Source: Hyphomicrobiales bacterium (GTDB lineage: Bacteria > Pseudomonadota > Alphaproteobacteria > Rhizobiales > Beijerinckiaceae). Taken from it: a stretch of 64,000 nucleotides of DNA. The translations under genes and the position numbers were made by a program. The DNA is taken from NCBI GenBank assembly GCA_027489955.1, contig JAIXYZ010000011.1:310001-374000 (forward strand), read 5' to 3'. A model generated the notes under the pieces. It saw only the letters and a program-made list of their open reading frames with translations, ran no database searches and had not been told where the DNA came from. Positions within the stretch are counted from its first letter, which is position 1; the number at the start of each line of letters is the position of its first letter. Below, one piece after another: positions 1-64,000 of the stretch.

Positions 1-796
1 AGCGGAGATACGAGCGGGTATGCCGCTCCATCGTGGTCCGCACGGCGGACTTCTCGGCGTCCGCCCGCGCAAAGAGCTTCACCGTCAGGATGTTGGTGTA
101 GCTGTCGACGATCCGCCCCACGAGCGCAGAGCGGTCCTCGGACACGCGCAGCGAGCGGGCCTGCGCCTCCGGCACGAAGTACCGCATCAGGAGCACGTAG
201 CCCGCCACCCAGCACAGGGTCGGTACGGTCAGCCACAGGCTGACGGTGGAGAAGGCACCGAGCGCGACCGCCGCGTAGACGACCACGAAGACGACGATGT
301 CGAGCGTCTCCACGGCCACGTCCCGCATGGCCGGCCCGGCCTGCGTGATGCGGTTGGCGATGCGCCCGGCAAAGTCGCCCTGGAAGTACGAAAGGGAGTG
401 GCCGAGCGTGTAGACGTGGGTCCGCCAGCGGATGCGGTTGGTCAGCTGCGGGACGACGACCTGGTTGATGACGCCCTCGTTGAACACGTGGACCAGCGGG
501 CGGAGGACGAGCAGGCCCGCCGCCAGCGCCAGCAGCCACGGGCCGTTCGCCGCCAGGATTGCCTGCGGCTCCCCGCGCGACAGGAGATCGACCACGCGGC
601 CCACGATGACGAGCAGGCTGGCTTCCACCACCGCCAGGGCGAGCGCGCTGACGAACACGGCGCCGAACCAGCCGCGCACCGTGGAGACGTAGAACCAGAT
701 GAACCGGCCCAGCCGGTCCGGCGGCGTCGCCGTCTCGTCGAACGGCGCGAAGACCGAAATGCGGCTTTCGAGCCAGCCGTAGAATCGCTTGAGCAT
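1..796 (-). CDS. ABC exporter, N-terminal membrane domain (cut by window edge)
   Basis: This is the N-terminal 265 residues of an ABC-type exporter half-transporter; the C-terminal part and the whole ATPase domain lie beyond base 1. My own reverse-strand translation gives an ATG at 796 and an open frame to the edge. Hydrophobic segments sit near residues 42-65, 86-103, 163-182 and 185-204. The coupling region carries the family pattern YFQGDFAGRIANRI near 138-150. Members of this type (MsbA/multidrug-like, around 600 residues) pump lipids, drugs or peptides out of the cytoplasm. The substrate cannot be told from this part. It is divergent from trmL. Confidence 0.82.
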   Translation of the reverse strand, partial: MLKRFYGWLESRISVFAPFDETATPPDRLGRFIWFYVSTVRGWFGAVFVSALALAVVEASLLVIVGRVVDLLSRGEPQAILAANGPWLLALAAGLLVLRPLVHVFNEGVINQVVVPQLTNRIRWRTHVYTLGHSLSYFQGDFAGRIANRITQAGPAMRDVAVETLDIVVFVVVYAAVALGAFSTVSLWLTVPTLCWVAGYVLLMRYFVPEAQARSLRVSEDRSALVGRIVDSYTNILTVKLFARADAEKSAVRTTMERHTRSYLR

Positions 797-905
797 GGGA
801 GGACGGGACCGGGTCTAGGTGCCTGCGCGGGACGCCGCTCGCGCGGTCTGTATGCATCTAGATAGAGACTGGCGCCATGATTTCGAGGCCATTATGGCGG
901 GAGCC

Positions 906-1394
906 ATGATCAGGATCGCGCTGTACCAGCCCGACATCCCGCAGAATGCCGGCACGATCGCCCGCCTCTGCGCCTGCCTCGGCATCGGTCTCGACATCGT
1001 GGAACCGGCCGGGTTCGACGCGTCCGACCGCAATTTCCGCCGCGCCGGCATGGACTATCTGGAGCGCGCGTCGATCCGCCGGCATGCGGATTTCGCCGCT
1101 TTCGAGGACGCGCGTCGGGCGGCCGGCGTCCGGCTCGTCCTCGCCACGACGCACGGCGCGACAGCCTATGCCGATTTTTCCTTCGCCCCCGGAGACATCG
1201 TCATGATGGGCCGGGAGAGTGCGGGTGCCCCGCCGGCCGTCCACGCGGCTGCGGATGCGCGCATCGCCATCCCCGTGGTCCCGGGCCTGCGCTCGCTGAA
1301 CGTCGCGGTCGCCGCCGGCATGATCGCGGGCGAGGCCTTGCGCCAGCTTCGCGCATGGCCCGCCGCCGGGGGCGCTGCTACAGAGGCGCCATGA
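906..1394 (+). CDS. trmL: tRNA (cytidine(34)-2'-O)-methyltransferase TrmL
   Basis: TrmL is a SPOUT-class enzyme that uses S-adenosylmethionine to 2'-O-methylate the wobble base of certain leucine tRNAs. The protein (162 residues) opens with [20 protein letters not shown], the family's typical N-terminus, and has the knot-forming segments [12 protein letters not shown] and [18 protein letters not shown] chose 906 because the homologous start matches there. An in-frame ATG at 894 has a better-spaced GAGG (885-888) and would add four residues, so either is possible. The stop overlaps the hemF start (ATGA), so the two are probably co-translated. Confidence 0.93.
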
Positions 1395-2314
1395 CCCACG
1401 ACGCCTCGCCCGCCCTCCCCGCCGATCCGGCCGATATCGACGACCTGAAGCATCGTGCGCCGCTCTGGTTCGCCGAGCTGCAGGGCCGTATCTGCGCCGC
1501 GCTGGAGGCGATCGAGGATGCCTGCGAAGGCCCGTTCGATCCGGACGCGCCGGGTGCGGCCGGCCGCTTCGAGCGGACGCCGTGGGAGCGCACGGATCAT
1601 TCCGGCGCCAAGGGCGGCGGCGGCACGATGGCCATGCTGCGCGGGCGGGTGTTCGAAAAGGCCGGCGTGCACGTCTCCACCGTCCACGGCACCTTCGCCC
1701 CCGAGTTCCGCGGGCAGATCCCGGGATCGGCCGAGGACCCGCGTTTCTGGGCGGGAGGCATCTCGCTCATTGCCCATCCCTGGAACCCCAACGTGCCGAC
1801 CGTTCACATGAACACCCGCTTCGTGGTGACCACGAAGCCGTGGTTCGGCGGCGGCGCCGACCTGACGCCCGTCCTCGACCGGCGGCGCAGCCAGGACGAT
1901 CCGGACACGGTGCTGTTTCACGACGCCATGCGCGGGGCCTGCGCGCCCCATCCCCAGGCGGACTACCCCCGGTACAAGGCGTGGTGCGACGAGTACTTCC
2001 ATTTGAAGCACCGCAACGAGCCGCGGGGCATCGGCGGCATCTTCTACGACTATCTCTGGTCGGGAGACCCGCACGCGGACTTCGCCTTCACCCGCGGCGT
2101 CGGCGAGGCGTTCCTCGATGTCTATCCGCAGATCGTCCGCCGCAACCTGTCCGCCCCGTGGACGGAAGCCGACCGGCACGAGCAGCAGGTGCGGCGCGGG
2201 CGCTACGTGGAGTTCAACCTGCTCTACGACCGGGGCACGATCTTCGGGCTGAAGACCGGCGGCAACGTGGCCTCGATCCTGTCCTCGATGCCGCCCACGG
2301 TGCGCTGGCCGTGA
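1391..2314 (+). CDS. hemF: Oxygen-dependent coproporphyrinogen-III oxidase
   Basis: HemF converts coproporphyrinogen III to protoporphyrinogen IX in haem synthesis using O2. The protein has 307 residues, the normal size. It contains the conserved blocks [50 protein letters not shown] and [20 protein letters not shown]. The ATG at 1391 lies inside the trmL stop region and has AGAGG at 1382-1386 in front of it. A longer reading frame starting at 1355 lacks family support. It converges on ligA with a 10-base gap. Confidence 0.95.
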
Positions 2315-2324
2315 GCGCCGCCGC

Positions 2325-6184
<3,860 letters not shown>

Positions 6185-6202
6185 GCGCTCTCCGCGGGGA
6201 GA

Positions 6203-7096
6203 TCAGCCGCCCAGGCCCACCGTCTTCGCCACGCCCTGGAAGACGCGGCTGATCCAGGAGCCCCGGTCCTCGCGCGGCTCGAGCCCGCGGGACTGCAGCA
6301 GGACGTAGGCGTCCTTGTACCAGGGGCTGTCCGGGAAGTTGTGGCCGAGGACCGCGGCCGCGGTCTGCGCCTCGTTGACGACGCCGAGCGCCATATAGGC
6401 CTCGGTCAGGCGCATCAGCGCCTCCTCGACATGGCGCGTCGTCTGGTAGCGGGAGACCACGTCGCGATAGCGGTTGATCGCGCCGGTATAGTTCCGCTTC
6501 TCCAGATAGTACTTGCCGATCAGCATTTCCTTGCCGGCGAGCTGGTCGCGCGCCACCTGGATCTTCTGCTTGGCGTCGGCGACGTATTCGGAACGGGGAT
6601 AACGCTCGATCAGCTCCTGGAGGGCGACGATCGCCTTCTCCGTGCGCTCCTGATCGCGGGAAATATCCGTGATCTGATTGTAGTAGGACGAGGCCATCAG
6701 GTACTGCGCGTAGGCCGCGTCCTCGCCCGACGGATGCAGGGTCACGTAGCGGCGGGCGGCGCTGATCGCATCGTCGTACTCACCGGCCTCGTGATGGGCA
6801 TAGGCGGTGAGCACCATCGCCTTGCGGGCCCAGGGCGAATACGGGAACTGCTTGTCCACTTCCGTGAACTTCTTGGCGGCGCCGGAATACTCGTTCTTGG
6901 CGAGGCGGGCGAGGCCGTCATTGTAGAGCGTGTCGGCGGGAACCTCCGGCACGATCTCGGGCTTGTAGGTCTCGGACCGGTCGAACGGATTGAGCGCCGA
7001 CAGGCTCTCGCAGGCCGCGAGCGGCAGGGCCGTCGCGCCCAGCAGCACGAGGCGCGCGGCAAGCGACGGAAGCGACCGGGAACGAAGCGACGTCAT
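6203..7096 (-). CDS. bamD: Outer-membrane assembly lipoprotein BamD
   Basis: BamD (ComL) is the essential lipoprotein of the BAM machine that inserts beta-barrel proteins into the outer membrane. The 297-residue protein has a basic N-terminus, a hydrophobic stretch and a lipobox LAAC with the lipidated Cys29. TPR-like helical repeats follow, with the family segments LYNDGLARLAKNEYSGAAKKF, FPYSPWARKAMVLTAYAHH, AYAQYLMASSYYNQITDISRDQ and YYLEKRNYTGAINRYRDV. It sits between lpxC and recN, the conserved alphaproteobacterial position. The 150 bases between it and lpxC could hold its own promoter, but I could not identify one. Confidence 0.96.
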   Translation of the reverse strand: MTSLRSRSLPSLAARLVLLGATALPLAACESLSALNPFDRSETYKPEIVPEVPADTLYNDGLARLAKNEYSGAAKKFTEVDKQFPYSPWARKAMVLTAYAHHEAGEYDDAISAARRYVTLHPSGEDAAYAQYLMASSYYNQITDISRDQERTEKAIVALQELIERYPRSEYVADAKQKIQVARDQLAGKEMLIGKYYLEKRNYTGAINRYRDVVSRYQTTRHVEEALMRLTEAYMALGVVNEAQTAAAVLGHNFPDSPWYKDAYVLLQSRGLEPREDRGSWISRVFQGVAKTVGLGG

Positions 7097-7246
7097 GCGA
7101 AGCTGGACCTTATCTGAATTCCGGCCGGGGAAGCCCCCCGGGTCCGACGGACGCTCTTTAGCGCAAATCGGGGATGAGCGCCAACCCGGATGGCGGACGC
7201 GCCGCCATGCCGCGGATCGGGCGTCGCCGCCGCAGCCGGCGAGGGA

Positions 7247-8188
7247 TCAGTGGGTATCGGGGGCGAAAGCCGGCTGAACGACCGGGATGTCCGCATAACC
7301 AGCCTCGCGACGGCCCCCAGCCTCCACGATGGCATAATTGGCACGGTCGGCGAAAAGCGCCTCCAGCACCGCGACGTTCATGCGATGGCCGCCGCAATAG
7401 GAGCGGTACTCGCCCAGGATCGAATGCCCGGCGAGCGCCAGGTCGCCGATGGCGTCCAGCAGCTTGTGGCGCACGAACTCGTCCTGGTAGCGCAGCCCCT
7501 CCGGGTTCACCACGCCCTCGTCGGCGACGGCGACCGTGTTGTCCAGGGAGGCGCCGAGCGCGTAGCCGGCCTTCCACAGCCGCTCCACGTCGCGCATGAA
7601 GCCGAACGTGCGGGCGCGGGCGATGTCGCGGCGGTAGGTCGAGGCGTCCAGCTCGTAGACGCGGCGCTGGCGGCCGATCACCGGGCTGTCGAAATCGATC
7701 TCCACGTCGAGGCGGAAGCCGCGCTCGAACGGGTGCAGCTCGGCGAAGGCGCGGCCCTGCTCGACGCGAACCGGGCGGAGCACCTTCACGAAGCGGCGCG
7801 GAGCGGACTGGGCGACGGTGCCGACCGAATCGATCGCGTCGACGAAGCGGGCGGCGCTGCCGTCCATGATCGGCATTTCGGGGCCGTCGATCTCCACCAG
7901 CACGTTGTCGACGCCAAGACCCATGAGGGCCGACATCAGGTGCTCGATGGTGGCGACGCTGCCGCTGTCGGTGTCGCCGAGGACCGTGCAGAGCTCGGTG
8001 GCCGAGACGCCCACGTGCCGGGCCTCGATCAGGCGCTCACGCCCGCCCTCGATGCCGGTGCGGAGAAAGACGATGCCGTGATGGGCGTCGGCGGGGTGAA
8101 GGACGATCTGGACGGGAGCGTTGGAATGGACGCCGTTGCCGGTGAGGGTCACCCGGTCCCGCAAGGTCGTCTGCTTCGCGAACTTCAT
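7247..8188 (-). CDS. lpxC: UDP-3-O-acyl-N-acetylglucosamine deacetylase
   Basis: LpxC is the zinc enzyme that commits precursors to lipid A by removing the acetyl group from UDP-3-O-acyl-GlcNAc. The protein has 313 residues, with the zinc-ligand segments TIEHLMSALMGLGVDNVLVE and DEFVRHKLLDAIGDLALAG, plus MDGSAARFVDAI. The ATG start gives MKFAKQTTLRDRVTLTGNGVHS, with the conserved G-GVH segment. It follows ftsZ after 308 bases that hold a terminator, so it probably has its own promoter. Confidence 0.97.
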   Translation of the reverse strand: MKFAKQTTLRDRVTLTGNGVHSNAPVQIVLHPADAHHGIVFLRTGIEGGRERLIEARHVGVSATELCTVLGDTDSGSVATIEHLMSALMGLGVDNVLVEIDGPEMPIMDGSAARFVDAIDSVGTVAQSAPRRFVKVLRPVRVEQGRAFAELHPFERGFRLDVEIDFDSPVIGRQRRVYELDASTYRRDIARARTFGFMRDVERLWKAGYALGASLDNTVAVADEGVVNPEGLRYQDEFVRHKLLDAIGDLALAGHSILGEYRSYCGGHRMNVAVLEALFADRANYAIVEAGGRREAGYADIPVVQPAFAPDTH

Positions 8189-8496
8189 TCCGACTTATCC
8201 CTGACCGACACGCGGAGACCGTTTGGCGAACCGCTGGATTGCGGATGCCGGTGGCCTGCCTGTCTCTCGATCTGAACGCCCCGTACAGGTCCGTGCCTTT
8301 CTGGCCGGACGTTTTGATTGCGGGCACAATAGTCGCGCCCCCCTCCTGCCTCAAATCACGCTTTCTTACGCTCTGTTACAGTCCGGACACGATCGCGGGC
8401 AGCTACTAAGCCACTGATGCGGAAAGAAAAAGTGCAGCCGCCCGATTGCGGCTGCAATCGGGCGGCTGTGGATTGTTGCAGAAGACGAGACCGGCT
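8189..8496. other. lpxC-ftsZ intergenic region (308 bases)
   Basis: This stretch separates ftsZ from lpxC. Its ftsZ-proximal part holds the terminator at 8421-8468. The remaining 230 bases have no convincing coding frame. They must hold the lpxC promoter and leader if the terminator is efficient, but no good -35/-10 pair stood out to me. Confidence 0.6.
8421..8468 (-). terminator. Rho-independent terminator after ftsZ
   Basis: A perfect 14-base-pair inverted repeat (CAGCCGCCCGATTG at 8435-8448 and its complement at 8455-8468) with a six-base loop lies 29 bases past the ftsZ stop. On the minus strand it is followed by the T-rich run ACTTTTTCTTTCC (8431 down to 8421 and beyond). Stem, loop and T tract together are a textbook intrinsic terminator. 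It should end the dcw transcript before lpxC. Confidence 0.88.
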
Positions 8497-10206
8497 TCAG
8501 TTGGCCTGGCGGCGCAGGAAGGCCGGAATCTCCAGCTGGTCGTCGTCGAGCGTCCGGGCGGCCGGCTGGCGGCCATGGGCGTCGAGCTGTCCCTGCGCGG
8601 GGCGGTAGCCGAGCGGCGCCGGCGGGGCGGCGGGGCGCTTGGTGTACTCGGCCTGCGTCGGCGAGGGGCCGGCGGGACGGGGAACGACGGGCTCGATGGC
8701 ACGCGGCAGCTCGGCCGGGGCGACCGGGCCGGCTTCGTCCTTGCGGCCGAGGCCGACCGAGGCGAGCCGCTGCAGCAGCGTCATCCGCTTGTGGTCGGGA
8801 TGGGCGGCAGCGGTCGCCGGGGCGCCCATGACCTCCTCGCGGACCTGGTCGCGGACATGGACGGGAAGCTCGTCGACCCGCGGCATGCGCACCGGGCGCA
8901 CGACGCCGCCGCGATCCGCCGCCGGCGGCAGGAACGGCGCGTCGAGGACAGGCTCCTCGACCGGAGCAGGCTTGGCGGCGGGCGCCTCGGCGAAGGCCGG
9001 GGCGACCGGGCGGGCCGGAGCGATGGTCACGTCGGGGTGCATGGCCGACGGCTGCGGCGCGACGGGCATCTCGGCGACGGGCGCCACCGGCTCGATGGCG
9101 CGGGGCGCCTCGACCGGCGCCGCCATCGGCGCGGTGCGCGCGGGCGGCGTGGCGCGGGCGCGGGCCTCGGCCCGCAGGCGCTCGGCCACTTCCGCGATGC
9201 GCTGCTCGGTCTCGCTGATGTCGCCGCGGCCGGCCTGCAGGTGGTGGTCGATGCCGGTGGCGACGACCGAGACCCGGATGATGCCGTCGAGGCTGCCGTC
9301 GAACGTGGCGCCCAGGATGATGTTGGCGTCCTGGTCGACCTCCTCGCGGATGCGGGTCGCGGCCTCGTCCACCTCGTAGAGGGTGAGGTCGTTGCCGCCG
9401 GTGATCGAGATCAGGAGGCCCTTGGCGCCCTTCATCGAGACGTCGTCGAGGAGCGGGTTGGCGATGGCGGCCTCGGCGGCGGTGATGGCCCGGCGCTCGC
9501 CGGTGGCCTCGCCCGTGCCCATCATCGCCTTGCCCATGTCGCGCATGATCGCGCGCACGTCGGCGAAGTCGAGGTTGATGAGGCCTTCCTTGACCATGAG
9601 GTCGGTGATGCAGGCCACGCCCGAATAGAGCACCTGGTCGGCCATCGCGAAGGCGTCGGCGAAGGTCGTCTTCTCGTTGGCGACCCGGAACAGGTTCTGG
9701 TTCGGGATCACGATCAGCGTGTCGACCGACTGCTGAAGCTCGATGATGCCGGCCTCGGCGACGCGCATGCGGCGCACGCCCTCGAACTGGAAGGGCTTGG
9801 TCACGACGCCGACGGTGAGGATGCCCATCTCGCGGGCGGCGCGGGCGACGACCGGGGCCGCGCCGGTGCCGGTGCCGCCGCCCATGCCGGCGGTGATGAA
9901 CACCATGTGCGCGCCGGCGAGCTGGTCGCGGATCTCGTCGATCACCTCCTCGGCGGCGACCCGGCCAACCTCCGGCTGCGAGCCGGCGCCCAGGCCCTCG
10001 GTGACCGCAAGGCCCATCTGGACGATGCGGCTCGCCTTGGAGAGCGTCAGCGCCTGAGCGTCGGTGTTGGCCACGACGAAGTCGACCCCCTGGAGGCCGG
10101 CCTCGATCATGTTGTTCACCGCGTTGCCGCCGGCACCGCCGACGCCGAACACCGTGATGTGGGGCTTCAGTTCCCGGATGTCCGGAGCCTGCAGGTTGAT
10201 CGCCAT
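8497..10206 (-). CDS. ftsZ: Cell division GTPase FtsZ
   Basis: FtsZ is the tubulin-like GTPase that forms the division ring. The protein has 569 residues. The GTPase core covers about 1-330, with [18 protein letters not shown] and the tubulin signature GGGTGTG at 109-115. An unusually long Pro/Ala/Glu-rich linker of roughly 215 residues follows, and the tail [16 protein letters not shown] is the conserved C-terminal peptide that binds FtsA and other partners. E. coli FtsZ has 383 residues, so the excess is nearly all linker, as in rhizobial FtsZ proteins. GGAGAGAGG precedes the start. It lies 87 bases after ftsA. Confidence 0.98.
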
Positions 10207-10293
10207 GATGGCCTCTCTCCAAGTGGCGCTCGGCAGGCGCCCTAACGCTGGTGAAAAATCCGGTCCGGGCTGCCGCGCCCGGTCCTTGAGCTT

Positions 10294-11613
10294 TTAGAAA
10301 CTGTCCCGGATCCACCGGCCGAAGCGGGAGATGTACCCGCCGGTCCCGGTCTCCCGATACGCGTTGTGGTTCGGTTCGAAGTGCTCCAGATGCGCCACCT
10401 GGGGATAGACCAGCAGGCCCACCGCGCAGGAGAAGCCCGGCCCCTTGGCCGCTTCCGGCAGGCCCTTGATGCCCAGCGGCCGGCCCACCCGGACCTGTCC
10501 GCCGAGGATCCGCCGCGCGACGTCCGCCATGCCCGTGAGCTGGGCGGCGCCGCCGGTCAGGACGATGCTGCGCCCCGCCTCGCCCGATGCGCCCGCCTGG
10601 CGCAGCCGGTCGCGGACGAGCTCGAGGATCTCCTCCACCCGCGGGCGGATGATGCGCACCAGGTGCGACCGGGGAATGTGCGTCGGCACGTCCCGCTCGT
10701 CCTCGTCCACCTGGTGGACGGCGATCGTCTCGCGGTCGTCGGAGGCCGAAACCAGGGTCGAGCCGTAGAGCGTCTTCAGACGCTCGGCCGCCGCGACCCG
10801 GGTCGAGAGGCCGCGGGCCACGTCCATGGTGATGTGATGCCCGCCGACCGCGATCGCATCCACATGGACGAGGCTGCCGCGGGAGAACACGCCGGTGGAG
10901 GTCGTGCCCCCGCCCATGTCGATCACGACGGCGCCCATCTCTGCCTCGTCGTCGACGAGGGCCGACAGGCCGGAGGCGTAAGGGGTGGAGACCACCGCCT
11001 CGATGTCCAGATGACACCGCTCTACCGCCAGCATGACGTTGCGGGCCGCGGCAAGGTCGGCGCCGACCACGTGCATCGACACGCCGAGCTTTTCGCCGAT
11101 CATGCCCGTCGGGTCGACGATGTCGTTCTGCGCGTCCAGGCTGAAGCCGGTGGGCAGCGCGTGCAGCACGGCCCGACCCGGACGCAGCCCGTGGGCGCTG
11201 GCGGCCTCCAGGGCGCGCTGCATGTCGCGCTCGCCGACCGAGCCGCCGCGGATCGGCACGTCGGCGGCGAAGTGCTCCGAACCCATGCGCCCGCCGGTCA
11301 GGTTCACGATGACCGACTTCACCTCGACCTTGGCCATGCGCTCGGCCGCGTCGACCGCCTGGCGGATCGACTGCTCGGCGGCTTCCAGGTCGGTCACGAC
11401 GCCGCCCTTTAGCCCGAGGGACCGCTGGTGGCCGATGCCGAGGACGCGGGCGATGTGGGTGCGGCCCTTCAGGCTCTCGCTGGGCTGCATCGGCCGCAGC
11501 TCGGCGACGATGCACACGATCTTGGACGTCCCGATGTCCAGGACGGAAAGGGTCGCGCTGCGCCGGGCCGAGAGCGGCCGCATGCGGGGGGTCACGCCGT
11601 AGGGCTGGCTCAT
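10294..11613 (-). CDS. ftsA: Cell division protein FtsA
   Basis: FtsA is an actin-like ATPase that tethers FtsZ filaments to the inner membrane and recruits later division proteins. The 439-residue protein shows the actin-fold phosphate motifs LSVLDIGTSKIVCIVAEL and VVIDMGGGTTSTGVFSRG, the C-terminal nucleotide loop SIVLTGGAAQLTGM, and a C-terminal amphipathic end, YISRFGRWIRDSF, the expected membrane-targeting helix. The ATG at 11613 overlaps the ftsQ stop (ATGA). A longer frame reaching 12615 runs antiphase through ftsQ and is not the protein. Confidence 0.97.
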   Translation of the reverse strand: MSQPYGVTPRMRPLSARRSATLSVLDIGTSKIVCIVAELRPMQPSESLKGRTHIARVLGIGHQRSLGLKGGVVTDLEAAEQSIRQAVDAAERMAKVEVKSVIVNLTGGRMGSEHFAADVPIRGGSVGERDMQRALEAASAHGLRPGRAVLHALPTGFSLDAQNDIVDPTGMIGEKLGVSMHVVGADLAAARNVMLAVERCHLDIEAVVSTPYASGLSALVDDEAEMGAVVIDMGGGTTSTGVFSRGSLVHVDAIAVGGHHITMDVARGLSTRVAAAERLKTLYGSTLVSASDDRETIAVHQVDEDERDVPTHIPRSHLVRIIRPRVEEILELVRDRLRQAGASGEAGRSIVLTGGAAQLTGMADVARRILGGQVRVGRPLGIKGLPEAAKGPGFSCAVGLLVYPQVAHLEHFEPNHNAYRETGTGGYISRFGRWIRDSF

Positions 11614-12599
11614 ACCTCGCCTCCCGTCGGCTTCGGACGCTTCTTGGCGGCCTCGGCCCGGGCGGCCACGGCCTCCTCGGTGAGGCGCAGGGTCATGCGG
11701 TCGGGCTGGCGCAGGTCCACCTGGATGATGTCCTTCTCCAGGATGCGCTCGCTCTTCTCCAGATCGCCAAGGCGCCTGACGGCGTCGATGGCGCCGTCCT
11801 CCGGAAGGGCGACGACGAGGCCGTTGTCGAGGCGCAGGTTCCAGCGGCGGCCGCCCACCAGGGTGGCGGCGCTGATTCGGGAGCCCAGGGGACCTGCGGC
11901 GGCGCGCAGCTTCAGAAGGTCGCCGACGCGGCGGTTCGCGCCCTCGCCCACCACGAAGGGCAGGTTGACGAAGCGCTCGTCCTGCATCGTGTCGATCACG
12001 GTGCCGTCGGCGGCCACGACGAAGACGTCGCCCTGGTTCTGCCAGAGCGCGAAGGGCTCCCGCTCGGTCAGCGTGATCGTGATCTCGTTGGGATAGAGCT
12101 TGCGCACCGAGGCCTGCTTCACGAGCGGCAGCGCCTCGATGCGCTGCTGCATCTCGGCGATGTCGACGAAGGGCATGGACTGGCGCGGATCGATGCCGGC
12201 CGCGCGCAGGACCTCGCCCTCCTTCAACTCCGCGATGCCGGAGATGACGACCCGGTCGATCCCCAGCCCGACGAGCCGCGCGAGGGCGTGATGGATCTCG
12301 CCGTGATGGGTGCGGAACGCCGCCACCTGGTCGCCCATGGCGAGGCCGGCGATGCCGACGGCACCGTAGAACGCCCCCAGCAGCCACGTGCCGATGCCGC
12401 GCGGCAGGCGCCGGTCCAGCGGCACCGCGACGGACGAGCGGGACGAGGGCCGCCGGCCGCGGCGGGGCGACGGCTCGAGGATGGGAAGGACGGGAGCGGT
12501 GGGGGCGGATGCGGGACGGCCGCGACCGCGCGATCCCGCGGCGGCCGCGCGGGCTGCCTGGGTCTCTACCGGTCGCAGGAGGCGTCTTCCACCATCCAT
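11610..12599 (-). CDS. ftsQ: Cell division protein FtsQ
   Basis: FtsQ is a bitopic inner-membrane protein that links early and late divisome proteins. The 329-residue protein has an Arg/Pro-rich cytoplasmic N-terminus of about 70 residues, one membrane segment near 71-90 ([20 protein letters not shown]), then a POTRA domain starting [22 protein letters not shown] and a beta domain with [20 protein letters not shown]. It overlaps the end of ddl by 34 bases and ftsA by 4 bases, so translation is probably coupled along ddl-ftsQ-ftsA. Confidence 0.94.
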
Positions 12600-13489
12600 G
12601 ACACCAACTCACCAAAAGAATAGCCCGCGTGGGCGGCCAGTTCGGGCACCAGGGATGTCTCGGTCATGCCGGGCTGCGTGTTCACCTCCAGGACGACGAG
12701 TTCGCCCGTGCCTTCGGGGCGGTCGTCGTAACGGAAGTCAGCACGGCTGACGCCACGGCACCCGAGAGCTTGATGCGCCGTTAACGCCAACTCTTGAACC
12801 TGTTGGTAAATATTCGGTTTAATCTGAGCGGGCAGAACGTGGATCGAGCCGCCTTTGGCGTACTTTGCGTCGAAGTCGTAGAACCCGCCCACCTGGGGGC
12901 GAATGTCTATGACGCCCAAGGCCTTGTCGCCCATCACCGCGCAGGTGAGCTCCCGCCCGGCGACATATTTCTCCACCAGCAGCCAGTCGCCGAACGCCCA
13001 GTCCTCGCGCGTTAACTCCTGCGGCGGATGGGAGCGGTCCTCGCGCACGATGATGACCCCGTAGGAGGAGCCCTCGGAGATGGGCTTGACCACGTAGGGC
13101 GGCGGCATCGGGTGGGCGCGGGCGATGTCGCGGCGATGGGCGACGAGGCCCGTGGCGAGCGGGATGCCCGCCGCCGCCATCACCGTCTTGGCCATCTGCT
13201 TGTGCATGGCGACCGCCGAGGCGAGCACGCCGGAATGCGTATACGGGATGCGCAGCACCTCCAGCAGGCCCTGGATCGTGCCCCCTTCGCCGTCCGGCCC
13301 GTGCAGCGCGTTGAAGGCGACGTCCGGCTTCAGCTCCGTGAGGCGCGCCGCGATGTGCCGGTCCACGTCGACCCGGCTGACGCGGTAGCCCGAAGCCTCC
13401 AGCGCATCCGCGCAGGCCCGGCCCGAATTGAGGCTGACGCTGCGCTCGGACGACCATCCGCCCATGAGGACCGCGACGTGTTTGGTCAT
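12566..13489 (-). CDS. ddl: D-alanine--D-alanine ligase
   Basis: Ddl joins two D-alanines with ATP to make the dipeptide used by MurF. The protein has 307 residues from the ATG at 13489 ([20 protein letters not shown]). ATP-grasp landmarks include [32 protein letters not shown] and the metal-binding end [19 protein letters not shown] start at 13507 would add six residues; I prefer 13489 because GAGGA lies about 11 bases before it and homologues begin here. The gene follows a 200-base gap after murB that holds a repeat. Confidence 0.95.
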
Positions 13490-13634
13490 GGCAGCTTGGG
13501 TCCTCATCGCCGGGCGGCGCGTGCGAGCGCACCGCGAATCATCGTGTGACGACAGGATTACCAGATCGGATTCGCCAGATCAGGCGGCGTAGCGACGGGG
13601 TCATCGCTCGCCCGAGGCCGGGACCGTCACCGGT

Positions 13635-13673
13635 CTGGATCCCCTTCCCTCGCTGCGCTCGCCGGGGATGACA
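13635..13673. repeat. Dispersed palindromic repeat (GGATCC-type), single arm, ddl-murB gap
   Basis: This 39-base unit begins CTGGATCCCCTTCCCTCGC and ends GCCGGGGATGACA. The same unit recurs at 18757-18795 (inverted), 18832-18874, 20307-20353 (inverted), 20388-20426 and 29136-29174. Its inner part (CTCGCTGCGCTCG) is partly self-complementary. It lies in the otherwise empty gap between murB and ddl. REP-like elements of this look are common in alphaproteobacterial genomes. Confidence 0.8.
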
Positions 13674-13691
13674 CGGTGCTTCGGACCGGAT

Positions 13692-14609
13692 TCAGTCGGG
13701 AAGGCCGATCCGCCGGATCTCCCAGTGCAGGTCGACGCCGCTCGTCGCCTTCACGCGGGCGCGCACCTCCTCCCCGAGCCGCTCGATGTCCGCGGCCTTT
13801 GCGGCGCCGTGGTTGATCAGGAAGTTGCAGTGCATCTCGGAGACCTGCGCGTCGCCGATCCGGTAGCCGCGGCAGCCGGCGGCGTCGATCAGCTCCCAGG
13901 CCCTGCGCCCGTCCGGGTTGCGGAAGGTCGAACCGCCGGTGCGGGTGTTGACCGGCTGCGTCGTGGAGCGGGCCTCGGTGATGCGGTTCATCTCCGCGAG
14001 GATCGTCTCCGGGTCGCCCGCCCGGCCCTGGAACGTCGCCTCGACAAAGATGAAGTCCTCCGGCACGCCGCAATGGCGGTAGGAAAAGCCCATCTGCGCG
14101 AGGCTGAGCGTATGCGGCCGGCCCTCGCCATCCAGCGCCCGCGCCTCCACCAGCACGTCCTTCACCTCGCCGCCATAGGCGCCGCCGTTCATCCGCAACG
14201 CCCCGCCGATGGCGCCGGGAATGCCGCGCAGGAAGGACAGGCCGTCGATGCCCGCTTCCGCCGCCGCGCGGGCGACTTTCACGTCCGGCGCGCCCGCCCC
14301 GGCCCGCACGCGCAGGCCGTCCGTGCCGATGCGGGCGAAGGCCTTGCCCAGCCGGATGACCACGCCGGGAACGCCGCCATCCCGCACCAGCAGGTTGGAG
14401 CCCAGCCCGACGACGGTGACCGGCAGGTCCCGCGGGCGCCCTTTGAGGAACGCGGCAAGGTCCTCCTCGTCGGCCGGCGTGAACAGGACCTGCGCCGGCC
14501 CGCCCGTGCGGAACCAGGAGAGCGGGGCCATGGGCGCATTGGCCTCAAGCTCGCCCCTGATGCCGGGGACGGCCTGGCGGATCTCCGATGTGATGTCCGG
14601 GAAGGTCAT
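13692..14609 (-). CDS. murB: UDP-N-acetylenolpyruvoylglucosamine reductase
   Basis: MurB reduces the enolpyruvyl group on UDP-GlcNAc with NADPH and FAD to give UDP-MurNAc. The protein has 305 residues and is of the shorter type II form. It shows the FAD-binding segments SWFRTGGPAQVLFTPA, VVGLGSNLLVRDGGVPGVVI and FLRGIPGAIGGALRMNGGAYG, and the catalytic serine region TGGSTFRNPDGRRAWELI. It is separated from murC by 278 bases holding an inverted-repeat element, and from ddl by a second repeat. Confidence 0.96.
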   Translation of the reverse strand: MTFPDITSEIRQAVPGIRGELEANAPMAPLSWFRTGGPAQVLFTPADEEDLAAFLKGRPRDLPVTVVGLGSNLLVRDGGVPGVVIRLGKAFARIGTDGLRVRAGAGAPDVKVARAAAEAGIDGLSFLRGIPGAIGGALRMNGGAYGGEVKDVLVEARALDGEGRPHTLSLAQMGFSYRHCGVPEDFIFVEATFQGRAGDPETILAEMNRITEARSTTQPVNTRTGGSTFRNPDGRRAWELIDAAGCRGYRIGDAQVSEMHCNFLINHGAAKAADIERLGEEVRARVKATSGVDLHWEIRRIGLPD

Positions 14610-14626
14610 TGGGGGCCGCTGCTACT

Positions 14627-14867
14627 CCCTCTCCCCGGACACGGGGAGAGGGCTGGGGTGAGGGGCGGATGGCATTGGCTGCACTCCGTCGTCAAGAGCG
14701 GCGAAGATTACGGCCGCCAACCGGAGCGGATTTCCGGTAACCGGCGTTCGGCTGGCGTGGCGGCGCGTCGCAGGGATCGGGCGCGGGCAGTGCTCAAGGA
14801 CGGAATCCGGAAGACTGGGACGGCCGCCCCTCACCCTAGCCCTCTCCCCGCCTTGCGAGGAGAGGGG
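14627..14867. repeat. MITE-like inverted-repeat element in murC-murB gap
   Basis: Two G/C-rich modules face each other across about 160 bases. The left module (14627-14665) is a hairpin with CCCTCTCCCCG and its complement, followed by GCTGGGGTGAGGGG. The right module (14827-14867) carries the reverse complement, CCCCTCACCCTAGC, followed by CCCTCTCCCC. The sequence between them shows no coding potential. The layout is that of a paired palindromic element. There is no transposase. Confidence 0.7.
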
Positions 14868-14887
14868 AGCGCGCGCCTTTGTCAGCC

Positions 14888-16291
14888 TCACCCCCGTGCC
14901 GCGAGTTCTCCCGGCAGGGCGTAGGCCCAGTTGGTGATGGTTCCCGCGCCCAGGCACACGACGTAGTCGCCGGGTTTGGCGAGGCCTGCGACCAGGCCGG
15001 CAAGCTCGGCGGGATCGTCCATCGCCAGGACCTGACGGTGGCCGCGCGCCTTGAGGCCCGCCACGAGATCGTCGCGGCTGGCGCCCGGGATCGGCTGCTC
15101 GCCGGCCGCGTAGACCGGCGCGACGATGACCGCGTCGGCATCGTTGAAGCAGGTGCAGAAATCGTTGAACAGCGCGGACAGGCGCGTGTAGCGGTGCGGC
15201 TGCACCACGGCGATGACCTGCCCGGAGGTCGAGGCGCGCGCGGCGCGCAGCACCGCCGCGATCTCCACCGGATGGTGTCCGTAATCGTCGAAGATCGTCG
15301 CGCCGTTCCAATCGCCCGTGCGGGTGAAGCGGCGCTTGACGCCGCCGAACCCCGAGAGGGCCTTGCGGATCTGGTCCGGCGTCATGCCCAGTTCGTGCGC
15401 CACCGCCACCGCGGCCGTCGCGTTGAGGGCGTTGTGATGGCCCGGCATCGGCAGGACGAGGTCTTCCACGAGCGTCGTCTCGCCCGACAGCCGCTCGCGG
15501 ATGATGACGGCGAACCGCGACCGCCCCCCGGTCAGGTCGACATTGACCAGGCGGGCGTCGGCCTGCGGGTTCTCGCCGTAGGTGATGACCCGCCGGTCCT
15601 CGATCCGCCCCACGAGGTCCTGCACCGTGGGGTGATCGATGCACATCACGGCGAAGCCGTAGAAGGGCAGATTCTCCACGAAGGAGCGGAAGGCGTCCTT
15701 GATGGCGTCGAAGGTCTTGAAGTGGTCCAGATGCTCCGGATCGATATTGGTGACGATCGCGACGTCGGCCGGCAGCTTCAGGAACGTGCCGTCGGATTCG
15801 TCGGCCTCCACCACCATCCAGTCGCCGCCGCCCATGCGGGCATTGGTGCCGTAGGCGTTGATGATGCCCCCGTTGATGACGGTGGGATCGAAGCCGCCGC
15901 CGTCGAGCAGGGTCGCGACCATGGAGGTCGTCGTCGTCTTGCCGTGGGTGCCGGCGATGGCGACGCAGGTCTTCAGCCGCATCAGCTCGGCCAGCATCTC
16001 CGCGCGGCGCACCACCGGCAGGCGCTTCTCGCGCGCGGCGGCCAGTTCGGGATTGTCGCGCTTGATCGCGGTCGAGACCACGACCACGGCCGCTTCGCCG
16101 AGATTCTCGGCCCGGTGGCCGACGAAGGTGGCGATGCCCTTGGCCGCCAGGCGCTTCACGTTGGCGTTGTCGGCCGCGTCGGACCCCTGCACCGTATAGC
16201 CGAGATTGTGCAGGACCTCGGCGATGCCGGACATGCCGATGCCGCCGATGCCGATGAAATGGATGGGTCCCAGGGAACGGGGCAGCTTCAT
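14888..16291 (-). CDS. murC: UDP-N-acetylmuramate--L-alanine ligase
   Basis: MurC adds L-alanine to UDP-MurNAc, the first stem-peptide step. The protein has 467 residues. It has the nucleotide-fold start [17 protein letters not shown], the ATP-binding motif GTHGKTT at 114-120, the Mur-ligase segments [11 protein letters not shown] and [11 protein letters not shown], and the C-terminal domain entry [11 protein letters not shown] followed by [15 protein letters not shown]. The ATG at 16291 is 37 bases after murG. Confidence 0.97.
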
Positions 16292-16328
16292 GGATCGGAC
16301 CTTGCGGGCGGAAAGGGACGGAACGGGT

Positions 16329-17429
16329 TCAGGCGCGTGCGGCGCGGGCCAGGACGAGCGCGGCGAGCCGGTCGGCGGCGTCGGGGCGCCCGGCGGTCTT
16401 CGCCGCTCGCGCGGCCTCGGTCAAGCGCTCGGGCTCGTTCATGCGCAGGGCGAGCTCCTCGGCCAGCCGCTCCGGCGTGAAGTCGCCCTGGGCGATGACC
16501 GTCGCCGCGCCGATATCCCCCAGGCTGCGGGCATTGGCCGCCTGGTCCTGGTCGAGCGCCCCCGGCAGCGGCACGAGGATGGACGGCCGGCCGATGGCGG
16601 CAAGCTCGGCGACTGTCGAGGCGCCCGAGCGGCCGAGCACCAGGTGACTTTCAGCGATGCGGCGCGGCAGGTCCTTGAAGAAGGGCTCCACGTCCGCCTT
16701 CATCTGGTAATGGTCGTAGAAGGCCTTCACGCGGGTCAAGTCCTCGCCGCGGGCCTGCTGGGTGACGACGAGCCGCTTGATGAGCTCGCCCGGCAGGCGC
16801 TTGATCGCCTCGGGCACGACATCGGCCATGACGCGGGCGCCCTGGCTTCCGCCGAAAACCAGCAGCCGCAGCTTTCCGCCCTTGAGCGCCGGCGGATAAG
16901 GCTCGCCCGCCACCGCCAATACCTGCTCGCGCACGGGATTGCCGACATGGACGAGCTTGTCCTCCTCCACCCCGTGGCCGCGCACTGTGGCAAAGCCCGT
17001 GGCGATCGTGCCCACGCGGCCTGCCAGGAACCGGTTGGCCCGGCCCATGACGGCGTTCTGCTCGTGCAGGATCGTCGGAATGCCGAGGATCGAGGCGGCC
17101 AGGACCGGCGGCACCGTGGGGTAGCCGCCGAAGCCGACGACAGCGTCGGGCCTGATCCGGCGCAGCAGCAGCAGCGACTTCACCACGCCCAGGCTCAAGG
17201 TCGCCGCGGCCGAGGCCATCCGCAGCGGCGACCGGCCGGAGGGCGTCGCCGCCGGGACCTGGTGGATCGCATCCGGCCGGAAGCGCGAGACGAACTCGCT
17301 CGCCCGCCGGTCGGTGACCAGAACGGCTTCGGCGCCCCTTGCCTCCAGCGTCGCGGCCAGCGCCTCGGCGGGAAAGAGGTGGCCGCCGGTTCCGCCGGCG
17401 GCGAGCAGGATCAGGGGCTTTGCGGCCAT
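16329..17429 (-). CDS. murG: MurG, lipid II glycosyltransferase
   Basis: MurG transfers GlcNAc from UDP-GlcNAc to lipid I on the inner leaflet of the membrane, making lipid II. The 366-residue protein has the GT-B landmarks [18 protein letters not shown] (GGTGGH at 12-17), [41 protein letters not shown] and [20 protein letters not shown] with [14 protein letters not shown]. It begins seven bases after ftsW. Confidence 0.97.
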
Positions 17430-17436
17430 GACGGGT

Positions 17437-18594
17437 CTACGCTTCGCTGCGGCCGCGGGAGAAGGGACGCACGATCCGGTCCATGTACTCCGATCGTGGC
17501 CTTTTGCGGGTGACGGCGATGAGGAAGCCCATGCCGAGGGCCAGGGAGATCAGCGACGATCCGCCATAGGAGATGAAGGGCAGCGTCATGCCCTTGGCGG
17601 GCATGAGATGGACGTTGACCATCATGTTGATCGAGGCCTGGAGCCCGAAGAGCAGGATGAGACCGGTCGCGGCCAGCCGGCAGAAGGGCTCTTCTGCCCG
17701 CCGGGCCAGGAGCAGGCCGCGCAGGACGATGAAGGCGAACAGGCAGAGCACGGCAACGCAAACGACGATGCCGAACTCCTCCGCCGTCACGGCGAAGATG
17801 AAGTCGGTATGGGCGTCGGGCAGGATGCGCTTGACCGTGCCCTCGCCCGGCCCCTTGCCGAACCAGCCGCCGCGGCTGAACGAGGACAGGGCGGTGTCGA
17901 TCTGGAAGGAATCGCCGGACGACTTGTCGAGGAAGCGCTCGATGCGCGCCCGCACATGGGGTACGAATTCGTAGGCCGCCAGGGCCGCCAGGATCCCCGC
18001 GCCGCCGAAGCCCACGATCCACAGGGAGTGCAGGCCGGCGGCGAAGAACATGCCGCACCACACCAGCGTGATCAGCATCGTCTGCCCGAAATCGGGCTGC
18101 AGGATCAGCGGCACGATCGTCGCGGGCAGGAGCAGGATGCCCAGCAGCCCGCCCGGCATGTCCGATTTGCGCCCGCCCTCGGCGAAGAACCAGGCGGTGA
18201 GGACGACGAAGGCGGGCTTGACGAATTCCGAGGGCTGGACCGACACGCCGCCGAAGGACAGCCAGCGATGGGCGCCCTTGATCTCGGGCCCGAAATGCAG
18301 GGCGAGGATGATGCCGCCCATGGCGAACGCATAGGTGACCATCGCGGCCCGGCGCACATGGCGCAGCGAGAGGAACGACGTCGCGATCATTAGGCCGATG
18401 GCGGGGACGAGGAACAGGACCTGCCGGTTGACGAAATGGAACGTCGACAGGCCGAGGCGCTCGGCCACCGGCGGCCCGCCGGCCATGAGGAAGACCAGCC
18501 CCGCGATCATCAGCAGGCCGAGCCCGGCGATCAGCAGCCGGTCGACCGTCCACCACCATTCCCCGACAAGCGTGCGTTCGGCGCGCGAGACCAT
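17437..18594 (-). CDS. ftsW: Septal peptidoglycan polymerase FtsW
   Basis: FtsW is the SEDS-family glycosyltransferase that polymerises lipid II at the septum together with FtsI. The 385-residue protein has about ten hydrophobic segments and the SEDS landmarks FLVPAIGLM, GAHRWLSFGGVSVQPSEFVKPA (split here for length), QPDFGQTMLITLVWCGMFF and PAKGMTLPFISYGGSSLIS. The expected catalytic aspartate should lie in the loop after the KSSGDSFQIDTALSSFSRGG segment. It follows murD across a 334-base gap full of repeats. Confidence 0.96.
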   Translation of the reverse strand: MVSRAERTLVGEWWWTVDRLLIAGLGLLMIAGLVFLMAGGPPVAERLGLSTFHFVNRQVLFLVPAIGLMIATSFLSLRHVRRAAMVTYAFAMGGIILALHFGPEIKGAHRWLSFGGVSVQPSEFVKPAFVVLTAWFFAEGGRKSDMPGGLLGILLLPATIVPLILQPDFGQTMLITLVWCGMFFAAGLHSLWIVGFGGAGILAALAAYEFVPHVRARIERFLDKSSGDSFQIDTALSSFSRGGWFGKGPGEGTVKRILPDAHTDFIFAVTAEEFGIVVCVAVLCLFAFIVLRGLLLARRAEEPFCRLAATGLILLFGLQASINMMVNVHLMPAKGMTLPFISYGGSSLISLALGMGFLIAVTRKRPRSEYMDRIVRPFSRGRSEA

Positions 18595-18928
18595 GCGACG
18601 TCAATCCCGATAGAGCGGCGCCCGGAAGCGGACGCACGCGGCCGATCAGACCTCACGCCATTGTGGTGAACGGGCGGTTAAGGGAAGCTTGAAAGACGCC
18701 GCGCCATCGCACGCAGCTTCTGCTCCGTCCCTCGCGGCCGAAGCCACATCCGGGCCTGTCATCCCCGGCGAGCGAAGCGAGGGAAGGGGATCCAGGCCCG
18801 TGCCGGCCGCGCGCTCCGAGGCCGGCGTTTTCTGGATCCCCTTCCCGGCGCGTTCCGCGCCGCCGGGGATGACACCCTTGTCGTCATCGCGAGCGAAGCG
18901 AAGCGATCCGGAGCAGCGATGGTGCGGC
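18595..18928. repeat. ftsW-murD gap: paired inverted repeats
   Basis: This 334-base gap has no gene. It holds an inverted pair of the GGATCC-type repeat: left arm 18757-18795 and right arm 18832-18874, separated by 36 bases. A further unit at 18882-18914 reads CGTCATCGCGAGCGAAGCG and onward to GGAGC; a near relative lies at 29188-29220. The arms can fold into one long hairpin on either strand. Whether the hairpin stops or only slows the dcw transcript cannot be told from sequence. Confidence 0.8.
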
Positions 18929-20251
18929 CTACCGCGCAAAACCCGGCAGCGCCGAAACGAGCGTGCGGAAATGATCGCCGCGGACCTCGAAGTTCGGGTA
19001 TTGGTCGTAGGACGCGCAGGCGGGCGAGAGCAGCACGACCGGCGCGGGCGCCTTCGAGGCGAGCGCATCCTGCGCCGCCTTCGCCACCGCGACATCCATC
19101 GTGCCGCATCGCTCGAACGGCACCGTCCCGTCCAGCGTCGCCGCGAAGGCTTCGGTCGCGTCGCCGATGAGATAGGCCTTCTCGACGCGGGCAAACAGCG
19201 GCTCCAGCGGAGCGATGCCGCCTTCCTTGGCCTTGCCACCCAGGATCCAGAACACGCCATCCGAGAAGGACGAGAGCGCCTTCTCGGTGGAATCGGCGTT
19301 CGTCGCCTTGCTGTCGTTGACGAACACCACCGGGCCGACCCGGCCGATGGGTTCCAGCCGGTGCGCGAGGCCGCCGAAGCTCGAGAGCCCGCGGGCGATC
19401 TGCTCGCGGCTGAGGCCGACGGCGGCGGCGGCCGCCGCGGCGGCGGCGACGTTCTGGCCGTTATGGCGGCCGCGCAGGACGGGATGGGCGCTCACGTCCA
19501 GATAGGCGGCGGCATCCGCCGCCGTGATCGCCCCCAGCCGGGAGGGCGGGATGCGCGCGGCGATGGCCTTCGTCCAGGCGTCCTCGACCGCGACGACGGC
19601 CAGCTCCGCCCCTGCCACCAGCCGCTCCTTGATGGCGGCGTAGTTTTCCATCGTGCCGTGGCGGTCGAGGTGATCGGGCGTGACGTTGAGCAGCACGCCC
19701 ACGCTCGGCTTCAGCGACGGCGTCAGGTCGATCTGGAACGAGGACATCTCGACCACATGGACGCGGCCCGGGGCGGGCGGCTCCAGCGAGAGGATCGCCG
19801 TGCCGATATTGCCGCCCATCTGCACGTCCCGGCCCGCCTGGCGCAGCACATGGGCGATGAGCGCCGTCGTCGTCGACTTCCCGTTCGTGCCGGTGATGGC
19901 GACGAAGGGCGCGCCCGGCGCGATCGCCTCCCGCTCCCGGCAGAACAGCTCCAAGTCGCCGATGATCTCGATCCCGGCGGCCCTGGCCTTCTCCACGCTC
20001 CAGTGCGGCGAAGGATGCGTCAGCGGCACGCCCGGCGCGAGGACGAGCGCATCGAACGCGGTGAAATCCGCGTTCCGGAGGTCGCCCAGCGGGATGGACT
20101 TCGCCCGCGCCTTCTCCCGCCCCGCCTCGCCGTCGTCCCAGGCGGTGACGTGCGCGCCCCCTGCGACCAGCGCCTCGCAGGTGGCAAGCCCCGAGCCGCC
20201 GAGGCCGAAGACGGCGACGCGTTTGTCCCGGAAGGATGTGACGGGGGTCAT
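18929..20251 (-). CDS. murD: UDP-N-acetylmuramoyl-L-alanine--D-glutamate ligase
   Basis: MurD adds D-glutamate to UDP-MurNAc-L-Ala. The protein has 440 residues, with the N-terminal Rossmann-like start [18 protein letters not shown], the ATP motif GTNGKSTT at 121-128, [31 protein letters not shown] and the C-terminal substrate segments [23 protein letters not shown] (shortened) and [20 protein letters not shown]. Both neighbouring gaps (toward mraY and toward ftsW) contain dispersed repeats. Confidence 0.97.
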
Positions 20252-20441
20252 GGAACCATCATCATGGGAACGAGTGTCCGAAAGGAAGTGTGAGCCATTC
20301 CGCGGCTGTCATCCCCGGCCGGAGCGCGAAGCGCGGAGGGGAAGGGGATCCAGGACACCGGCCGTCCTGCGCAAGGCCAACCAATGTCTGGATCCCCTTC
20401 CCTCGCTGCGCTCGCCGGGGATGACAGCGTGGAGACGCCGC
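20252..20441. repeat. mraY-murD gap: inverted pair of GGATCC-type repeats
   Basis: The 190-base gap holds a left arm at 20307-20353 (inverted orientation, inner part GGAGCGCGAAGCGCGGAGG) and a right arm at 20388-20426 identical in its core to the copy at 13635-13673. The two arms are separated by 34 bases and face each other, as at 18757-18874. No coding frame of note is present. Confidence 0.8.
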
Positions 20442-21527
20442 TCACCGCAGCTTCAGCGTGGCGAGGCCGACGAGCGCCAGCACGACCGAGATGATCCAGA
20501 AGCGGATGACGACCTGCGGCTCGGTCCAGCCCAGCTTCTCGAAATGATGGTGGATCGGCGCCATCCTGAAGACGCGCTTTCCGGTCAGCTTGAACGACGT
20601 AACCTGGATGATGACCGACATCGCCTCCAGCACGAACAGGCCGCCGACGATGGCCAGAACGATCTCGTGCTTGGCGGCCACGGCGATGGTGCCGAGCAGG
20701 CCGCCGAGCGCCAGCGAACCGGTATCGCCCATGAAGATCTGCGCTGGCGGCGCGTTGAACCAGAGAAAGCCGATCCCGGCGCCGATGAGCGCCCCGCAGA
20801 TGACGGCGAGCTCGCCGGTTCCCGGCACGAAATGGATCTGCAGGTAGGTGGCGAAGTTCGCATTGCCGGAGAGGTAGGCGATGAAGCCGAACGTGCCTGC
20901 GGCGATCATGACCGGGACGATGGCGAGCCCGTCCAGCCCGTCGGTGAGGTTCACGGCGTTGCCGGCCGCCACGATGACGAAGGCGCCGAAGATCGTGAAG
21001 AAGATGCCCAGATCGATCAGCACGTCCTTGAAGAACGGCACCGCCAGCTTGTTGGAAAGCGCGGGCGCGGCCACGTAGGAGATCGCGACGCAGGCGGCGG
21101 CACCGATCAGCGCCTCGATGGTCAGCCTCGCCTTGCCCGAAAATCCCTTGTGGGACTGCTTCGTCACCTTCAGGAAATCGTCGTAGAAGCCGATGGCGCC
21201 GAAGCCGATGGTCACGAACAGCACGACCCATACATAGGGGTTGCGCAGGTTGGCCCAGAGCAGCGCCGAGACCAACACGCCCGACAGGATCATCAGGCCG
21301 CCCATCGTGGGCGTGCCGCGCTTGGTGAGCAGGTGCGATTCGGGCCCGTCCTCGCGGATGGGCTGGCCCTTGCCCTGGCGGATGCGCAGGGAGGCGATGA
21401 TCGCCGGGCCGAACCAGAAGACGACGAAAAGGGCGGTCGCCGTGGCGCCGCCCGTGCGGAAGGTGATGTAGCGGAAGACGTTCAGGAAGTTGAACGTCGC
21501 GCTGAAATCCGCGAGCCAGACGAGCAT
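20442..21527 (-). CDS. mraY: Phospho-MurNAc-pentapeptide transferase MraY
   Basis: MraY moves phospho-MurNAc-pentapeptide from UDP onto undecaprenyl phosphate to make lipid I. The 361-residue protein has about ten membrane segments. It shows the family blocks [60 protein letters not shown] and the HHH segment [13 protein letters not shown] chose the ATG at 21527; a frame running on to 22040 is out of phase with murF coding and is not the protein. It follows murF by 13 bases. Confidence 0.97.
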
Positions 21528-21540
21528 CGATCGCCCCTTT

Positions 21541-22953
21541 TCAGGACTGGCCGGCGCTGTCGAGCGCGGCGATTGCCGCCACGATCCGCGAGACCAGGCT
21601 ACCCTTCGAACCTTTGACCATGACCACGTCGCCCGGGCGCAGGGCCGCGAGCACGGCGGGCTCCAAAGCGGCCGCGTCGGCGGCGTGGGCGCCCTGCCGC
21701 GAACCCGGCAGCGCCTGGAACAGATGCGCCATCTGCGCGCCGGACGCAAAGACGAGATCGATTCCCGCCGCATCCACGGGGCCGGCGAGTTCCGCATGCC
21801 ATTCGGCCGAGCGCGGGCCGAGCTCCAGCATATCGCCCAGCACGGCGATGCGCCGCCCATTGCCCGGAACGGGCAGCGCGGCGAAGGTCGCCAGCGCGGC
21901 GCGCATGGAGGCGGGATTGGCGTTGTAGGCGTCGTCGACCAGGACGACCTCGCCCCCGCCCGGCAGGCTGACCGTGCGGCGCAGGCCGCGTCCGGCCACC
22001 GGCCTGAGATCGGCCAGGGCGGCGGCCGCGGCGTCGACATCGGCCCCGAGCGCGTGCACGGCCGCGAGCACGGCGAGGCTGTTCAGCGCGTTGTGCTGGC
22101 CCGGCGTGCCGAGCGCGTAATCGACCCGGCGGCCGAAGATCGACGCTTCAACGCGGGAGCCTTCCGGGTCGAGCGCGATCGACAGGGCCCTGACATCGGC
22201 CTTCTCGTCCCGGCCGAAGGTGACGACCCGGCCCGCAGGTCCGGCCATGGCATGGGCCGACAGGCGGCCCCAGAAGGCGTTGTCGCGGTTGACGATGGCG
22301 GTGCCGCCCGGCTCCAGCCCGGCGAAGATCTCGCCCTTGGCGTCGGCGATGGCGTCCACCGAGGGGAACGCCTCGATATGGACGGGTTCGACGATCGTGA
22401 CGATGGCCACGTGCGGGCGAACCATGCGCGACAGCGGCCGGATCTCGTCCGGCGCGCTCATGCCCACCTCGAACACGCCGAAGCGCGTCTCGCGCGGCAT
22501 GCGCGACAGCGTCAGCGGCACGCCCCAATGGTTGTTGTACGACGCGACGGAGGCATGCGTCGCGCCCTGCCCGGCCAGGACGTGGCGAAGCGCCTCCTTG
22601 GTGCCGGTCTTGCCGACCGAGCCCGTGACGGCGGCGATGCGCGCATCCACCCGTGCCCGCGAGGCGCGGCCCAGGCGCTCCATGGCCGCCAGCACGTCGT
22701 CGACGACAAGCAGCGCCCCACGCCCGGCGAGGGACGGCCCATGGGCCGCGTCCACCACGGCGGCGCAGGCGCCCTTGTCCAGGGCGGCGGCGACGAAGTC
22801 GTGCCCGTCGCGCTCGCCCTTCAGGGCGAAGAAAAGGTCGCCCGGCTGCAATGTGCGCGTGTCGATCGAGGCGCCGCCCGCGGCGCTGACGGCGCCCTCG
22901 GGCCGGGCGTCGAGCCCCGCGACCAGTTCCCCGACCTCCCACAGCCAGCTCAT
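21541..22953 (-). CDS. murF: UDP-MurNAc-tripeptide--D-alanyl-D-alanine ligase
   Basis: MurF attaches the D-Ala-D-Ala dipeptide made by Ddl, completing the UDP-MurNAc-pentapeptide. The protein has 470 residues with the ATP motif [10 protein letters not shown] at 111-120, [27 protein letters not shown], and [21 protein letters not shown]. Its start overlaps the murE stop by four bases (ATGA). It supplies MraY, the next gene. Confidence 0.96.
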
Positions 22954-24398
22954 GCGCCGCGCTCCGCGATGGCCGCCCGCACCACGTCGTGGTCGGAGAA
23001 CGGCAGGGTCCTGTCGCCGACGATCTGTCCCGTCTCGTGGCCCTTGCCGGCGACGACCAGGACGTCGCCCGGCTCCAGCAGCCCGACGGCGGCGGCGATG
23101 GCTTCCGCCCGGTCGCAGATCTCGCGCGCCAGCGGCGCGGCATCGAGGATCTGCGCGCGGATGGAGGCCGGGTCCTCGCTGCGGGGATTGTCGTCGGTGA
23201 CGATGACGATGTCGGCCTTGCGCGCCGCGATGTCGCCCATGACGGGGCGCTTGCCCCGGTCCCGGTCGCCGCCGCAGCCGAAGACGCAGACCAGCCGGCC
23301 CGTCGCGAACGGCCGGAGCGCGTCGAGCACCTGGTCCAGCGCGTCGGGCTTGTGGGCGTAGTCCACCACGCAGAGGGCGCCGTTCACCTCGCCCACCCGC
23401 TCCAGGCGCCCCGGCACCCCGGTCAGGTGCGCGAGCTGCGTGAGGACGGCGGCAGCCTCCTCGCCGGCAGCGATGGCAAGGCCTGCCGCGACGAGGGCGT
23501 TGGAGGCCTGGAAACCGCCGACCAGCGGCAGCGCCACCTCGTGGCGCCGGCCCGCGGCCTCGATCGTCAGGAGCTGGCCGAAGCCGCGGCGCTCGTTGGA
23601 GATCAGGCGCAGCGTCTCGCCGGCGGCGCCGACGGTGATGAGCGTCTGCCGGCGCGCCCTCGCGGCCTCGATCACGCGGTCCGCTTCCGCCCCGTCCGCG
23701 TTGACGACCGCGACGCCGGCCTTCGGCAGCAGCGTGTCGAACAGCCGGAGCTTCGCCTTCAGGTAATCCTCGAGCGTGGGATGATAATCGAGGTGGTCGC
23801 GGCCCAGATTGGTGAACCCGGCGGCCGCCAGGCGCACCCCGTCCAGCCGCCGCTGGTCGAGCCCGTGGGAGGAGGCTTCCATAGCCAGGTGCGTGATCCC
23901 CTCCCCGGCCAGCCCGTCCAGCGCCTCGTGGAGGCTGACCGGATCGGGGGTGGTGAGCGAGCCGTAGCGCGCACCGCCGGGAGTGACGATGCCGACCGTT
24001 CCCAGGCTGGCGGCCTGTCGGCCGAGCCCGGCAAGGATCTGGCGGGTGAAGTCGACGACGGAGCTCTTCCCGCTCGTGCCGGTCACGGCGAGCACGCAGG
24101 CCGGCTGGCGGGGATGGAAGGCGGCGGCGGCCTGGGCGAGCGCGCGCCTTGCGTCCGGCACCCGGACATAGGCGGCGGCCGGGTCGAGGCCTGCGGGGGG
24201 CGGCACCTCGGCGACGATGGCGGCGGCCCCGGCGGCAAGCGCCTGGGGGATGAAGGCGGATCCGTCCGCCTTCGAGCCGGCAAGCGCGAAGAACGCGAAG
24301 CCGGGACCGACGCGCCGGCTGTCGGCGGTCAGGCCGGAGACCGGAAGTGCCGCCAGCTCGGGCGGGACATGGCCGGGAAGGAGGTCACCGAGTCGCAT
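22950..24398 (-). CDS. murE: UDP-MurNAc-L-Ala-D-Glu--meso-diaminopimelate ligase
   Basis: MurE adds the third stem residue. The 482-residue protein has the ATP motif GTSGKSS near 107-113, MEASSHGLDQRRLDGVR, FTNLGRDHLDYH and CVVDYAHKPDALDQVL. The C-terminal motif DNPRSEDP marks specificity for meso-diaminopimelate, as expected in a Gram-negative. It starts 14 bases after ftsI and overlaps murF by 4 bases. Confidence 0.97.
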   Translation of the reverse strand: MRLGDLLPGHVPPELAALPVSGLTADSRRVGPGFAFFALAGSKADGSAFIPQALAAGAAAIVAEVPPPAGLDPAAAYVRVPDARRALAQAAAAFHPRQPACVLAVTGTSGKSSVVDFTRQILAGLGRQAASLGTVGIVTPGGARYGSLTTPDPVSLHEALDGLAGEGITHLAMEASSHGLDQRRLDGVRLAAAGFTNLGRDHLDYHPTLEDYLKAKLRLFDTLLPKAGVAVVNADGAEADRVIEAARARRQTLITVGAAGETLRLISNERRGFGQLLTIEAAGRRHEVALPLVGGFQASNALVAAGLAIAAGEEAAAVLTQLAHLTGVPGRLERVGEVNGALCVVDYAHKPDALDQVLDALRPFATGRLVCVFGCGGDRDRGKRPVMGDIAARKADIVIVTDDNPRSEDPASIRAQILDAAPLAREICDRAEAIAAAVGLLEPGDVLVVAGKGHETGQIVGDRTLPFSDHDVVRAAIAERGA

Positions 24399-24412
24399 CG
24401 GTTAGGGCGATA

Positions 24413-26176
24413 TCACCGCGTCCCCCATGCGCCAAGCCGGGCCATGGTGGGGAACGGGTGCTCGGGCGGATCGAAGCGCGGCGGCAGGCCCAGGAGCGGC
24501 GCGACCCGCTCGATGACCTTGCCGGTGGTGATGCCCGCGTTCCAGGCGGCGGTGGAATAGCCGCCGCTCTCGACATAGCCCTTGGGCTCGTCGTAGATGG
24601 CGAGGAACAGGTATCGCGGCTTGTCGGACGGCACGACGGCGGTGAACGTCGTGAAGTTCTTGTTCTTGGCGTAGCGGCCGTTGATGACCTTCTCGGCCGT
24701 GCCGGTCTTGCCGCCCACGAAATAGCCGGGGACGTCCGCCTTGCGGGCCGAGCCCTTCTCGCCGTTGATCCGCATCACGAAGCGCATGGCTTCCGACGTC
24801 TCCGGCTTGATGACCATGGGCGCGTTGGCCTTGGCTTCCGCCTCCGAGCGCTTCAGGAACGTCGGAGTGATGAGGTAGCCGCCATTGACCAGGGCGCCCA
24901 CCGCGGCGATGGCCTGGAGCGGCGCGACCGCGAGCCCGTGGCCGAAGGCGATCGTGGCCGTGTTGATCTCGCCCCAGCGCTGCGGGACGATCGGTGCGGC
25001 GCTCTCGGGCAGCTCGGTCGTCATGCGGTCGAGCTGCATCATCTTCTTCAGGAAGGCCTTGTGCCCTTCCACGCCCACCGCCAGGGCCATCTTGATCGAG
25101 CCCATGTTGGACGAGTGCAGGAACACTTCCGGCACGGTCAGCGTGCGGCCGGTGCCGTGATATTCCTTGATGACCTGGCGGCCGAACCGCATCATCCCGC
25201 CGGCGGTGGAATAGGTCGAATTGATGTTGGCCTTGCCGGAATCCAGCGCCATGGCGATCGTCAGCGCCTTGAAGGTCGAGCCCATCTCGTAGACGCCGAC
25301 ATTCATCCGGTTGATCCGGTCCTTGTCGTGGGCGTCCACCGGGTTGCTGGGATCGAAGTCCGGGAGCGAGACCAGGGCGATCATCTCGCCCGTGTTCACG
25401 TCCATGACCGCGCCCGCGGCGGCGATGGCCCGGTACTTCTCGATGCCCTTCAGCAGTTCGTCGCGCAGGGCGTGCTGGACCCGCAGGTCGATAGAGAGCT
25501 GCACCGGCTTCAGGTCGGTCGACGTCTGCGCGAAGCCGAGACCGACGAGGTCGCCCAGGCCCTGGCTGTCGATGTACTTCTCGATCCCGGCGATGCCGAC
25601 ATTGTCGATATTGGCAAAGCCCAGCACATGCGCGGCGGCGGGCCCGTTGGGATAGACGCGCTTGTTCTCCGGCACGAAGCCGACGCCGGGAATGCCCAGC
25701 CGGTGCACCTCGGCCTGCTGGCGCGGGGTGATCTCGCGCTTCACCCAGACGAAGCCGCGCTTGGTGCCGAGCTTGTTGCGCAGCTCGGTTGCGTCGAGGT
25801 CGGGCAGGACGGCGGTCAGCAGTTCCACTGCCTCGTCCTTGTCGATGATGTTGCGGGGCTCGGCGAAGACCGAGACCGAGCGCACGTCGGTGGCGAGCAC
25901 CTCGCCGTTGCGATCCAGGATGTCCGGCCGGATGCCCGTCGTTTCGGTGGAGACCGCGCGGCTCGTGTCGGAGCGCCCGTCGGCGCCCGCGCCCATCATG
26001 ACCAGCCGAACGGCGATGGCGGCGAACATGGCGGAGAAGGCCAGCGACATCAGCCCGATCCGCGCCAGGCTCTTGTCGGCGCGCAGCGAGAACAGCAGGC
26101 GCAGGCCGCCGGCCAGGCCGGGGCGCCGTGCTTCCGCGGGAGCGTTGTTGCGATCGTCGGGGGTGTCGGCGCTCAT
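24413..26176 (-). CDS. ftsI: Septal transpeptidase FtsI (PBP3)
   Basis: FtsI cross-links septal peptidoglycan and works with FtsW. The protein has 587 residues: a cytoplasmic tail, one membrane anchor near 38-60, a pedestal domain, and a transpeptidase domain. Active-site motifs are visible: S300-T-F-K303 (MGSTFKALT), S355-S-N357 (FLHSSNMGSIK) and the KTG motif in VGGKTGTAEKV near 494. An alternative ATG a few codons upstream was not supported. It follows ftsL by 40 bases. Confidence 0.97.
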   Translation of the reverse strand: MSADTPDDRNNAPAEARRPGLAGGLRLLFSLRADKSLARIGLMSLAFSAMFAAIAVRLVMMGAGADGRSDTSRAVSTETTGIRPDILDRNGEVLATDVRSVSVFAEPRNIIDKDEAVELLTAVLPDLDATELRNKLGTKRGFVWVKREITPRQQAEVHRLGIPGVGFVPENKRVYPNGPAAAHVLGFANIDNVGIAGIEKYIDSQGLGDLVGLGFAQTSTDLKPVQLSIDLRVQHALRDELLKGIEKYRAIAAAGAVMDVNTGEMIALVSLPDFDPSNPVDAHDKDRINRMNVGVYEMGSTFKALTIAMALDSGKANINSTYSTAGGMMRFGRQVIKEYHGTGRTLTVPEVFLHSSNMGSIKMALAVGVEGHKAFLKKMMQLDRMTTELPESAAPIVPQRWGEINTATIAFGHGLAVAPLQAIAAVGALVNGGYLITPTFLKRSEAEAKANAPMVIKPETSEAMRFVMRINGEKGSARKADVPGYFVGGKTGTAEKVINGRYAKNKNFTTFTAVVPSDKPRYLFLAIYDEPKGYVESGGYSTAAWNAGITTGKVIERVAPLLGLPPRFDPPEHPFPTMARLGAWGTR

Positions 26177-26216
26177 GCGTCAATCCCTCTGCATGCGGAC
26201 GGATCTTCGATACGGG

Positions 26217-26630
26217 TCATCGGGGCGTCTGCGCGCCGGCGCCGGGCCGGGCGACGCTCCTTGTGGTGCCGGTGGTCAGGGGCGCACGGGGAGTCTCGGT
26301 CGGCTGGCCGAGGCCCAGCGCCTCCAGCTTGCGGCCGATCTCGTCGGTCTTGGGCTGGCGGGCGGGCAGGTCCTGCACGCGCACGATCTGGCGCACGCTC
26401 AGCGTCTGCAGGTCGAGGTGGCGCTCCGCCAGGACCTGGAGCCGGTCGGGCCGGGCCAGCCGCTGCCATTCCGCCTTAAGAACGGCGATGGCGTCGCGCT
26501 CGCGCTTGGCGCGCGCCTTCAGCTTGGCCACCTGCTCCGCATAGAAGGTGGAATCATACTTGATCGAGTAGGCATAGACCGCCGAAGAGACGAGCGCGGC
26601 GACCGCCAGAACGTGCAGGTATCGCAGCAT
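26217..26630 (-). CDS. ftsL: Cell division protein FtsL
   Basis: FtsL is a small bitopic protein that, with FtsB and FtsQ, activates FtsW-FtsI. The 137-residue protein has one membrane segment at about 5-22 (YLHVLAVAALVSSAVYAYS) and then a heptad-like coiled coil (FYAEQVAKLKARAKRERDAIA). The tail is Pro/Thr-rich. Assignment rests on topology and position between rsmH and ftsI rather than on strong motifs, as is usual for FtsL. The ATG shares one base with the rsmH stop (TGATG), with GGAGG ahead of it inside rsmH. Confidence 0.88.
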   Translation of the reverse strand: MLRYLHVLAVAALVSSAVYAYSIKYDSTFYAEQVAKLKARAKRERDAIAVLKAEWQRLARPDRLQVLAERHLDLQTLSVRQIVRVQDLPARQPKTDEIGRKLEALGLGQPTETPRAPLTTGTTRSVARPGAGAQTPR

Positions 26631-27640
26631 CAGCGCCTCCCCTTCGCGCCGTCCGGCAGGGCGGGCATGGCCATGATCTCGGCGTCGGGCTCCCGCGCCG
26701 GAACGTCGGTGCGCTCCGCGACGCGCAGCTTGGCGGAGCGCGCCCGCGGATTGGCGCGCGTCTCGGCTTCGCCCGCCGCGAGGGGCTGGCGCCCCACCAG
26801 CGTGAAGGTCGGCAGGTCGCGGGCGGTGGCCGGGGCGTGGCGCGAGCCGGAGGGGGCACGGCCGGACCGGCGCGAAAGGAATGCCTTCACGATGCGGTCT
26901 TCCAGCGAGTGGAAGGTGACGATGGCCAGCCGGCCGCCGGGCTTCAGTGCGCGCTCCGCCGCGTGCAGCGCCCGGGCCAGTTCGCCCAGTTCGTCGTTCA
27001 CCGCGATGCGAATGGCCTGGAAGGTGCGCGTGGCCGGGTGGATGCCGCCCGGCTCGGCCCGTACGACGGACGCCACGATCTCGGCGAGGCGCCGCGTCGT
27101 CGCGATCGGCTCGAGCGACCGCGCCTTGACGATGGCCCGGGCCACCTGCCGGGCCCGCCTCTCCTCGCCGTAATGGAAGATGATGTCGGCCAGTTCCTCC
27201 TCGGATGCCTCCGCCACCAGATCGGCGGCGCTGGCTCCGGCCTGGCCCATGCGCATGTCCAGCGGCCCGTCGGCGCGGAAGGAGAAGCCGCGGCCGGCCT
27301 CGTCCAGCTGCATGGAGGAGACGCCGATATCCAGCGTCACGCCGTCCAGGGCCGCAAACCCCGCCTCGGCGGCGATGGCGTCGAGGCGGGAGAATTCCCC
27401 TGCGCACAAAGTCAGCCGGCCGCCGAAGGCCTCGCCGAGCGCGCGTCCGGCGGCGAGCGCGGAGGGATCGCGGTCGATCGCGACCACGCGCACGTCCCCG
27501 GCCGCCTCCAGGATGGCGCGGCTGTAGCCGCCGGCGCCGAAGGTCCCGTCCAGATAGACCCCGCCCGCCTTGACCGCGAGCGCGTCCAGCACCTCGGCGA
27601 GCAGGACCGGGACATGGCGCGGCGGCGCGGCGGCGCTCAT
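26630..27640 (-). CDS. rsmH: 16S rRNA (cytosine(1402)-N4)-methyltransferase RsmH
   Basis: RsmH (MraW) methylates N4 of C1402 in the ribosomal P site using S-adenosylmethionine. The 336-residue protein starts [14 protein letters not shown] and has the SAM-binding loop [44 protein letters not shown] and the end segment [21 protein letters not shown] chose the ATG at 27640; a frame reaching 27922 adds residues with no family likeness. This is the first gene of the dcw cluster here. No mraZ precedes it. Confidence 0.95.
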
Positions 27641-27956
27641 GCGCTGTCCCCGGTGCGGCGGCAGGCGACGGCGCGCCGCAACGCCCGCGCGGGGCGGGCG
27701 GGCCGGAGCCTGAAGGCCGGGAAGGAGCATCGCGGGTCCATGCGCATCGCAAGAAGGGTTCGACCCGCCGGGAGGTCCCGCCGGATGTCGCAAACCGCAT
27801 TCAGACCCTCTCAAGGTTAATGTTCGGTAAGAACCTGCGCGGCTTTCGCTCGCGCCATCGTGCGCCGGCCAATTGCCGCAAGTCGCGCCCCGCGCCTTGC
27901 ATTGGCCGCACGCATCGGCCACTCATGCGCCAACATTACCTTTCGGGACCTGATCC
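27641..27956. other. Divergent rsmH / ppiC intergenic region
   Basis: These 316 bases separate rsmH (minus) from ppiC (plus) and hold no gene I can support. Alphaproteobacterial dcw clusters often start with mraZ here; it is absent. On the minus strand, 27830-27815 reads TTACCGAACATTAACC, a CtrA-like arrangement (TTAC-N6-TTAAC) about 175 bases before rsmH. That reading is weak and is scored as an inference elsewhere. Confidence 0.5.
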
Positions 27957-28817
27957 ATGACGCCGACCCGCCGCCTGCCCCTGACCCTCGCGCTCGCCAC
28001 GGTGGCCGCGCTCGCCATCGCCGCCCCGGTCTCCGCGCAGGAGGACAAGGTGCTCGCCCGCGTCAACGGGCAGCCGATCACGCAGAAGGACCTGGATGTC
28101 GCCGCCGAGGACCTCGGCGAGCGCCTGCCCGCCATGCCCGACGCGCAGAAGCGCGACTACCTGCTGACCTTCGTCATCGACCTGAAGCTCGGCGCCCAGG
28201 CAGCCGAGGCCGCCAAGCTGACCGAGAGCCCGGATTTCGCCCGCCGCCTCGCCTATTTCCGCGAGAAGGTATTGCTCGACGACTATCTCGGCCGCGAGGT
28301 TAAGAAGGCCGTGACGGCCGAGGCCGCCCGCAAGGTCTATGACGACACCGTCAAGGACCTGAAGCCCGAGCAGGAGGTGCGCGCCCGCCACATCCTCGTC
28401 GAGGGCGAGGAGGAGGCCAAGAAGGTCGCCGCCCGCGTCAAGGGCGGCGAGGACTTCGCCAAGGTCGCCGCCGAAATCTCCAAGGATCCCGGCTCCGGCA
28501 AGGAGGGCGGCGACCTCGGCTACTTCACCAAGGACCGGATGGTGCCCGAATTCGCCGAGGCGGCCTTCGCGCTCGAGCCCGGCAAGATCTCCGATCCGGT
28601 GAAGAGCCAGTTCGGCTGGCACGTCATCAAGGTCGAGGACAAGCGCGCCAAGCCGCTGCCGGCCTTCGACGAGGTCAAGGCCCAGATCGACCAGTATCTG
28701 GAGCGCAAGGCCCAGCAGGACCTGATCCTCGCCCTGCGGGAGAAGGGCAAGATCGAGCGCCTCGACCAGCCGGCCCAGGCGCCCGCCGGCGGCGCGACGC
28801 TCGCGCCCAAGCCATAA
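27957..28817 (+). CDS. Periplasmic PpiC-type peptidyl-prolyl isomerase
   Basis: This is a parvulin-class foldase that isomerises proline bonds in exported proteins. The 286-residue protein has a signal peptide (TRRLPLTLALATVAALAIAA, cut near VSAQ-E at about 27) and an N-terminal helical chaperone region. The parvulin domain spans about 140-235 and contains VRARHILVEGEEEAKKVAARV, FAKVAAEISKDPGSGKEGGDLG and FGWHVIKVED. Acidic and lysine-rich codons dominate. PrsA/SurA-like roles are possible; the exact client is unknown. It converges on mutT across a repeat-rich gap. Confidence 0.92.
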   Translation: MTPTRRLPLTLALATVAALAIAAPVSAQEDKVLARVNGQPITQKDLDVAAEDLGERLPAMPDAQKRDYLLTFVIDLKLGAQAAEAAKLTESPDFARRLAYFREKVLLDDYLGREVKKAVTAEAARKVYDDTVKDLKPEQEVRARHILVEGEEEAKKVAARVKGGEDFAKVAAEISKDPGSGKEGGDLGYFTKDRMVPEFAEAAFALEPGKISDPVKSQFGWHVIKVEDKRAKPLPAFDEVKAQIDQYLERKAQQDLILALREKGKIERLDQPAQAPAGGATLAPKP

Positions 28818-29291
28818 GGCTTTTTGGCTGAAGACCTACTCGCCCGGCCACCCTCTTCTCGCAGGCAGGAGGGTGGGTGCGCGTGACGCATTGTCCTTCA
28901 GTCACGCATAATGGCAGCCGCAGCCCGATCCCTCCCCGCAAGGGGAGGGTGGCGCGAAGCGCCGGGTGGGTTCTTCACGTTCAACAAGAGACCCACCCGT
29001 CCGGCGCTGCCGCGCCGGCCACCCTCCCTTGCAGGGAGGGATCAGCGCGCGCATGTCACTCCAGGCCGGAGCCGCATCAGCGAAGAAGGGGATGCGGTCC
29101 GACGCCAGCCTTCGCGCTCCGCGCCCGGCCTTCTGCTGGATCCCCTTCCCTCGCTTCGCTCGCCGGGGATGACACAAGCGGTATCGCCGTCATTGCGAGC
29201 GCAGCGAAGCAATCCAGAGCATCATCCGCCCGCGGGAATGCGTCTGCGCAGCCGCGCCCAACGGCAGCGCGGACAGGAAAGGCCGACGCTA
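28818..29291. repeat. ppiC-mutT gap: long hairpin and dispersed repeats
   Basis: This 474-base convergent gap has no gene. It holds a very long inverted repeat at 28927-29043. The left arm starts GATCCCTCCCCGC and ends GCCGGGTGGG; the right arm starts ACCCACCCG and ends GCAGGGAGGGATC. They are separated by about 20 bases. A half-related unit lies at 28850-28881. A GGATCC-type arm sits at 29136-29174, and a CGTCATTGCGAGCGCAGCG-type unit at 29188-29220. The gap could stop transcripts from both sides. Confidence 0.75.
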
Positions 29292-29690
29292 CTACACCAG
29301 CGCGGTGAGGTGCGGGATCAGCGGCTCGTCGGCGGGCGGCATGGGATAGTCGCGCAGCCGGTTGGGATGGACCCATTTCAGCGCTTGGGCGTCCAATGGG
29401 CGGGGCGTGCCTTCCCACCGGCGGCACACATAGAGCGGCATCAGCAGGTGGAACGTCTCATAGGCGTGGCTGGCGAATGTCAGCGGCGCCAGGCACGCCT
29501 CCTTGACGGTGATGCCCAGCTCCTCCGCCAGTTCCCGGATCAGCGTTTCCTCGGGCCGCTCGCCCGGCTCCACCTTGCCGCCGGGAAACTCCCAGAGGCC
29601 GGCGAGCTGCTTGCCCTCCGGCCGCTGGGCGATGAGCACGCGCCCGTCGGCGTCGATGAGCGCCACGGCGACGACGAGGAGCAGCTTCAT
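29292..29690 (-). CDS. mutT: MutT-type Nudix hydrolase (8-oxo-dGTP diphosphatase)
   Basis: MutT hydrolyses 8-oxo-dGTP and so prevents A:T to C:G mutations. The 132-residue protein is the size of E. coli MutT (129). The complete Nudix box runs from 37 to 59 (G-G-x5-E-x7-RELAEELG). WEFPGGKVEPGE precedes it as in MutT proper. The ATG directly follows the stop of the SIMPL-domain gene (TAG then ATG). The Nudix family is broad, but the length and box context favour MutT. Confidence 0.9.
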   Translation of the reverse strand: MKLLLVVAVALIDADGRVLIAQRPEGKQLAGLWEFPGGKVEPGERPEETLIRELAEELGITVKEACLAPLTFASHAYETFHLLMPLYVCRRWEGTPRPLDAQALKWVHPNRLRDYPMPPADEPLIPHLTALV

Positions 29691-30449
29691 CTATTCGAGC
29701 GTCCAGGTGACGGAGACCGACTGGGAGAAGCTCACGCTGCCGCCGGAGACCGGCACGTCGGCCCGGGGCGCTGCGGCCATACGCATCTCCGCCTGCACCT
29801 GCATCGGCCGGCCCTGGCCGCGCGGCGGGTCGGCGATGCTGCGGACCGGACCGAGCTTCGCGCCGGCGGCTTCCGCCAGCATCTCCGCGCGGCGGCGGGC
29901 ATCGGCGACGGCCGCCTTGCGCAGGTCGTCCTGCAGGCGGGCGGGGTCGGCGACGCCGAAGGTGAGGCCGGACACGCGGTTGGCGCCCTCGTCCACCGTG
30001 TCGCGCAGGATCGCCCCCAGCTTGGGCAGGTCGCGCACGCGCAGGACGACGACGTTGCTCACCGTGTAGCCGTCCGGCTGCTGCTCGAAATTGCCCTGCG
30101 CCGTGCGCACGTTCTTGTACGCCTGGCTGAGATTGATCGAGCCGGTGCGGATGTCGCGGTCGCCGAGGCCGGCCTTGCGGGCGGCGGCGATGACCTTGGC
30201 CGCGGAGGCCGAATTGGCGTCGATGGCCGCCGCGGGCGTCGCGCCCTTCGTGCTCACGCCCACGGAGACGTGGGCCTGGTCGGGCTCCACCTCGATCTCG
30301 GCGTAGCCCTCCACGGAGATGACGCGCGGCCCGGCGGGCGGACCGGCGGGCGGCGCGGGCTGGGCGCTGGCGGCGGCGCTGGCGACGATGGCGGCGGCGG
30401 CGAGGCCGGCGCGGAGGGTGGCAAGCGAAGTGGCGGCGGCTCGGCTCAT
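29691..30449 (-). CDS. SIMPL-domain (DUF541) periplasmic protein
   Basis: The 252-residue protein has a signal peptide (about 1-29, ending SAAASAQP) and a SIMPL/DUF541 domain, with the family start [22 protein letters not shown], then [42 protein letters not shown], and the end segment [14 protein letters not shown]. coli YggE of this family is linked to lower oxidative stress, but the molecular function is unknown. Its ATG overlaps the argJ stop (ATGA), and mutT follows at once, so it lies inside an operon. Confidence 0.88.
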
Positions 30450-31684
30450 GAACGGTAATCCCCGTTGATCTCGACGTAAGCCTTCGTGAGGTCGCATGTC
30501 CACATCGTGGCCGAACCGCGACCGAGCCCAAGCGAGACGGTGATCTTGATGTGGTCCCGCTTCATGTAGGCGGAGGTCGCCTCCTCGCTGTAGGCCGGGT
30601 CCCGCTCGCCATCGACCGCGACGCGGATATCGCCGAAGGAGATGGCGAGGCGGTCGCGCTCGGCCGGTTCGCCGGCCTTGCCCACCGCCATGACGATCCG
30701 CCCCCAATTGGCGTCCTCGCCCGCCACCGCCGTCTTCACCAGCGGGGAATTGGCGATCGACTTGGCGATGCGCCGGGCCGACTTCGCGCTCTTGGCCCCT
30801 TCCACCCGCACCTCGACGAACTTGCGCGCGCCCTCCCCGTCCTTCGCCACCTGCTGGGCGAGGTCGGTAAGCACCCGGTTCAGCACCCGCTTGAAGGCAG
30901 ACAGGCGCGGATCCTTCACGTCCGTAATGGGCTTGCACTTGGCCTGCCCCGTCGCGAAGGCCAGCAGCGTGTCGGAGGTGGACGTGTCGCCGTCCACGGT
31001 CACGCAGTTGAACGACCGGTCCGTGCCCGTCTTCAAAAGCGCCTGCAGCACCGGCGCGGCGATCGGCGCGTCGGTGAAGACGAAGGAGAGCATCGTGGCC
31101 ATGTCCGGGGCGATCATGCCGGCCCCCTTGGCGATGCCGCCGATCGTCACCGTCACGCCGTCGATCAGGGCGGTGCCCGTCGCGACCTTCGGGAACGTGT
31201 CGGTGGTCATGATGGCGCGGGCGGCCTCGATCCACGGCCCCGTCGCGGCGCGCTTGGCGCAGTCGGCGAGCACGCCTTCGAACTTGCGCGCGTCCAGCGG
31301 CTCGCCGATCACGCCGGTGGAGGCGATGAAGATTTCGGACGGCTTGCACCCCGCCGCCTTGGCGGCGATGCGGCCCGTCAGGTCGACCGCCTCCTGGCCC
31401 TTCCGGCCGGTGAAGGCGTTGGCATTGCCCGAATTGACCACGAGCGCCCGCGCCCGGCCGCCCGGAAGCTGCTGGCGGCACCAGTCGACCGCCGCGGACG
31501 GACAGCGGGAGGTGGTGAACACGCCACCGACCGTGGTCCCTTCCGCCAGCAGCACCAGGAGGACGTCGGTGCGGCCCTTGTACCGGATGCCGGCCTCCGC
31601 GGTGGCGAAGGTGACGCCCGCAATGGCGGGCATCGCCGGGGTCTTCTTCGGCGCGAGCGGGGAGACGGGAGCGTCGTGGGCCAT
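30446..31684 (-). CDS. argJ: Bifunctional ornithine acetyltransferase / N-acetylglutamate synthase ArgJ
   Basis: ArgJ recycles the acetyl group from acetylornithine to glutamate in arginine synthesis. The protein has 412 residues from the ATG at 31684. Longer reading from a TTG at 31741 adds a stretch with no family likeness. The precursor cleaves itself at the conserved motif DMATML, whose threonine becomes the N-terminal nucleophile. Other blocks are [56 protein letters not shown] and the usual end [11 protein letters not shown]. Confidence 0.95.
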
Positions 31685-31747
31685 GGGCTGGATCCGGACT
31701 TGAGGGGGCTTCTGCTTGGCCGGGAGGCGGATCGAGGTCAAGGGCGC

Positions 31748-32203
31748 TCAAGGGCTGGCCGCGATCGATTCCATCGCCGCCCGGGCCGCCGCCGGGATCG
31801 GCGCGGGACGCCCCGTTTCCCGGTCGACATAGACGTGGACGAACCGCCCCTGCGCGATGGCGGCCCCGGCGCCGGGGCGGAACACGCCGATCCGGTATTC
31901 CACCGACGCGGTGCCCAGCCTGGCGACGGCCAGGCCCGTCTCCAGCGGCTCGGGGAAGGAAGCGGGGGCGAAATAGGTGCAGCCCGTCTCCGCCACGAGC
32001 CCGACAACCGGGCTGTCGGCGATGGCGAGCACGCCCCGCTCCACCAGCCACGCATTCACCGCGCTGTCGAAATACGCGTAGTAGACGACGTTGTTGAGGT
32101 GACCGTAGGCGTCGTTGTCGCCCCAGCGCGTCTGGACGGGGCGGAAGACGCGGAAGGCGTCCCGGCCGAGCGGGGCCGCGCGGGCGGCGGGCGGCGCGCT
32201 CAC
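31748..32203 (-). CDS. Acyl-CoA thioesterase, 4HBT hotdog family
   Basis: The 151-residue protein has the 4HBT hotdog pattern TRWGDNDAYGHLNNVVYYAYFD, with the catalytic aspartate in the GDND-YGHLNN segment, then ETGCTYFAPASFPEPLETGL. These enzymes hydrolyse acyl-CoA thioesters; the substrate is unknown. The start is a GTG at 32203 that overlaps the alcohol dehydrogenase stop by four bases (GTGA). The longer frame to 33613 runs antiphase through the dehydrogenase gene and was not used. It ends 63 bases before argJ. Confidence 0.87.
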   Translation of the reverse strand: MSAPPAARAAPLGRDAFRVFRPVQTRWGDNDAYGHLNNVVYYAYFDSAVNAWLVERGVLAIADSPVVGLVAETGCTYFAPASFPEPLETGLAVARLGTASVEYRIGVFRPGAGAAIAQGRFVHVYVDRETGRPAPIPAAARAAMESIAASP

Positions 32204-33357
32204 AGGGCGGCCGCGTAGATGGCGCGGGCGTCGGCCAGCGTGACGGGGCGGGGATTGTTCACCAGGAGGCGCGTCTGCTTCATCGCGTCCTGCGCCAAGA
32301 GGTCGAGATCGCCCTCCCCGACGCCGACCTCCGAAAGCCGGGTCGGTACGCCCAGTTCCCCGGTGAGATGGGCGAGCGCGTCGATGAAGGCGCCGGCGCG
32401 GCGGGAGGCCGGCATGTCGCCCACGAATGGGAACGCGCAGGGGCCGATCTCGGCATAGGCCGCCTCGGCGGCCGGAAGGTTGAAGCGCATCACGTGCGGC
32501 AGGACGAGGGCGTTGGTGACCCCGTGCGGCAGCTTGAAATGCGAGCCGAGCGGATAGGCGAGCGCATGGACGGCGCCGACCGGCGAGTTCGCGAAGGCCG
32601 CGCCGGCCAGCATGGAGCCTTTCAGCATGTTCGCCCGCGCCTCCGGGTGACTGCCCTCGCGGACCACCGAGCGGATCGAATCGCCCAGGAGCCGCAGCGC
32701 CTCCCGGGCGAAGAGCCGCGAGATGAAGTTGTTGTTCGGATTGATGCAGGAATAGGCCTCGATGGCGTGGACCATCGCATCGATGCCAGTGGCGGCCGTC
32801 ACCGCATGCGGCAGCTTGTAGGTGAGCTGGGGATCGAGGAGGGCGAGATCCGGCAGGAGGAGCGACGAGGACACGCCCTTCTTCTCCGTCGCCGACGTGG
32901 TCACGACGGCGACGGGCGTCACCTCCGAGCCGGTTCCCGCCGTCGTCGGCACCAGGACGAGCGGCAGGCGCGGGCCGATGGCCTTGTCGACGCCGTAGAT
33001 CTCCGCCAGCGCCTCCCCGCCCCCGAGCATGAGCGCGACGAGCTTGGCGACGTCGAGCGAGGACCCGCCGCCCAGGCCCACGATGCCGGTCACGCCGAAG
33101 GCTTCCGCGCGGGCGACCGCCTCCAGAACGACCGATTCGGGCGGATCGGCGACGACCTCCGCGAAGATGTCCGCCTCGATCCCGGTCTCCACCAGCGACG
33201 CATGGACCGGATCGACAAGGTGGGCCGACACGATTCCGGGATCGGTGACGATGAGGACGCGCGGGCCCAAAAGGCCCTTCGCCAGGCGGCCGATCTCCCG
33301 CGCGCGGCCTTCGCCGAACACGATCGACCTTGCGGCGTTGAAGGTGAAGGGCGTCAT
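32200..33357 (-). CDS. Iron-containing alcohol dehydrogenase
   Basis: This is a group III, Fe-dependent NAD(P) dehydrogenase. The 385-residue protein has the nucleotide-binding GGGSSLD at 96-102 and PTTAGTGSEVTPVAV near 137. The four metal ligands are all present: Asp193, His197 (GIDAMVHAIEAYS), His264 (GAVHALAYPLG) and His278 (FKLPHGVTNAL). Substrate cannot be told; the family acts on small alcohols, lactaldehyde and glycerol-like compounds. GGGAGGATGCC in front of the ATG gives a good ribosome site. It leads the adh-thioesterase-argJ-SIMPL-mutT string. Confidence 0.92.
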   Translation of the reverse strand: MTPFTFNAARSIVFGEGRAREIGRLAKGLLGPRVLIVTDPGIVSAHLVDPVHASLVETGIEADIFAEVVADPPESVVLEAVARAEAFGVTGIVGLGGGSSLDVAKLVALMLGGGEALAEIYGVDKAIGPRLPLVLVPTTAGTGSEVTPVAVVTTSATEKKGVSSSLLLPDLALLDPQLTYKLPHAVTAATGIDAMVHAIEAYSCINPNNNFISRLFAREALRLLGDSIRSVVREGSHPEARANMLKGSMLAGAAFANSPVGAVHALAYPLGSHFKLPHGVTNALVLPHVMRFNLPAAEAAYAEIGPCAFPFVGDMPASRRAGAFIDALAHLTGELGVPTRLSEVGVGEGDLDLLAQDAMKQTRLLVNNPRPVTLADARAIYAAAL

Positions 33358-33494
33358 GGCATCCTCCCGCTTTCGGGCAGGATGGCGGGAGGTTCCGTTG
33401 AGGGCAAGGCGGGGTTGTCCTTGGACGTAGCGCGGGGGAAAGTGGTGACGTAGGGTGCGCCGCGCCGGGGGCGGCCAGAGACGTTCGAGGTTCC

Positions 33495-34565
33495 GTGAGT
33501 TCAGACGATATCAAGGGGTTGACGGCGGCAGCGGCCGGTACCGCCGACCCGCTCATGACCAGCCGGGAGCTGTTCGCCAGCGAGGCGACGTTCGCGACGC
33601 TCGTCGACGCCATGCCGCAGATCGTCTGGTCGACGAAGCCCGACGGCTACCACGATTTCTACAACCAGCGCTGGTACGAGTTCACCGGCGTGCCCGCCGG
33701 CTCCACGGACGGCGAGGGCTGGGCCGGGCTCTTCCACCCCGACGACCAGCCCCGCGCCTGGGAGCGCTGGCGCCGCAGCCTGGAGACGGGCGAGACCTAC
33801 GAGGTCGAGTACCGCCTGCGCCACCATTCGGGCCTGTATCGCTGGACGCTCGGGCGCGCCTTGCCCGTGCGCGACGCCTCCGGGCAGATCGTGCGCTGGA
33901 TCGGCACCTGCACCGACATCGACGACGCCAAACGCATCGCCGAGCAGAACGAGCTGCTGTCGCGGGAGCTGAGCCACCGGATCAAGAACATCTTCCAGGT
34001 GGTGACCGGCCTCGTCAGCCTCTCGTCCCGCAAGGCAGGGCCAGAGGTGAAGGCGTTCGCGGCCCAGCTCCGCGACCGTGTCGCCGCCCTCGGCCGCGCC
34101 CATGAATTCGCCCGTCCGCACAGCGAGGAATCGCGGCCGAGCTTCGCCGACACCTCGCTCCACGGCATGCTGCACGAATTGTTCGCCGCCTATCCCGCCC
34201 GCGACGAGGGCCGGGTGACGGTGACGGGCATCGACACGCCCGTCGACGATCGCGGCGCGACCCCGCTCGCCCTGCTCATCCACGAACTGGCGACCAATGC
34301 GATGAAGTACGGCGCGCTTTCGAGCCCGGAAGGTCGCATCGCCATCAGCGTCGAAGACGAGGGCGAGGGCCTGCACATCCGCTGGCGGGAGAGCGAGGGG
34401 CCGCGCGTGCCCGCCGCGCCCGAGCGGACCGGCTTCGGCACGAGGCTGGTGGAATTGTCCATCAGCCAGCAACTCGGCGGCACCGTCGAGCGGCAATGGA
34501 ATCCGGAGGGGCTTGAGGTCGATATCCGCGTGCTCAAGCGCCGCCTGTCACGCGAAAACGACTGA
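33495..34565 (+). CDS. PAS-domain HWE-type sensor histidine kinase
   Basis: A cytoplasmic sensor kinase of 356 residues with no membrane segment. A PAS domain spans about 30-150 (IVWSTKPDGYHDFYNQRWYEFTG, WIGTCTDIDDAKRI). The phosphoacceptor is His161 (LSRELSHRIKNIFQVV). The ATPase domain has the HWE-family features His263 in LIHELATNAMKYGALS and Trp297-x-Glu299 in IRWRESEG. HWE kinases are typical of rhizobia and relatives and often sense light or general stress. The start is GTG at 33495; an ATG at 33555 is the alternative. It faces a stand-alone receiver gene 47 bases downstream, a likely partner. Confidence 0.92.
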   Translation: MSSDDIKGLTAAAAGTADPLMTSRELFASEATFATLVDAMPQIVWSTKPDGYHDFYNQRWYEFTGVPAGSTDGEGWAGLFHPDDQPRAWERWRRSLETGETYEVEYRLRHHSGLYRWTLGRALPVRDASGQIVRWIGTCTDIDDAKRIAEQNELLSRELSHRIKNIFQVVTGLVSLSSRKAGPEVKAFAAQLRDRVAALGRAHEFARPHSEESRPSFADTSLHGMLHELFAAYPARDEGRVTVTGIDTPVDDRGATPLALLIHELATNAMKYGALSSPEGRIAISVEDEGEGLHIRWRESEGPRVPAAPERTGFGTRLVELSISQQLGGTVERQWNPEGLEVDIRVLKRRLSREND

Positions 34566-34612
34566 CGGGTCGCGGAAAGACGATGCGTTTCGCTTCAGCT
34601 TAGCGCTGTCGA

Positions 34613-35029
34613 TCAGGCGTGGTGGGAGAAGGGCTGCAGCGCCGGCGGCGGCGGCATCGGCCGCCCGTGCCGCACGCTCATCGCATACGCGATGGCATCG
34701 CCGATGGCGCGGTCATCGGTGGGCTTGGGCACGACACCGATCGTGCCGGGGATGCCGTCGCCCAGAAGCCGCGGATTGGCAGTCACGAACACGACCGTGA
34801 TGCCCAGCTCCGACAGCAGCTTGCCGATCTGGGGTCCGGTCAGCCCGTCCCGCAGGTGGAGGTCCACGAGGGCGACATCGGGCTGCTGGGTTTCGGCCAA
34901 GCGCAGCGCGGCATCGGAATCGGGAGCGATGCCCACGGGATCGTGTCCCAGGTCCTCGATCATCGCTTCCATGTCGAGGGCGATGAGCACCTCATCTTCA
35001 ACGATCAGCACACGCGCGGTCATGGTCAC
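34613..35029 (-). CDS. Single-domain response regulator (receiver)
   Basis: The protein is a CheY-like receiver of about 138 residues with no output domain. Counting from the ATG at 35023, the phosphoacceptor is Asp54 (VALVDLHLRDG), with acidic pocket residues in VLIVEDEVLIALD, Thr81 and the conserved Lys100 (VVPKPTD). A GTG at 35029 is preceded by GAGGA at the right distance, so I extend two codons to it; the ATG is the alternative. It is convergent with the HWE kinase gene. The pair may pass phosphate onward, for example to a phosphotransfer or anti-sigma protein not in this window. Confidence 0.9.
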   Translation of the reverse strand: MTMTARVLIVEDEVLIALDMEAMIEDLGHDPVGIAPDSDAALRLAETQQPDVALVDLHLRDGLTGPQIGKLLSELGITVVFVTANPRLLGDGIPGTIGVVPKPTDDRAIGDAIAYAMSVRHGRPMPPPPALQPFSHHA

Positions 35030-35144
35030 AGAGATATCCTCGTGCACTCGAAACGCAGGTTTCAAACTTTTGTTCCGGGCACATCCAGCGTGTCACCGAT
35101 TCCTTGAAGGCTGGTAACCATAAGGATCGCCGTCCGGAAAGCCC

Positions 35145-36242
35145 TCAAGCGGCCCGTTCCACTTCCCGCATCTCGGCCCGCAGCTTGGGAAGCGCACCGG
35201 GATAGTCCGCCTGCAGGAACGCGATGAGCTTCTCGCGGACCTCGCACCGCAGGTCCCAGACCCGCGGCGAGGATCGCGCGGAGACGAGCGCCCTCAATTC
35301 GACCACGTCCGGCTTGCTGTCCGTCACCTGCAGGTTGACCACCTTCCGGTCCCAAAGCGGCGACTGCTCCACGATCTCCTGCAGCCGTTCGCGCACGCGC
35401 GGCACCGGGACGGTATGGTCCACATAAAGCATGACGGAGCCGATGATCTCGGCGGAATTGCGCGTCCAGTTCTGGAACGGCTTCTCGATGAAGTAGGACA
35501 GCGGAACGATCAGGCGGCGCAGGTCCCAGAGGCGGATGACGACGTAGGAACCGCCGATCTCCTCGATCCAGCCCCACTCGTTCTCCACGACCACCGCATC
35601 GTCGATCCGGATCGGCTGGGTGATCGCGATCTGCACGCCGGCGATCAGGTTGGACAGGACGGGGCGGGCCGCAAGACCGACGACGAGGCCGGCGGCGCCG
35701 GCGGACGCGAACAGGCTGACGCCGTACTGCCGGACCGAATCGAACGTCATGAGCGCCGCGGAGACGGTCACCACGCCGATCAGGACAACCGCGGTGCGCC
35801 GCAGGACCGACACCTGCGTCATGTGCTTGCGGGCGAGCAGGTTGTCCTCCACGTCGATGCGGAACCGGCGCACGTAGAGGTCGGTCGCCATGGACAGGGC
35901 GACGACCGCGCTCCAGCCGACCAGCGCGATGAAGGCCACCAGCAGCATCTGCCCGACCGTCGCCGCCGCCTCGCTGCTCATGGGCGCGGCCGGCAACACG
36001 AATGCGACGGCGAAGATCATCAGCGCGAGGCGCGCCGGACGATAGACGCGCGTGACGAAGGACTGCAGCGCCGGCCGGCCCGGTCCGATGAAGCGCCTGA
36101 CGAGCCGCACAAAGGTCCGGTGGGCGAGGAACGCGATCGCGGCCGCTCCGGCCAGCATTGCGGCCGCGACCGCCTCGGCAGGCAGCCAGGACAGCCAGTC
36201 CTCGATGCGCCAGACCAGCGCGCGCCATCCCGCTCCGTCCAT
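35145..36242 (-). CDS. MscS-family mechanosensitive channel
   Basis: The 365-residue protein has four or more hydrophobic segments near 20-38, 68-86, 96-120 and 150-172, then the MscS pore helix AGAAGLVVGLAARPVLSNLI and the beta domain beginning IAGVQIAITQPIRIDDAVVV. It should open under membrane tension to release solutes during osmotic downshock. The ATG at 36242 has AGGAGG six bases ahead of it; a longer frame reaching 36356 has no such site. It is divergent from a secreted protein gene. Confidence 0.9.
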   Translation of the reverse strand: MDGAGWRALVWRIEDWLSWLPAEAVAAAMLAGAAAIAFLAHRTFVRLVRRFIGPGRPALQSFVTRVYRPARLALMIFAVAFVLPAAPMSSEAAATVGQMLLVAFIALVGWSAVVALSMATDLYVRRFRIDVEDNLLARKHMTQVSVLRRTAVVLIGVVTVSAALMTFDSVRQYGVSLFASAGAAGLVVGLAARPVLSNLIAGVQIAITQPIRIDDAVVVENEWGWIEEIGGSYVVIRLWDLRRLIVPLSYFIEKPFQNWTRNSAEIIGSVMLYVDHTVPVPRVRERLQEIVEQSPLWDRKVVNLQVTDSKPDVVELRALVSARSSPRVWDLRCEVREKLIAFLQADYPGALPKLRAEMREVERAA

Positions 36243-36405
36243 GCCGATCCTCCTCAATTCATCGCAAGGCCCCCGAAACCACCCATGTGGGGAACGGGCG
36301 CTTGTCAGGGAGGTTCCGCAAATGCACAGCCCGGCCGACAAAGGCACACCTTGCAAGACCGCCGATTATGCTGGAATGTCGTGCGGTATCAGGGAGATGA
36401 GCCCT

Positions 36406-36987
36406 ATGGGCGCAAGGCGTATCATGTTGGCGTCCGCCTTGACGCTCGCCGCATCCGGTCCCGCAGCCGCGCAGGACGACTGGCGCGCCACGATGCAGGT
36501 CCGCCGCATCGACACGTTCATCTGCAGCACGTCCGTGCAGCCCGACCTCGCGGATTGCCGGTTGGACCGCATCAGTCCTCGCAATCTGGTGATCGACTTC
36601 CGCCAGGAGGGCGAGGGCATCCGGATCCGAGTGACGGGCGGAACGCCGGGGAGCGTGCTGCCGGTCGATTATGCCTGTTTTCCTTGGCAGACGCTGACGA
36701 TGTCGATCGGGACGGAGGACGGGCAGGAGAAGACCTTTGCCGGGCGCTGCCGCTACATAGCACGCTACGGCGAAGCGGCGATCTATCTGCAGGGCCCCGT
36801 CGAGTATGCCGACGGCCGCCTCGACGTGCTGCACGAGGTCTATCAGATCGGTCCCGGCTCGTGCCTGGGCTCGCTGTCACTGCGAATCCACGACCGGGTT
36901 GAACTGGAAGCTTATACGGCGACCTGCACCTCGTCCGGTTCGCTGCCGGATGCGTCGTTGCCGGCCGAAAACATGCTGAGGCGCTGA
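36406..36987 (+). CDS. Secreted cysteine-rich protein A, unknown function
   Basis: I do not recognise this gene. The 193-residue product begins with a signal peptide (MGARRIMLASALTLAASGPAA; cut near AAAQ-D at 23). Six cysteines, all in the mature part (40, 51, 91, 115, 153, 174), fit three disulfides. The rest is mixed beta-like sequence with segments LVIDFRQEGEGIRIRVTG and GPVEYADGRLDVLHEVYQIG. I chose the ATG at 36406, eight bases after AGGGAGA; 36397 is in frame but too close. Only two bases separate it from the next, similar, secreted gene. Confidence 0.75.
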   Translation: MGARRIMLASALTLAASGPAAAQDDWRATMQVRRIDTFICSTSVQPDLADCRLDRISPRNLVIDFRQEGEGIRIRVTGGTPGSVLPVDYACFPWQTLTMSIGTEDGQEKTFAGRCRYIARYGEAAIYLQGPVEYADGRLDVLHEVYQIGPGSCLGSLSLRIHDRVELEAYTATCTSSGSLPDASLPAENMLRR

Positions 36988-36989
36988 CG

Positions 36990-37829
36990 ATGGTACGCGT
37001 GTCGCTTGCAGCCGCCGCGGCGATCCTGGCCTTCCTCGCCTGTATCCCGCCCGCCGCCGCGCAGCGCCGCGAAGCCTGCGGCCGTCCGCCGGACACCGAC
37101 GAGTTCGCGTGGCTGGTCGATCGCTGCCGGGTCAATCCGCAGGCCTGGCGCATGAGCACGGCTTTTCGGCTGCCCAATCGGGATCTGTCCGACAAGATGC
37201 GGTGCTCGGATCTCGGCGCCTGGGCGGCATTCTGCGGGTATCGGCTGCCCGGCGGCGGCGGCGGCGGGCAGGCGGAGCAGCCTCGCGAGCAGCCCAGACG
37301 CCAGGCACCCGCACCCGTGAGGACGGCGCCGGTCGAACCGCCCAGGGAACCGGTCGCGCCGGCCTGTCCGGCCACCGGCTGCATCGACCAGGCCCTCGGC
37401 GACCCCGAGGGGCTCACCCCCGGCACCCGCGAATGGGCGGAGGCCCATTGCGGCAAGGCGGACGAGCACGGCCAGCGCTGGAACCAGGGCGACCTCGCCA
37501 CCTGCGCGGAAGCCTTTGTCGGCGTGTACAAGGCGATGAAGCAGCAGGAGCAGGCGGAGGAAGAAGCCGGGAGCGAATGCATCTCGATCGACGCGAAGGG
37601 CACGTTCTTCAACACCTGCGGGCGGCCCGTGATCGTCACCTTCCGCACCGTCGGCGGCGGCTGCTTCATGAATGGCCCAGGCTCGGTGACGATCGCCGCC
37701 AATGGCCACACCGCCTCGGCGGCCAACATGGAGTGCGACGGGCGCAGGCCCGAGCGCGGGGAGTGGAACGTCTGCGACCTCGCGGCCTGGAACCGGGGCG
37801 CCTGCCGTCTGGAATTCCGGCGGCGCTGA
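36990..37829 (+). CDS. Secreted cysteine-rich protein B, unknown function
   Basis: I do not recognise this gene. The 279-residue product has a signal peptide (about 1-25, ending PPAAAQ-R). Three parts follow: an N-terminal Cys-bearing region (30-82), a Gly/Pro/Arg-rich linker (86-124), and a C-terminal region (125-279) with ECISIDAKGTFFNTCGRPVI, VTIAANGHTASAANMECDG and WNVCDLAAWNRGACRLEFRR. The mature part has 14 cysteines, an even number. The gene starts two bases after protein A stops, so the two are surely co-transcribed and may act together outside the cytoplasm. Confidence 0.78.
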   Translation: MVRVSLAAAAAILAFLACIPPAAAQRREACGRPPDTDEFAWLVDRCRVNPQAWRMSTAFRLPNRDLSDKMRCSDLGAWAAFCGYRLPGGGGGGQAEQPREQPRRQAPAPVRTAPVEPPREPVAPACPATGCIDQALGDPEGLTPGTREWAEAHCGKADEHGQRWNQGDLATCAEAFVGVYKAMKQQEQAEEEAGSECISIDAKGTFFNTCGRPVIVTFRTVGGGCFMNGPGSVTIAANGHTASAANMECDGRRPERGEWNVCDLAAWNRGACRLEFRRR

Positions 37830-37943
37830 GCGGGCGGGCAGCGCGGGGCCGCTTGCCGCTGCGGGGTCCAGTCGCTACATACCGCCCGACCCTTCACCCC
37901 CATTGTCCGCCGTTCGCGGCGCCGATCCTGGAGCCGATCCATC

Positions 37944-39599
<1,656 letters not shown>

Positions 39600-39616
39600 G
39601 AAAAAGGCCGCTCGCC

Positions 39617-40139
39617 GTCATGCCCGGCCTCGTGCCGGGCATCAGCGCCCGGCCCTGTGGACGTGGATGGTCGGGACAGGCCCGACCATGACGAGCACCC
39701 TGCCCTCCCGCCCCCTCACCGTCATGCTCGGCCTTGTGCCGAGCATCCACGTCTTGTCCCGCAGCGAAGAAGGCGTGGATGGTCGGGACAGGCCCGACCA
39801 TGACGAGCACACTGCCCTCCCGCCCCCTCGCCGTCATGCTCGGCCTTGTGCCGAGCATCCATGCCCTGCCCGGCAGCGAGGACGGCGGGAATGGTCGGGA
39901 CGGGCCCGACCATGACGAGCACCCTGCCTTCCCGCCCCCTCGCCGTCATGCTCGGCCTCGTGCCGAGCATCCACGTCTTGTCCCGCAGCGAAGAAGGCGT
40001 GGATGGTCGGGACAGGCCCGACCATGACGCTCAACCCTTGAGCACCCGCCCTCGCCGTCATGCTCGGCCTTGTGCCGAGCATCCACGCCTTGCCCAGCGG
40101 CGAGGAAGGCGGGGATGGTCGGACAGGCCCGACCATGAC
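39617..40139. repeat. Five-unit tandem palindrome array (REP/BIME-like)
   Basis: Five copies of a composite unit start at 39617, 39721, 39833, 39945 and 40057, a period of 112 bases (104 for the first). Each unit has two hairpins: one with ATGCTCGGC and its complement GCCGAGCAT (first copy ATGCCCGGC), and one with ATGGTCGGG and its complement CCCGACCAT. Each unit is bounded by GTCATG and CATGAC, so it is also an outer inverted repeat. Spacers vary: some keep GTCTTGTCCCGCAGCGAAGA, others differ. Length and palindromy resemble a bacterial interspersed mosaic element rather than CRISPR. It fills the 587-base gap after ettA. Confidence 0.9.
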
Positions 40140-40186
40140 GCGCGCGTCAGACTTGTGCTGCGCAATCGCTCTTCTAAGCTCGCGCC

Positions 40187-40474
40187 ATGCGCGGGGGCTG
40201 GGTCTACATCGTCACCAACAGGCCGAACGGCACGCTTTATATCGGCGTCACGGCCAACATTGCGCGCCGCATCTACGAGCATCGCGAGGGCCTCGTTGAT
40301 GGGTTCACCAAACGCTACGGCCTGAAAACGCTGGTCTGGTACGAACGGCACGACACGATCGAGGCGGCGATCCAGCGGGAGACGTCCATGAAGCGGTGGC
40401 TGCGCGCCTGGAAGGTTCGAACGATCATGCGCGACAACCCCGCCTGGCGTGACCTCTACGCAGAGCTCGCATGA
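40187..40474 (+). CDS. GIY-YIG domain endonuclease-like protein
   Basis: The 95-residue protein is a stand-alone GIY-YIG (URI) domain of the UPF0213/YhbQ type. The motif pair is VYIV (the GIY position) and LYIG (YIG) in [19 protein letters not shown], followed by the catalytic arginine region RRIYEHREG and the metal-binding glutamate in [12 protein letters not shown]. The fold suggests a nuclease; the substrate of such single-domain proteins is poorly known. No clear Shine-Dalgarno site precedes the ATG. A weak TAAGCT lies ten bases upstream, so a leaderless message is possible. It overlaps the next gene by four bases. Confidence 0.88.
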
Positions 40475-41136
40475 CCCGGCCTGCTGTCCCGCCGTCCACG
40501 CTCCTTTCCCTGGCGACGCTCGTCCTGGCCAATCTCCTGCCGTTGGCGGGCGTGCTGCTTTTCGGGTGGAGCGCCTTCGAGGTGCTCATCCTGTTCTGGG
40601 CGGAAAACGTGGTGATCGGGGGCTACAACCTCCTGCGCATGCTCGCCGTGCTGCTCCTGCGGCGGGATTGGGCGATCCTGGCGGTCGCGCCGTTCTTCGC
40701 CGTCCATTACGGCCTGTTCTGCGCCGGCCACAGTGTCTTCCTGGTCGGGGCCTTCGCCCCGCCGGACCTGCGCGATCAGGCAACGAGCGCCCTGCCGGCG
40801 CTCTTTCTCTCCGGCGCGCTGGCCGTGCCGCTCCTGGCCCTCATCGCCAGCCATGGCGTGTCGTTCCTGGCCAACTTCCTGTGGGCGGGGGAATGGCGCC
40901 ATGTCGATGCCAAGACGCTGATGGGCGCGCCCTATCCGCGCATCATGATCCTCCACGTCACGATCATCGTGGGCATGATCCTCGTCCAGGCGCTCGGCGC
41001 ACCGGTCGCGGCGGTCGCCCTGCTCGTCGTCATCAAGATTGCCGTCGACACCTTCGCCCATCTGCGCGAGCACAGGCGGCTGGCCGCGCCGCCCGCCGCC
41101 CAGGCCGCACCAGCACCCGCCGGGAGCCCGTCATGA
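40471..41136 (+). CDS. DUF6498-type integral membrane protein
   Basis: The 221-residue protein has about six membrane segments: near 11-31, 34-60, 68-92, 108-126, 149-175 and 178-195. It contains [22 protein letters not shown], which matches my recollection of the DUF6498 family; function unknown. The acidic FWAEN motif inside a membrane segment is the most conserved-looking part. The C-terminus is Ala/Pro-rich and probably cytoplasmic. It overlaps the genes on both sides by four bases (ATGA on each side), so all three are likely translated together. Confidence 0.75.
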
Positions 41137-41918
41137 CCGCCACCCAGACCGACTGGTCCGCCGCCCGCTATCTCGCCTTCGAGGACGAGCGCACCCGCCC
41201 GGCGCGGGACCTCCTCGCCCAGGTGCCGCTCGACGGCGCGGCGCGCGCCGTGGACATGGGCTGCGGCCCGGGCAATTCCACCGAGCTGCTGGTGGAGCGC
41301 TTCGGCACGGCCGCGGTCTCCGGCTTCGACACCTCGCCCGACATGCTGGCGAAGGCGCGGGCCCGCCTGCCGGGGATCGCGTTCGAACAGGCCGACCTCG
41401 CCACATGGCAGCCGGATGGGGAGCCCGACCTCCTCTTCGCCAATGCCGTGCTCCAATGGGTGCCCGATCACGTGGCGGTCGTTGTGAGGCTGGCCCGGAC
41501 GCTCCGGCCCGGCGGATACCTGGCCGTGCAGATGCCCGACAATCTGGACGAGCCCTCCCATGCGGAAATGCGCGCGGTGGCGGCGTCCGATCCGCGCTGG
41601 GCCGCGCGCCTCGCCCGCGCGGCGGACGCCCGCGACGCCGTGGTCGATCCCGGCGTCTATTACGATGCGCTTCAGGCCGTCTGCGCCCGCGTCGAGGTGT
41701 GGGTCACCGTCTACCACCACGTGCTGGAGGGTCCCGGCGCGATCGCGCGCTGGTTCGAGACGACGGGCCTGCGGCCGTTCCTCAATCCCCTCTCGCAGGC
41801 CGAGCAGGCGGACTTCCTCGCCGCCTATACGGACAGGATGGCGCAGGCCTATCCGGCTCAGGCCGACGGCCGTGTCCTGCTCCGGCTGCCGCGTCTGTTC
41901 GTCGTCGCCCGACGCTGA
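41133..41918 (+). CDS. tam: Trans-aconitate 2-methyltransferase-like enzyme
   Basis: The 261-residue protein is a class I SAM-dependent methyltransferase. The cofactor motif is [19 protein letters not shown], followed by [30 protein letters not shown] and [16 protein letters not shown], which are typical of Tam. Tam methylates trans-aconitate, an inhibitor of aconitase formed spontaneously. I chose the ATG at 41133, which overlaps the DUF6498 stop. A frame that starts at 40449 runs through the previous gene and was rejected. Confidence 0.88.
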
Positions 41919-41935
41919 GCCGCGGCTGCCAGCCG

Positions 41936-41957
41936 TTAACGAACGGTTAGGGTTAAC
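41936..41957. promoter_or_regulatory. Candidate CtrA-type box before the flbT gene group
   Basis: TTAA at 41936-41939, seven bases, then TTAG at 41947-41950, and a further TTAAC at 41953-41957, lie 45-66 bases before the first gene of the flbT group. The pattern TTAA-N7-TTAA is the known CtrA full site in alphaproteobacteria, and flagellar genes are frequent CtrA targets. One base of the second half does not match, so this is a candidate only. Confidence 0.35.
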
Positions 41958-42001
41958 AATTCATTGTCGCCGGCAGCGAACGACAGCCGGCCGACGAGGT
42001 C

Positions 42002-42328
42002 ATGACCGATATCCCAAAGCTCTCCCCGACCCAGCCGCAGGCGACCCTGCTCGACCTTCAGGAGCGGATCGCGCAGCGCCGCGCCGCCGCGTCCGGCGCG
42101 GGCGAGGCCGAGGGCCGCAAGGACGATCCCTCCACCGTCGTGACGACGGGCGCGGCCGGCATCCTGGCCGGCTCGGTCACCTCGCTCGCCGAGGCGCTGG
42201 ACCTTGCCGCCGACGACATCGGCGAGAACGAGGCGGCCGGGCTGGCGGCCGCCCTTCGCGGCCTGCTGGAGGGGGACGGCAACAGCCTCACCTCCCCGGC
42301 CGGCCAGTCGATCCTGCGGACCATGTGA
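42002..42328 (+). CDS. Small flagellar-cluster protein, unknown
   Basis: I do not recognise this 108-residue protein. It is Ala/Glu/Asp-rich with no signal peptide or membrane segment, and has no cysteine or tryptophan. Features are a predicted helix QATLLDLQERIAQRRAAA, a central Gly/Ala/Thr part (TTGAAGILAGSVTSLAEAL), and a helix IGENEAAGLAAALRGLLEG. It lies 15 bases before flbT on the same strand with CGAGG in front of its ATG, so a role in flagellar control or assembly is likely by position only. Confidence 0.72.
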   Translation: MTDIPKLSPTQPQATLLDLQERIAQRRAAASGAGEAEGRKDDPSTVVTTGAAGILAGSVTSLAEALDLAADDIGENEAAGLAAALRGLLEGDGNSLTSPAGQSILRTM

Positions 42329-42343
42329 GGGGGACCGGAAGCG

Positions 42344-42748
42344 ATGGCCCTGAAAGTCGAACTCAAGCCCGATGAACGCCTGATCGTCGGCACCGCGGTC
42401 ATCCGCAACGGAGACCAGCGGGTGAAGCTCTTCATCGAGGGCAATGCCCCGATCCTGCGGGAGAAGGACATCCTCACCCCCGCCTCGGCCGACACGCCGG
42501 CCAAGCGGATCTACCTCGCCATCCAGCTCATGTACCTGACGCAGGACCTGTCGGCGAACCACCAGATCTATTTCGAGCTGGTGCGCGATTTCCTCGCCGC
42601 CGTGCCGTCCAGTGCGGAGCTTATTGCGGATATCAATAACCGCATTTTAAGCGGCGACATGTACAAGGCCCTGAAGGCTGCCAAAAAGCTGATGGCCTAC
42701 GAGTCGGAGTTGCTGGACCATGCACTACGCGGCGACCACCTACGCTAA
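42344..42748 (+). CDS. flbT: Flagellar biosynthesis regulator FlbT
   Basis: FlbT is a post-transcriptional regulator of flagellin production found in alphaproteobacteria; in Caulobacter it binds flagellin mRNA and destabilises it when the hook is not complete. The 134-residue protein is the family length and has LKPDERLIVGTAVIRNGDQR and LREKDILTPASADTPAKRIY, then LYLTQDL-like MYLTQDLSANHQIYFELVRDF. GAGGGGG precedes the start. It overlaps flaF by 29 bases. No flagellin gene is in the window. Confidence 0.93.
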   Translation: MALKVELKPDERLIVGTAVIRNGDQRVKLFIEGNAPILREKDILTPASADTPAKRIYLAIQLMYLTQDLSANHQIYFELVRDFLAAVPSSAELIADINNRILSGDMYKALKAAKKLMAYESELLDHALRGDHLR

Positions 42749-43091
42749 GGTTTCCCAGTTCGCCCAGTCTCCCCGCGAACTGGAAGCGTCGGTGCTCATG
42801 AAGGCCGCGGTCCGGCTCCAGACCATCAAGGAGAACTGGGCCGAGCGCGCCGGCGAACTCGACGAGGCGCTGCTCTACAACCGCAAGCTCTGGACCGTGC
42901 TCGTCACCGCCGTGACCGAGCCGGAAAGCCAGCTCCCGGCCCAGATCAAGCAGAACATCGTGAATCTCGGCATGTTCATCTTCAAGCGCACGCTCGACCT
43001 CGGGTCCGAGCCGGTGCCGGAGAAGCTGACGGTCCTGATCAACATCAACCGCGAGATCGCGGCCGGCCTGCGGATGCAGCCCGCCGCCTGA
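42720..43091 (+). CDS. flaF: Flagellin assembly factor FlaF
   Basis: FlaF is a small protein needed for flagellin synthesis or secretion in alphaproteobacteria and works against FlbT. The 123-residue protein has the family pattern SPRELEASVLMKAAVRLQTI, WAERAGELDEALLYNRKLWTVL and LPAQIKQNIVNLGMFIFKRT. It starts inside the end of flbT (29-base overlap, different frame). It converges on flgL with a 65-base gap. Confidence 0.92.
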   Translation: MHYAATTYAKVSQFAQSPRELEASVLMKAAVRLQTIKENWAERAGELDEALLYNRKLWTVLVTAVTEPESQLPAQIKQNIVNLGMFIFKRTLDLGSEPVPEKLTVLININREIAAGLRMQPAA

Positions 43092-43156
43092 AGACCGCGC
43101 GCGCCATCGCCGCGGCCGTCCCAGCGACGCGAAAGCCCCTCAGTGATAGTCCGCTA

Positions 43157-44671
43157 TCAGCGCAGGAAGTTCGTCAGCGAAAGCTGCGAGAGGATCGACG
43201 TCGTCTGGTAGCTCGCCTGCAGGCGGGTCTGCAGCGACAGGATCGACACGGCGACCTCCTCGTCCGACACGCCTTCGACGCTGCCGATGACGTCCTCCAG
43301 GAAGGCGCGGCGCTGCTCGTGGCGGGTCTTGGCGCTCGCGAGCGAGACCGTGGATTCGGTGAGCTGCGAGGCCACGTCCTCCAGGTTCTGCACGCCCGGC
43401 ACCTTGCCCAGATTGGCGCTCAGCCTGTCGCCGAGCTCGCGGTAGCGCTCCCGGTCCGTGGTGGAGCCGGCGGAGAAGGTCTCGCTGGAGACCACCGCCA
43501 GATGGGCCAGCATGGTGCGGAACGCCTCCTCGTTGGCCCGGGCGCCGACCGCGACGGTCTCGCCGCTGTCCACGCGCACGGTCGCGGTCGCCCGCGCATC
43601 GCCGGCGCCGTCGTCGCCCTTGTACCAACGCATCGTCGCCTTGCCGGGATCGACGCCGTAGCCGGTGGCGGTGGCGGGGCTTCCGCCAATGACGCGTGGC
43701 GGATTGGTGCCGGTGGAACCCGTGAAGAAGTCGCTGGAGGCGCGGATCGCCGAGGCGGCGGCGAGCGAGGTGCGCACCTCCGTATCGAGCGCCGCCGTCA
43801 CGGCGGCCGAGAGGGCGCTCGCGGTCGCCGCGGTGGAGCCTCCGATCAGGAACGAGCCGGCGGCGGCCGGCCCGGGGCCGGACTGGGCGGTGAGCTCGAC
43901 GCTGGTCTGCGTGCCGTCCGGAAGGTCGAGGACGATGCGCACCCGGTCGCCAGGGTTGGGCTGGGCGTTGACGTCGAAATCGACCGTGGCGGGATCGGTG
44001 TTGGTGAAGGTCGCGGCGATGCCCGAGCCCGTCGCCGAGGCGCCCGCCAGCTTGAACCCGAAGGGCAGCGCTGCCGCCTCCTCCGCGATCTCCACATTCG
44101 TTCCGGTGGGCGAAACCGTCAGGCGCCCGAGCCCGGCGGCGCCGGCATCCGCCAGCTTGCGCTCGGCGATGAGCGTGGTGACGCCGTCGCCCGTGGCATC
44201 GCCGTTCATGATGGCGTCGAAGCTGGCCACAGGCTTGATGTCGGGCGAGCGGCCGGAGAACACGAAATTGCCGTTCACGTCCGTGTTGAGGACGTCCAGC
44301 GCCTGCTTCAGGCGGCTCTCCGCGGCCCGCTGGCTGACCGTGCGCCCGTCGGCGCCGGGGGCGAAGGCCTCCACCGACAGGTCCGTGCGGGACTCGCCCA
44401 CGAGCTTGCTGAGCTGCTCGACGCCGAGCGTCATGAACTTGAGACGCAGGTTCGCGTCGCCGATCGAGCCGAGATAGCCGGCGATGGCGGAGGTCGCGGC
44501 GCGCGCGTCGAGGCTCTTCGTGCGGCCGATGCCGAGCCCCCCATAGGTCTCGGCCTTGCGCCCGGTCGCGAGCTGGCGCTGCAGGTCGTCCAGCTGCGAG
44601 CGCATGGACACGAACATCGTGCTGGCGCGCTGGGTGCTGAACAGGCCGGGGGCGAAGGGGGAGATCGTCAT
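43157..44671 (-). CDS. flgL: Flagellar hook-filament junction protein FlgL
   Basis: FlgL (HAP3) joins the hook to the flagellin filament. The 504-residue protein has the flagellin-like N-terminus FSTQRASTMFVSMRSQLDDLQRQL and C-terminal helix EEVAVSILSLQTRLQASYQTTSILSQLS. It is longer than E. coli FlgL (317 residues); the extra part lies in the central region about 180-380, which would form surface domains. It follows flgK by 11 bases and is the last gene of the hook operon. A flagellin is the alternative reading, but position beside flgK supports FlgL. Confidence 0.88.
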   Translation of the reverse strand: MTISPFAPGLFSTQRASTMFVSMRSQLDDLQRQLATGRKAETYGGLGIGRTKSLDARAATSAIAGYLGSIGDANLRLKFMTLGVEQLSKLVGESRTDLSVEAFAPGADGRTVSQRAAESRLKQALDVLNTDVNGNFVFSGRSPDIKPVASFDAIMNGDATGDGVTTLIAERKLADAGAAGLGRLTVSPTGTNVEIAEEAAALPFGFKLAGASATGSGIAATFTNTDPATVDFDVNAQPNPGDRVRIVLDLPDGTQTSVELTAQSGPGPAAAGSFLIGGSTAATASALSAAVTAALDTEVRTSLAAASAIRASSDFFTGSTGTNPPRVIGGSPATATGYGVDPGKATMRWYKGDDGAGDARATATVRVDSGETVAVGARANEEAFRTMLAHLAVVSSETFSAGSTTDRERYRELGDRLSANLGKVPGVQNLEDVASQLTESTVSLASAKTRHEQRRAFLEDVIGSVEGVSDEEVAVSILSLQTRLQASYQTTSILSQLSLTNFLR

Positions 44672-44682
44672 CGGTCCGTCCT

Positions 44683-46533
44683 TCAGATGCGCAGCAGCAT
44701 GTCCATCATCTCCTTGGCGGCGGTGATGATCCGCGCGTTCGCGGAATACGCCGTCTGGAGCTGGACGAGTTGCGCCATTTCCTGGTCGATGTTGACGCCG
44801 GATTCCTCCGAATACCGGCCCTGCACCGTGGAGAGCGCCACCTGCTGGCCGGCATCGAGGCTGGCGGCCGCCTCTGCGGCTGCACCCTGGGTCTCGATGG
44901 TCCGGCGCGCGAAGGCGGCGACCGTGCCGTTGAACTGCGCCATCCCGCCGACGCCGGTGGCGGGCGAGAAGGTGAGGATCGTGTTGGACAGCTTGTCGAG
45001 CAGCGCGGTCGGCCGCGCCGGATCGCCGGCGGGAATGCCCGGCCCGTAGACGACCAGCCGCGAGGGGTCGGCCGCCAGCGCCGGGTTGACCGCGATGCGC
45101 TGGGCGAAGCCCGTCAGCTGGGACGTGCCGTTGAACGAGCCGGTATACGGCGTCGAGGCCGCCGCCCCGTCGACGAAGAAGGGCATTTCCGTCGTGCCGG
45201 CCGTCAGGCTGGTCTGCGTCACCGCCGTGCGCAGGCCGGTGACGTTGGTGGTCGCCCCCGCGCCGTCGTCGAGGATGCGCAGCGTCGAGCCCGCGGCGCT
45301 GACCGTGTAGCCGGGCCCGAGCGCCGCCTGGATCTGCGCCACCACGCCGGGCATGCCGCCGGACATGTCGATCGGGAAAACCTGGTCGCCGGTATCGGCC
45401 GTCGCCGTCGGCGGGAGCGATGCGACGCCGTCGGCCCGCACGAAGGAGAAGCGCCGTGCGGCGCCGGACGGCGTCAGCGTGGCGTCGAGCGTGATGACGT
45501 TGCCCGGCTGGAGCCCGGCTATATCCACCTCGAAGCCGCTGGCCGGACCGGCCGAGGCGGCGGTGCCGGTGCGCTGCTGGTCCGAGAGCGCGCGGGCAAG
45601 CCCGGCGGCCAGCTCGTCGAGCTGCTGCTGCGCCTGGACGAGGACCTTGTCGCGCTGCTCCACATAGGCGGCGAGCTCGCCCGAGCGCAGGGCCCGGCCG
45701 GCCAAGAGGTCGATGCTGCCGCCCGAGCCGTCCACCGCGCGGATCGTGCCGAGCGTCGAGACCGCCGGATCGGTGCTGTAGACCGAGCCCGGGCCCATAT
45801 TGGGCGTCTGCGTGAATTCCAGGCGCACCGCGTTGCGCCCGTCGAAGAGCTGCAGGCCGCCGGTGGTGAAGACCGTGACCGAGCCATCGCCCGCATCGGC
45901 GACACGCACGTCCATGAGGCCGGAGAGGTCGTTGATGATGCGGTCGCGCTGGTCGAGCAGCGCGGGCGAGGCCGCGCCGTCGGGATAGCCCACGACCTCC
46001 TGGTTGACCCTCGCCAGCTGGCTCAGCAGCTCGTTGGCGCGGTTGACGCCGCTGGCGATGGCGTTCTCCGCCCCGCGCCGCAGGTCCTGCACGCTGGAGG
46101 ACAGCCGGTTGAGCTGCGTCGCCAGCGTCGAGGCGGCGCTGATCACCTCGCCGCGCGCCGAGAGCGGCGAGGCCTGGAGCGCCTGCAGGGACTCGGCGAA
46201 GGCGTTGATCCGCGTGTCGAGGGCGTTGACGCCGCCGGGCTGGCCGAAGAGCTGGTCGAGAGCCTTGGCGAAGTCGGCGCGCACGGCGGTATAGCCCGCG
46301 CCCGACGTCTCCAGCCGCAGCTGCTTCTGGACGAGCGAATCCAGCATGCGCTGGACGTTGCCGGTCAGCACGCCCGAGGAGCGGCCGCCCGAGACGGACT
46401 CGATCGGGCTCAGGATGCGGCGGTTATAGCCCGCCGAACCCGCATTCGCGACGTTGGTCGAGACGACTTCCATGCCGGCCTGCGTCATGCGCAGGCCGCT
46501 CATGGCATTGTTCATGGCTGCCGCCAGACTCAT
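44683..46533 (-). CDS. flgK: Flagellar hook-associated protein FlgK
   Basis: FlgK (HAP1) sits at the distal end of the hook. The 616-residue protein opens with SLAAAMNNAMSGLRMTQAGM and contains STNVANAGSAGYNRR, typical of rod-hook family N-termini. Its C-terminus VNIDQEMAQLVQLQTAYSANARIITAAKEMMDMLLRI pairs with the N-terminus to form the coiled core. Codes for secretion by the flagellar type III system, so no signal peptide is expected. It starts 41 bases after flgE and precedes flgL. Confidence 0.95.
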   Translation of the reverse strand: MSLAAAMNNAMSGLRMTQAGMEVVSTNVANAGSAGYNRRILSPIESVSGGRSSGVLTGNVQRMLDSLVQKQLRLETSGAGYTAVRADFAKALDQLFGQPGGVNALDTRINAFAESLQALQASPLSARGEVISAASTLATQLNRLSSSVQDLRRGAENAIASGVNRANELLSQLARVNQEVVGYPDGAASPALLDQRDRIINDLSGLMDVRVADAGDGSVTVFTTGGLQLFDGRNAVRLEFTQTPNMGPGSVYSTDPAVSTLGTIRAVDGSGGSIDLLAGRALRSGELAAYVEQRDKVLVQAQQQLDELAAGLARALSDQQRTGTAASAGPASGFEVDIAGLQPGNVITLDATLTPSGAARRFSFVRADGVASLPPTATADTGDQVFPIDMSGGMPGVVAQIQAALGPGYTVSAAGSTLRILDDGAGATTNVTGLRTAVTQTSLTAGTTEMPFFVDGAAASTPYTGSFNGTSQLTGFAQRIAVNPALAADPSRLVVYGPGIPAGDPARPTALLDKLSNTILTFSPATGVGGMAQFNGTVAAFARRTIETQGAAAEAAASLDAGQQVALSTVQGRYSEESGVNIDQEMAQLVQLQTAYSANARIITAAKEMMDMLLRI

Positions 46534-46574
46534 CGCTCAACCCTCATTCGGCCCGACTGCCGAATACTGACCTC

Positions 46575-47927
46575 TTACCTGACGATGTTGATCACATCCT
46601 GCAGCATCTGCTGCGCAGTCGTGACCACGCGGGTGTTCGCACTGTAGGCCTGCTGAGTTACGATCATCTTTGCGAATTCCTCCGCAATGTCGGTATTCGA
46701 CCCTTCCAGCGTGCCACCAAGGATGGAGGAACCGCCGATTCCGATGATCGGCGCGCCCGATTCCAGGGTCTGCGCGAAGGCGCCGCCGTCGAGCCGCTGC
46801 AACGCGTTCGCCGCGTTGAACTGGGCCACGGCGATCTGGGCCAGCGTCGCCACCTGCCCGTTGGAATAGGTGCCGGTGATCTGGCCTTCGCCCGTCACCG
46901 AGATGCGCTCCAGCGTGCCGGCGGCATAGCCGTCCTGGCTGATGCCGGAGCCGCGCACCGAGCCCGAGGAATCGGCGAACTGGGTGAGGCCGTTATTGCC
47001 CACCTGGATGTCGACGTTGCCGATGGCGACGCCGTTGACGGTGAGGCCCGTGATCGGGAACACGCCGCCCGCAGGCGTGGCGAGCTGGCCGGTGGCGTTG
47101 AACGTCGCCTGGCCGATCCGCGTCCAGGCCGGCTGGGCGCCGGTCGCGTTGGAATCGGACTGGTAATAGAGCTGCCACGTATTGGCGGCCGACTTGGCCC
47201 AGCGCATCTGCACCGTGGCCGGCGCGCCGACCGAGTTGTAAACCACGATGGAGCCGCCGAAAAGCGAGGAATCCAGCAGGTCCTGCACATCGTTGGCGGC
47301 GACCGTGGCGCCGCCCGCGGTCGGGTCCGTCGCGAAGTCGGCGGGGTTGATGAACTCGCTGCCCGGCGTCGCCGGGTCGGCATTCGGCGTCGAGGGATAG
47401 CTCGGCAGGTTGGCCGAGTACTCGATGCTGGTCGTCTGCCGCGCCGGGACCTGCACGTCCGACAGGCGGATCGGCTGGTTGGAGCCGGTGACGGCGCCGG
47501 TCACCGGGTCCAGCGTGTTGCCGCGCAGGTAATAGCCCGCCCCGTTCACCAGGAAGCCGTCGCGGTCGATCGTGAAGTCGCCGCGGCGGGTGAAGAGCTG
47601 CTGGTCGCTGAAGACCGGATTGCCCGCCACGTAGTCGGTGCGCTCGGCGATGGCGAAGAAGCCCTCGCCGTTGATCGCCATGTTGGTGGAGACGCCGGTC
47701 GTGTTGAAATCGCCCTGGATCGTGTTGGTCCCGCGCGAGAAGGCGGCGACCGAGCCGGCGAGCGACTGACGCGGAGGCAGGTCCGGGATCAGGTCCACGA
47801 AGCTCGTGTCGATCCGCTTGAAACCCGTCGTCTGCGAGTTGGCGATATTGCCGGAGATATTCTCCAGCGCGTAGGACTGCGCCCGCAGGCCGGACACCGC
47901 CGTCAGCATCGCGCCGAACACACCCAT
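46575..47927 (-). CDS. flgE: Flagellar hook protein FlgE
   Basis: FlgE is the main subunit of the hook, the universal joint of the flagellum. The 450-residue protein starts MGVFGAMLTAVSGLRAQSYA and has the signature ENISGNIANSQTTGFKRI. Its C-terminus (EEFAKMIVTQQAYSANTRVVTTAQQMLQDVI, shown in part) is typical. I chose the ATG at 47927, which has GGAGGAGA six bases ahead; a frame to 47966 lacks support. A sigma-54 promoter lies about 60 bases upstream, so this gene heads the flgE-flgK-flgL operon. Confidence 0.94.
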   Translation of the reverse strand: MGVFGAMLTAVSGLRAQSYALENISGNIANSQTTGFKRIDTSFVDLIPDLPPRQSLAGSVAAFSRGTNTIQGDFNTTGVSTNMAINGEGFFAIAERTDYVAGNPVFSDQQLFTRRGDFTIDRDGFLVNGAGYYLRGNTLDPVTGAVTGSNQPIRLSDVQVPARQTTSIEYSANLPSYPSTPNADPATPGSEFINPADFATDPTAGGATVAANDVQDLLDSSLFGGSIVVYNSVGAPATVQMRWAKSAANTWQLYYQSDSNATGAQPAWTRIGQATFNATGQLATPAGGVFPITGLTVNGVAIGNVDIQVGNNGLTQFADSSGSVRGSGISQDGYAAGTLERISVTGEGQITGTYSNGQVATLAQIAVAQFNAANALQRLDGGAFAQTLESGAPIIGIGGSSILGGTLEGSNTDIAEEFAKMIVTQQAYSANTRVVTTAQQMLQDVINIVR

Positions 47928-47987
47928 GATCGTCTCCTCCACCGCCCCCGCTCGCGGGGTGCGCACACCTGAACCTGGCGATGGCGT

Positions 47988-48004
47988 CGCAATGGGCGTG
48001 CCAG
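47988..48004 (-). promoter_or_regulatory. Sigma-54 promoter of the hook operon
   Basis: On the minus strand this reads CTGGCACGCCCATTGCG: TGGCACG, four bases, TTGC. It matches the sigma-54 consensus (YTGGCACGrNNNTTGCW) at nearly every position with exact -24/-12 spacing. Transcription would start near 47977, leaving a leader of about 50 bases before flgE. In Caulobacter the hook genes are likewise sigma-54 dependent. Confidence 0.85.
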
Positions 48005-48086
48005 TGGGCTGGATGAGCGATTCCAGAGGGTTAGTTGGAGGCAGCGGGGGCGGACACGGCCGCAGGCGGCCGATTCGCCCCGGCGT

Positions 48087-48105
48087 CCCGGCAAAACCTG
48101 CCGGG
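48087..48105. promoter_or_regulatory. Palindrome CCCGGCAAAACCTGCCGGG, candidate FlbD enhancer
   Basis: This 19-base inverted repeat (CCCGGCA...TGCCGGG) lies about 100 bases upstream of the sigma-54 promoter of flgE, the right distance for a bound activator. In Caulobacter, FlbD works at CCCGGCA-like ftr sites. It also sits just after the stop of the YcjF-like gene, so it could instead be the terminator of that gene, but no T run follows on the minus strand. Confidence 0.5.
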
Positions 48106-48107
48106 CG

Positions 48108-49079
48108 TCACTCGGCCTTGCGCAGGAGGTCGCCCGCGACCTCGGAGACCGTCGGCATCGGTGCGCGCACGAAGGGGAGCGGCCGGCACACCGCGATTGC
48201 CGCCAGCCCGATCCGCGCGGTCAGGAGCCCGTTCAGGACGCCCTCGCCCGCCTTCGCCGAGATGCGCGCGGCCAGCCCGTGGCCCATGGCCTGTCCGATG
48301 ATGCTGTCGCCCGCCGCCATGCCGCCGGTGACAACGAGCTGGCCGGCGACGGCGCGCGCCAGCCGCGCGAAGCCCAGCGTGCCGGGCCGGCCGCCATAGA
48401 TGCCCGAAACGATGCGCACCAGCCTCGCCGCCGCATAGAGCGTGAAGGCGACGTCGATGATCGCGCGGGGACTGACGGCGGTGACGAGCGCGACCTGCCG
48501 GGCGCTGACCGCCACCGCCTGCCGGGCCCGGGCGTCGAACGGGGTCAGCAGCGCCTGCTCGGCCATGGCGAGCCGGTCGTCGGCGTCGATGATCGTGTCG
48601 GCCTCCGCCGCGAGCGCCGCCCGCCCGGCGGCCGTCTCCGGCCTTCCGCCATAGAGCGAGACGAGATCCGCCACGACCGATGCCGCCCCTGCGGCGTCGC
48701 GGGCGATAAGGGCATCGCTCGCGCGCCGGTGGAGCGCGGCGATCCGCCGTTCCCGCAGCAGCCCGGCAAGCTCGCGGCCGACGATGACGAGGAAGGCCAG
48801 CGCCGCAACAACGGCGAGCGCGATCGCCACGAACCCGGCGGCCGGATACAGCGCCAGGAGGCCCGAGACCAGGCGCTCGACCCAGAACCCGAAGGCGATG
48901 ACGAGGAGGCCGCCGACCGAGGCCATGAGGAGACTGCCCCAGCCCCGGCGCGGGCGCTGCGGCTCCTCCACCGGCACGAGCGGCGCGTCGAAGGCGTCGG
49001 GATCGGCGGAGACGGTGATCGTGGGACCCCGTCCCTCCTCCGTTCCGGCGAGCGGGAAGGCGCGCGGCTTCGTCGTCAT
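48108..49079 (-). CDS. YcjF / TIGR01620-type membrane protein
   Basis: The 323-residue protein of the UPF0283 type has a polar N-terminal tail of about 47 residues, two membrane segments near 48-72 and 77-101, and a C-terminal region with ADTIIDADDRLAMAEQALLTPFDARARQAV and AGDSIIGQAMGHGLAARISAK. The family is always next to YcjX and its function is unknown; both are upregulated by envelope stress in E. coli. It starts 13 bases after YcjX. The hook operon control region lies just beyond its stop. Confidence 0.85.
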   Translation of the reverse strand: MTTKPRAFPLAGTEEGRGPTITVSADPDAFDAPLVPVEEPQRPRRGWGSLLMASVGGLLVIAFGFWVERLVSGLLALYPAAGFVAIALAVVAALAFLVIVGRELAGLLRERRIAALHRRASDALIARDAAGAASVVADLVSLYGGRPETAAGRAALAAEADTIIDADDRLAMAEQALLTPFDARARQAVAVSARQVALVTAVSPRAIIDVAFTLYAAARLVRIVSGIYGGRPGTLGFARLARAVAGQLVVTGGMAAGDSIIGQAMGHGLAARISAKAGEGVLNGLLTARIGLAAIAVCRPLPFVRAPMPTVSEVAGDLLRKAE

Positions 49080-49092
49080 GGCGGGCTTCCTC

Positions 49093-50598
49093 TCATGCCA
49101 GGTAGTCGCCGATGAGGAATTCCAGCGCGCGATCGAGCCTAATATGCGGCAGGGGCTTCATCCTCCCGGCGGCATCGGCGACGGCAAGCGGCGGCCGCAG
49201 GCGCGGGAAGCGCAGGCTGCCCTTGGCCAGCCCGCCTTCGAAGATCGATTGCGGCACCTCGGGCAATTCGCCGGAATAGAGGGCCGCCTCGCCCGTGCCG
49301 TCGAACAGGGTGTCCTCCACCCGTTCGCCCGCCATCGGCGTTCCGATCACCGTCGGCAGGTCCTGGCGCCCGTCGCGCACCTTGGCTTCGCGCGTCGCAC
49401 GCACCGCCGCGAGCGCCACCGTCGCCACCTTGCCGCCGGCGCCGGCCGTGCGCTTCATGGCCCGGGCCACGAGGAAGGACAGGATCGCCTCCAGCCGGTC
49501 GTGCTGGGCGTGATGCAGATGGTCCGCCTTGGTCGCCGCGAACAGGACGCGGTCGGCGCGCGGCGTGAACAGGGCTGTCGCGAACGTGTTGCGCCCCGTG
49601 CGGAATGCGGCCAGCACCTCGTCCAGCGAGCGTTCGAGATCGGCCACTGCGGAGGGGCCGCCGTCGAGCGCCGACAGGACGTCCACCAGGACGATCTGCC
49701 GGTCCAGCCGGGAGAAGTGGTCGCGGAAGAACGGCTCGGCGACGATGGAGCGATAGGCATTGTAGCGGCGCTCCATGGCCGCCCCGAGGCTGCCCGGCTG
49801 GAAGGGCGGCCGTCCCGGCGGCAGGACCAGCGGCGCAAAGGTCAGGGCGGGCGAGCCTTCCAGGTCGCCCGGCATCAGGAAGCGCCCGGGCGGCACGGTA
49901 GCGGTACGCTCCGGATCGTCCCGCACGGCGCGCAGATAGGCGCGGAACCGGTCGGAGGCCGCTTCCATCGCCGCATCGTCGGCGGGATCGTCGGGGCTAT
50001 GGGCCGACAGCCCCTCGCGCAGACGCTCCACCAGCACGCGCCGCCCGTCGGCAGCCCCGAGGCCCAGCACGTCGCGGCTCCACTCGGCATAGGAGCGGTC
50101 GAGCAGGGCGAGATCCAGCAGCCATTCGCCGGGATAGTCGACGATGTCGACCAGCAGCCGTGACGGCCCCTTGCGCCAGCCGGTCGCCCGCTCGAACTCG
50201 ATGGCGAGCCGCAGCTCCGAAATGCGTGTCGTCGATTGCGGCCAGACGCGCTCCGGCCCGGTGAGCGCGGCCAGATGGCTCTCGTAGGGAAAGCGCGGCA
50301 CGTCGTCGTCCGGCTGCTCCTCCAGGCGAACCCTCGATATCCGCCCCTGCGCCGAGGCGGACAGGACGGGAAGCCTCCCGCCCTCCATCAGCTGGTGGAC
50401 CATGGCGGTGGTGAACACCGTCTTGCCCGAACGGGACAGGCCGGTGACGCCGAGCCGCACCCGGGGGCGCACGATGTCCTGGCCGGCCTCGAGGACCGAG
50501 CGGGCGGCGAACGCGGCGAGCTTGAAGGGATTGGCGGGGGACAAGGCGGACCAGGCGACTCCAGCGGCGGCGGGCGGTTCCCACCAGCTTAGCGACAA
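49093..50598 (-). CDS. YcjX-like P-loop protein (DUF463)
   Basis: The 501-residue protein is a cytoplasmic P-loop NTPase of the YcjX type. The Walker A motif GLSRSGKT is at about 53-60 in RLGVTGLSRSGKTVFTTAMV, with LLVDIVDYPGEWLLDLALL as the probable Walker B/switch region and VLFAATKADHLHH as the guanine-specifying TKAD-like part. The start is uncertain: the frame opens with TTG at 50598, and no ATG or GTG with a good ribosome site is near. Function is unknown. Confidence 0.84.
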   Translation of the reverse strand: MSLSWWEPPAAAGVAWSALSPANPFKLAAFAARSVLEAGQDIVRPRVRLGVTGLSRSGKTVFTTAMVHQLMEGGRLPVLSASAQGRISRVRLEEQPDDDVPRFPYESHLAALTGPERVWPQSTTRISELRLAIEFERATGWRKGPSRLLVDIVDYPGEWLLDLALLDRSYAEWSRDVLGLGAADGRRVLVERLREGLSAHSPDDPADDAAMEAASDRFRAYLRAVRDDPERTATVPPGRFLMPGDLEGSPALTFAPLVLPPGRPPFQPGSLGAAMERRYNAYRSIVAEPFFRDHFSRLDRQIVLVDVLSALDGGPSAVADLERSLDEVLAAFRTGRNTFATALFTPRADRVLFAATKADHLHHAQHDRLEAILSFLVARAMKRTAGAGGKVATVALAAVRATREAKVRDGRQDLPTVIGTPMAGERVEDTLFDGTGEAALYSGELPEVPQSIFEGGLAKGSLRFPRLRPPLAVADAAGRMKPLPHIRLDRALEFLIGDYLA

Positions 50599-50635
50599 TA
50601 TGGGATGCCGCCTCGCGGAATCCCAACGTCCGGCG

Positions 50636-51061
50636 TCAATCGTCGCCGCGGGTCGAGCGCATGCGCTTCACGCCCGACCGCCGGACCTTGGCCTCGATCC
50701 GACGCTTCTTGGACGCGAGCGTGGGCCGCGTCTTGATCCGGCGGCGCGGCGCGACGCGGGCCGCGGCGATCATCTCCGCCAGCCGCGCGAAGGCATCGGC
50801 GCGATTACGGTCCTGGGAGCGGAACTTCTGGGCGATGATGAGCACCGTCCCGTCCTGCCCGAGGCGCTGGCCGGCAAGCCGCGCGAAACGGCCCTTCGCC
50901 TCCGCATCCAGCGCCGCGGTTCGCACCAGGTCGAAGCGCAGCTGCACCGCGCTCTCCACCTTGTTGACGTTCTGCCCGCCGGGTCCCGAGGCACGCACGA
51001 AGCGCTCCTCGACGTCGCCGTCGTCGATCACGATCCCCGGTGCGATTTCGATGTCGGCCAT
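50636..51061 (-). CDS. arfB: Alternative ribosome-rescue hydrolase ArfB
   Basis: ArfB hydrolyses peptidyl-tRNA on ribosomes stalled at the end of a message lacking a stop codon. The 141-residue protein has the catalytic motif GPGGQNVNKVESAV near 26-39 and a basic C-terminal tail (RRIKTRPTLASKKRRIEAKV) that would enter the empty mRNA channel. No codon-recognition domain is present, so it is not a full release factor. I chose the ATG at 51061; the longer frame runs antiphase through metZ. It is divergent from metZ. Confidence 0.92.
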   Translation of the reverse strand: MADIEIAPGIVIDDGDVEERFVRASGPGGQNVNKVESAVQLRFDLVRTAALDAEAKGRFARLAGQRLGQDGTVLIIAQKFRSQDRNRADAFARLAEMIAAARVAPRRRIKTRPTLASKKRRIEAKVRRSGVKRMRSTRGDD

Positions 51062-51117
51062 CTGGTCCCATTGCCGGGTCGGATAGTCCGCCACGGCTCG
51101 TCTTTTTTGCAGGAAGC

Positions 51118-51141
51118 ATGTTCTTTTTATAGAACGACATG
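51118..51141. promoter_or_regulatory. Imperfect inverted repeat before metZ
   Basis: CATGTTCT at 51118-51125 and AGAACGACATG at 51131-51141 form an imperfect inverted repeat (one bulged GA). The sequence GATATAAG, a possible -10 box for metZ, follows directly at 51141-51148. The position suits an operator or a short hairpin. No SAM-II riboswitch signature (TGATTTG, GCTAAA) is present in this 117-base region. Confidence 0.4.
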
Positions 51142-51178
51142 ATATAAGCCGGGCCGATCCAGGGAAAGACCTTCTCCG

Positions 51179-52381
51179 ATGACCCAGCTCCCGACCGACA
51201 CGATCGACTTCAGCCTCCACCAGGAAACCCGGCTCATTCACGAGGGCAGCATCCGCTCGCAGTTCGGCGAGACCTCGGAGGCGCTGTTCCTCACGCAGGG
51301 GCATGTCTATGCCAATGCCGAGGAGGCCGAGGCGCGCTTCACGGGCGAGTCCCCCGGCTATCAGTACGCGCGATTCTCCAACCCGACGGTGGACATGTTC
51401 GAGCGCCGGATCGCGGCGTTCGAGGGCGCGGAATCCGCGCGGGCGACGGCGACGGGCATGGCGGCGGTGACGGCGGCGCTCGTCGGCCAGCTCAAGGCCG
51501 GCGACCACGTGGTCGCGGCGCGCGCTCTGTTCGGGTCCTGTCGCTATGTGGTCGAGGAATTCCTGCCGCGCTTCGGCGTGCCGACGACGCTGGTCGACGG
51601 CACCGACCTCGACGCCTGGCGCGCCGCGGTGCGCCCGCAGACCAAGACCTTCTTCCTGGAGAGCCCCGCCAACCCGACGCTGGAGCTTGTCGATATTGCG
51701 GGCGTGGCGCAGATCGCCCGTTCGGCGGGCGCGACGCTCGTCGTCGACAACGTCTTCGCCAGCCCGGTCTGGCAGAAGCCCCTGGCGCTCGGCGCCGACT
51801 GCGTCGTCTATTCGGCGACCAAGCATATCGACGGCCAGGGCCGGTGCCTGGGCGGCGTCGTCCTCGCCAGCGAGGCCTTCATCCAGGCCCATATCCAGAC
51901 CTATCTGCGCCAGACCGGCCCGGCCATGTCGCCCTTCAATGCCTGGGTCATGCTCAAGAGCCTGGAGACCCTGCCGCTGCGGGTCGGCCGGCAGACGCAG
52001 ACCGCCGGCGCCATCGCGGACGCGCTGCAAGGCCATGGAAAGCTGGTGCGGCTGGTCTATCCGAAGGCGGGGCATCACCCCCAGGCGGCGCTCGCCGAGC
52101 GCCAGATGGGCGGCGGCTCGACCCTCGTGGCCATCGAGGTCAAGGGCGGCAAGGCGGCGGCTTTCCGCTTCCTCAACGCCCTGCGCATCGTCCGGATTTC
52201 CAACAATCTCGGCGACGCCAAGAGCCTCGTGACCCACCCGGCCACGACCACCCACCAGCGCTTCACGCCCGAGCAGCGGGCCGAGATGGGCGTCGGCGAA
52301 GGCCTGGTGCGGCTCTCTGTCGGGCTCGAACATCCCGACGACCTGATCGCGGATCTGACGGCGGCGCTCGACTCGGTGTGA
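51179..52381 (+). CDS. metZ: O-succinylhomoserine sulfhydrylase
   Basis: MetZ makes homocysteine from O-succinylhomoserine and sulfide in a single PLP-dependent step. The 400-residue protein has YQYARFSNPTVDMFERRIAA, ESPANPTLELVDIAGVAQIA and the PLP lysine Lys215 in VVYSATKHIDGQGRCLGG. LGRPxTQTAG-like VGRQTQTAGAIADALQG follows. O-acetylhomoserine use cannot be excluded. It lies divergent from arfB and converges on the sulfurtransferase gene, next to the sulfate uptake genes that would supply its sulfide. Confidence 0.92.
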   Translation: MTQLPTDTIDFSLHQETRLIHEGSIRSQFGETSEALFLTQGHVYANAEEAEARFTGESPGYQYARFSNPTVDMFERRIAAFEGAESARATATGMAAVTAALVGQLKAGDHVVAARALFGSCRYVVEEFLPRFGVPTTLVDGTDLDAWRAAVRPQTKTFFLESPANPTLELVDIAGVAQIARSAGATLVVDNVFASPVWQKPLALGADCVVYSATKHIDGQGRCLGGVVLASEAFIQAHIQTYLRQTGPAMSPFNAWVMLKSLETLPLRVGRQTQTAGAIADALQGHGKLVRLVYPKAGHHPQAALAERQMGGGSTLVAIEVKGGKAAAFRFLNALRIVRISNNLGDAKSLVTHPATTTHQRFTPEQRAEMGVGEGLVRLSVGLEHPDDLIADLTAALDSV

Positions 52382-52448
52382 CCCGGCGCCGCGGCTCGTC
52401 CGCCGCTCGGGGACGGCATGGCAGTCGAGGCCAGCGCTGCAGGCTTCC

Positions 52449-53279
52449 TCAGCCGGTCTCCACCGGGCGCTCCGGATCGGCGGTCCATTCGGACATCGAG
52501 CCGTCATACAGCGTGACGTCCGGGCGCCCCAGCAGCTCCGACAGGATGAACCAGTTGGTCGATGCCAGGTGGCCGGTATTGCAATAGCTGACCACCGGCG
52601 CGTCCGGCACCGGCGCGAACAGGGCCTGAAGTTCGGGCAGCGGCTTGAGCCGCCCCGTCGCGGGATCGAACGCCTGCGCGTGATCGACATGCACCGCGCC
52701 GGGCAGCCGACCGGCCCGCTGGGCCTGGCCGCTCTTCTCCCGCCCCTCGAAGAAGGCGCGCGAGCGACCGTCGAGCAGGGCCGCTCCGCCCGTCTCCACC
52801 ACGCGGGCCACGTCCGCCGCGCGGGCGCGCAGGCTCTCGTCGAACGTCACCGGATAGAACGTGGCGGCGCGCGGCGCCCCCGCACCGGTTTCCACAGGCC
52901 CGCCGGCCTCGCGCCAGGCGCGCATGCCGCCGGCCAAGATCGCAACGCGTTCGTGCCGGGCGATCCGGAACGTCCAGTAGACCCGCGCCGCGGCGCTGAA
53001 ATCGTTGATCGCCTCTCCCGCCGGGACGATCACCACCGTGTCGCCGGGCCGCAGGCCTAGCCGCCCGAACAGGGCCGCGACCTCGGCCTCCTCAGGCAGC
53101 ATCCCCGCCCCTGTCCGCGTGACGCGCCAGCCGTCCTCGGCATAGGGCGAGGAGATGGCGCCAGGCACATGGCCTTCAATGAAGGCGTCCGCATCACGGA
53201 TGTCGAGCACAGTGACGGTGCCGGCAAGCTCCCGCAGGCGCTCGGGCGTCATCAGCGGCCCGGGCCCTTCCCCGCTCAC
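52449..53279 (-). CDS. sseA: Two-domain sulfurtransferase (rhodanese family)
   Basis: The 276-residue protein has two rhodanese domains. The first (about 10-130) lacks a catalytic cysteine, as usual. The second has Cys233 in VSYCNTGHLASTNWFILSE. These enzymes move sulfane sulfur from thiosulfate or 3-mercaptopyruvate to an acceptor; the active-site loop CNTGHLAS is not the classic rhodanese (CRKGVT) or MST (CGSGVTA) form, so the donor is uncertain. The GTG start at 53279 has GGAGG seven bases ahead and overlaps the OsmC stop by four bases. Confidence 0.87.
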   Translation of the reverse strand: MSGEGPGPLMTPERLRELAGTVTVLDIRDADAFIEGHVPGAISSPYAEDGWRVTRTGAGMLPEEAEVAALFGRLGLRPGDTVVIVPAGEAINDFSAAARVYWTFRIARHERVAILAGGMRAWREAGGPVETGAGAPRAATFYPVTFDESLRARAADVARVVETGGAALLDGRSRAFFEGREKSGQAQRAGRLPGAVHVDHAQAFDPATGRLKPLPELQALFAPVPDAPVVSYCNTGHLASTNWFILSELLGRPDVTLYDGSMSEWTADPERPVETG

Positions 53280-53701
53280 GCCGGGTCCTCCGCCCGCACA
53301 GACCAGGCATGCGTCATCTCGGCCGTGGCGCCGAGCATGATCGAGGCGGAGCAGTACTTGTCCTTGGAGAGCGCAATGGCGCGCTCGACCTTGGCCGGAT
53401 CGAGCCCCTTGCCCGTCAGCGTGTAGACGAGGTGGATGCGGGTGAAGACCTTAGGGTCGGTCTCGGCGCGCTCGGCCTCGACCTCGACCTCGCAGCCCTC
53501 CACGGGCTGCCGCCCGCGCTTGAGGATCAGCACGACGTCGAAGGCGGTGCAGCCCGCCAGGCCGATCAGAAGCATCTCCATCGGCCGGATGCCGATATTG
53601 CGCCCGCCAGCGTCCGGGGCGCCATCCATCACGACCGCGTGCCCGCTGCCGGATTCCCCGACGAAGGCCATGCCGTCGAGCCACGTCGCCTTTGCCTTCA
53701 T
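53276..53701 (-). CDS. OsmC-family protein
   Basis: The 141-residue protein is of the OsmC/Ohr fold. Members reduce organic peroxides with two cysteines. Cys51 (LLIGLAGCTAFDVVLIL) and Cys117 (LSKDKYCSASIML) are at the expected places. It lacks the N-terminal extension of classic OsmC. Its stop overlaps the sulfurtransferase start by four bases, and it lies 33 bases after cysW, so it is probably the fifth gene of the sulfate operon. Confidence 0.88.
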   Translation of the reverse strand: MKAKATWLDGMAFVGESGSGHAVVMDGAPDAGGRNIGIRPMEMLLIGLAGCTAFDVVLILKRGRQPVEGCEVEVEAERAETDPKVFTRIHLVYTLTGKGLDPAKVERAIALSKDKYCSASIMLGATAEMTHAWSVRAEDPA

Positions 53702-53734
53702 GCGCGATACTCCGCCGCCGGGTGCCTGGAACGG

Positions 53735-54586
53735 CTAATGCCCTACCCGGCCCGTCCTCGGCAAGCGCTGCTCGATCACCGCGCGCAAGGCGAGGGTAGC
53801 GAGCGCGATGAGGGTCAGCGTGCTGGCGGCGGCGAAGGCTCCGGCGGCATTGTAGTCGTGGTAGAGCAGTTCCACCTGCAGCGGCAGCGTATTGGTCTCC
53901 CCGCGCACGTGGCCGGACACGACCGACACGGCGCCGAATTCTCCGATCGCGCGCGCGGTGCAGAGCACCACGCCGTAGAACAGCGCCCAGCGGATGTTGG
54001 GCAGCGTGACGCGCCAGAAGATCTGGAGGCCCGAGGCGCCCAGCGTGGCCGCGACCTCCTCCTGGTCGGACCCCTGCACCTGCATCAGCGGCACGAGCTC
54101 GCGCACCACGAACGGGCTCGTCACGAACATCGTGACCAGCACGATTCCCGGCAGGGCGAACATGATGCGCAGGTCGTTCGCCTCCAGGAACGGGCCGAGC
54201 AGGCCGTTGGAGCCGTAGACCAGGATGTAGGCGACGCCCGCCACGATGGGCGAGATCGAGAACGGCAGCTCGATCGCGGTGAGCAGGAACTTCTTGCCCG
54301 GGAACTCGAACTTCGTGATCGCCCAGGCGGCCGCCAGCCCGAACAGCACGTTGACGGGTACGGCGATGATCGCGACCAGGACCGTGAGCCCGATGGCGCG
54401 CAGCGTGTCGCGCTCGGTGACCGAGGCCAGGTAGGGACCGAATCCGCGGGCGAAGGCCTGCGCGAAGATGACGGCGACCGGCACGACGATGAAGCCGATC
54501 GTCAGCACGACGGCGAGGCCGATGAGCAGCCGGGCGGCAAGGCGGCCGGACGGGCCGGGACGGGATACGGCGGCGGGCATCGTCAC
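53735..54586 (-). CDS. cysW: Sulfate ABC transporter permease CysW
   Basis: CysW is one of the two channel subunits of the sulfate/thiosulfate importer. The product has about six membrane segments and the permease coupling loop with VAATLGASGLQIFWRVTLPNI (EAA-loop). GTG at 54586 has GGAG eight bases ahead; a start at 54607 would overlap cysT by 17 bases, and an ATG at 54580 is also possible. Length is 283 residues with the GTG start. The family hallmark EFGAVSVVSGHVRG is present. It is followed by OsmC. Confidence 0.92.
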   Translation of the reverse strand: MTMPAAVSRPGPSGRLAARLLIGLAVVLTIGFIVVPVAVIFAQAFARGFGPYLASVTERDTLRAIGLTVLVAIIAVPVNVLFGLAAAWAITKFEFPGKKFLLTAIELPFSISPIVAGVAYILVYGSNGLLGPFLEANDLRIMFALPGIVLVTMFVTSPFVVRELVPLMQVQGSDQEEVAATLGASGLQIFWRVTLPNIRWALFYGVVLCTARAIGEFGAVSVVSGHVRGETNTLPLQVELLYHDYNAAGAFAAASTLTLIALATLALRAVIEQRLPRTGRVGH

Positions 54587-54590
54587 GGCG

Positions 54591-55448
54591 TCAGCTCCGG
54601 CGCGCATAGCGGATCTGCCAGAGCTGGAGCAGGTTGGTCAGCAGCAGGGTGGCGAAGGCGCAGGCCAGGAGGATCGCGGCGATGGCCGAGGCCGAGGGAT
54701 AGTCGAACTCCTCCAGCCGGATATAGATCAGCAGCGCGGCGATCTCCGTCTTGAACGGCAGATTGCCGGCGATGAAGATCACCGCGCCGAACTCGCCCAG
54801 CGAGCGCGCGAAGGCGAGCGCGCAGCCGGTGAGATAGGACGGCAGGATGATCGGGAAGATGACCCGCCGGAAGATCGTGAACGGATAGGCGCCGAGCGTG
54901 CGCGAAGCCTCCTCGATCTCCGGCTGGATGCTCTCCAGAACCGGCTGAACCGTGCGGACCACGAAGGGAACGCTGGTGAAGGCCATGGCGACCGCGACGC
55001 CCGCCATCGTGTAGACGATGGAGATGCCCGCCGGCTCCAGCACGGAGCCGTACCAGCCGTTCCCGGCATAGAGCGCGGTGAGAGCAAGGCCCGCCACCGC
55101 GGTCGGCAGGGCGAAGGGCAGGTCGATCAAGGCGTCCAGGATGGCCCTGCCGCGGAATGTATAGCGCGTGAGCACCCACGCCATCAGCAGCCCGTAGGCG
55201 GCGTTGAAGATCGTGGCGATGAGCGCGGCGCCGAAGGTGAGCTTCAACGCCGCCAGCGTGCGCGGCCCGGAGACGATGCGCCAGAACCCGTCGAGGCCGA
55301 TCTCGGCGGATTTCAGCACGAGCGCCGCGAGCGGCAGGAGGACGATGAGGGCCAGGTACAGGAGCGTCGAACCCATCGTCAGGCCGAAGCCGGGCAGGAC
55401 CCGGCGGCGCCTGACGGCGGGAACGCCCTCGATCGCGATGGCCGACAT
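54591..55448 (-). CDS. cysT: Sulfate ABC transporter permease CysT
   Basis: CysT (CysU) is the other channel subunit. The 285-residue protein has about six membrane segments, an EAA-loop SRTLGAYPFTIFRRVIFPII and the segments FSxRALGEFGAVIFIAGNLP-like RSLGEFGAVIFIAGNLPFKT and LPFALPTAVAGLALTALY. It pairs with CysW. It begins 28 bases after the binding-protein gene. Confidence 0.94.
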   Translation of the reverse strand: MSAIAIEGVPAVRRRRVLPGFGLTMGSTLLYLALIVLLPLAALVLKSAEIGLDGFWRIVSGPRTLAALKLTFGAALIATIFNAAYGLLMAWVLTRYTFRGRAILDALIDLPFALPTAVAGLALTALYAGNGWYGSVLEPAGISIVYTMAGVAVAMAFTSVPFVVRTVQPVLESIQPEIEEASRTLGAYPFTIFRRVIFPIILPSYLTGCALAFARSLGEFGAVIFIAGNLPFKTEIAALLIYIRLEEFDYPSASAIAAILLACAFATLLLTNLLQLWQIRYARRS

Positions 55449-55476
55449 AGGCGACGCTCCTGCCCGATCCGCTCGC

Positions 55477-56478
55477 TCAGCGGTTCACGAAGACCTGGTC
55501 GAGGATGCCGCCCTCGGCGAAGTGGGTCTTGGTGGCCTTCTCCCACCCGCCGAACACATCCTCGACCTTGACGAGACGGACCGCCGGGAACTGCGCCTTG
55601 TACTTCTCGGCGACGGCGGGGTTGTGCACCCGGTTGTAGTTGCGGGCGAGGATGTCCTGGCCCGCCTCGCTGTAGAGGAAGTCCAGATAGGCGCGCGAGA
55701 CCTCCTGCGAGTTGCGGCGGTTGGCGACGCGGTCGACGACGGCGACGGGGAACTCGCCGAGGATCGAGACCGACGGGATGACGATCTCGAAGCCCTTGTC
55801 GCCGTACTCGCGGCGGATGCCGTTCACCTCGGATTCGAAGGTGATGAGCACGTCGCCGATATTGCGCTCCACGAAGGTGGTCGTGGCGGCGCGCCCGCCC
55901 GTGTCGAAGACCGGGACGTTGCCCAGCACCGTCTTCACGAAGTCCTTGGCCTTGGCCTCATCGCCCTTGTTCTGCTCCAAGGCGAAGGCGTAGGCCGCCA
56001 GATAGGTGTAGCGCGCGTTGCCGGACGTCTTCGGGTTCGGGAACACCGCCTTCACGTCGGCGCGGGCAAGGTCCGCCCAGTCCTTCACGTTCTTCGGGTT
56101 GCCCTTGCGCACGAGGAAGGCCGGGAACGAGTAGAACGGCGAGGCGCCGTTGGCGAACTTGGACTTCCAGTCGGCGGCGACGAAGCCCTTCTCCGCCAGG
56201 AACTGCACGTCGGTCGCCTGGTTGAAGGTGACGACGTCGGCCTGAAGACCCTCCACGATCGAACGCGCCTGGCGGGACGTGCCGTTATGCGACTGCTTGA
56301 TCTCGATCGTCTGGCCCGTCTTGGCCTTCCACTGCTCGGCGAAGGCCGGGTTGATCTGCTGGAACAGCTCCCGCGCCACGTCGTAGGACGCGTTCAGGAT
56401 CTCGGTCGGCTTGTCCTGGGCAAAGGCCGGCGCGGCCGAGAGGAGGAGCGCCGCTCCGAAGGCGATAAGCTTCTTCAT
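55477..56478 (-). CDS. Periplasmic sulfate-binding protein
   Basis: The protein captures sulfate (or thiosulfate) in the periplasm and hands it to CysT-CysW. It has 333 residues with a signal peptide (KKLIAFGAALLLSAAPAFA, cut after 21). Family segments are ILNASYDVARELFQQINPAF, IEIKQSHNGTSRQARSIVEGL, and DVVTFNQATDVQFLAEKGFV. SHNGTSRQARS lines the anion site. A cytoplasmic N-terminal longer frame reaching 56874 runs antiphase through cysA and is spurious. Sbp and CysP cannot be told apart here. Confidence 0.93.
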   Translation of the reverse strand: MKKLIAFGAALLLSAAPAFAQDKPTEILNASYDVARELFQQINPAFAEQWKAKTGQTIEIKQSHNGTSRQARSIVEGLQADVVTFNQATDVQFLAEKGFVAADWKSKFANGASPFYSFPAFLVRKGNPKNVKDWADLARADVKAVFPNPKTSGNARYTYLAAYAFALEQNKGDEAKAKDFVKTVLGNVPVFDTGGRAATTTFVERNIGDVLITFESEVNGIRREYGDKGFEIVIPSVSILGEFPVAVVDRVANRRNSQEVSRAYLDFLYSEAGQDILARNYNRVHNPAVAEKYKAQFPAVRLVKVEDVFGGWEKATKTHFAEGGILDQVFVNR

Positions 56479-56503
56479 GGGGATGGTTCCTGCTGGATGG
56501 GTG

Positions 56504-57601
56504 TCAGAGGGCGCTGGCGGCGAGGCTCTGCTCGGCAAGCGTGGTGTTGCGGGCGGCCTGCCCGAAGATGCGGCCGCGCAGCAGCCTGACGCGGACGCGC
56601 GCGCCGGCGGCGAGCTGCCGTCCGCGCGCGATCTCGCGGGGGATCTCCACGTCGACAGGCACGTCCTGTCCAGGCAGCCGCACGGCGTAGCGCATGGACA
56701 CGCTGCCTGGCACGACGGCCTCGATGACGGCCTCGCCGTCGGGACCGGGAGCAAGATCGATCTCGTGGGGACGCACGAAGAGCGTGACGTCGCCATCGCC
56801 GCCCACCTGCCGCTCGAGCCCGGCGGCATCGGCGCCCGCGACACGGAAACGCCCCTGCCGCAGCTCGGCGGCAATCTCGTTCACGCCGCCGAGGAAGCGG
56901 GCGACGAACGGGCTGGCCGGGCGCTCGTAGAGGTCGTCGGGCGTGCCCGCCTGCTCGATGCGGCCCTGGCCGAACACGACGATCCGGTCTGCGATCTCGA
57001 ACGCCTCGTCCTGGTCGTGGGTGACGAAGATCGTCGTCGTGCCGAGCTTGCGGTGGAGCGTGCGCAGCCACGATCGCAGGTCCTTGCGGATCGCGGCGTC
57101 CAGAGCGCCGAAGGGCTCGTCCAGAAGCAGCACCTCGGGATCGATGGCGAGCGCGCGCGCCAGGGCCACGCGCTGCCGCTGCCCGCCCGAAAGCTGGGAC
57201 GGGAAGCGGCGGCCGTACTCGCCCATCTGCACCAGTTCCAGCAGCGCCGAGACCTTGCGGGCGATCTCGGCCGCCGGCGGCCGGATCCGCCGCGGGAGGA
57301 CGGTGAGCCCGAAGGCGACGTTGTCGGCGACGGTCAGGTGCGGAAACAGCGCGTAGTGCTGGAAGACGAAGCCGGCGCGCCGGCGCTGGGCGTCGAGAGC
57401 CAGCCAGTCCTGCCCGTCGACATGGATGCTGCCGGCATTGGGCCAGTCCAGTCCCGCCAGGATGCGCAGGAGCGTCGTCTTGCCGGAGCCGGAGGCGCCC
57501 AGCAGCGCAAGCAGCTCGCCACGGGGAATGGACAGGTCGATCCCGCGCAGCACCTGCACGTCGCCGAACTGGCGCACCAGACCCTGGATGTCGATCGACA
57601 T
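56504..57601 (-). CDS. cysA: Sulfate ABC transporter ATP-binding protein CysA
   Basis: CysA is the ATPase that drives sulfate import. The 365-residue protein has Walker A GASGSGKT near 35-42, the signature LSGGQRQRVALARALA, Walker B VLLLDEPFGALD and the His-loop VTHDQDEAFEIADR, then a C-terminal TOBE-like domain. ATG at 57601 is preferred over 57655 because MSIDIQGLVRQFGD is the usual N-terminus and GAAGG precedes it. It is the first gene of its operon, unlike the common order with cysA last. Confidence 0.94.
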   Translation of the reverse strand: MSIDIQGLVRQFGDVQVLRGIDLSIPRGELLALLGASGSGKTTLLRILAGLDWPNAGSIHVDGQDWLALDAQRRRAGFVFQHYALFPHLTVADNVAFGLTVLPRRIRPPAAEIARKVSALLELVQMGEYGRRFPSQLSGGQRQRVALARALAIDPEVLLLDEPFGALDAAIRKDLRSWLRTLHRKLGTTTIFVTHDQDEAFEIADRIVVFGQGRIEQAGTPDDLYERPASPFVARFLGGVNEIAAELRQGRFRVAGADAAGLERQVGGDGDVTLFVRPHEIDLAPGPDGEAVIEAVVPGSVSMRYAVRLPGQDVPVDVEIPREIARGRQLAAGARVRVRLLRGRIFGQAARNTTLAEQSLAASAL

Positions 57602-57626
57602 GAGGCAGCCTTCCCTTTGCACGCAG

Positions 57627-57655
57627 ACTATAGGGGCTGCCCATCTTTTATACAA
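57627..57655 (-). promoter_or_regulatory. Sigma-70 promoter of the cysA operon
   Basis: On the minus strand TTGTAT (57655-57650) and TATAGT (57632-57627) are separated by exactly 17 bases. The start would be near 57620, giving a leader of about 20 bases. Two AT-rich palindromes lie directly upstream (57664-57674 and 57678-57691). Confidence 0.55.
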
Positions 57656-57663
57656 CGGTCAGC

Positions 57664-57691
57664 GGATAATATCCTTATTTACATATGTGAA
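57664..57691. promoter_or_regulatory. Two palindromes upstream of the cysA promoter
   Basis: GGATAATATCC (57664-57674) and TTTACATATGTGAA (57678-57691) are both near-perfect palindromes. Their centres lie about 49 and 65 bases before the predicted cysA start, the usual positions of LysR-type activator half-sites (-45/-65). CysB-like control is a guess; no regulator is in the window. The site also lies between the diverging lipoprotein gene and cysA, so it might serve both. Confidence 0.4.
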
Positions 57692-57744
57692 CCGTCTTAA
57701 TGCCGCGCTTGCCGCCTGCCCTGCCGTGCCGCAAGGTGCGGCCC

Positions 57745-59019
57745 ATGTCGCGTCGCGCCGCCGTATTGCTGGTGTGCCTTGCCGTCCTCGCCGGAGGATG
57801 CGCGGGCCGGGCGGAGCGCGTGATGCTGCCCGTGACGACGCCGGCGGAGGGCACGACGGACGTATCGCTGCTGGTCGCAACGACCCGCCGCGCGACGCCG
57901 GACGACCTGGGCACCCTGTTCAGCGGCGAGCGGTCGCGCCGCATGTCCTTCGCCGCCATCGACGTTTCTCTGCCGCCGGTCCACGTGGCGGGCGAGGTGG
58001 AATGGCCGATCTCGTATCCGGGCGATCCGGCGCGTCACTTCGTGACCCGCAAGGTGGAGCCGCTCGACCAGGCGGGCTTCCGGTCGGCCCTGCGCCAGCG
58101 CACGCGCGCCGATCGCAACCATCGCCACGTCATGGTCTTCGTCCACGGCTACAACAGTCTCTTCGACGACGCGGTGTACCGCCTGGCGCAGATCGCGGTC
58201 GATTCCGGCGCGCCGGTGACGCCCGTCCTGTTCACCTGGCCCTCGCGCGGTCAGATCCTCGCCTATGGCTACGATCGCGAGAGCGCGACCTTCTCCCGCG
58301 ACGCGCTGGAGACGCTGCTGGACGAACTCGCGGCAGAACCTTCGGTCTCCGAAGTGTCGATCCTCGCCCATTCCATGGGCAATTGGGTGACGCTCGAAGC
58401 GCTCAGGCAGCAGGCCATCCGGCGCGGCGGCGTCCCCGCGAAGATCCGCAACGTCATGCTGGCGGCCCCGGACGTGGATGTCGACGTCGCCCGGGCGGCC
58501 GCCATGCGCATGGGGCAGCGCAGGCCGCGCTTCACCCTGTTCGTGTCCAAGGACGACCGGGCGCTGGCGGCGTCCCGCCGCGTCTGGGGAGGCGCCCGCC
58601 TCGGGCAGATCGACCCGACGGTGGAGCCCTACAAGAGCGCCCTTGCCGAGTACGACATCGACGCCGTCGATCTGACCCAGGTGCGCGGCTCTGACATGCT
58701 GAACCACGGCAAGTACGCCGATTCCGCGGTGGTGCGCGCCATCGGGAACCGCCTGTCCAGCGGCCAGGACATCGGCACGCGCGGGGAAGGTATCGGCGAC
58801 ACGATCGCGGGCACAGTGTCAGGCGTCGCCGCCACCGTCGGCACGGCGGCCGGCGCGGTCGTCGCCGCGCCCATCGCCATCGTCGATCCGGCCACGCGGC
58901 GCAATTACGGGGAGCGCCTGGGCGCGCTGGTTCCCGGACAAGAGGACCCGTCGCTCCTGCCGCTCGCGACCGACGACGCACCGGCAGCGCGGCGGCCGCC
59001 GCAGAGGCGGGCGAACTAG
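57745..59019 (+). CDS. DUF900-type alpha/beta-hydrolase lipoprotein
   Basis: The 424-residue product is an alpha/beta-hydrolase of the DUF900 type. A signal peptide of about 18 residues ends at Cys19 (VLAGGC), so it is probably lipidated, although the lipobox is not perfect. The active-site elements are VFVHGYN (His134) and ILAHSMGNW with nucleophile Ser200. The tail (about 340-380) is Gly/Ala-rich with GTVSGVAATVGTAAGAV. I chose the ATG at 57745; an upstream one at 57700 lacks a leader. It converges on fliM with 22 bases between. Confidence 0.83.
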   Translation: MSRRAAVLLVCLAVLAGGCAGRAERVMLPVTTPAEGTTDVSLLVATTRRATPDDLGTLFSGERSRRMSFAAIDVSLPPVHVAGEVEWPISYPGDPARHFVTRKVEPLDQAGFRSALRQRTRADRNHRHVMVFVHGYNSLFDDAVYRLAQIAVDSGAPVTPVLFTWPSRGQILAYGYDRESATFSRDALETLLDELAAEPSVSEVSILAHSMGNWVTLEALRQQAIRRGGVPAKIRNVMLAAPDVDVDVARAAAMRMGQRRPRFTLFVSKDDRALAASRRVWGGARLGQIDPTVEPYKSALAEYDIDAVDLTQVRGSDMLNHGKYADSAVVRAIGNRLSSGQDIGTRGEGIGDTIAGTVSGVAATVGTAAGAVVAAPIAIVDPATRRNYGERLGALVPGQEDPSLLPLATDDAPAARRPPQRRAN

Positions 59020-59041
59020 GTGGGCGACACCGGCCGTGCGG

Positions 59042-60157
59042 TCAGCTGCGGCCGAGATTGCCGAATGACGCCATCGTCGTATGCGGCTGTGACAGGTGCG
59101 TGGCGACCTGGATCGCCATCGTCTCGTCGGCCCGGCCAAGCCGCCCGTGCGCCAGCGGGATCGCCTCGCAGCGCAGTTCCACCGGATCGTCCGGGAGCCG
59201 GTCGAGCACCAGCGTGTCCCCGACCTTGAGCGACAGGATCTGCCGCAGGGGGAAATCGCCCTCGTAGAGCACCGCCGAGATGTCGATATCCGCCCCGAAG
59301 ATCTCGGTCGCCAGATGCTCCTCCCAGACCGCGTCGCGGCCCAGCTTCTCGCCGATGAAGTCCTGCAGCAGGACGTCGCGCACCGGCTCCAGCGTCGCAT
59401 GCGGCAGCAGCAGCTCGAAGATGCCGCGATGGCCGCCGATATCGATGAAGAAGCGCGCGAGAATCGCCTTGGAGGCCGGCCGCGCGATGTTGGCGAAGCG
59501 CGGGTTCGTCTCCAGATGGTCGATGACGAAGGAGACCGGCGAGAGCGGACGGAACGCGTCGGCGGCGGTCTTGAGGATGAGCTCGACGATCTTGCGGATG
59601 AGGCCGAGTTCGATCGACGTGTAGGGCCGGCCCTCGATCACCGGCGCGCCCGCTCCCGGAGGCCGGCCGAGCAGCACGTCGATGAAGGCGAAGATGAGGT
59701 CGGAGTTGATCTGGAGGATGCAGAAATCCTCCCACGGGTCCGCCTTCACGATGGCCAGGATCGCCGGCAGCGGGATCGAGGTCATGTAATTGCCGAACCG
59801 GACCGTGTTCATCCGGTCGAGCACCACCTCCACGTTCTCGGAGGTGAGGTGGCGCATCGAACCGCGCAGGAGATGGACCAGGTGCTCGAACACCGTCTCC
59901 AGCACCGGCAGGCGTTCGTGCGGCACGGCGGGAGGCTGCGTCAGCGCGCGTACGCCGTCGGGACCGTCGGGCAGCGCCCCGCCGGCCGTGAAGCCCAGCA
60001 TGGAGTCGATCAGGCGCTGGTCGATAGCGCCGTCGGGCCCGAACATGGACGCCGCGTCGGAGGCGATCGCCAGGTCCGGCTCGGGCTCGGGCGCCATGGC
60101 GAACTGCGCCGCGAGCGTCTTGGCGATGTCGATGCCGTCGTTGGGATCGCTGCTCAT
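59042..60157 (-). CDS. fliM: Flagellar motor switch protein FliM
   Basis: FliM is the rotor protein to which CheY-P binds to switch rotation. The 371-residue protein has an N-terminal CheY-binding-like segment IDQRLIDSMLGF near 40-51, the middle domain with DIGGHRGIFELLL (GGxxG), and a C-terminal SpoA domain (LRQILSLKVGDTLVLDRLPD). ATG at 60157 preferred over an upstream TTG at 60196. It is the last gene visible of the che operon and follows the small CheT-like gene by 131 bases. Confidence 0.93.
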   Translation of the reverse strand: MSSDPNDGIDIAKTLAAQFAMAPEPEPDLAIASDAASMFGPDGAIDQRLIDSMLGFTAGGALPDGPDGVRALTQPPAVPHERLPVLETVFEHLVHLLRGSMRHLTSENVEVVLDRMNTVRFGNYMTSIPLPAILAIVKADPWEDFCILQINSDLIFAFIDVLLGRPPGAGAPVIEGRPYTSIELGLIRKIVELILKTAADAFRPLSPVSFVIDHLETNPRFANIARPASKAILARFFIDIGGHRGIFELLLPHATLEPVRDVLLQDFIGEKLGRDAVWEEHLATEIFGADIDISAVLYEGDFPLRQILSLKVGDTLVLDRLPDDPVELRCEAIPLAHGRLGRADETMAIQVATHLSQPHTTMASFGNLGRS

Positions 60158-60223
60158 CGGTCCGCGGTCGACTGGAAGGGACGCTGACGGCGGCAACCCG
60201 GGCGGGAGCCGCCGCGCCGGGCC

Positions 60224-60245
60224 ATTAAGACATCATAAAGGTTAA
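60224..60245. promoter_or_regulatory. Second TTAA / TTAAC pair before fliM
   Basis: TTAA at about 60224-60227 and TTAAC at 60241-60245 lie upstream of fliM with 13 bases between. The first and last TTAA half-sites of the flbT group (41936 and 41953) are also 13 bases apart. A CtrA role is possible but the spacing is not the standard seven; I treat it as weak. Confidence 0.22.
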
Positions 60246-60288
60246 CGATATCTTGCTCGGGCCGGCGCCGGGCGGCGCTGCGGCAGGC

Positions 60289-60678
60289 TCAGAACAGGTC
60301 GCAATCGCCGGAGGAGACGTCCGGCCCCGGATTGCGCTCGCGGCCGCCTAGGCGGTGGGCGAGATCGGCGAGCAGCAGGCCGTCGGCCGCGGTGTGCGCG
60401 TCCAGCTTCCAGCCCATGGGCACGTCCGAGGACAGGGTCTGGAGGAACTGGCTCAGGCCCTGCAGCCGCTGGACGATGATGTCGATGCTCTGGGCCTGGC
60501 GGATCACGTCGTGGTCCAGCTGGTCGCCTTCCGGCATGAGCCGGCCAATGACCTCCTGGAGCCGGTCGGCATCCCCTGCCAGCGCCGAGATTTCCGCCAT
60601 GACCGAGGATAGGATCTCGGCCACGGGCTTGCTCGGGACCGGTTCCTCGACTGACTGCACGCTCAAGACCGCCCCCAT
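60289..60678 (-). CDS. CheT-like small chemotaxis protein (candidate CheY-P phosphatase)
   Basis: The 129-residue protein has no domain I can name with certainty, but its position (directly after cheD, before fliM) is that of CheT (orf10) in Sinorhizobium. Helical heptads run from about 15 to 85. It has the CheZ/CheT-style DxxxQ pattern twice: D57-x3-Q61 and D66-x3-Q70, the second within QSIDIIVQRLQGL. CheT is known to speed up dephosphorylation of CheY. The start shares one base with the cheD stop (TGATG). A structural role is the alternative. Confidence 0.75.
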   Translation of the reverse strand: MGAVLSVQSVEEPVPSKPVAEILSSVMAEISALAGDADRLQEVIGRLMPEGDQLDHDVIRQAQSIDIIVQRLQGLSQFLQTLSSDVPMGWKLDAHTAADGLLLADLAHRLGGRERNPGPDVSSGDCDLF

Positions 60679-61253
60679 CAGAACAATTCCACGGCGCCGA
60701 CATCGGCCGGCGGCGCGACGACCGGCGCGCGCCGCTCCTCGGCGAAGACCTTGCTGTCGTTGTTGGCGAGCGCCATCTGCCGCACGCGGCCCGCGACCGG
60801 CCAGAACTGGACCCGGCGGCCGTGATCGCCGCGCAGGCTGCCGCCGCGATAGGCGATGCCTTCCTTGGCCAGGAAATCCTCGGCGAAGGCGGCGTTCTGC
60901 CGGCCGACATCGGTCAGCCCGCTGATCATCCTGCCGCCGCCGAACAGGTGCGCCTCCAGCCGGTCGCGCCGCGCGCCCAGCTGCAGAAGGCCGTTCACCA
61001 GAAGCTCCATCGAATGGACGCCGTACTGCATCGCCTTGGCGCCGGACGTGGCGTCGCCGGAGGGAAGCAGGAAGTGGTTCATGCCGCCGACGCCGGCGAC
61101 GGGATCGCGCATGCAGGCAGCGACGCAGGATCCGAGGATCGTGCTGAGCACGGTATTGGGATCGCGGGTGACGTGGAACTCGCCCTGCACCACATGGATG
61201 CGGCGTTCCGGTCCCGACGCTGCCTCGTTAGTCCTTGCCGCGCTCACATTCAT
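60678..61253 (-). CDS. cheD: Chemoreceptor glutamine deamidase CheD
   Basis: CheD deamidates glutamines on chemoreceptors and in some bacteria helps a CheC phosphatase. The 191-residue protein has Cys43 in [11 protein letters not shown] and His60 in GGMNHFLLP, spaced by 17 residues as in the known CheD. It lacks the deviations seen in inactive copies. The ATG at 61253 overlaps the cheY stop by four bases. No cheC is in the window. Confidence 0.92.
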
Positions 61254-61639
61254 GAAAGGCGCCCGAAAACAGCTTCGATACGGTCCTTGAGAGTCGCGAC
61301 CGTAAAGGGTTTTACGACGTAATTGTTAACGCCGAACTGCACCGCTTTCTGAACCAGCTCGCGATCCGCGCGGCCAGTCAGCATGATGAAGGCGGTCTTG
61401 GCGAGCGGCGGATGCGAGCGGATGGCCCGCAGCAGGCCCAGGCCGTCGAGCTTGGGCATGTTGTAGTCGGACACGACCAGCTGCACGGGGCGGGCGATGA
61501 GGGCGCGCAACGCGTCCTCGCCGTCGCCGGCCTCGCGGATGTCAACGAAGCCGACCTGCTGGAGGCCGTTTCGCACCAGCGAGCGCATCGAAAACTGATC
61601 GTCGACGATCAGAACGCTGATTGAGCGGGCATCGGCCAT
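61250..61639 (-). CDS. cheY: Chemotaxis response regulator CheY
   Basis: CheY-P binds FliM and changes rotation. The 129-residue single receiver has [16 protein letters not shown], the phosphoacceptor Asp58 ([12 protein letters not shown]), Thr88-type IMLTGRAD, and Lys110-type [10 protein letters not shown] at 61639 shares one base with the cheB stop (TGATG). Rhizobia have two CheY types, one a phosphate sink; I cannot tell which this is. Confidence 0.93.
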
Positions 61640-62691
61640 CAATGCACCCTTCGCTTTTCGGAGTTGCACAATGCGATCGCCTCGCGGCCGATCGCGTCGA
61701 GCGGCAATTGCACGCCGACCGCGCCGAGCTCGTGCGCCGCGCGGGGCATCCCGTAGACGACGCAACTCGCCTCGTCCTGCCCGATCGTGGAGGCGCCGGC
61801 CTTGCGCATCGCCAGGAGACCCTTGGCGCCGTCCCGGCCCATGCCGGTGAGGATCACGCCGATCGCATCCGCGCCGACCGTGCGCGCCACGGAGGCGAAG
61901 AGCACGTCGACCGAGGGGCGATGGCCGTTGACCGGCTCGCCGTCCGACAGGCGGCAGCGGAACGACCCCGGCTGGCCGGTGATCTGGAGATGCGTCGCCG
62001 ATCCCGGCGCGAGATAGATGCGGCCCACCTGGAGCGGCGCGCCGTCGCGGGCTTCCGTCACCTGCGCGGCGGAGGCGCGGTTCAGGCGCTCGGCGAAGCT
62101 GCGGGTGAAGTTGCCCGGCATGTGCTGGGTGATCACCGTCGGCGGGCAATTGGCCGGGAAATGCGAGATGACGTTCAGCAGCGCCTCGACGCCTCCGGTG
62201 GAGGAGCCGATGGCGACGACCTTGCCGTCGGGCCGGTAGGACGCGGCGGGCGCGCTCTGCGCCGGCTTGCTCTGCTGGAGCTGGCCGTAGCGGACGCGGG
62301 CGGAGCGGGCCGCCTTCACCTTCTCCGGCAGGCTCGCGAAGTCCTCGCCGGAGGAGATGCCGCCGACCGGCTTGCCGACGCAGTCGAATGCGCCCAGTTC
62401 CAGCGCCTGGATAGTGGCTTCGGCGCCGCGCTGGGTCAGCGTGGAGACCATGATGACCGGCATCGGCCGCAGCCGCATGATCTTCTCGAGGAATTCGAGG
62501 CCGTTCATGTTCGGCATCTCGATGTCGAGGGTGATCACGTCCGGGTTGAGCGCCTTGATGGCCTCGCGCGCCTGGAGCGGATCGGACGCCTCGCCGATGA
62601 CCTCGATGTCCGGATCGCGGCTCAGCACCGCGCCGACGAGGCCGCGCATCGTGGGGCTGTCGTCGACGACGAGGACCCTGACCTTGGCCAT
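61639..62691 (-). CDS. cheB: Chemoreceptor methylesterase CheB
   Basis: CheB removes methyl groups from receptors (and deamidates glutamines) when phosphorylated. The 350-residue protein has an N-terminal receiver with Asp56 ([12 protein letters not shown]) and a C-terminal esterase with the triad Ser ([13 protein letters not shown]), His ([10 protein letters not shown]) and Asp ([11 protein letters not shown]). ATG at 62691 shares one base with the cheR stop (TGATG). Confidence 0.96.
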
Positions 62692-63569
62692 CAGCGCGCT
62701 CCCGTCAGGCGGTACGTGGTGAGGGCTTCGGTGCGGAAGGCCTCGCCCGTTCCCGTCAGCCGCTCGGAATGGCCGATATAGAGGCACCCGTTCGGAGCCA
62801 GGAAATTGCGGAACCGGTTCCAGATCATCGTCTGCGTGTCTTCCTGGAAATAGATCACCACGTTGCGGCAGAAGATGACCTGGAACTTGCCCTTCATCGG
62901 CCAGTCGCCGATCAGGTTCAGCTCCCGGAAGGCGACGAGCTCGCGCATCTCGTCCGCAACGCGCACGTTGCGGCCGCCGACATTGTGGAACCACTTGTTG
63001 CGCAGTTCCGCCGGCACCGGCGAGACGGCCTCGGTCGTGTAGATTCCGCGGCGGCCCACCTCCACGACGTCGGGGTCGATGTCGGAGGCCAGGATCCGCA
63101 CGTCGTATTCGGCGGCGTCCGGCATCAGGCCCAGGATCGTGAGCGCGATCGAGTACGGCTCGGGGCCGGTCGAGCAGCCGGCCGACCAGATGCGCACCCG
63201 CTGGCCCCGCTTGGCGGCATCCAGCAGCGGCGGCAGGACATGCGCCTTCAGGTGGTCGAAATGGTGCGGCTCGCGGAAGAAGCGCGTCACGTTGGTCGTG
63301 AGCGAGGCCAGCATCCGCTTGCGCTCGTCGATGCCCTCCGCGCCCGCGACCATGGCGCAATAGTCGCGGAAGCTTTCCAGGCCGAGGGCGCGCAGGCGCT
63401 TGGCAAGCCGCGAATAGACGAGCGTCGCCTTGCTGTCGGGCAGCGCGATGCCGGAATCGGCATGCAGCATCTGCGCGATCTTGCGGAAGTCCTCATGCGT
63501 GAAGAGGAACTCGCCCTCCACGATGCTGGAGGCGCCCGGACGGCCGGATCTGGTGGGAGCGGAATTCAT
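62691..63569 (-). CDS. cheR: Chemoreceptor methyltransferase CheR
   Basis: CheR methylates receptor glutamates with S-adenosylmethionine. The 292-residue protein has an N-terminal helical domain ([20 protein letters not shown]) and a SAM-binding domain with [18 protein letters not shown] and [19 protein letters not shown] at 63569 overlaps the cheW stop by four bases. No tetratricopeptide extension is present, so it belongs to the standard type. Confidence 0.96.
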
Positions 63570-64000
63570 GCGGCCTCGAGCTCGGCGTCCGGCAGCACGT
63601 CGTTGAGGGAGATCAGGCTGATCATGCGGCCATCGATGGCCAGCAGTCCCTTAACGAAGGCCTTCGTCATGTCGCAGGCGACGTCGGGCGTCGGCTGCAG
63701 CGTATCCTTCGTCACCGTGAGGATGTCGCAGACGGCATCGACGAGGAGGCCGACGACCTGCGTCCCGATCCGCGCGACGATGATGACATGGCGCGCGGTC
63801 GGCTCGGTCACCGGCAGGCCCAGCCGGGCCGCCAGGTCGACGATGGGCAGCACCGCGCCGCGCAGGTTGATGACGCCGCGGATGAAACCGGGCGATTGCG
63901 GCAGCGGCGTCGCCGGCGCCCAGCCTCGGATTTCGCGCACGGACATGATGTCCACGCAGAATTCCTGCGCGCCGATGCGGAAGGAGATCAGCTCGCTGCG
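63566..64000 (-). CDS. cheW: Chemotaxis coupling protein CheW (cut by window edge)
   Basis: This is the C-terminal 144 residues of CheW, the adaptor between receptors and CheA. My reverse-strand translation reads into the window edge without a start codon; the first visible residues are [20 protein letters not shown]. Landmarks are [42 protein letters not shown] and [15 protein letters not shown]. It is the first che gene visible and its stop overlaps cheR. cheA and receptors are likely beyond base 64000. Confidence 0.95.

Follow-up and report, generated by a model that had tools for sequence, protein, structure and literature searches.

In Caulobacter crescentus, the class III flagellar promoters are controlled by FlbD, FliX and sigma-54, with ftr enhancers and IHF (PMC3930126, PMC3096577). 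As reviewed, FlbD represses early and activates middle flagellar genes in this bacterium, and its flagellins are described as RpoN-dependent (PMC3930126). The promoter considered here precedes the hook gene flgE of a Hyphomicrobiales bacterium (Beijerinckiaceae) and lies within a window of 64,000 nucleotides, which is the whole stretch of DNA that was analysed. Judged by its sequence, it belongs to a kind already known, the Caulobacter-type hook promoters run by FlbD and sigma-54. As far as the Caulobacter system is covered by the sources cited above, the two share the activator equivalog, FliX and RpoN, as well as hook, rod and ring targets; at early genes, both also have CtrA boxes next to the site. 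The enhancer is called ftr-like in the following, a label in which the likeness to the Caulobacter ftr rests on its description and not on its site sequences. Within the Hyphomicrobiales, FlbD–FliX control of flagella is represented by another member, Bradyrhizobium diazoefficiens, in which the pair was reportedly studied by Dardis in 2021 (J Bacteriol 203:e00403-20). With the present locus, this much-studied switch, which couples gene expression to assembly, would extend to a branch of the order that has received little study.

The hook operon is encoded on the minus strand. Its first gene, flgE (46575–47927), matches the Pfam families FlgE_D2, Flg_bb_rod and Flg_bbr_C above cut-off, and its start was placed by alignment at the ATG at 47927, M1 being invariant in 14 aligned FlgE proteins. 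After a gap of about 40 bp comes flgK (44683–46533; FlgK_D1 in Pfam, and TIGR02492 with 292 bits, above cut-off), followed some 10 bp later by flgL (43157–44671), which was named from its position and from weak flagellin/FlgL matches, all of them below cut-off. The initial annotation placed flbT and flaF just past the end of the operon, and both are there, on the opposite (plus) strand and thus convergent with it: flbT at 42344–42748 (PF07378, 145.6 bits; NF009432 above cut-off) and flaF at 42720–43091 (PF07309, 112.8 bits; NF009435 above cut-off). On the other side, the upstream neighbor is a gene for a DUF697/TIGR01620 protein (48108–49079, minus strand; Pfam and TIGR profile matches), which stands outside the switch.

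Between this neighbor and flgE, the minus strand at 48004–47988 reads CTGGCACGCCCATTGCG. It contains, at 48004–47989, the -24/-12 elements of a sigma-54 promoter (CTGGCACG-CCCA-TTGC), with the GG and GC elements 10 bp apart and an exact match to the consensus TGGCACG-N4-TTGC. The flgE ATG lies 61 bp past this promoter, and the predicted transcription start is near 47977, about 50 nt ahead of the ATG; a ribosome-binding site, GGAGGAG, occupies 47934–47940 on the same strand. Upstream of the promoter is a perfect palindrome, the candidate FlbD-type site (48087–48105, centre 48096), which reads CCCGGCAAAACCTGCCGGG on the plus strand and is centred 93 bp upstream of the -24 T (the T of TGGCAC). 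The initial annotation, which had claimed a sigma-54 promoter before flgE and a palindrome about 100 bases farther upstream, was therefore right about both elements. Two more features, identified by eye on the minus strand, are tentative: a possible second, degenerate FlbD site at 48066–48081, GGCGAATCGGCCG, which aligns with GACGAATCTGCC of relatives, and a possible degenerate IHF site at 48020–48040, CTCCAACTAACCCTCTGGAAT, where relatives have better IHF-like sites.

In the 3.13 Mb genome, the flgE promoter is the one exact match to YTGGCACGNNNNTTGC, for which base composition predicts about 1.0, and 48087–48105 is the one exact match to CCCGGCAN5TGCCGGG, for which it predicts about 0.24. 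Genome-wide, the sigma-54 pattern with up to two mismatches is not enriched (264 + 248 matches vs 370 + 408 in the reversed control). Neither element is therefore striking alone; what counts for the promoter is its location and not its rarity, and for the pair their position and conservation. These expected numbers are also what could be said for pure chance, that is, a random sigma-54-like string next to a random palindrome. However, the conservation of the arrangement in relatives and its recurrence at other flagellar operons rule this reading out, and we give it practically no weight. The region 47989–48105 is very probably the promoter and enhancer of the flgE–flgK–flgL operon, run by sigma-54 and FlbD.

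The regulators that such a promoter would use are encoded in the genome. There is one RpoN (a single Sigma54_DBD match, 223.5 bits), and eight proteins match Sigma54_activat, six of them strongly. One of the strong matches is a Caulobacter-type FlbD, identified by the NCBIfam equivalog NF050807 with 788.2 bits against a cut-off of 750; its gene (L049:18031–19386, minus strand) follows fliN-like and fliH-like genes, which were named from sequence. FliX (PF10768, 127.4 bits) is encoded divergently from flgI. In the same region as fliX and flgI, beside a fliI-like gene, is a response regulator with Response_reg and Trans_reg_C domains that we name CtrA-like from the start of the protein.

The receiver domain of FlbD scores 27 bits, under the Pfam cut-off of 30.2, and the acidic pair near its start is absent by eye (VGRLNG), which would fit control via FliX rather than phosphorylation. 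FlbD has been described as lacking a cognate sensor kinase (PMC7064773). A dCache–HisKA–HATPase sensor kinase, assigned from its domain matches, is found about 50 bp past flbD on the same strand in both genomes of the genus (here L049:16191–17984, contig C5, minus strand); it was not found in the adjoining stretch of the three other genomes inspected (L099–L101).

The palindrome is not confined to flgE. From 71 representative flgE promoters, 70 from relatives and that of the window itself, the consensus of the site is (C)CGGCARWWYYTGCCG(G). The pattern CGGCARWWNYTGCCG occurs exactly at four places in the 3.13 Mb genome, against about 0.7 expected strand-hits, and all four precede flagellar genes: flgE, flhA and flgB, with the fourth between fliX and flgI. 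With one mismatch, 38 further places are found, which is no genome-wide enrichment over the reversed control (28 + 29 vs 57 + 55). The genes were read at two of them: C13:138493, between fliL and flgF, and C5:516156, which is followed 89 bp downstream by a one-mismatch sigma-54 site and precedes fliK–flgD. The latter unit was located from the motif first, and Pfam named FliK and FlgD afterwards. One-mismatch sigma-54 sites also accompany flgF and flgI, at 107 and 80 bp from the palindrome, respectively. A search for the same palindrome before other flagellar genes, as had been suggested at the outset, thus yields four exact and two one-mismatch sites at flagellar operons. The flgB, flgF, flgI, fliK, flhA and flgE sites all have counterparts at equivalent places in G022, the second genome of the genus that was searched, where the four sigma-54 promoters keep identical site-to-promoter distances. 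For regulon prediction, the useful form of the motif is (C)CGGCARWWYYTGCCG(G) located about 80–107 bp before TGGCAYG-N4-TTGC.

Both genomes of the genus have TTAACCAT, a CtrA-type box, ahead of the FlbD-type sites of flgB and flhA, and a full CtrA box, TTAAN7TTAA, adjoins the site at fliL/flgF. Such an arrangement would be expected of an FlbD that represses early genes and activates middle ones. At fliF, no FlbD-like site with up to two mismatches was found, just a CtrA-like box. On the Caulobacter model, sigma-54 polymerase would wait in a closed complex at 48004–47989 while FliX restrains FlbD until the early basal body and the export apparatus exist. FlbD would then bind the palindrome at 48105–48087, reach the polymerase by looping out roughly nine helical turns of DNA, in most relatives with the help of an IHF-like bend, and use ATP to open the flgE promoter. 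At flgB, flhA and fliL, where the site is beside CtrA boxes, FlbD probably represses, as described for the early genes of Caulobacter. FlbD binding, the position of the transcript start and rpoN dependence at flgE are what we infer from the arrangement of these elements.

The flagellins behave differently. In the promoter regions of the two flagellin genes of the genome (L048:17060–17262 and L048:18100–18400), which were also read by eye, neither a motif-like palindrome nor a sigma-54 site with one mismatch was found. The Caulobacter-like switch proposed by the initial annotation is therefore supported by RpoN, FlbD, FliX, the CtrA-like regulator and a motif conserved with FlbD, but it does not extend to the flagellins. 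This is a difference from Caulobacter, as that system is described in the sources cited above, and the poor IHF site of the window is another. In the first of the two flagellin regions (L048:17060–17262), stretches containing TTAACC are common to G022, which may point to control by a different regulator, perhaps CtrA.

The FlbD-type site was then compared with the distribution of FlbD in relatives. Among 60 genomes of the family, a FlgE match was found in 46 and FlbD (E < 1e-100) in 22. FlbD is present in every one of the 20 genomes whose FlgE match is close (E 2.3e-55 or better), and the best FlgE among genomes without FlbD has an E value of 1.5e-36; in two genomes of one genus (G012 and G053), FlbD is present and the FlgE matches are weak. 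Named relatives, among them Methylobacterium, Microvirga, Bosea, Alsobacter, Enterovirga, Phreatobacter, Rhodobium and Maritalea, were covered by a genome scan of 80 loci; their 88 promoters were reduced to 86, as the upstream regions of L108_0 and L145_0 were too short. Of 106 FlbD-type flgE promoters, 30, 41, 31 and 4 have a best sigma-54 match with 0, 1, 2 and 3 mismatches, respectively, so that an equivalent site with up to two mismatches is present in 102. A palindrome with at most one mismatch lies 40–150 bp upstream in 97 of the 106 and is missing in 9. In 79 representatives, 86 such sites were counted (1.09 per promoter vs 0.022 in shuffles). The type-B flgE promoters, all from genomes without FlbD, have the palindrome in 0 of 10. 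Similarly, the site is present in FlbD-type promoters of flgI (17/20, missing in 3) and flgF (18/20, missing in 2), whereas the type-B flgI and flgF promoters each show one stray one-mismatch palindrome per ten, without a good sigma-54 site beside it. These findings separate the FlbD-type flagellar system of the family from a second, FlbD-free one. Both types occur together in G020 and G034.

This distribution also bears on who uses the enhancer. With six strong Sigma54_activat proteins in the genome, a real enhancer could serve another enhancer-binding protein, such as NtrC, NtrX or another relative. We consider this very unlikely, because the exact motif matches are confined to flagellar promoters, because the motif accompanies FlbD and is lacking from the type-B flgE promoters examined, and because FlbD alone among the six sits amid flagellar genes in the 3.2–3.5 kb inspected around each. 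FlbD remains the preferred user of the site.

The palindrome might also be read as a terminator or 3'-end hairpin of the DUF697 gene, with the sigma-54 site alone belonging to flgE. Indeed, it begins 2 bases past the stop codon of that gene and has a GC-rich stem of 7 bp, and the flhA site likewise comes after the stop codon of the preceding gene. However, the palindrome is not followed by a T-run, and no terminator-like site was found there. It also keeps preferred distances from the promoter, and the same site occurs between the divergent genes fliL/flgF and fliX/flgI. Moreover, its presence in the 79 representatives is independent of the upstream gene: it was found in 26/27 promoters preceded by DUF697, in 3/4 preceded by a gene that we take to be SixA-like, in 7/7 preceded by a tandem flgE and in 35/41 with other or unassigned neighbors. 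A palindrome that is present in 97 of 106 FlbD-type promoters regardless of the gene before it, and in none of ten without FlbD, argues against a terminator; this reading, contradicted in addition by the missing terminator features, is extremely improbable, and the palindrome is best regarded as the FlbD-type enhancer. Tandem flgE copies are found in eight named relatives (L102, L104, L106, L108, L119, L125, L126 and L137); where enough upstream sequence is available, each copy has its own sigma-54 site and nearly all have their own palindrome.

Between the site and the promoter, many relatives carry a better IHF-like sequence than the window. The form WATCAAN4TTR, which we take to be the IHF consensus, was found with up to one mismatch on either strand in 44 of the 71 flgE promoters, vs 1.8 expected. 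Most IHF-like sites in the 82-bp spacing class of relatives read WATCAAN4TTR in the forward direction and have their centre 11–12 bp ahead of the -24 T, and promoters of the 92-bp class often have a CAAN4TTG core with its centre at about 27 bp.

The distances from the palindrome centre to the -24 T form a series. In the 79 representatives, they are mainly 70–73, 80–83, 90–94 and 101–103 bp, with no sites at 74–79, 84–89 or 95–100 and a few that are nearer (49–59) or farther (126 and more). For 67/71 of these distances, the deviation from 92.2 + n × 10.5 is no more than 2.1 bp; this phase was chosen from the flgE distances themselves. The FlgE tree requires a minimum of 12 changes between the four in-phase spacing classes, or 14 if every class is counted. 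The phase criterion was fixed before flgI and flgF were tested: flgI was in phase in 15/17 cases and flgF in 1/18, its distance being fixed near 107. Pooled, 16/35 are in phase vs 40% by chance, so a general rule of helical phasing is unconfirmed, flgF failing it. All of these fractions are raw counts that ignore shared descent. We see an even chance that the geometry of the FlbD loop is constrained in evolution, such that the spacing at Hyphomicrobiales flgE and flgI would shift almost only by whole turns (about 72, 82, 92 and 103 bp) with the IHF bend compensating, while flgF would be fixed on another face of the helix, perhaps as its site also serves the divergent fliL promoter. Sigma-54 loops sensitive to the helical repeat are known from the LuxO-dependent qrr enhancers of Vibrio, described as natural loops in which indels follow the DNA helical repeat (PMC4740811). 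The two cases are alike in this spacing, as far as described there, with LuxO and RNA targets in Vibrio and FlbD at flgE and flgI here. The present series is therefore a new instance and not a new principle, and offers natural material on the rigidity of short sigma-54 loops.

More generally, 385 genomes of Alphaproteobacteria were searched for the composite CGGCAN5TGCCG-N66-96-TGGCAYGN4TTGC. This yielded 25 matches in 23 genomes, and none in the reversed control. Seventeen precede flagellar genes: FlgE (3, including our own), FlgK (3), FliK (2), FlbT (2) and flagellin (7), one flagellin with a truncated start and one FlbT, second after a short ORF, being assigned by eye. Flagellins elsewhere in the class thus do have the element. 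With our own match left out, 17/24 distances are in phase, or 10/16 for flagellar targets alone, raw counts that likewise ignore shared descent and come from an unplanned use of the criterion in which the search pattern itself restricts distances to 74–104. The other eight matches precede two GGDEF genes, one response regulator and five genes without a Pfam match; the GGDEF genes and the lone response regulator belong to other Alphaproteobacteria (L274, L283 and L272).
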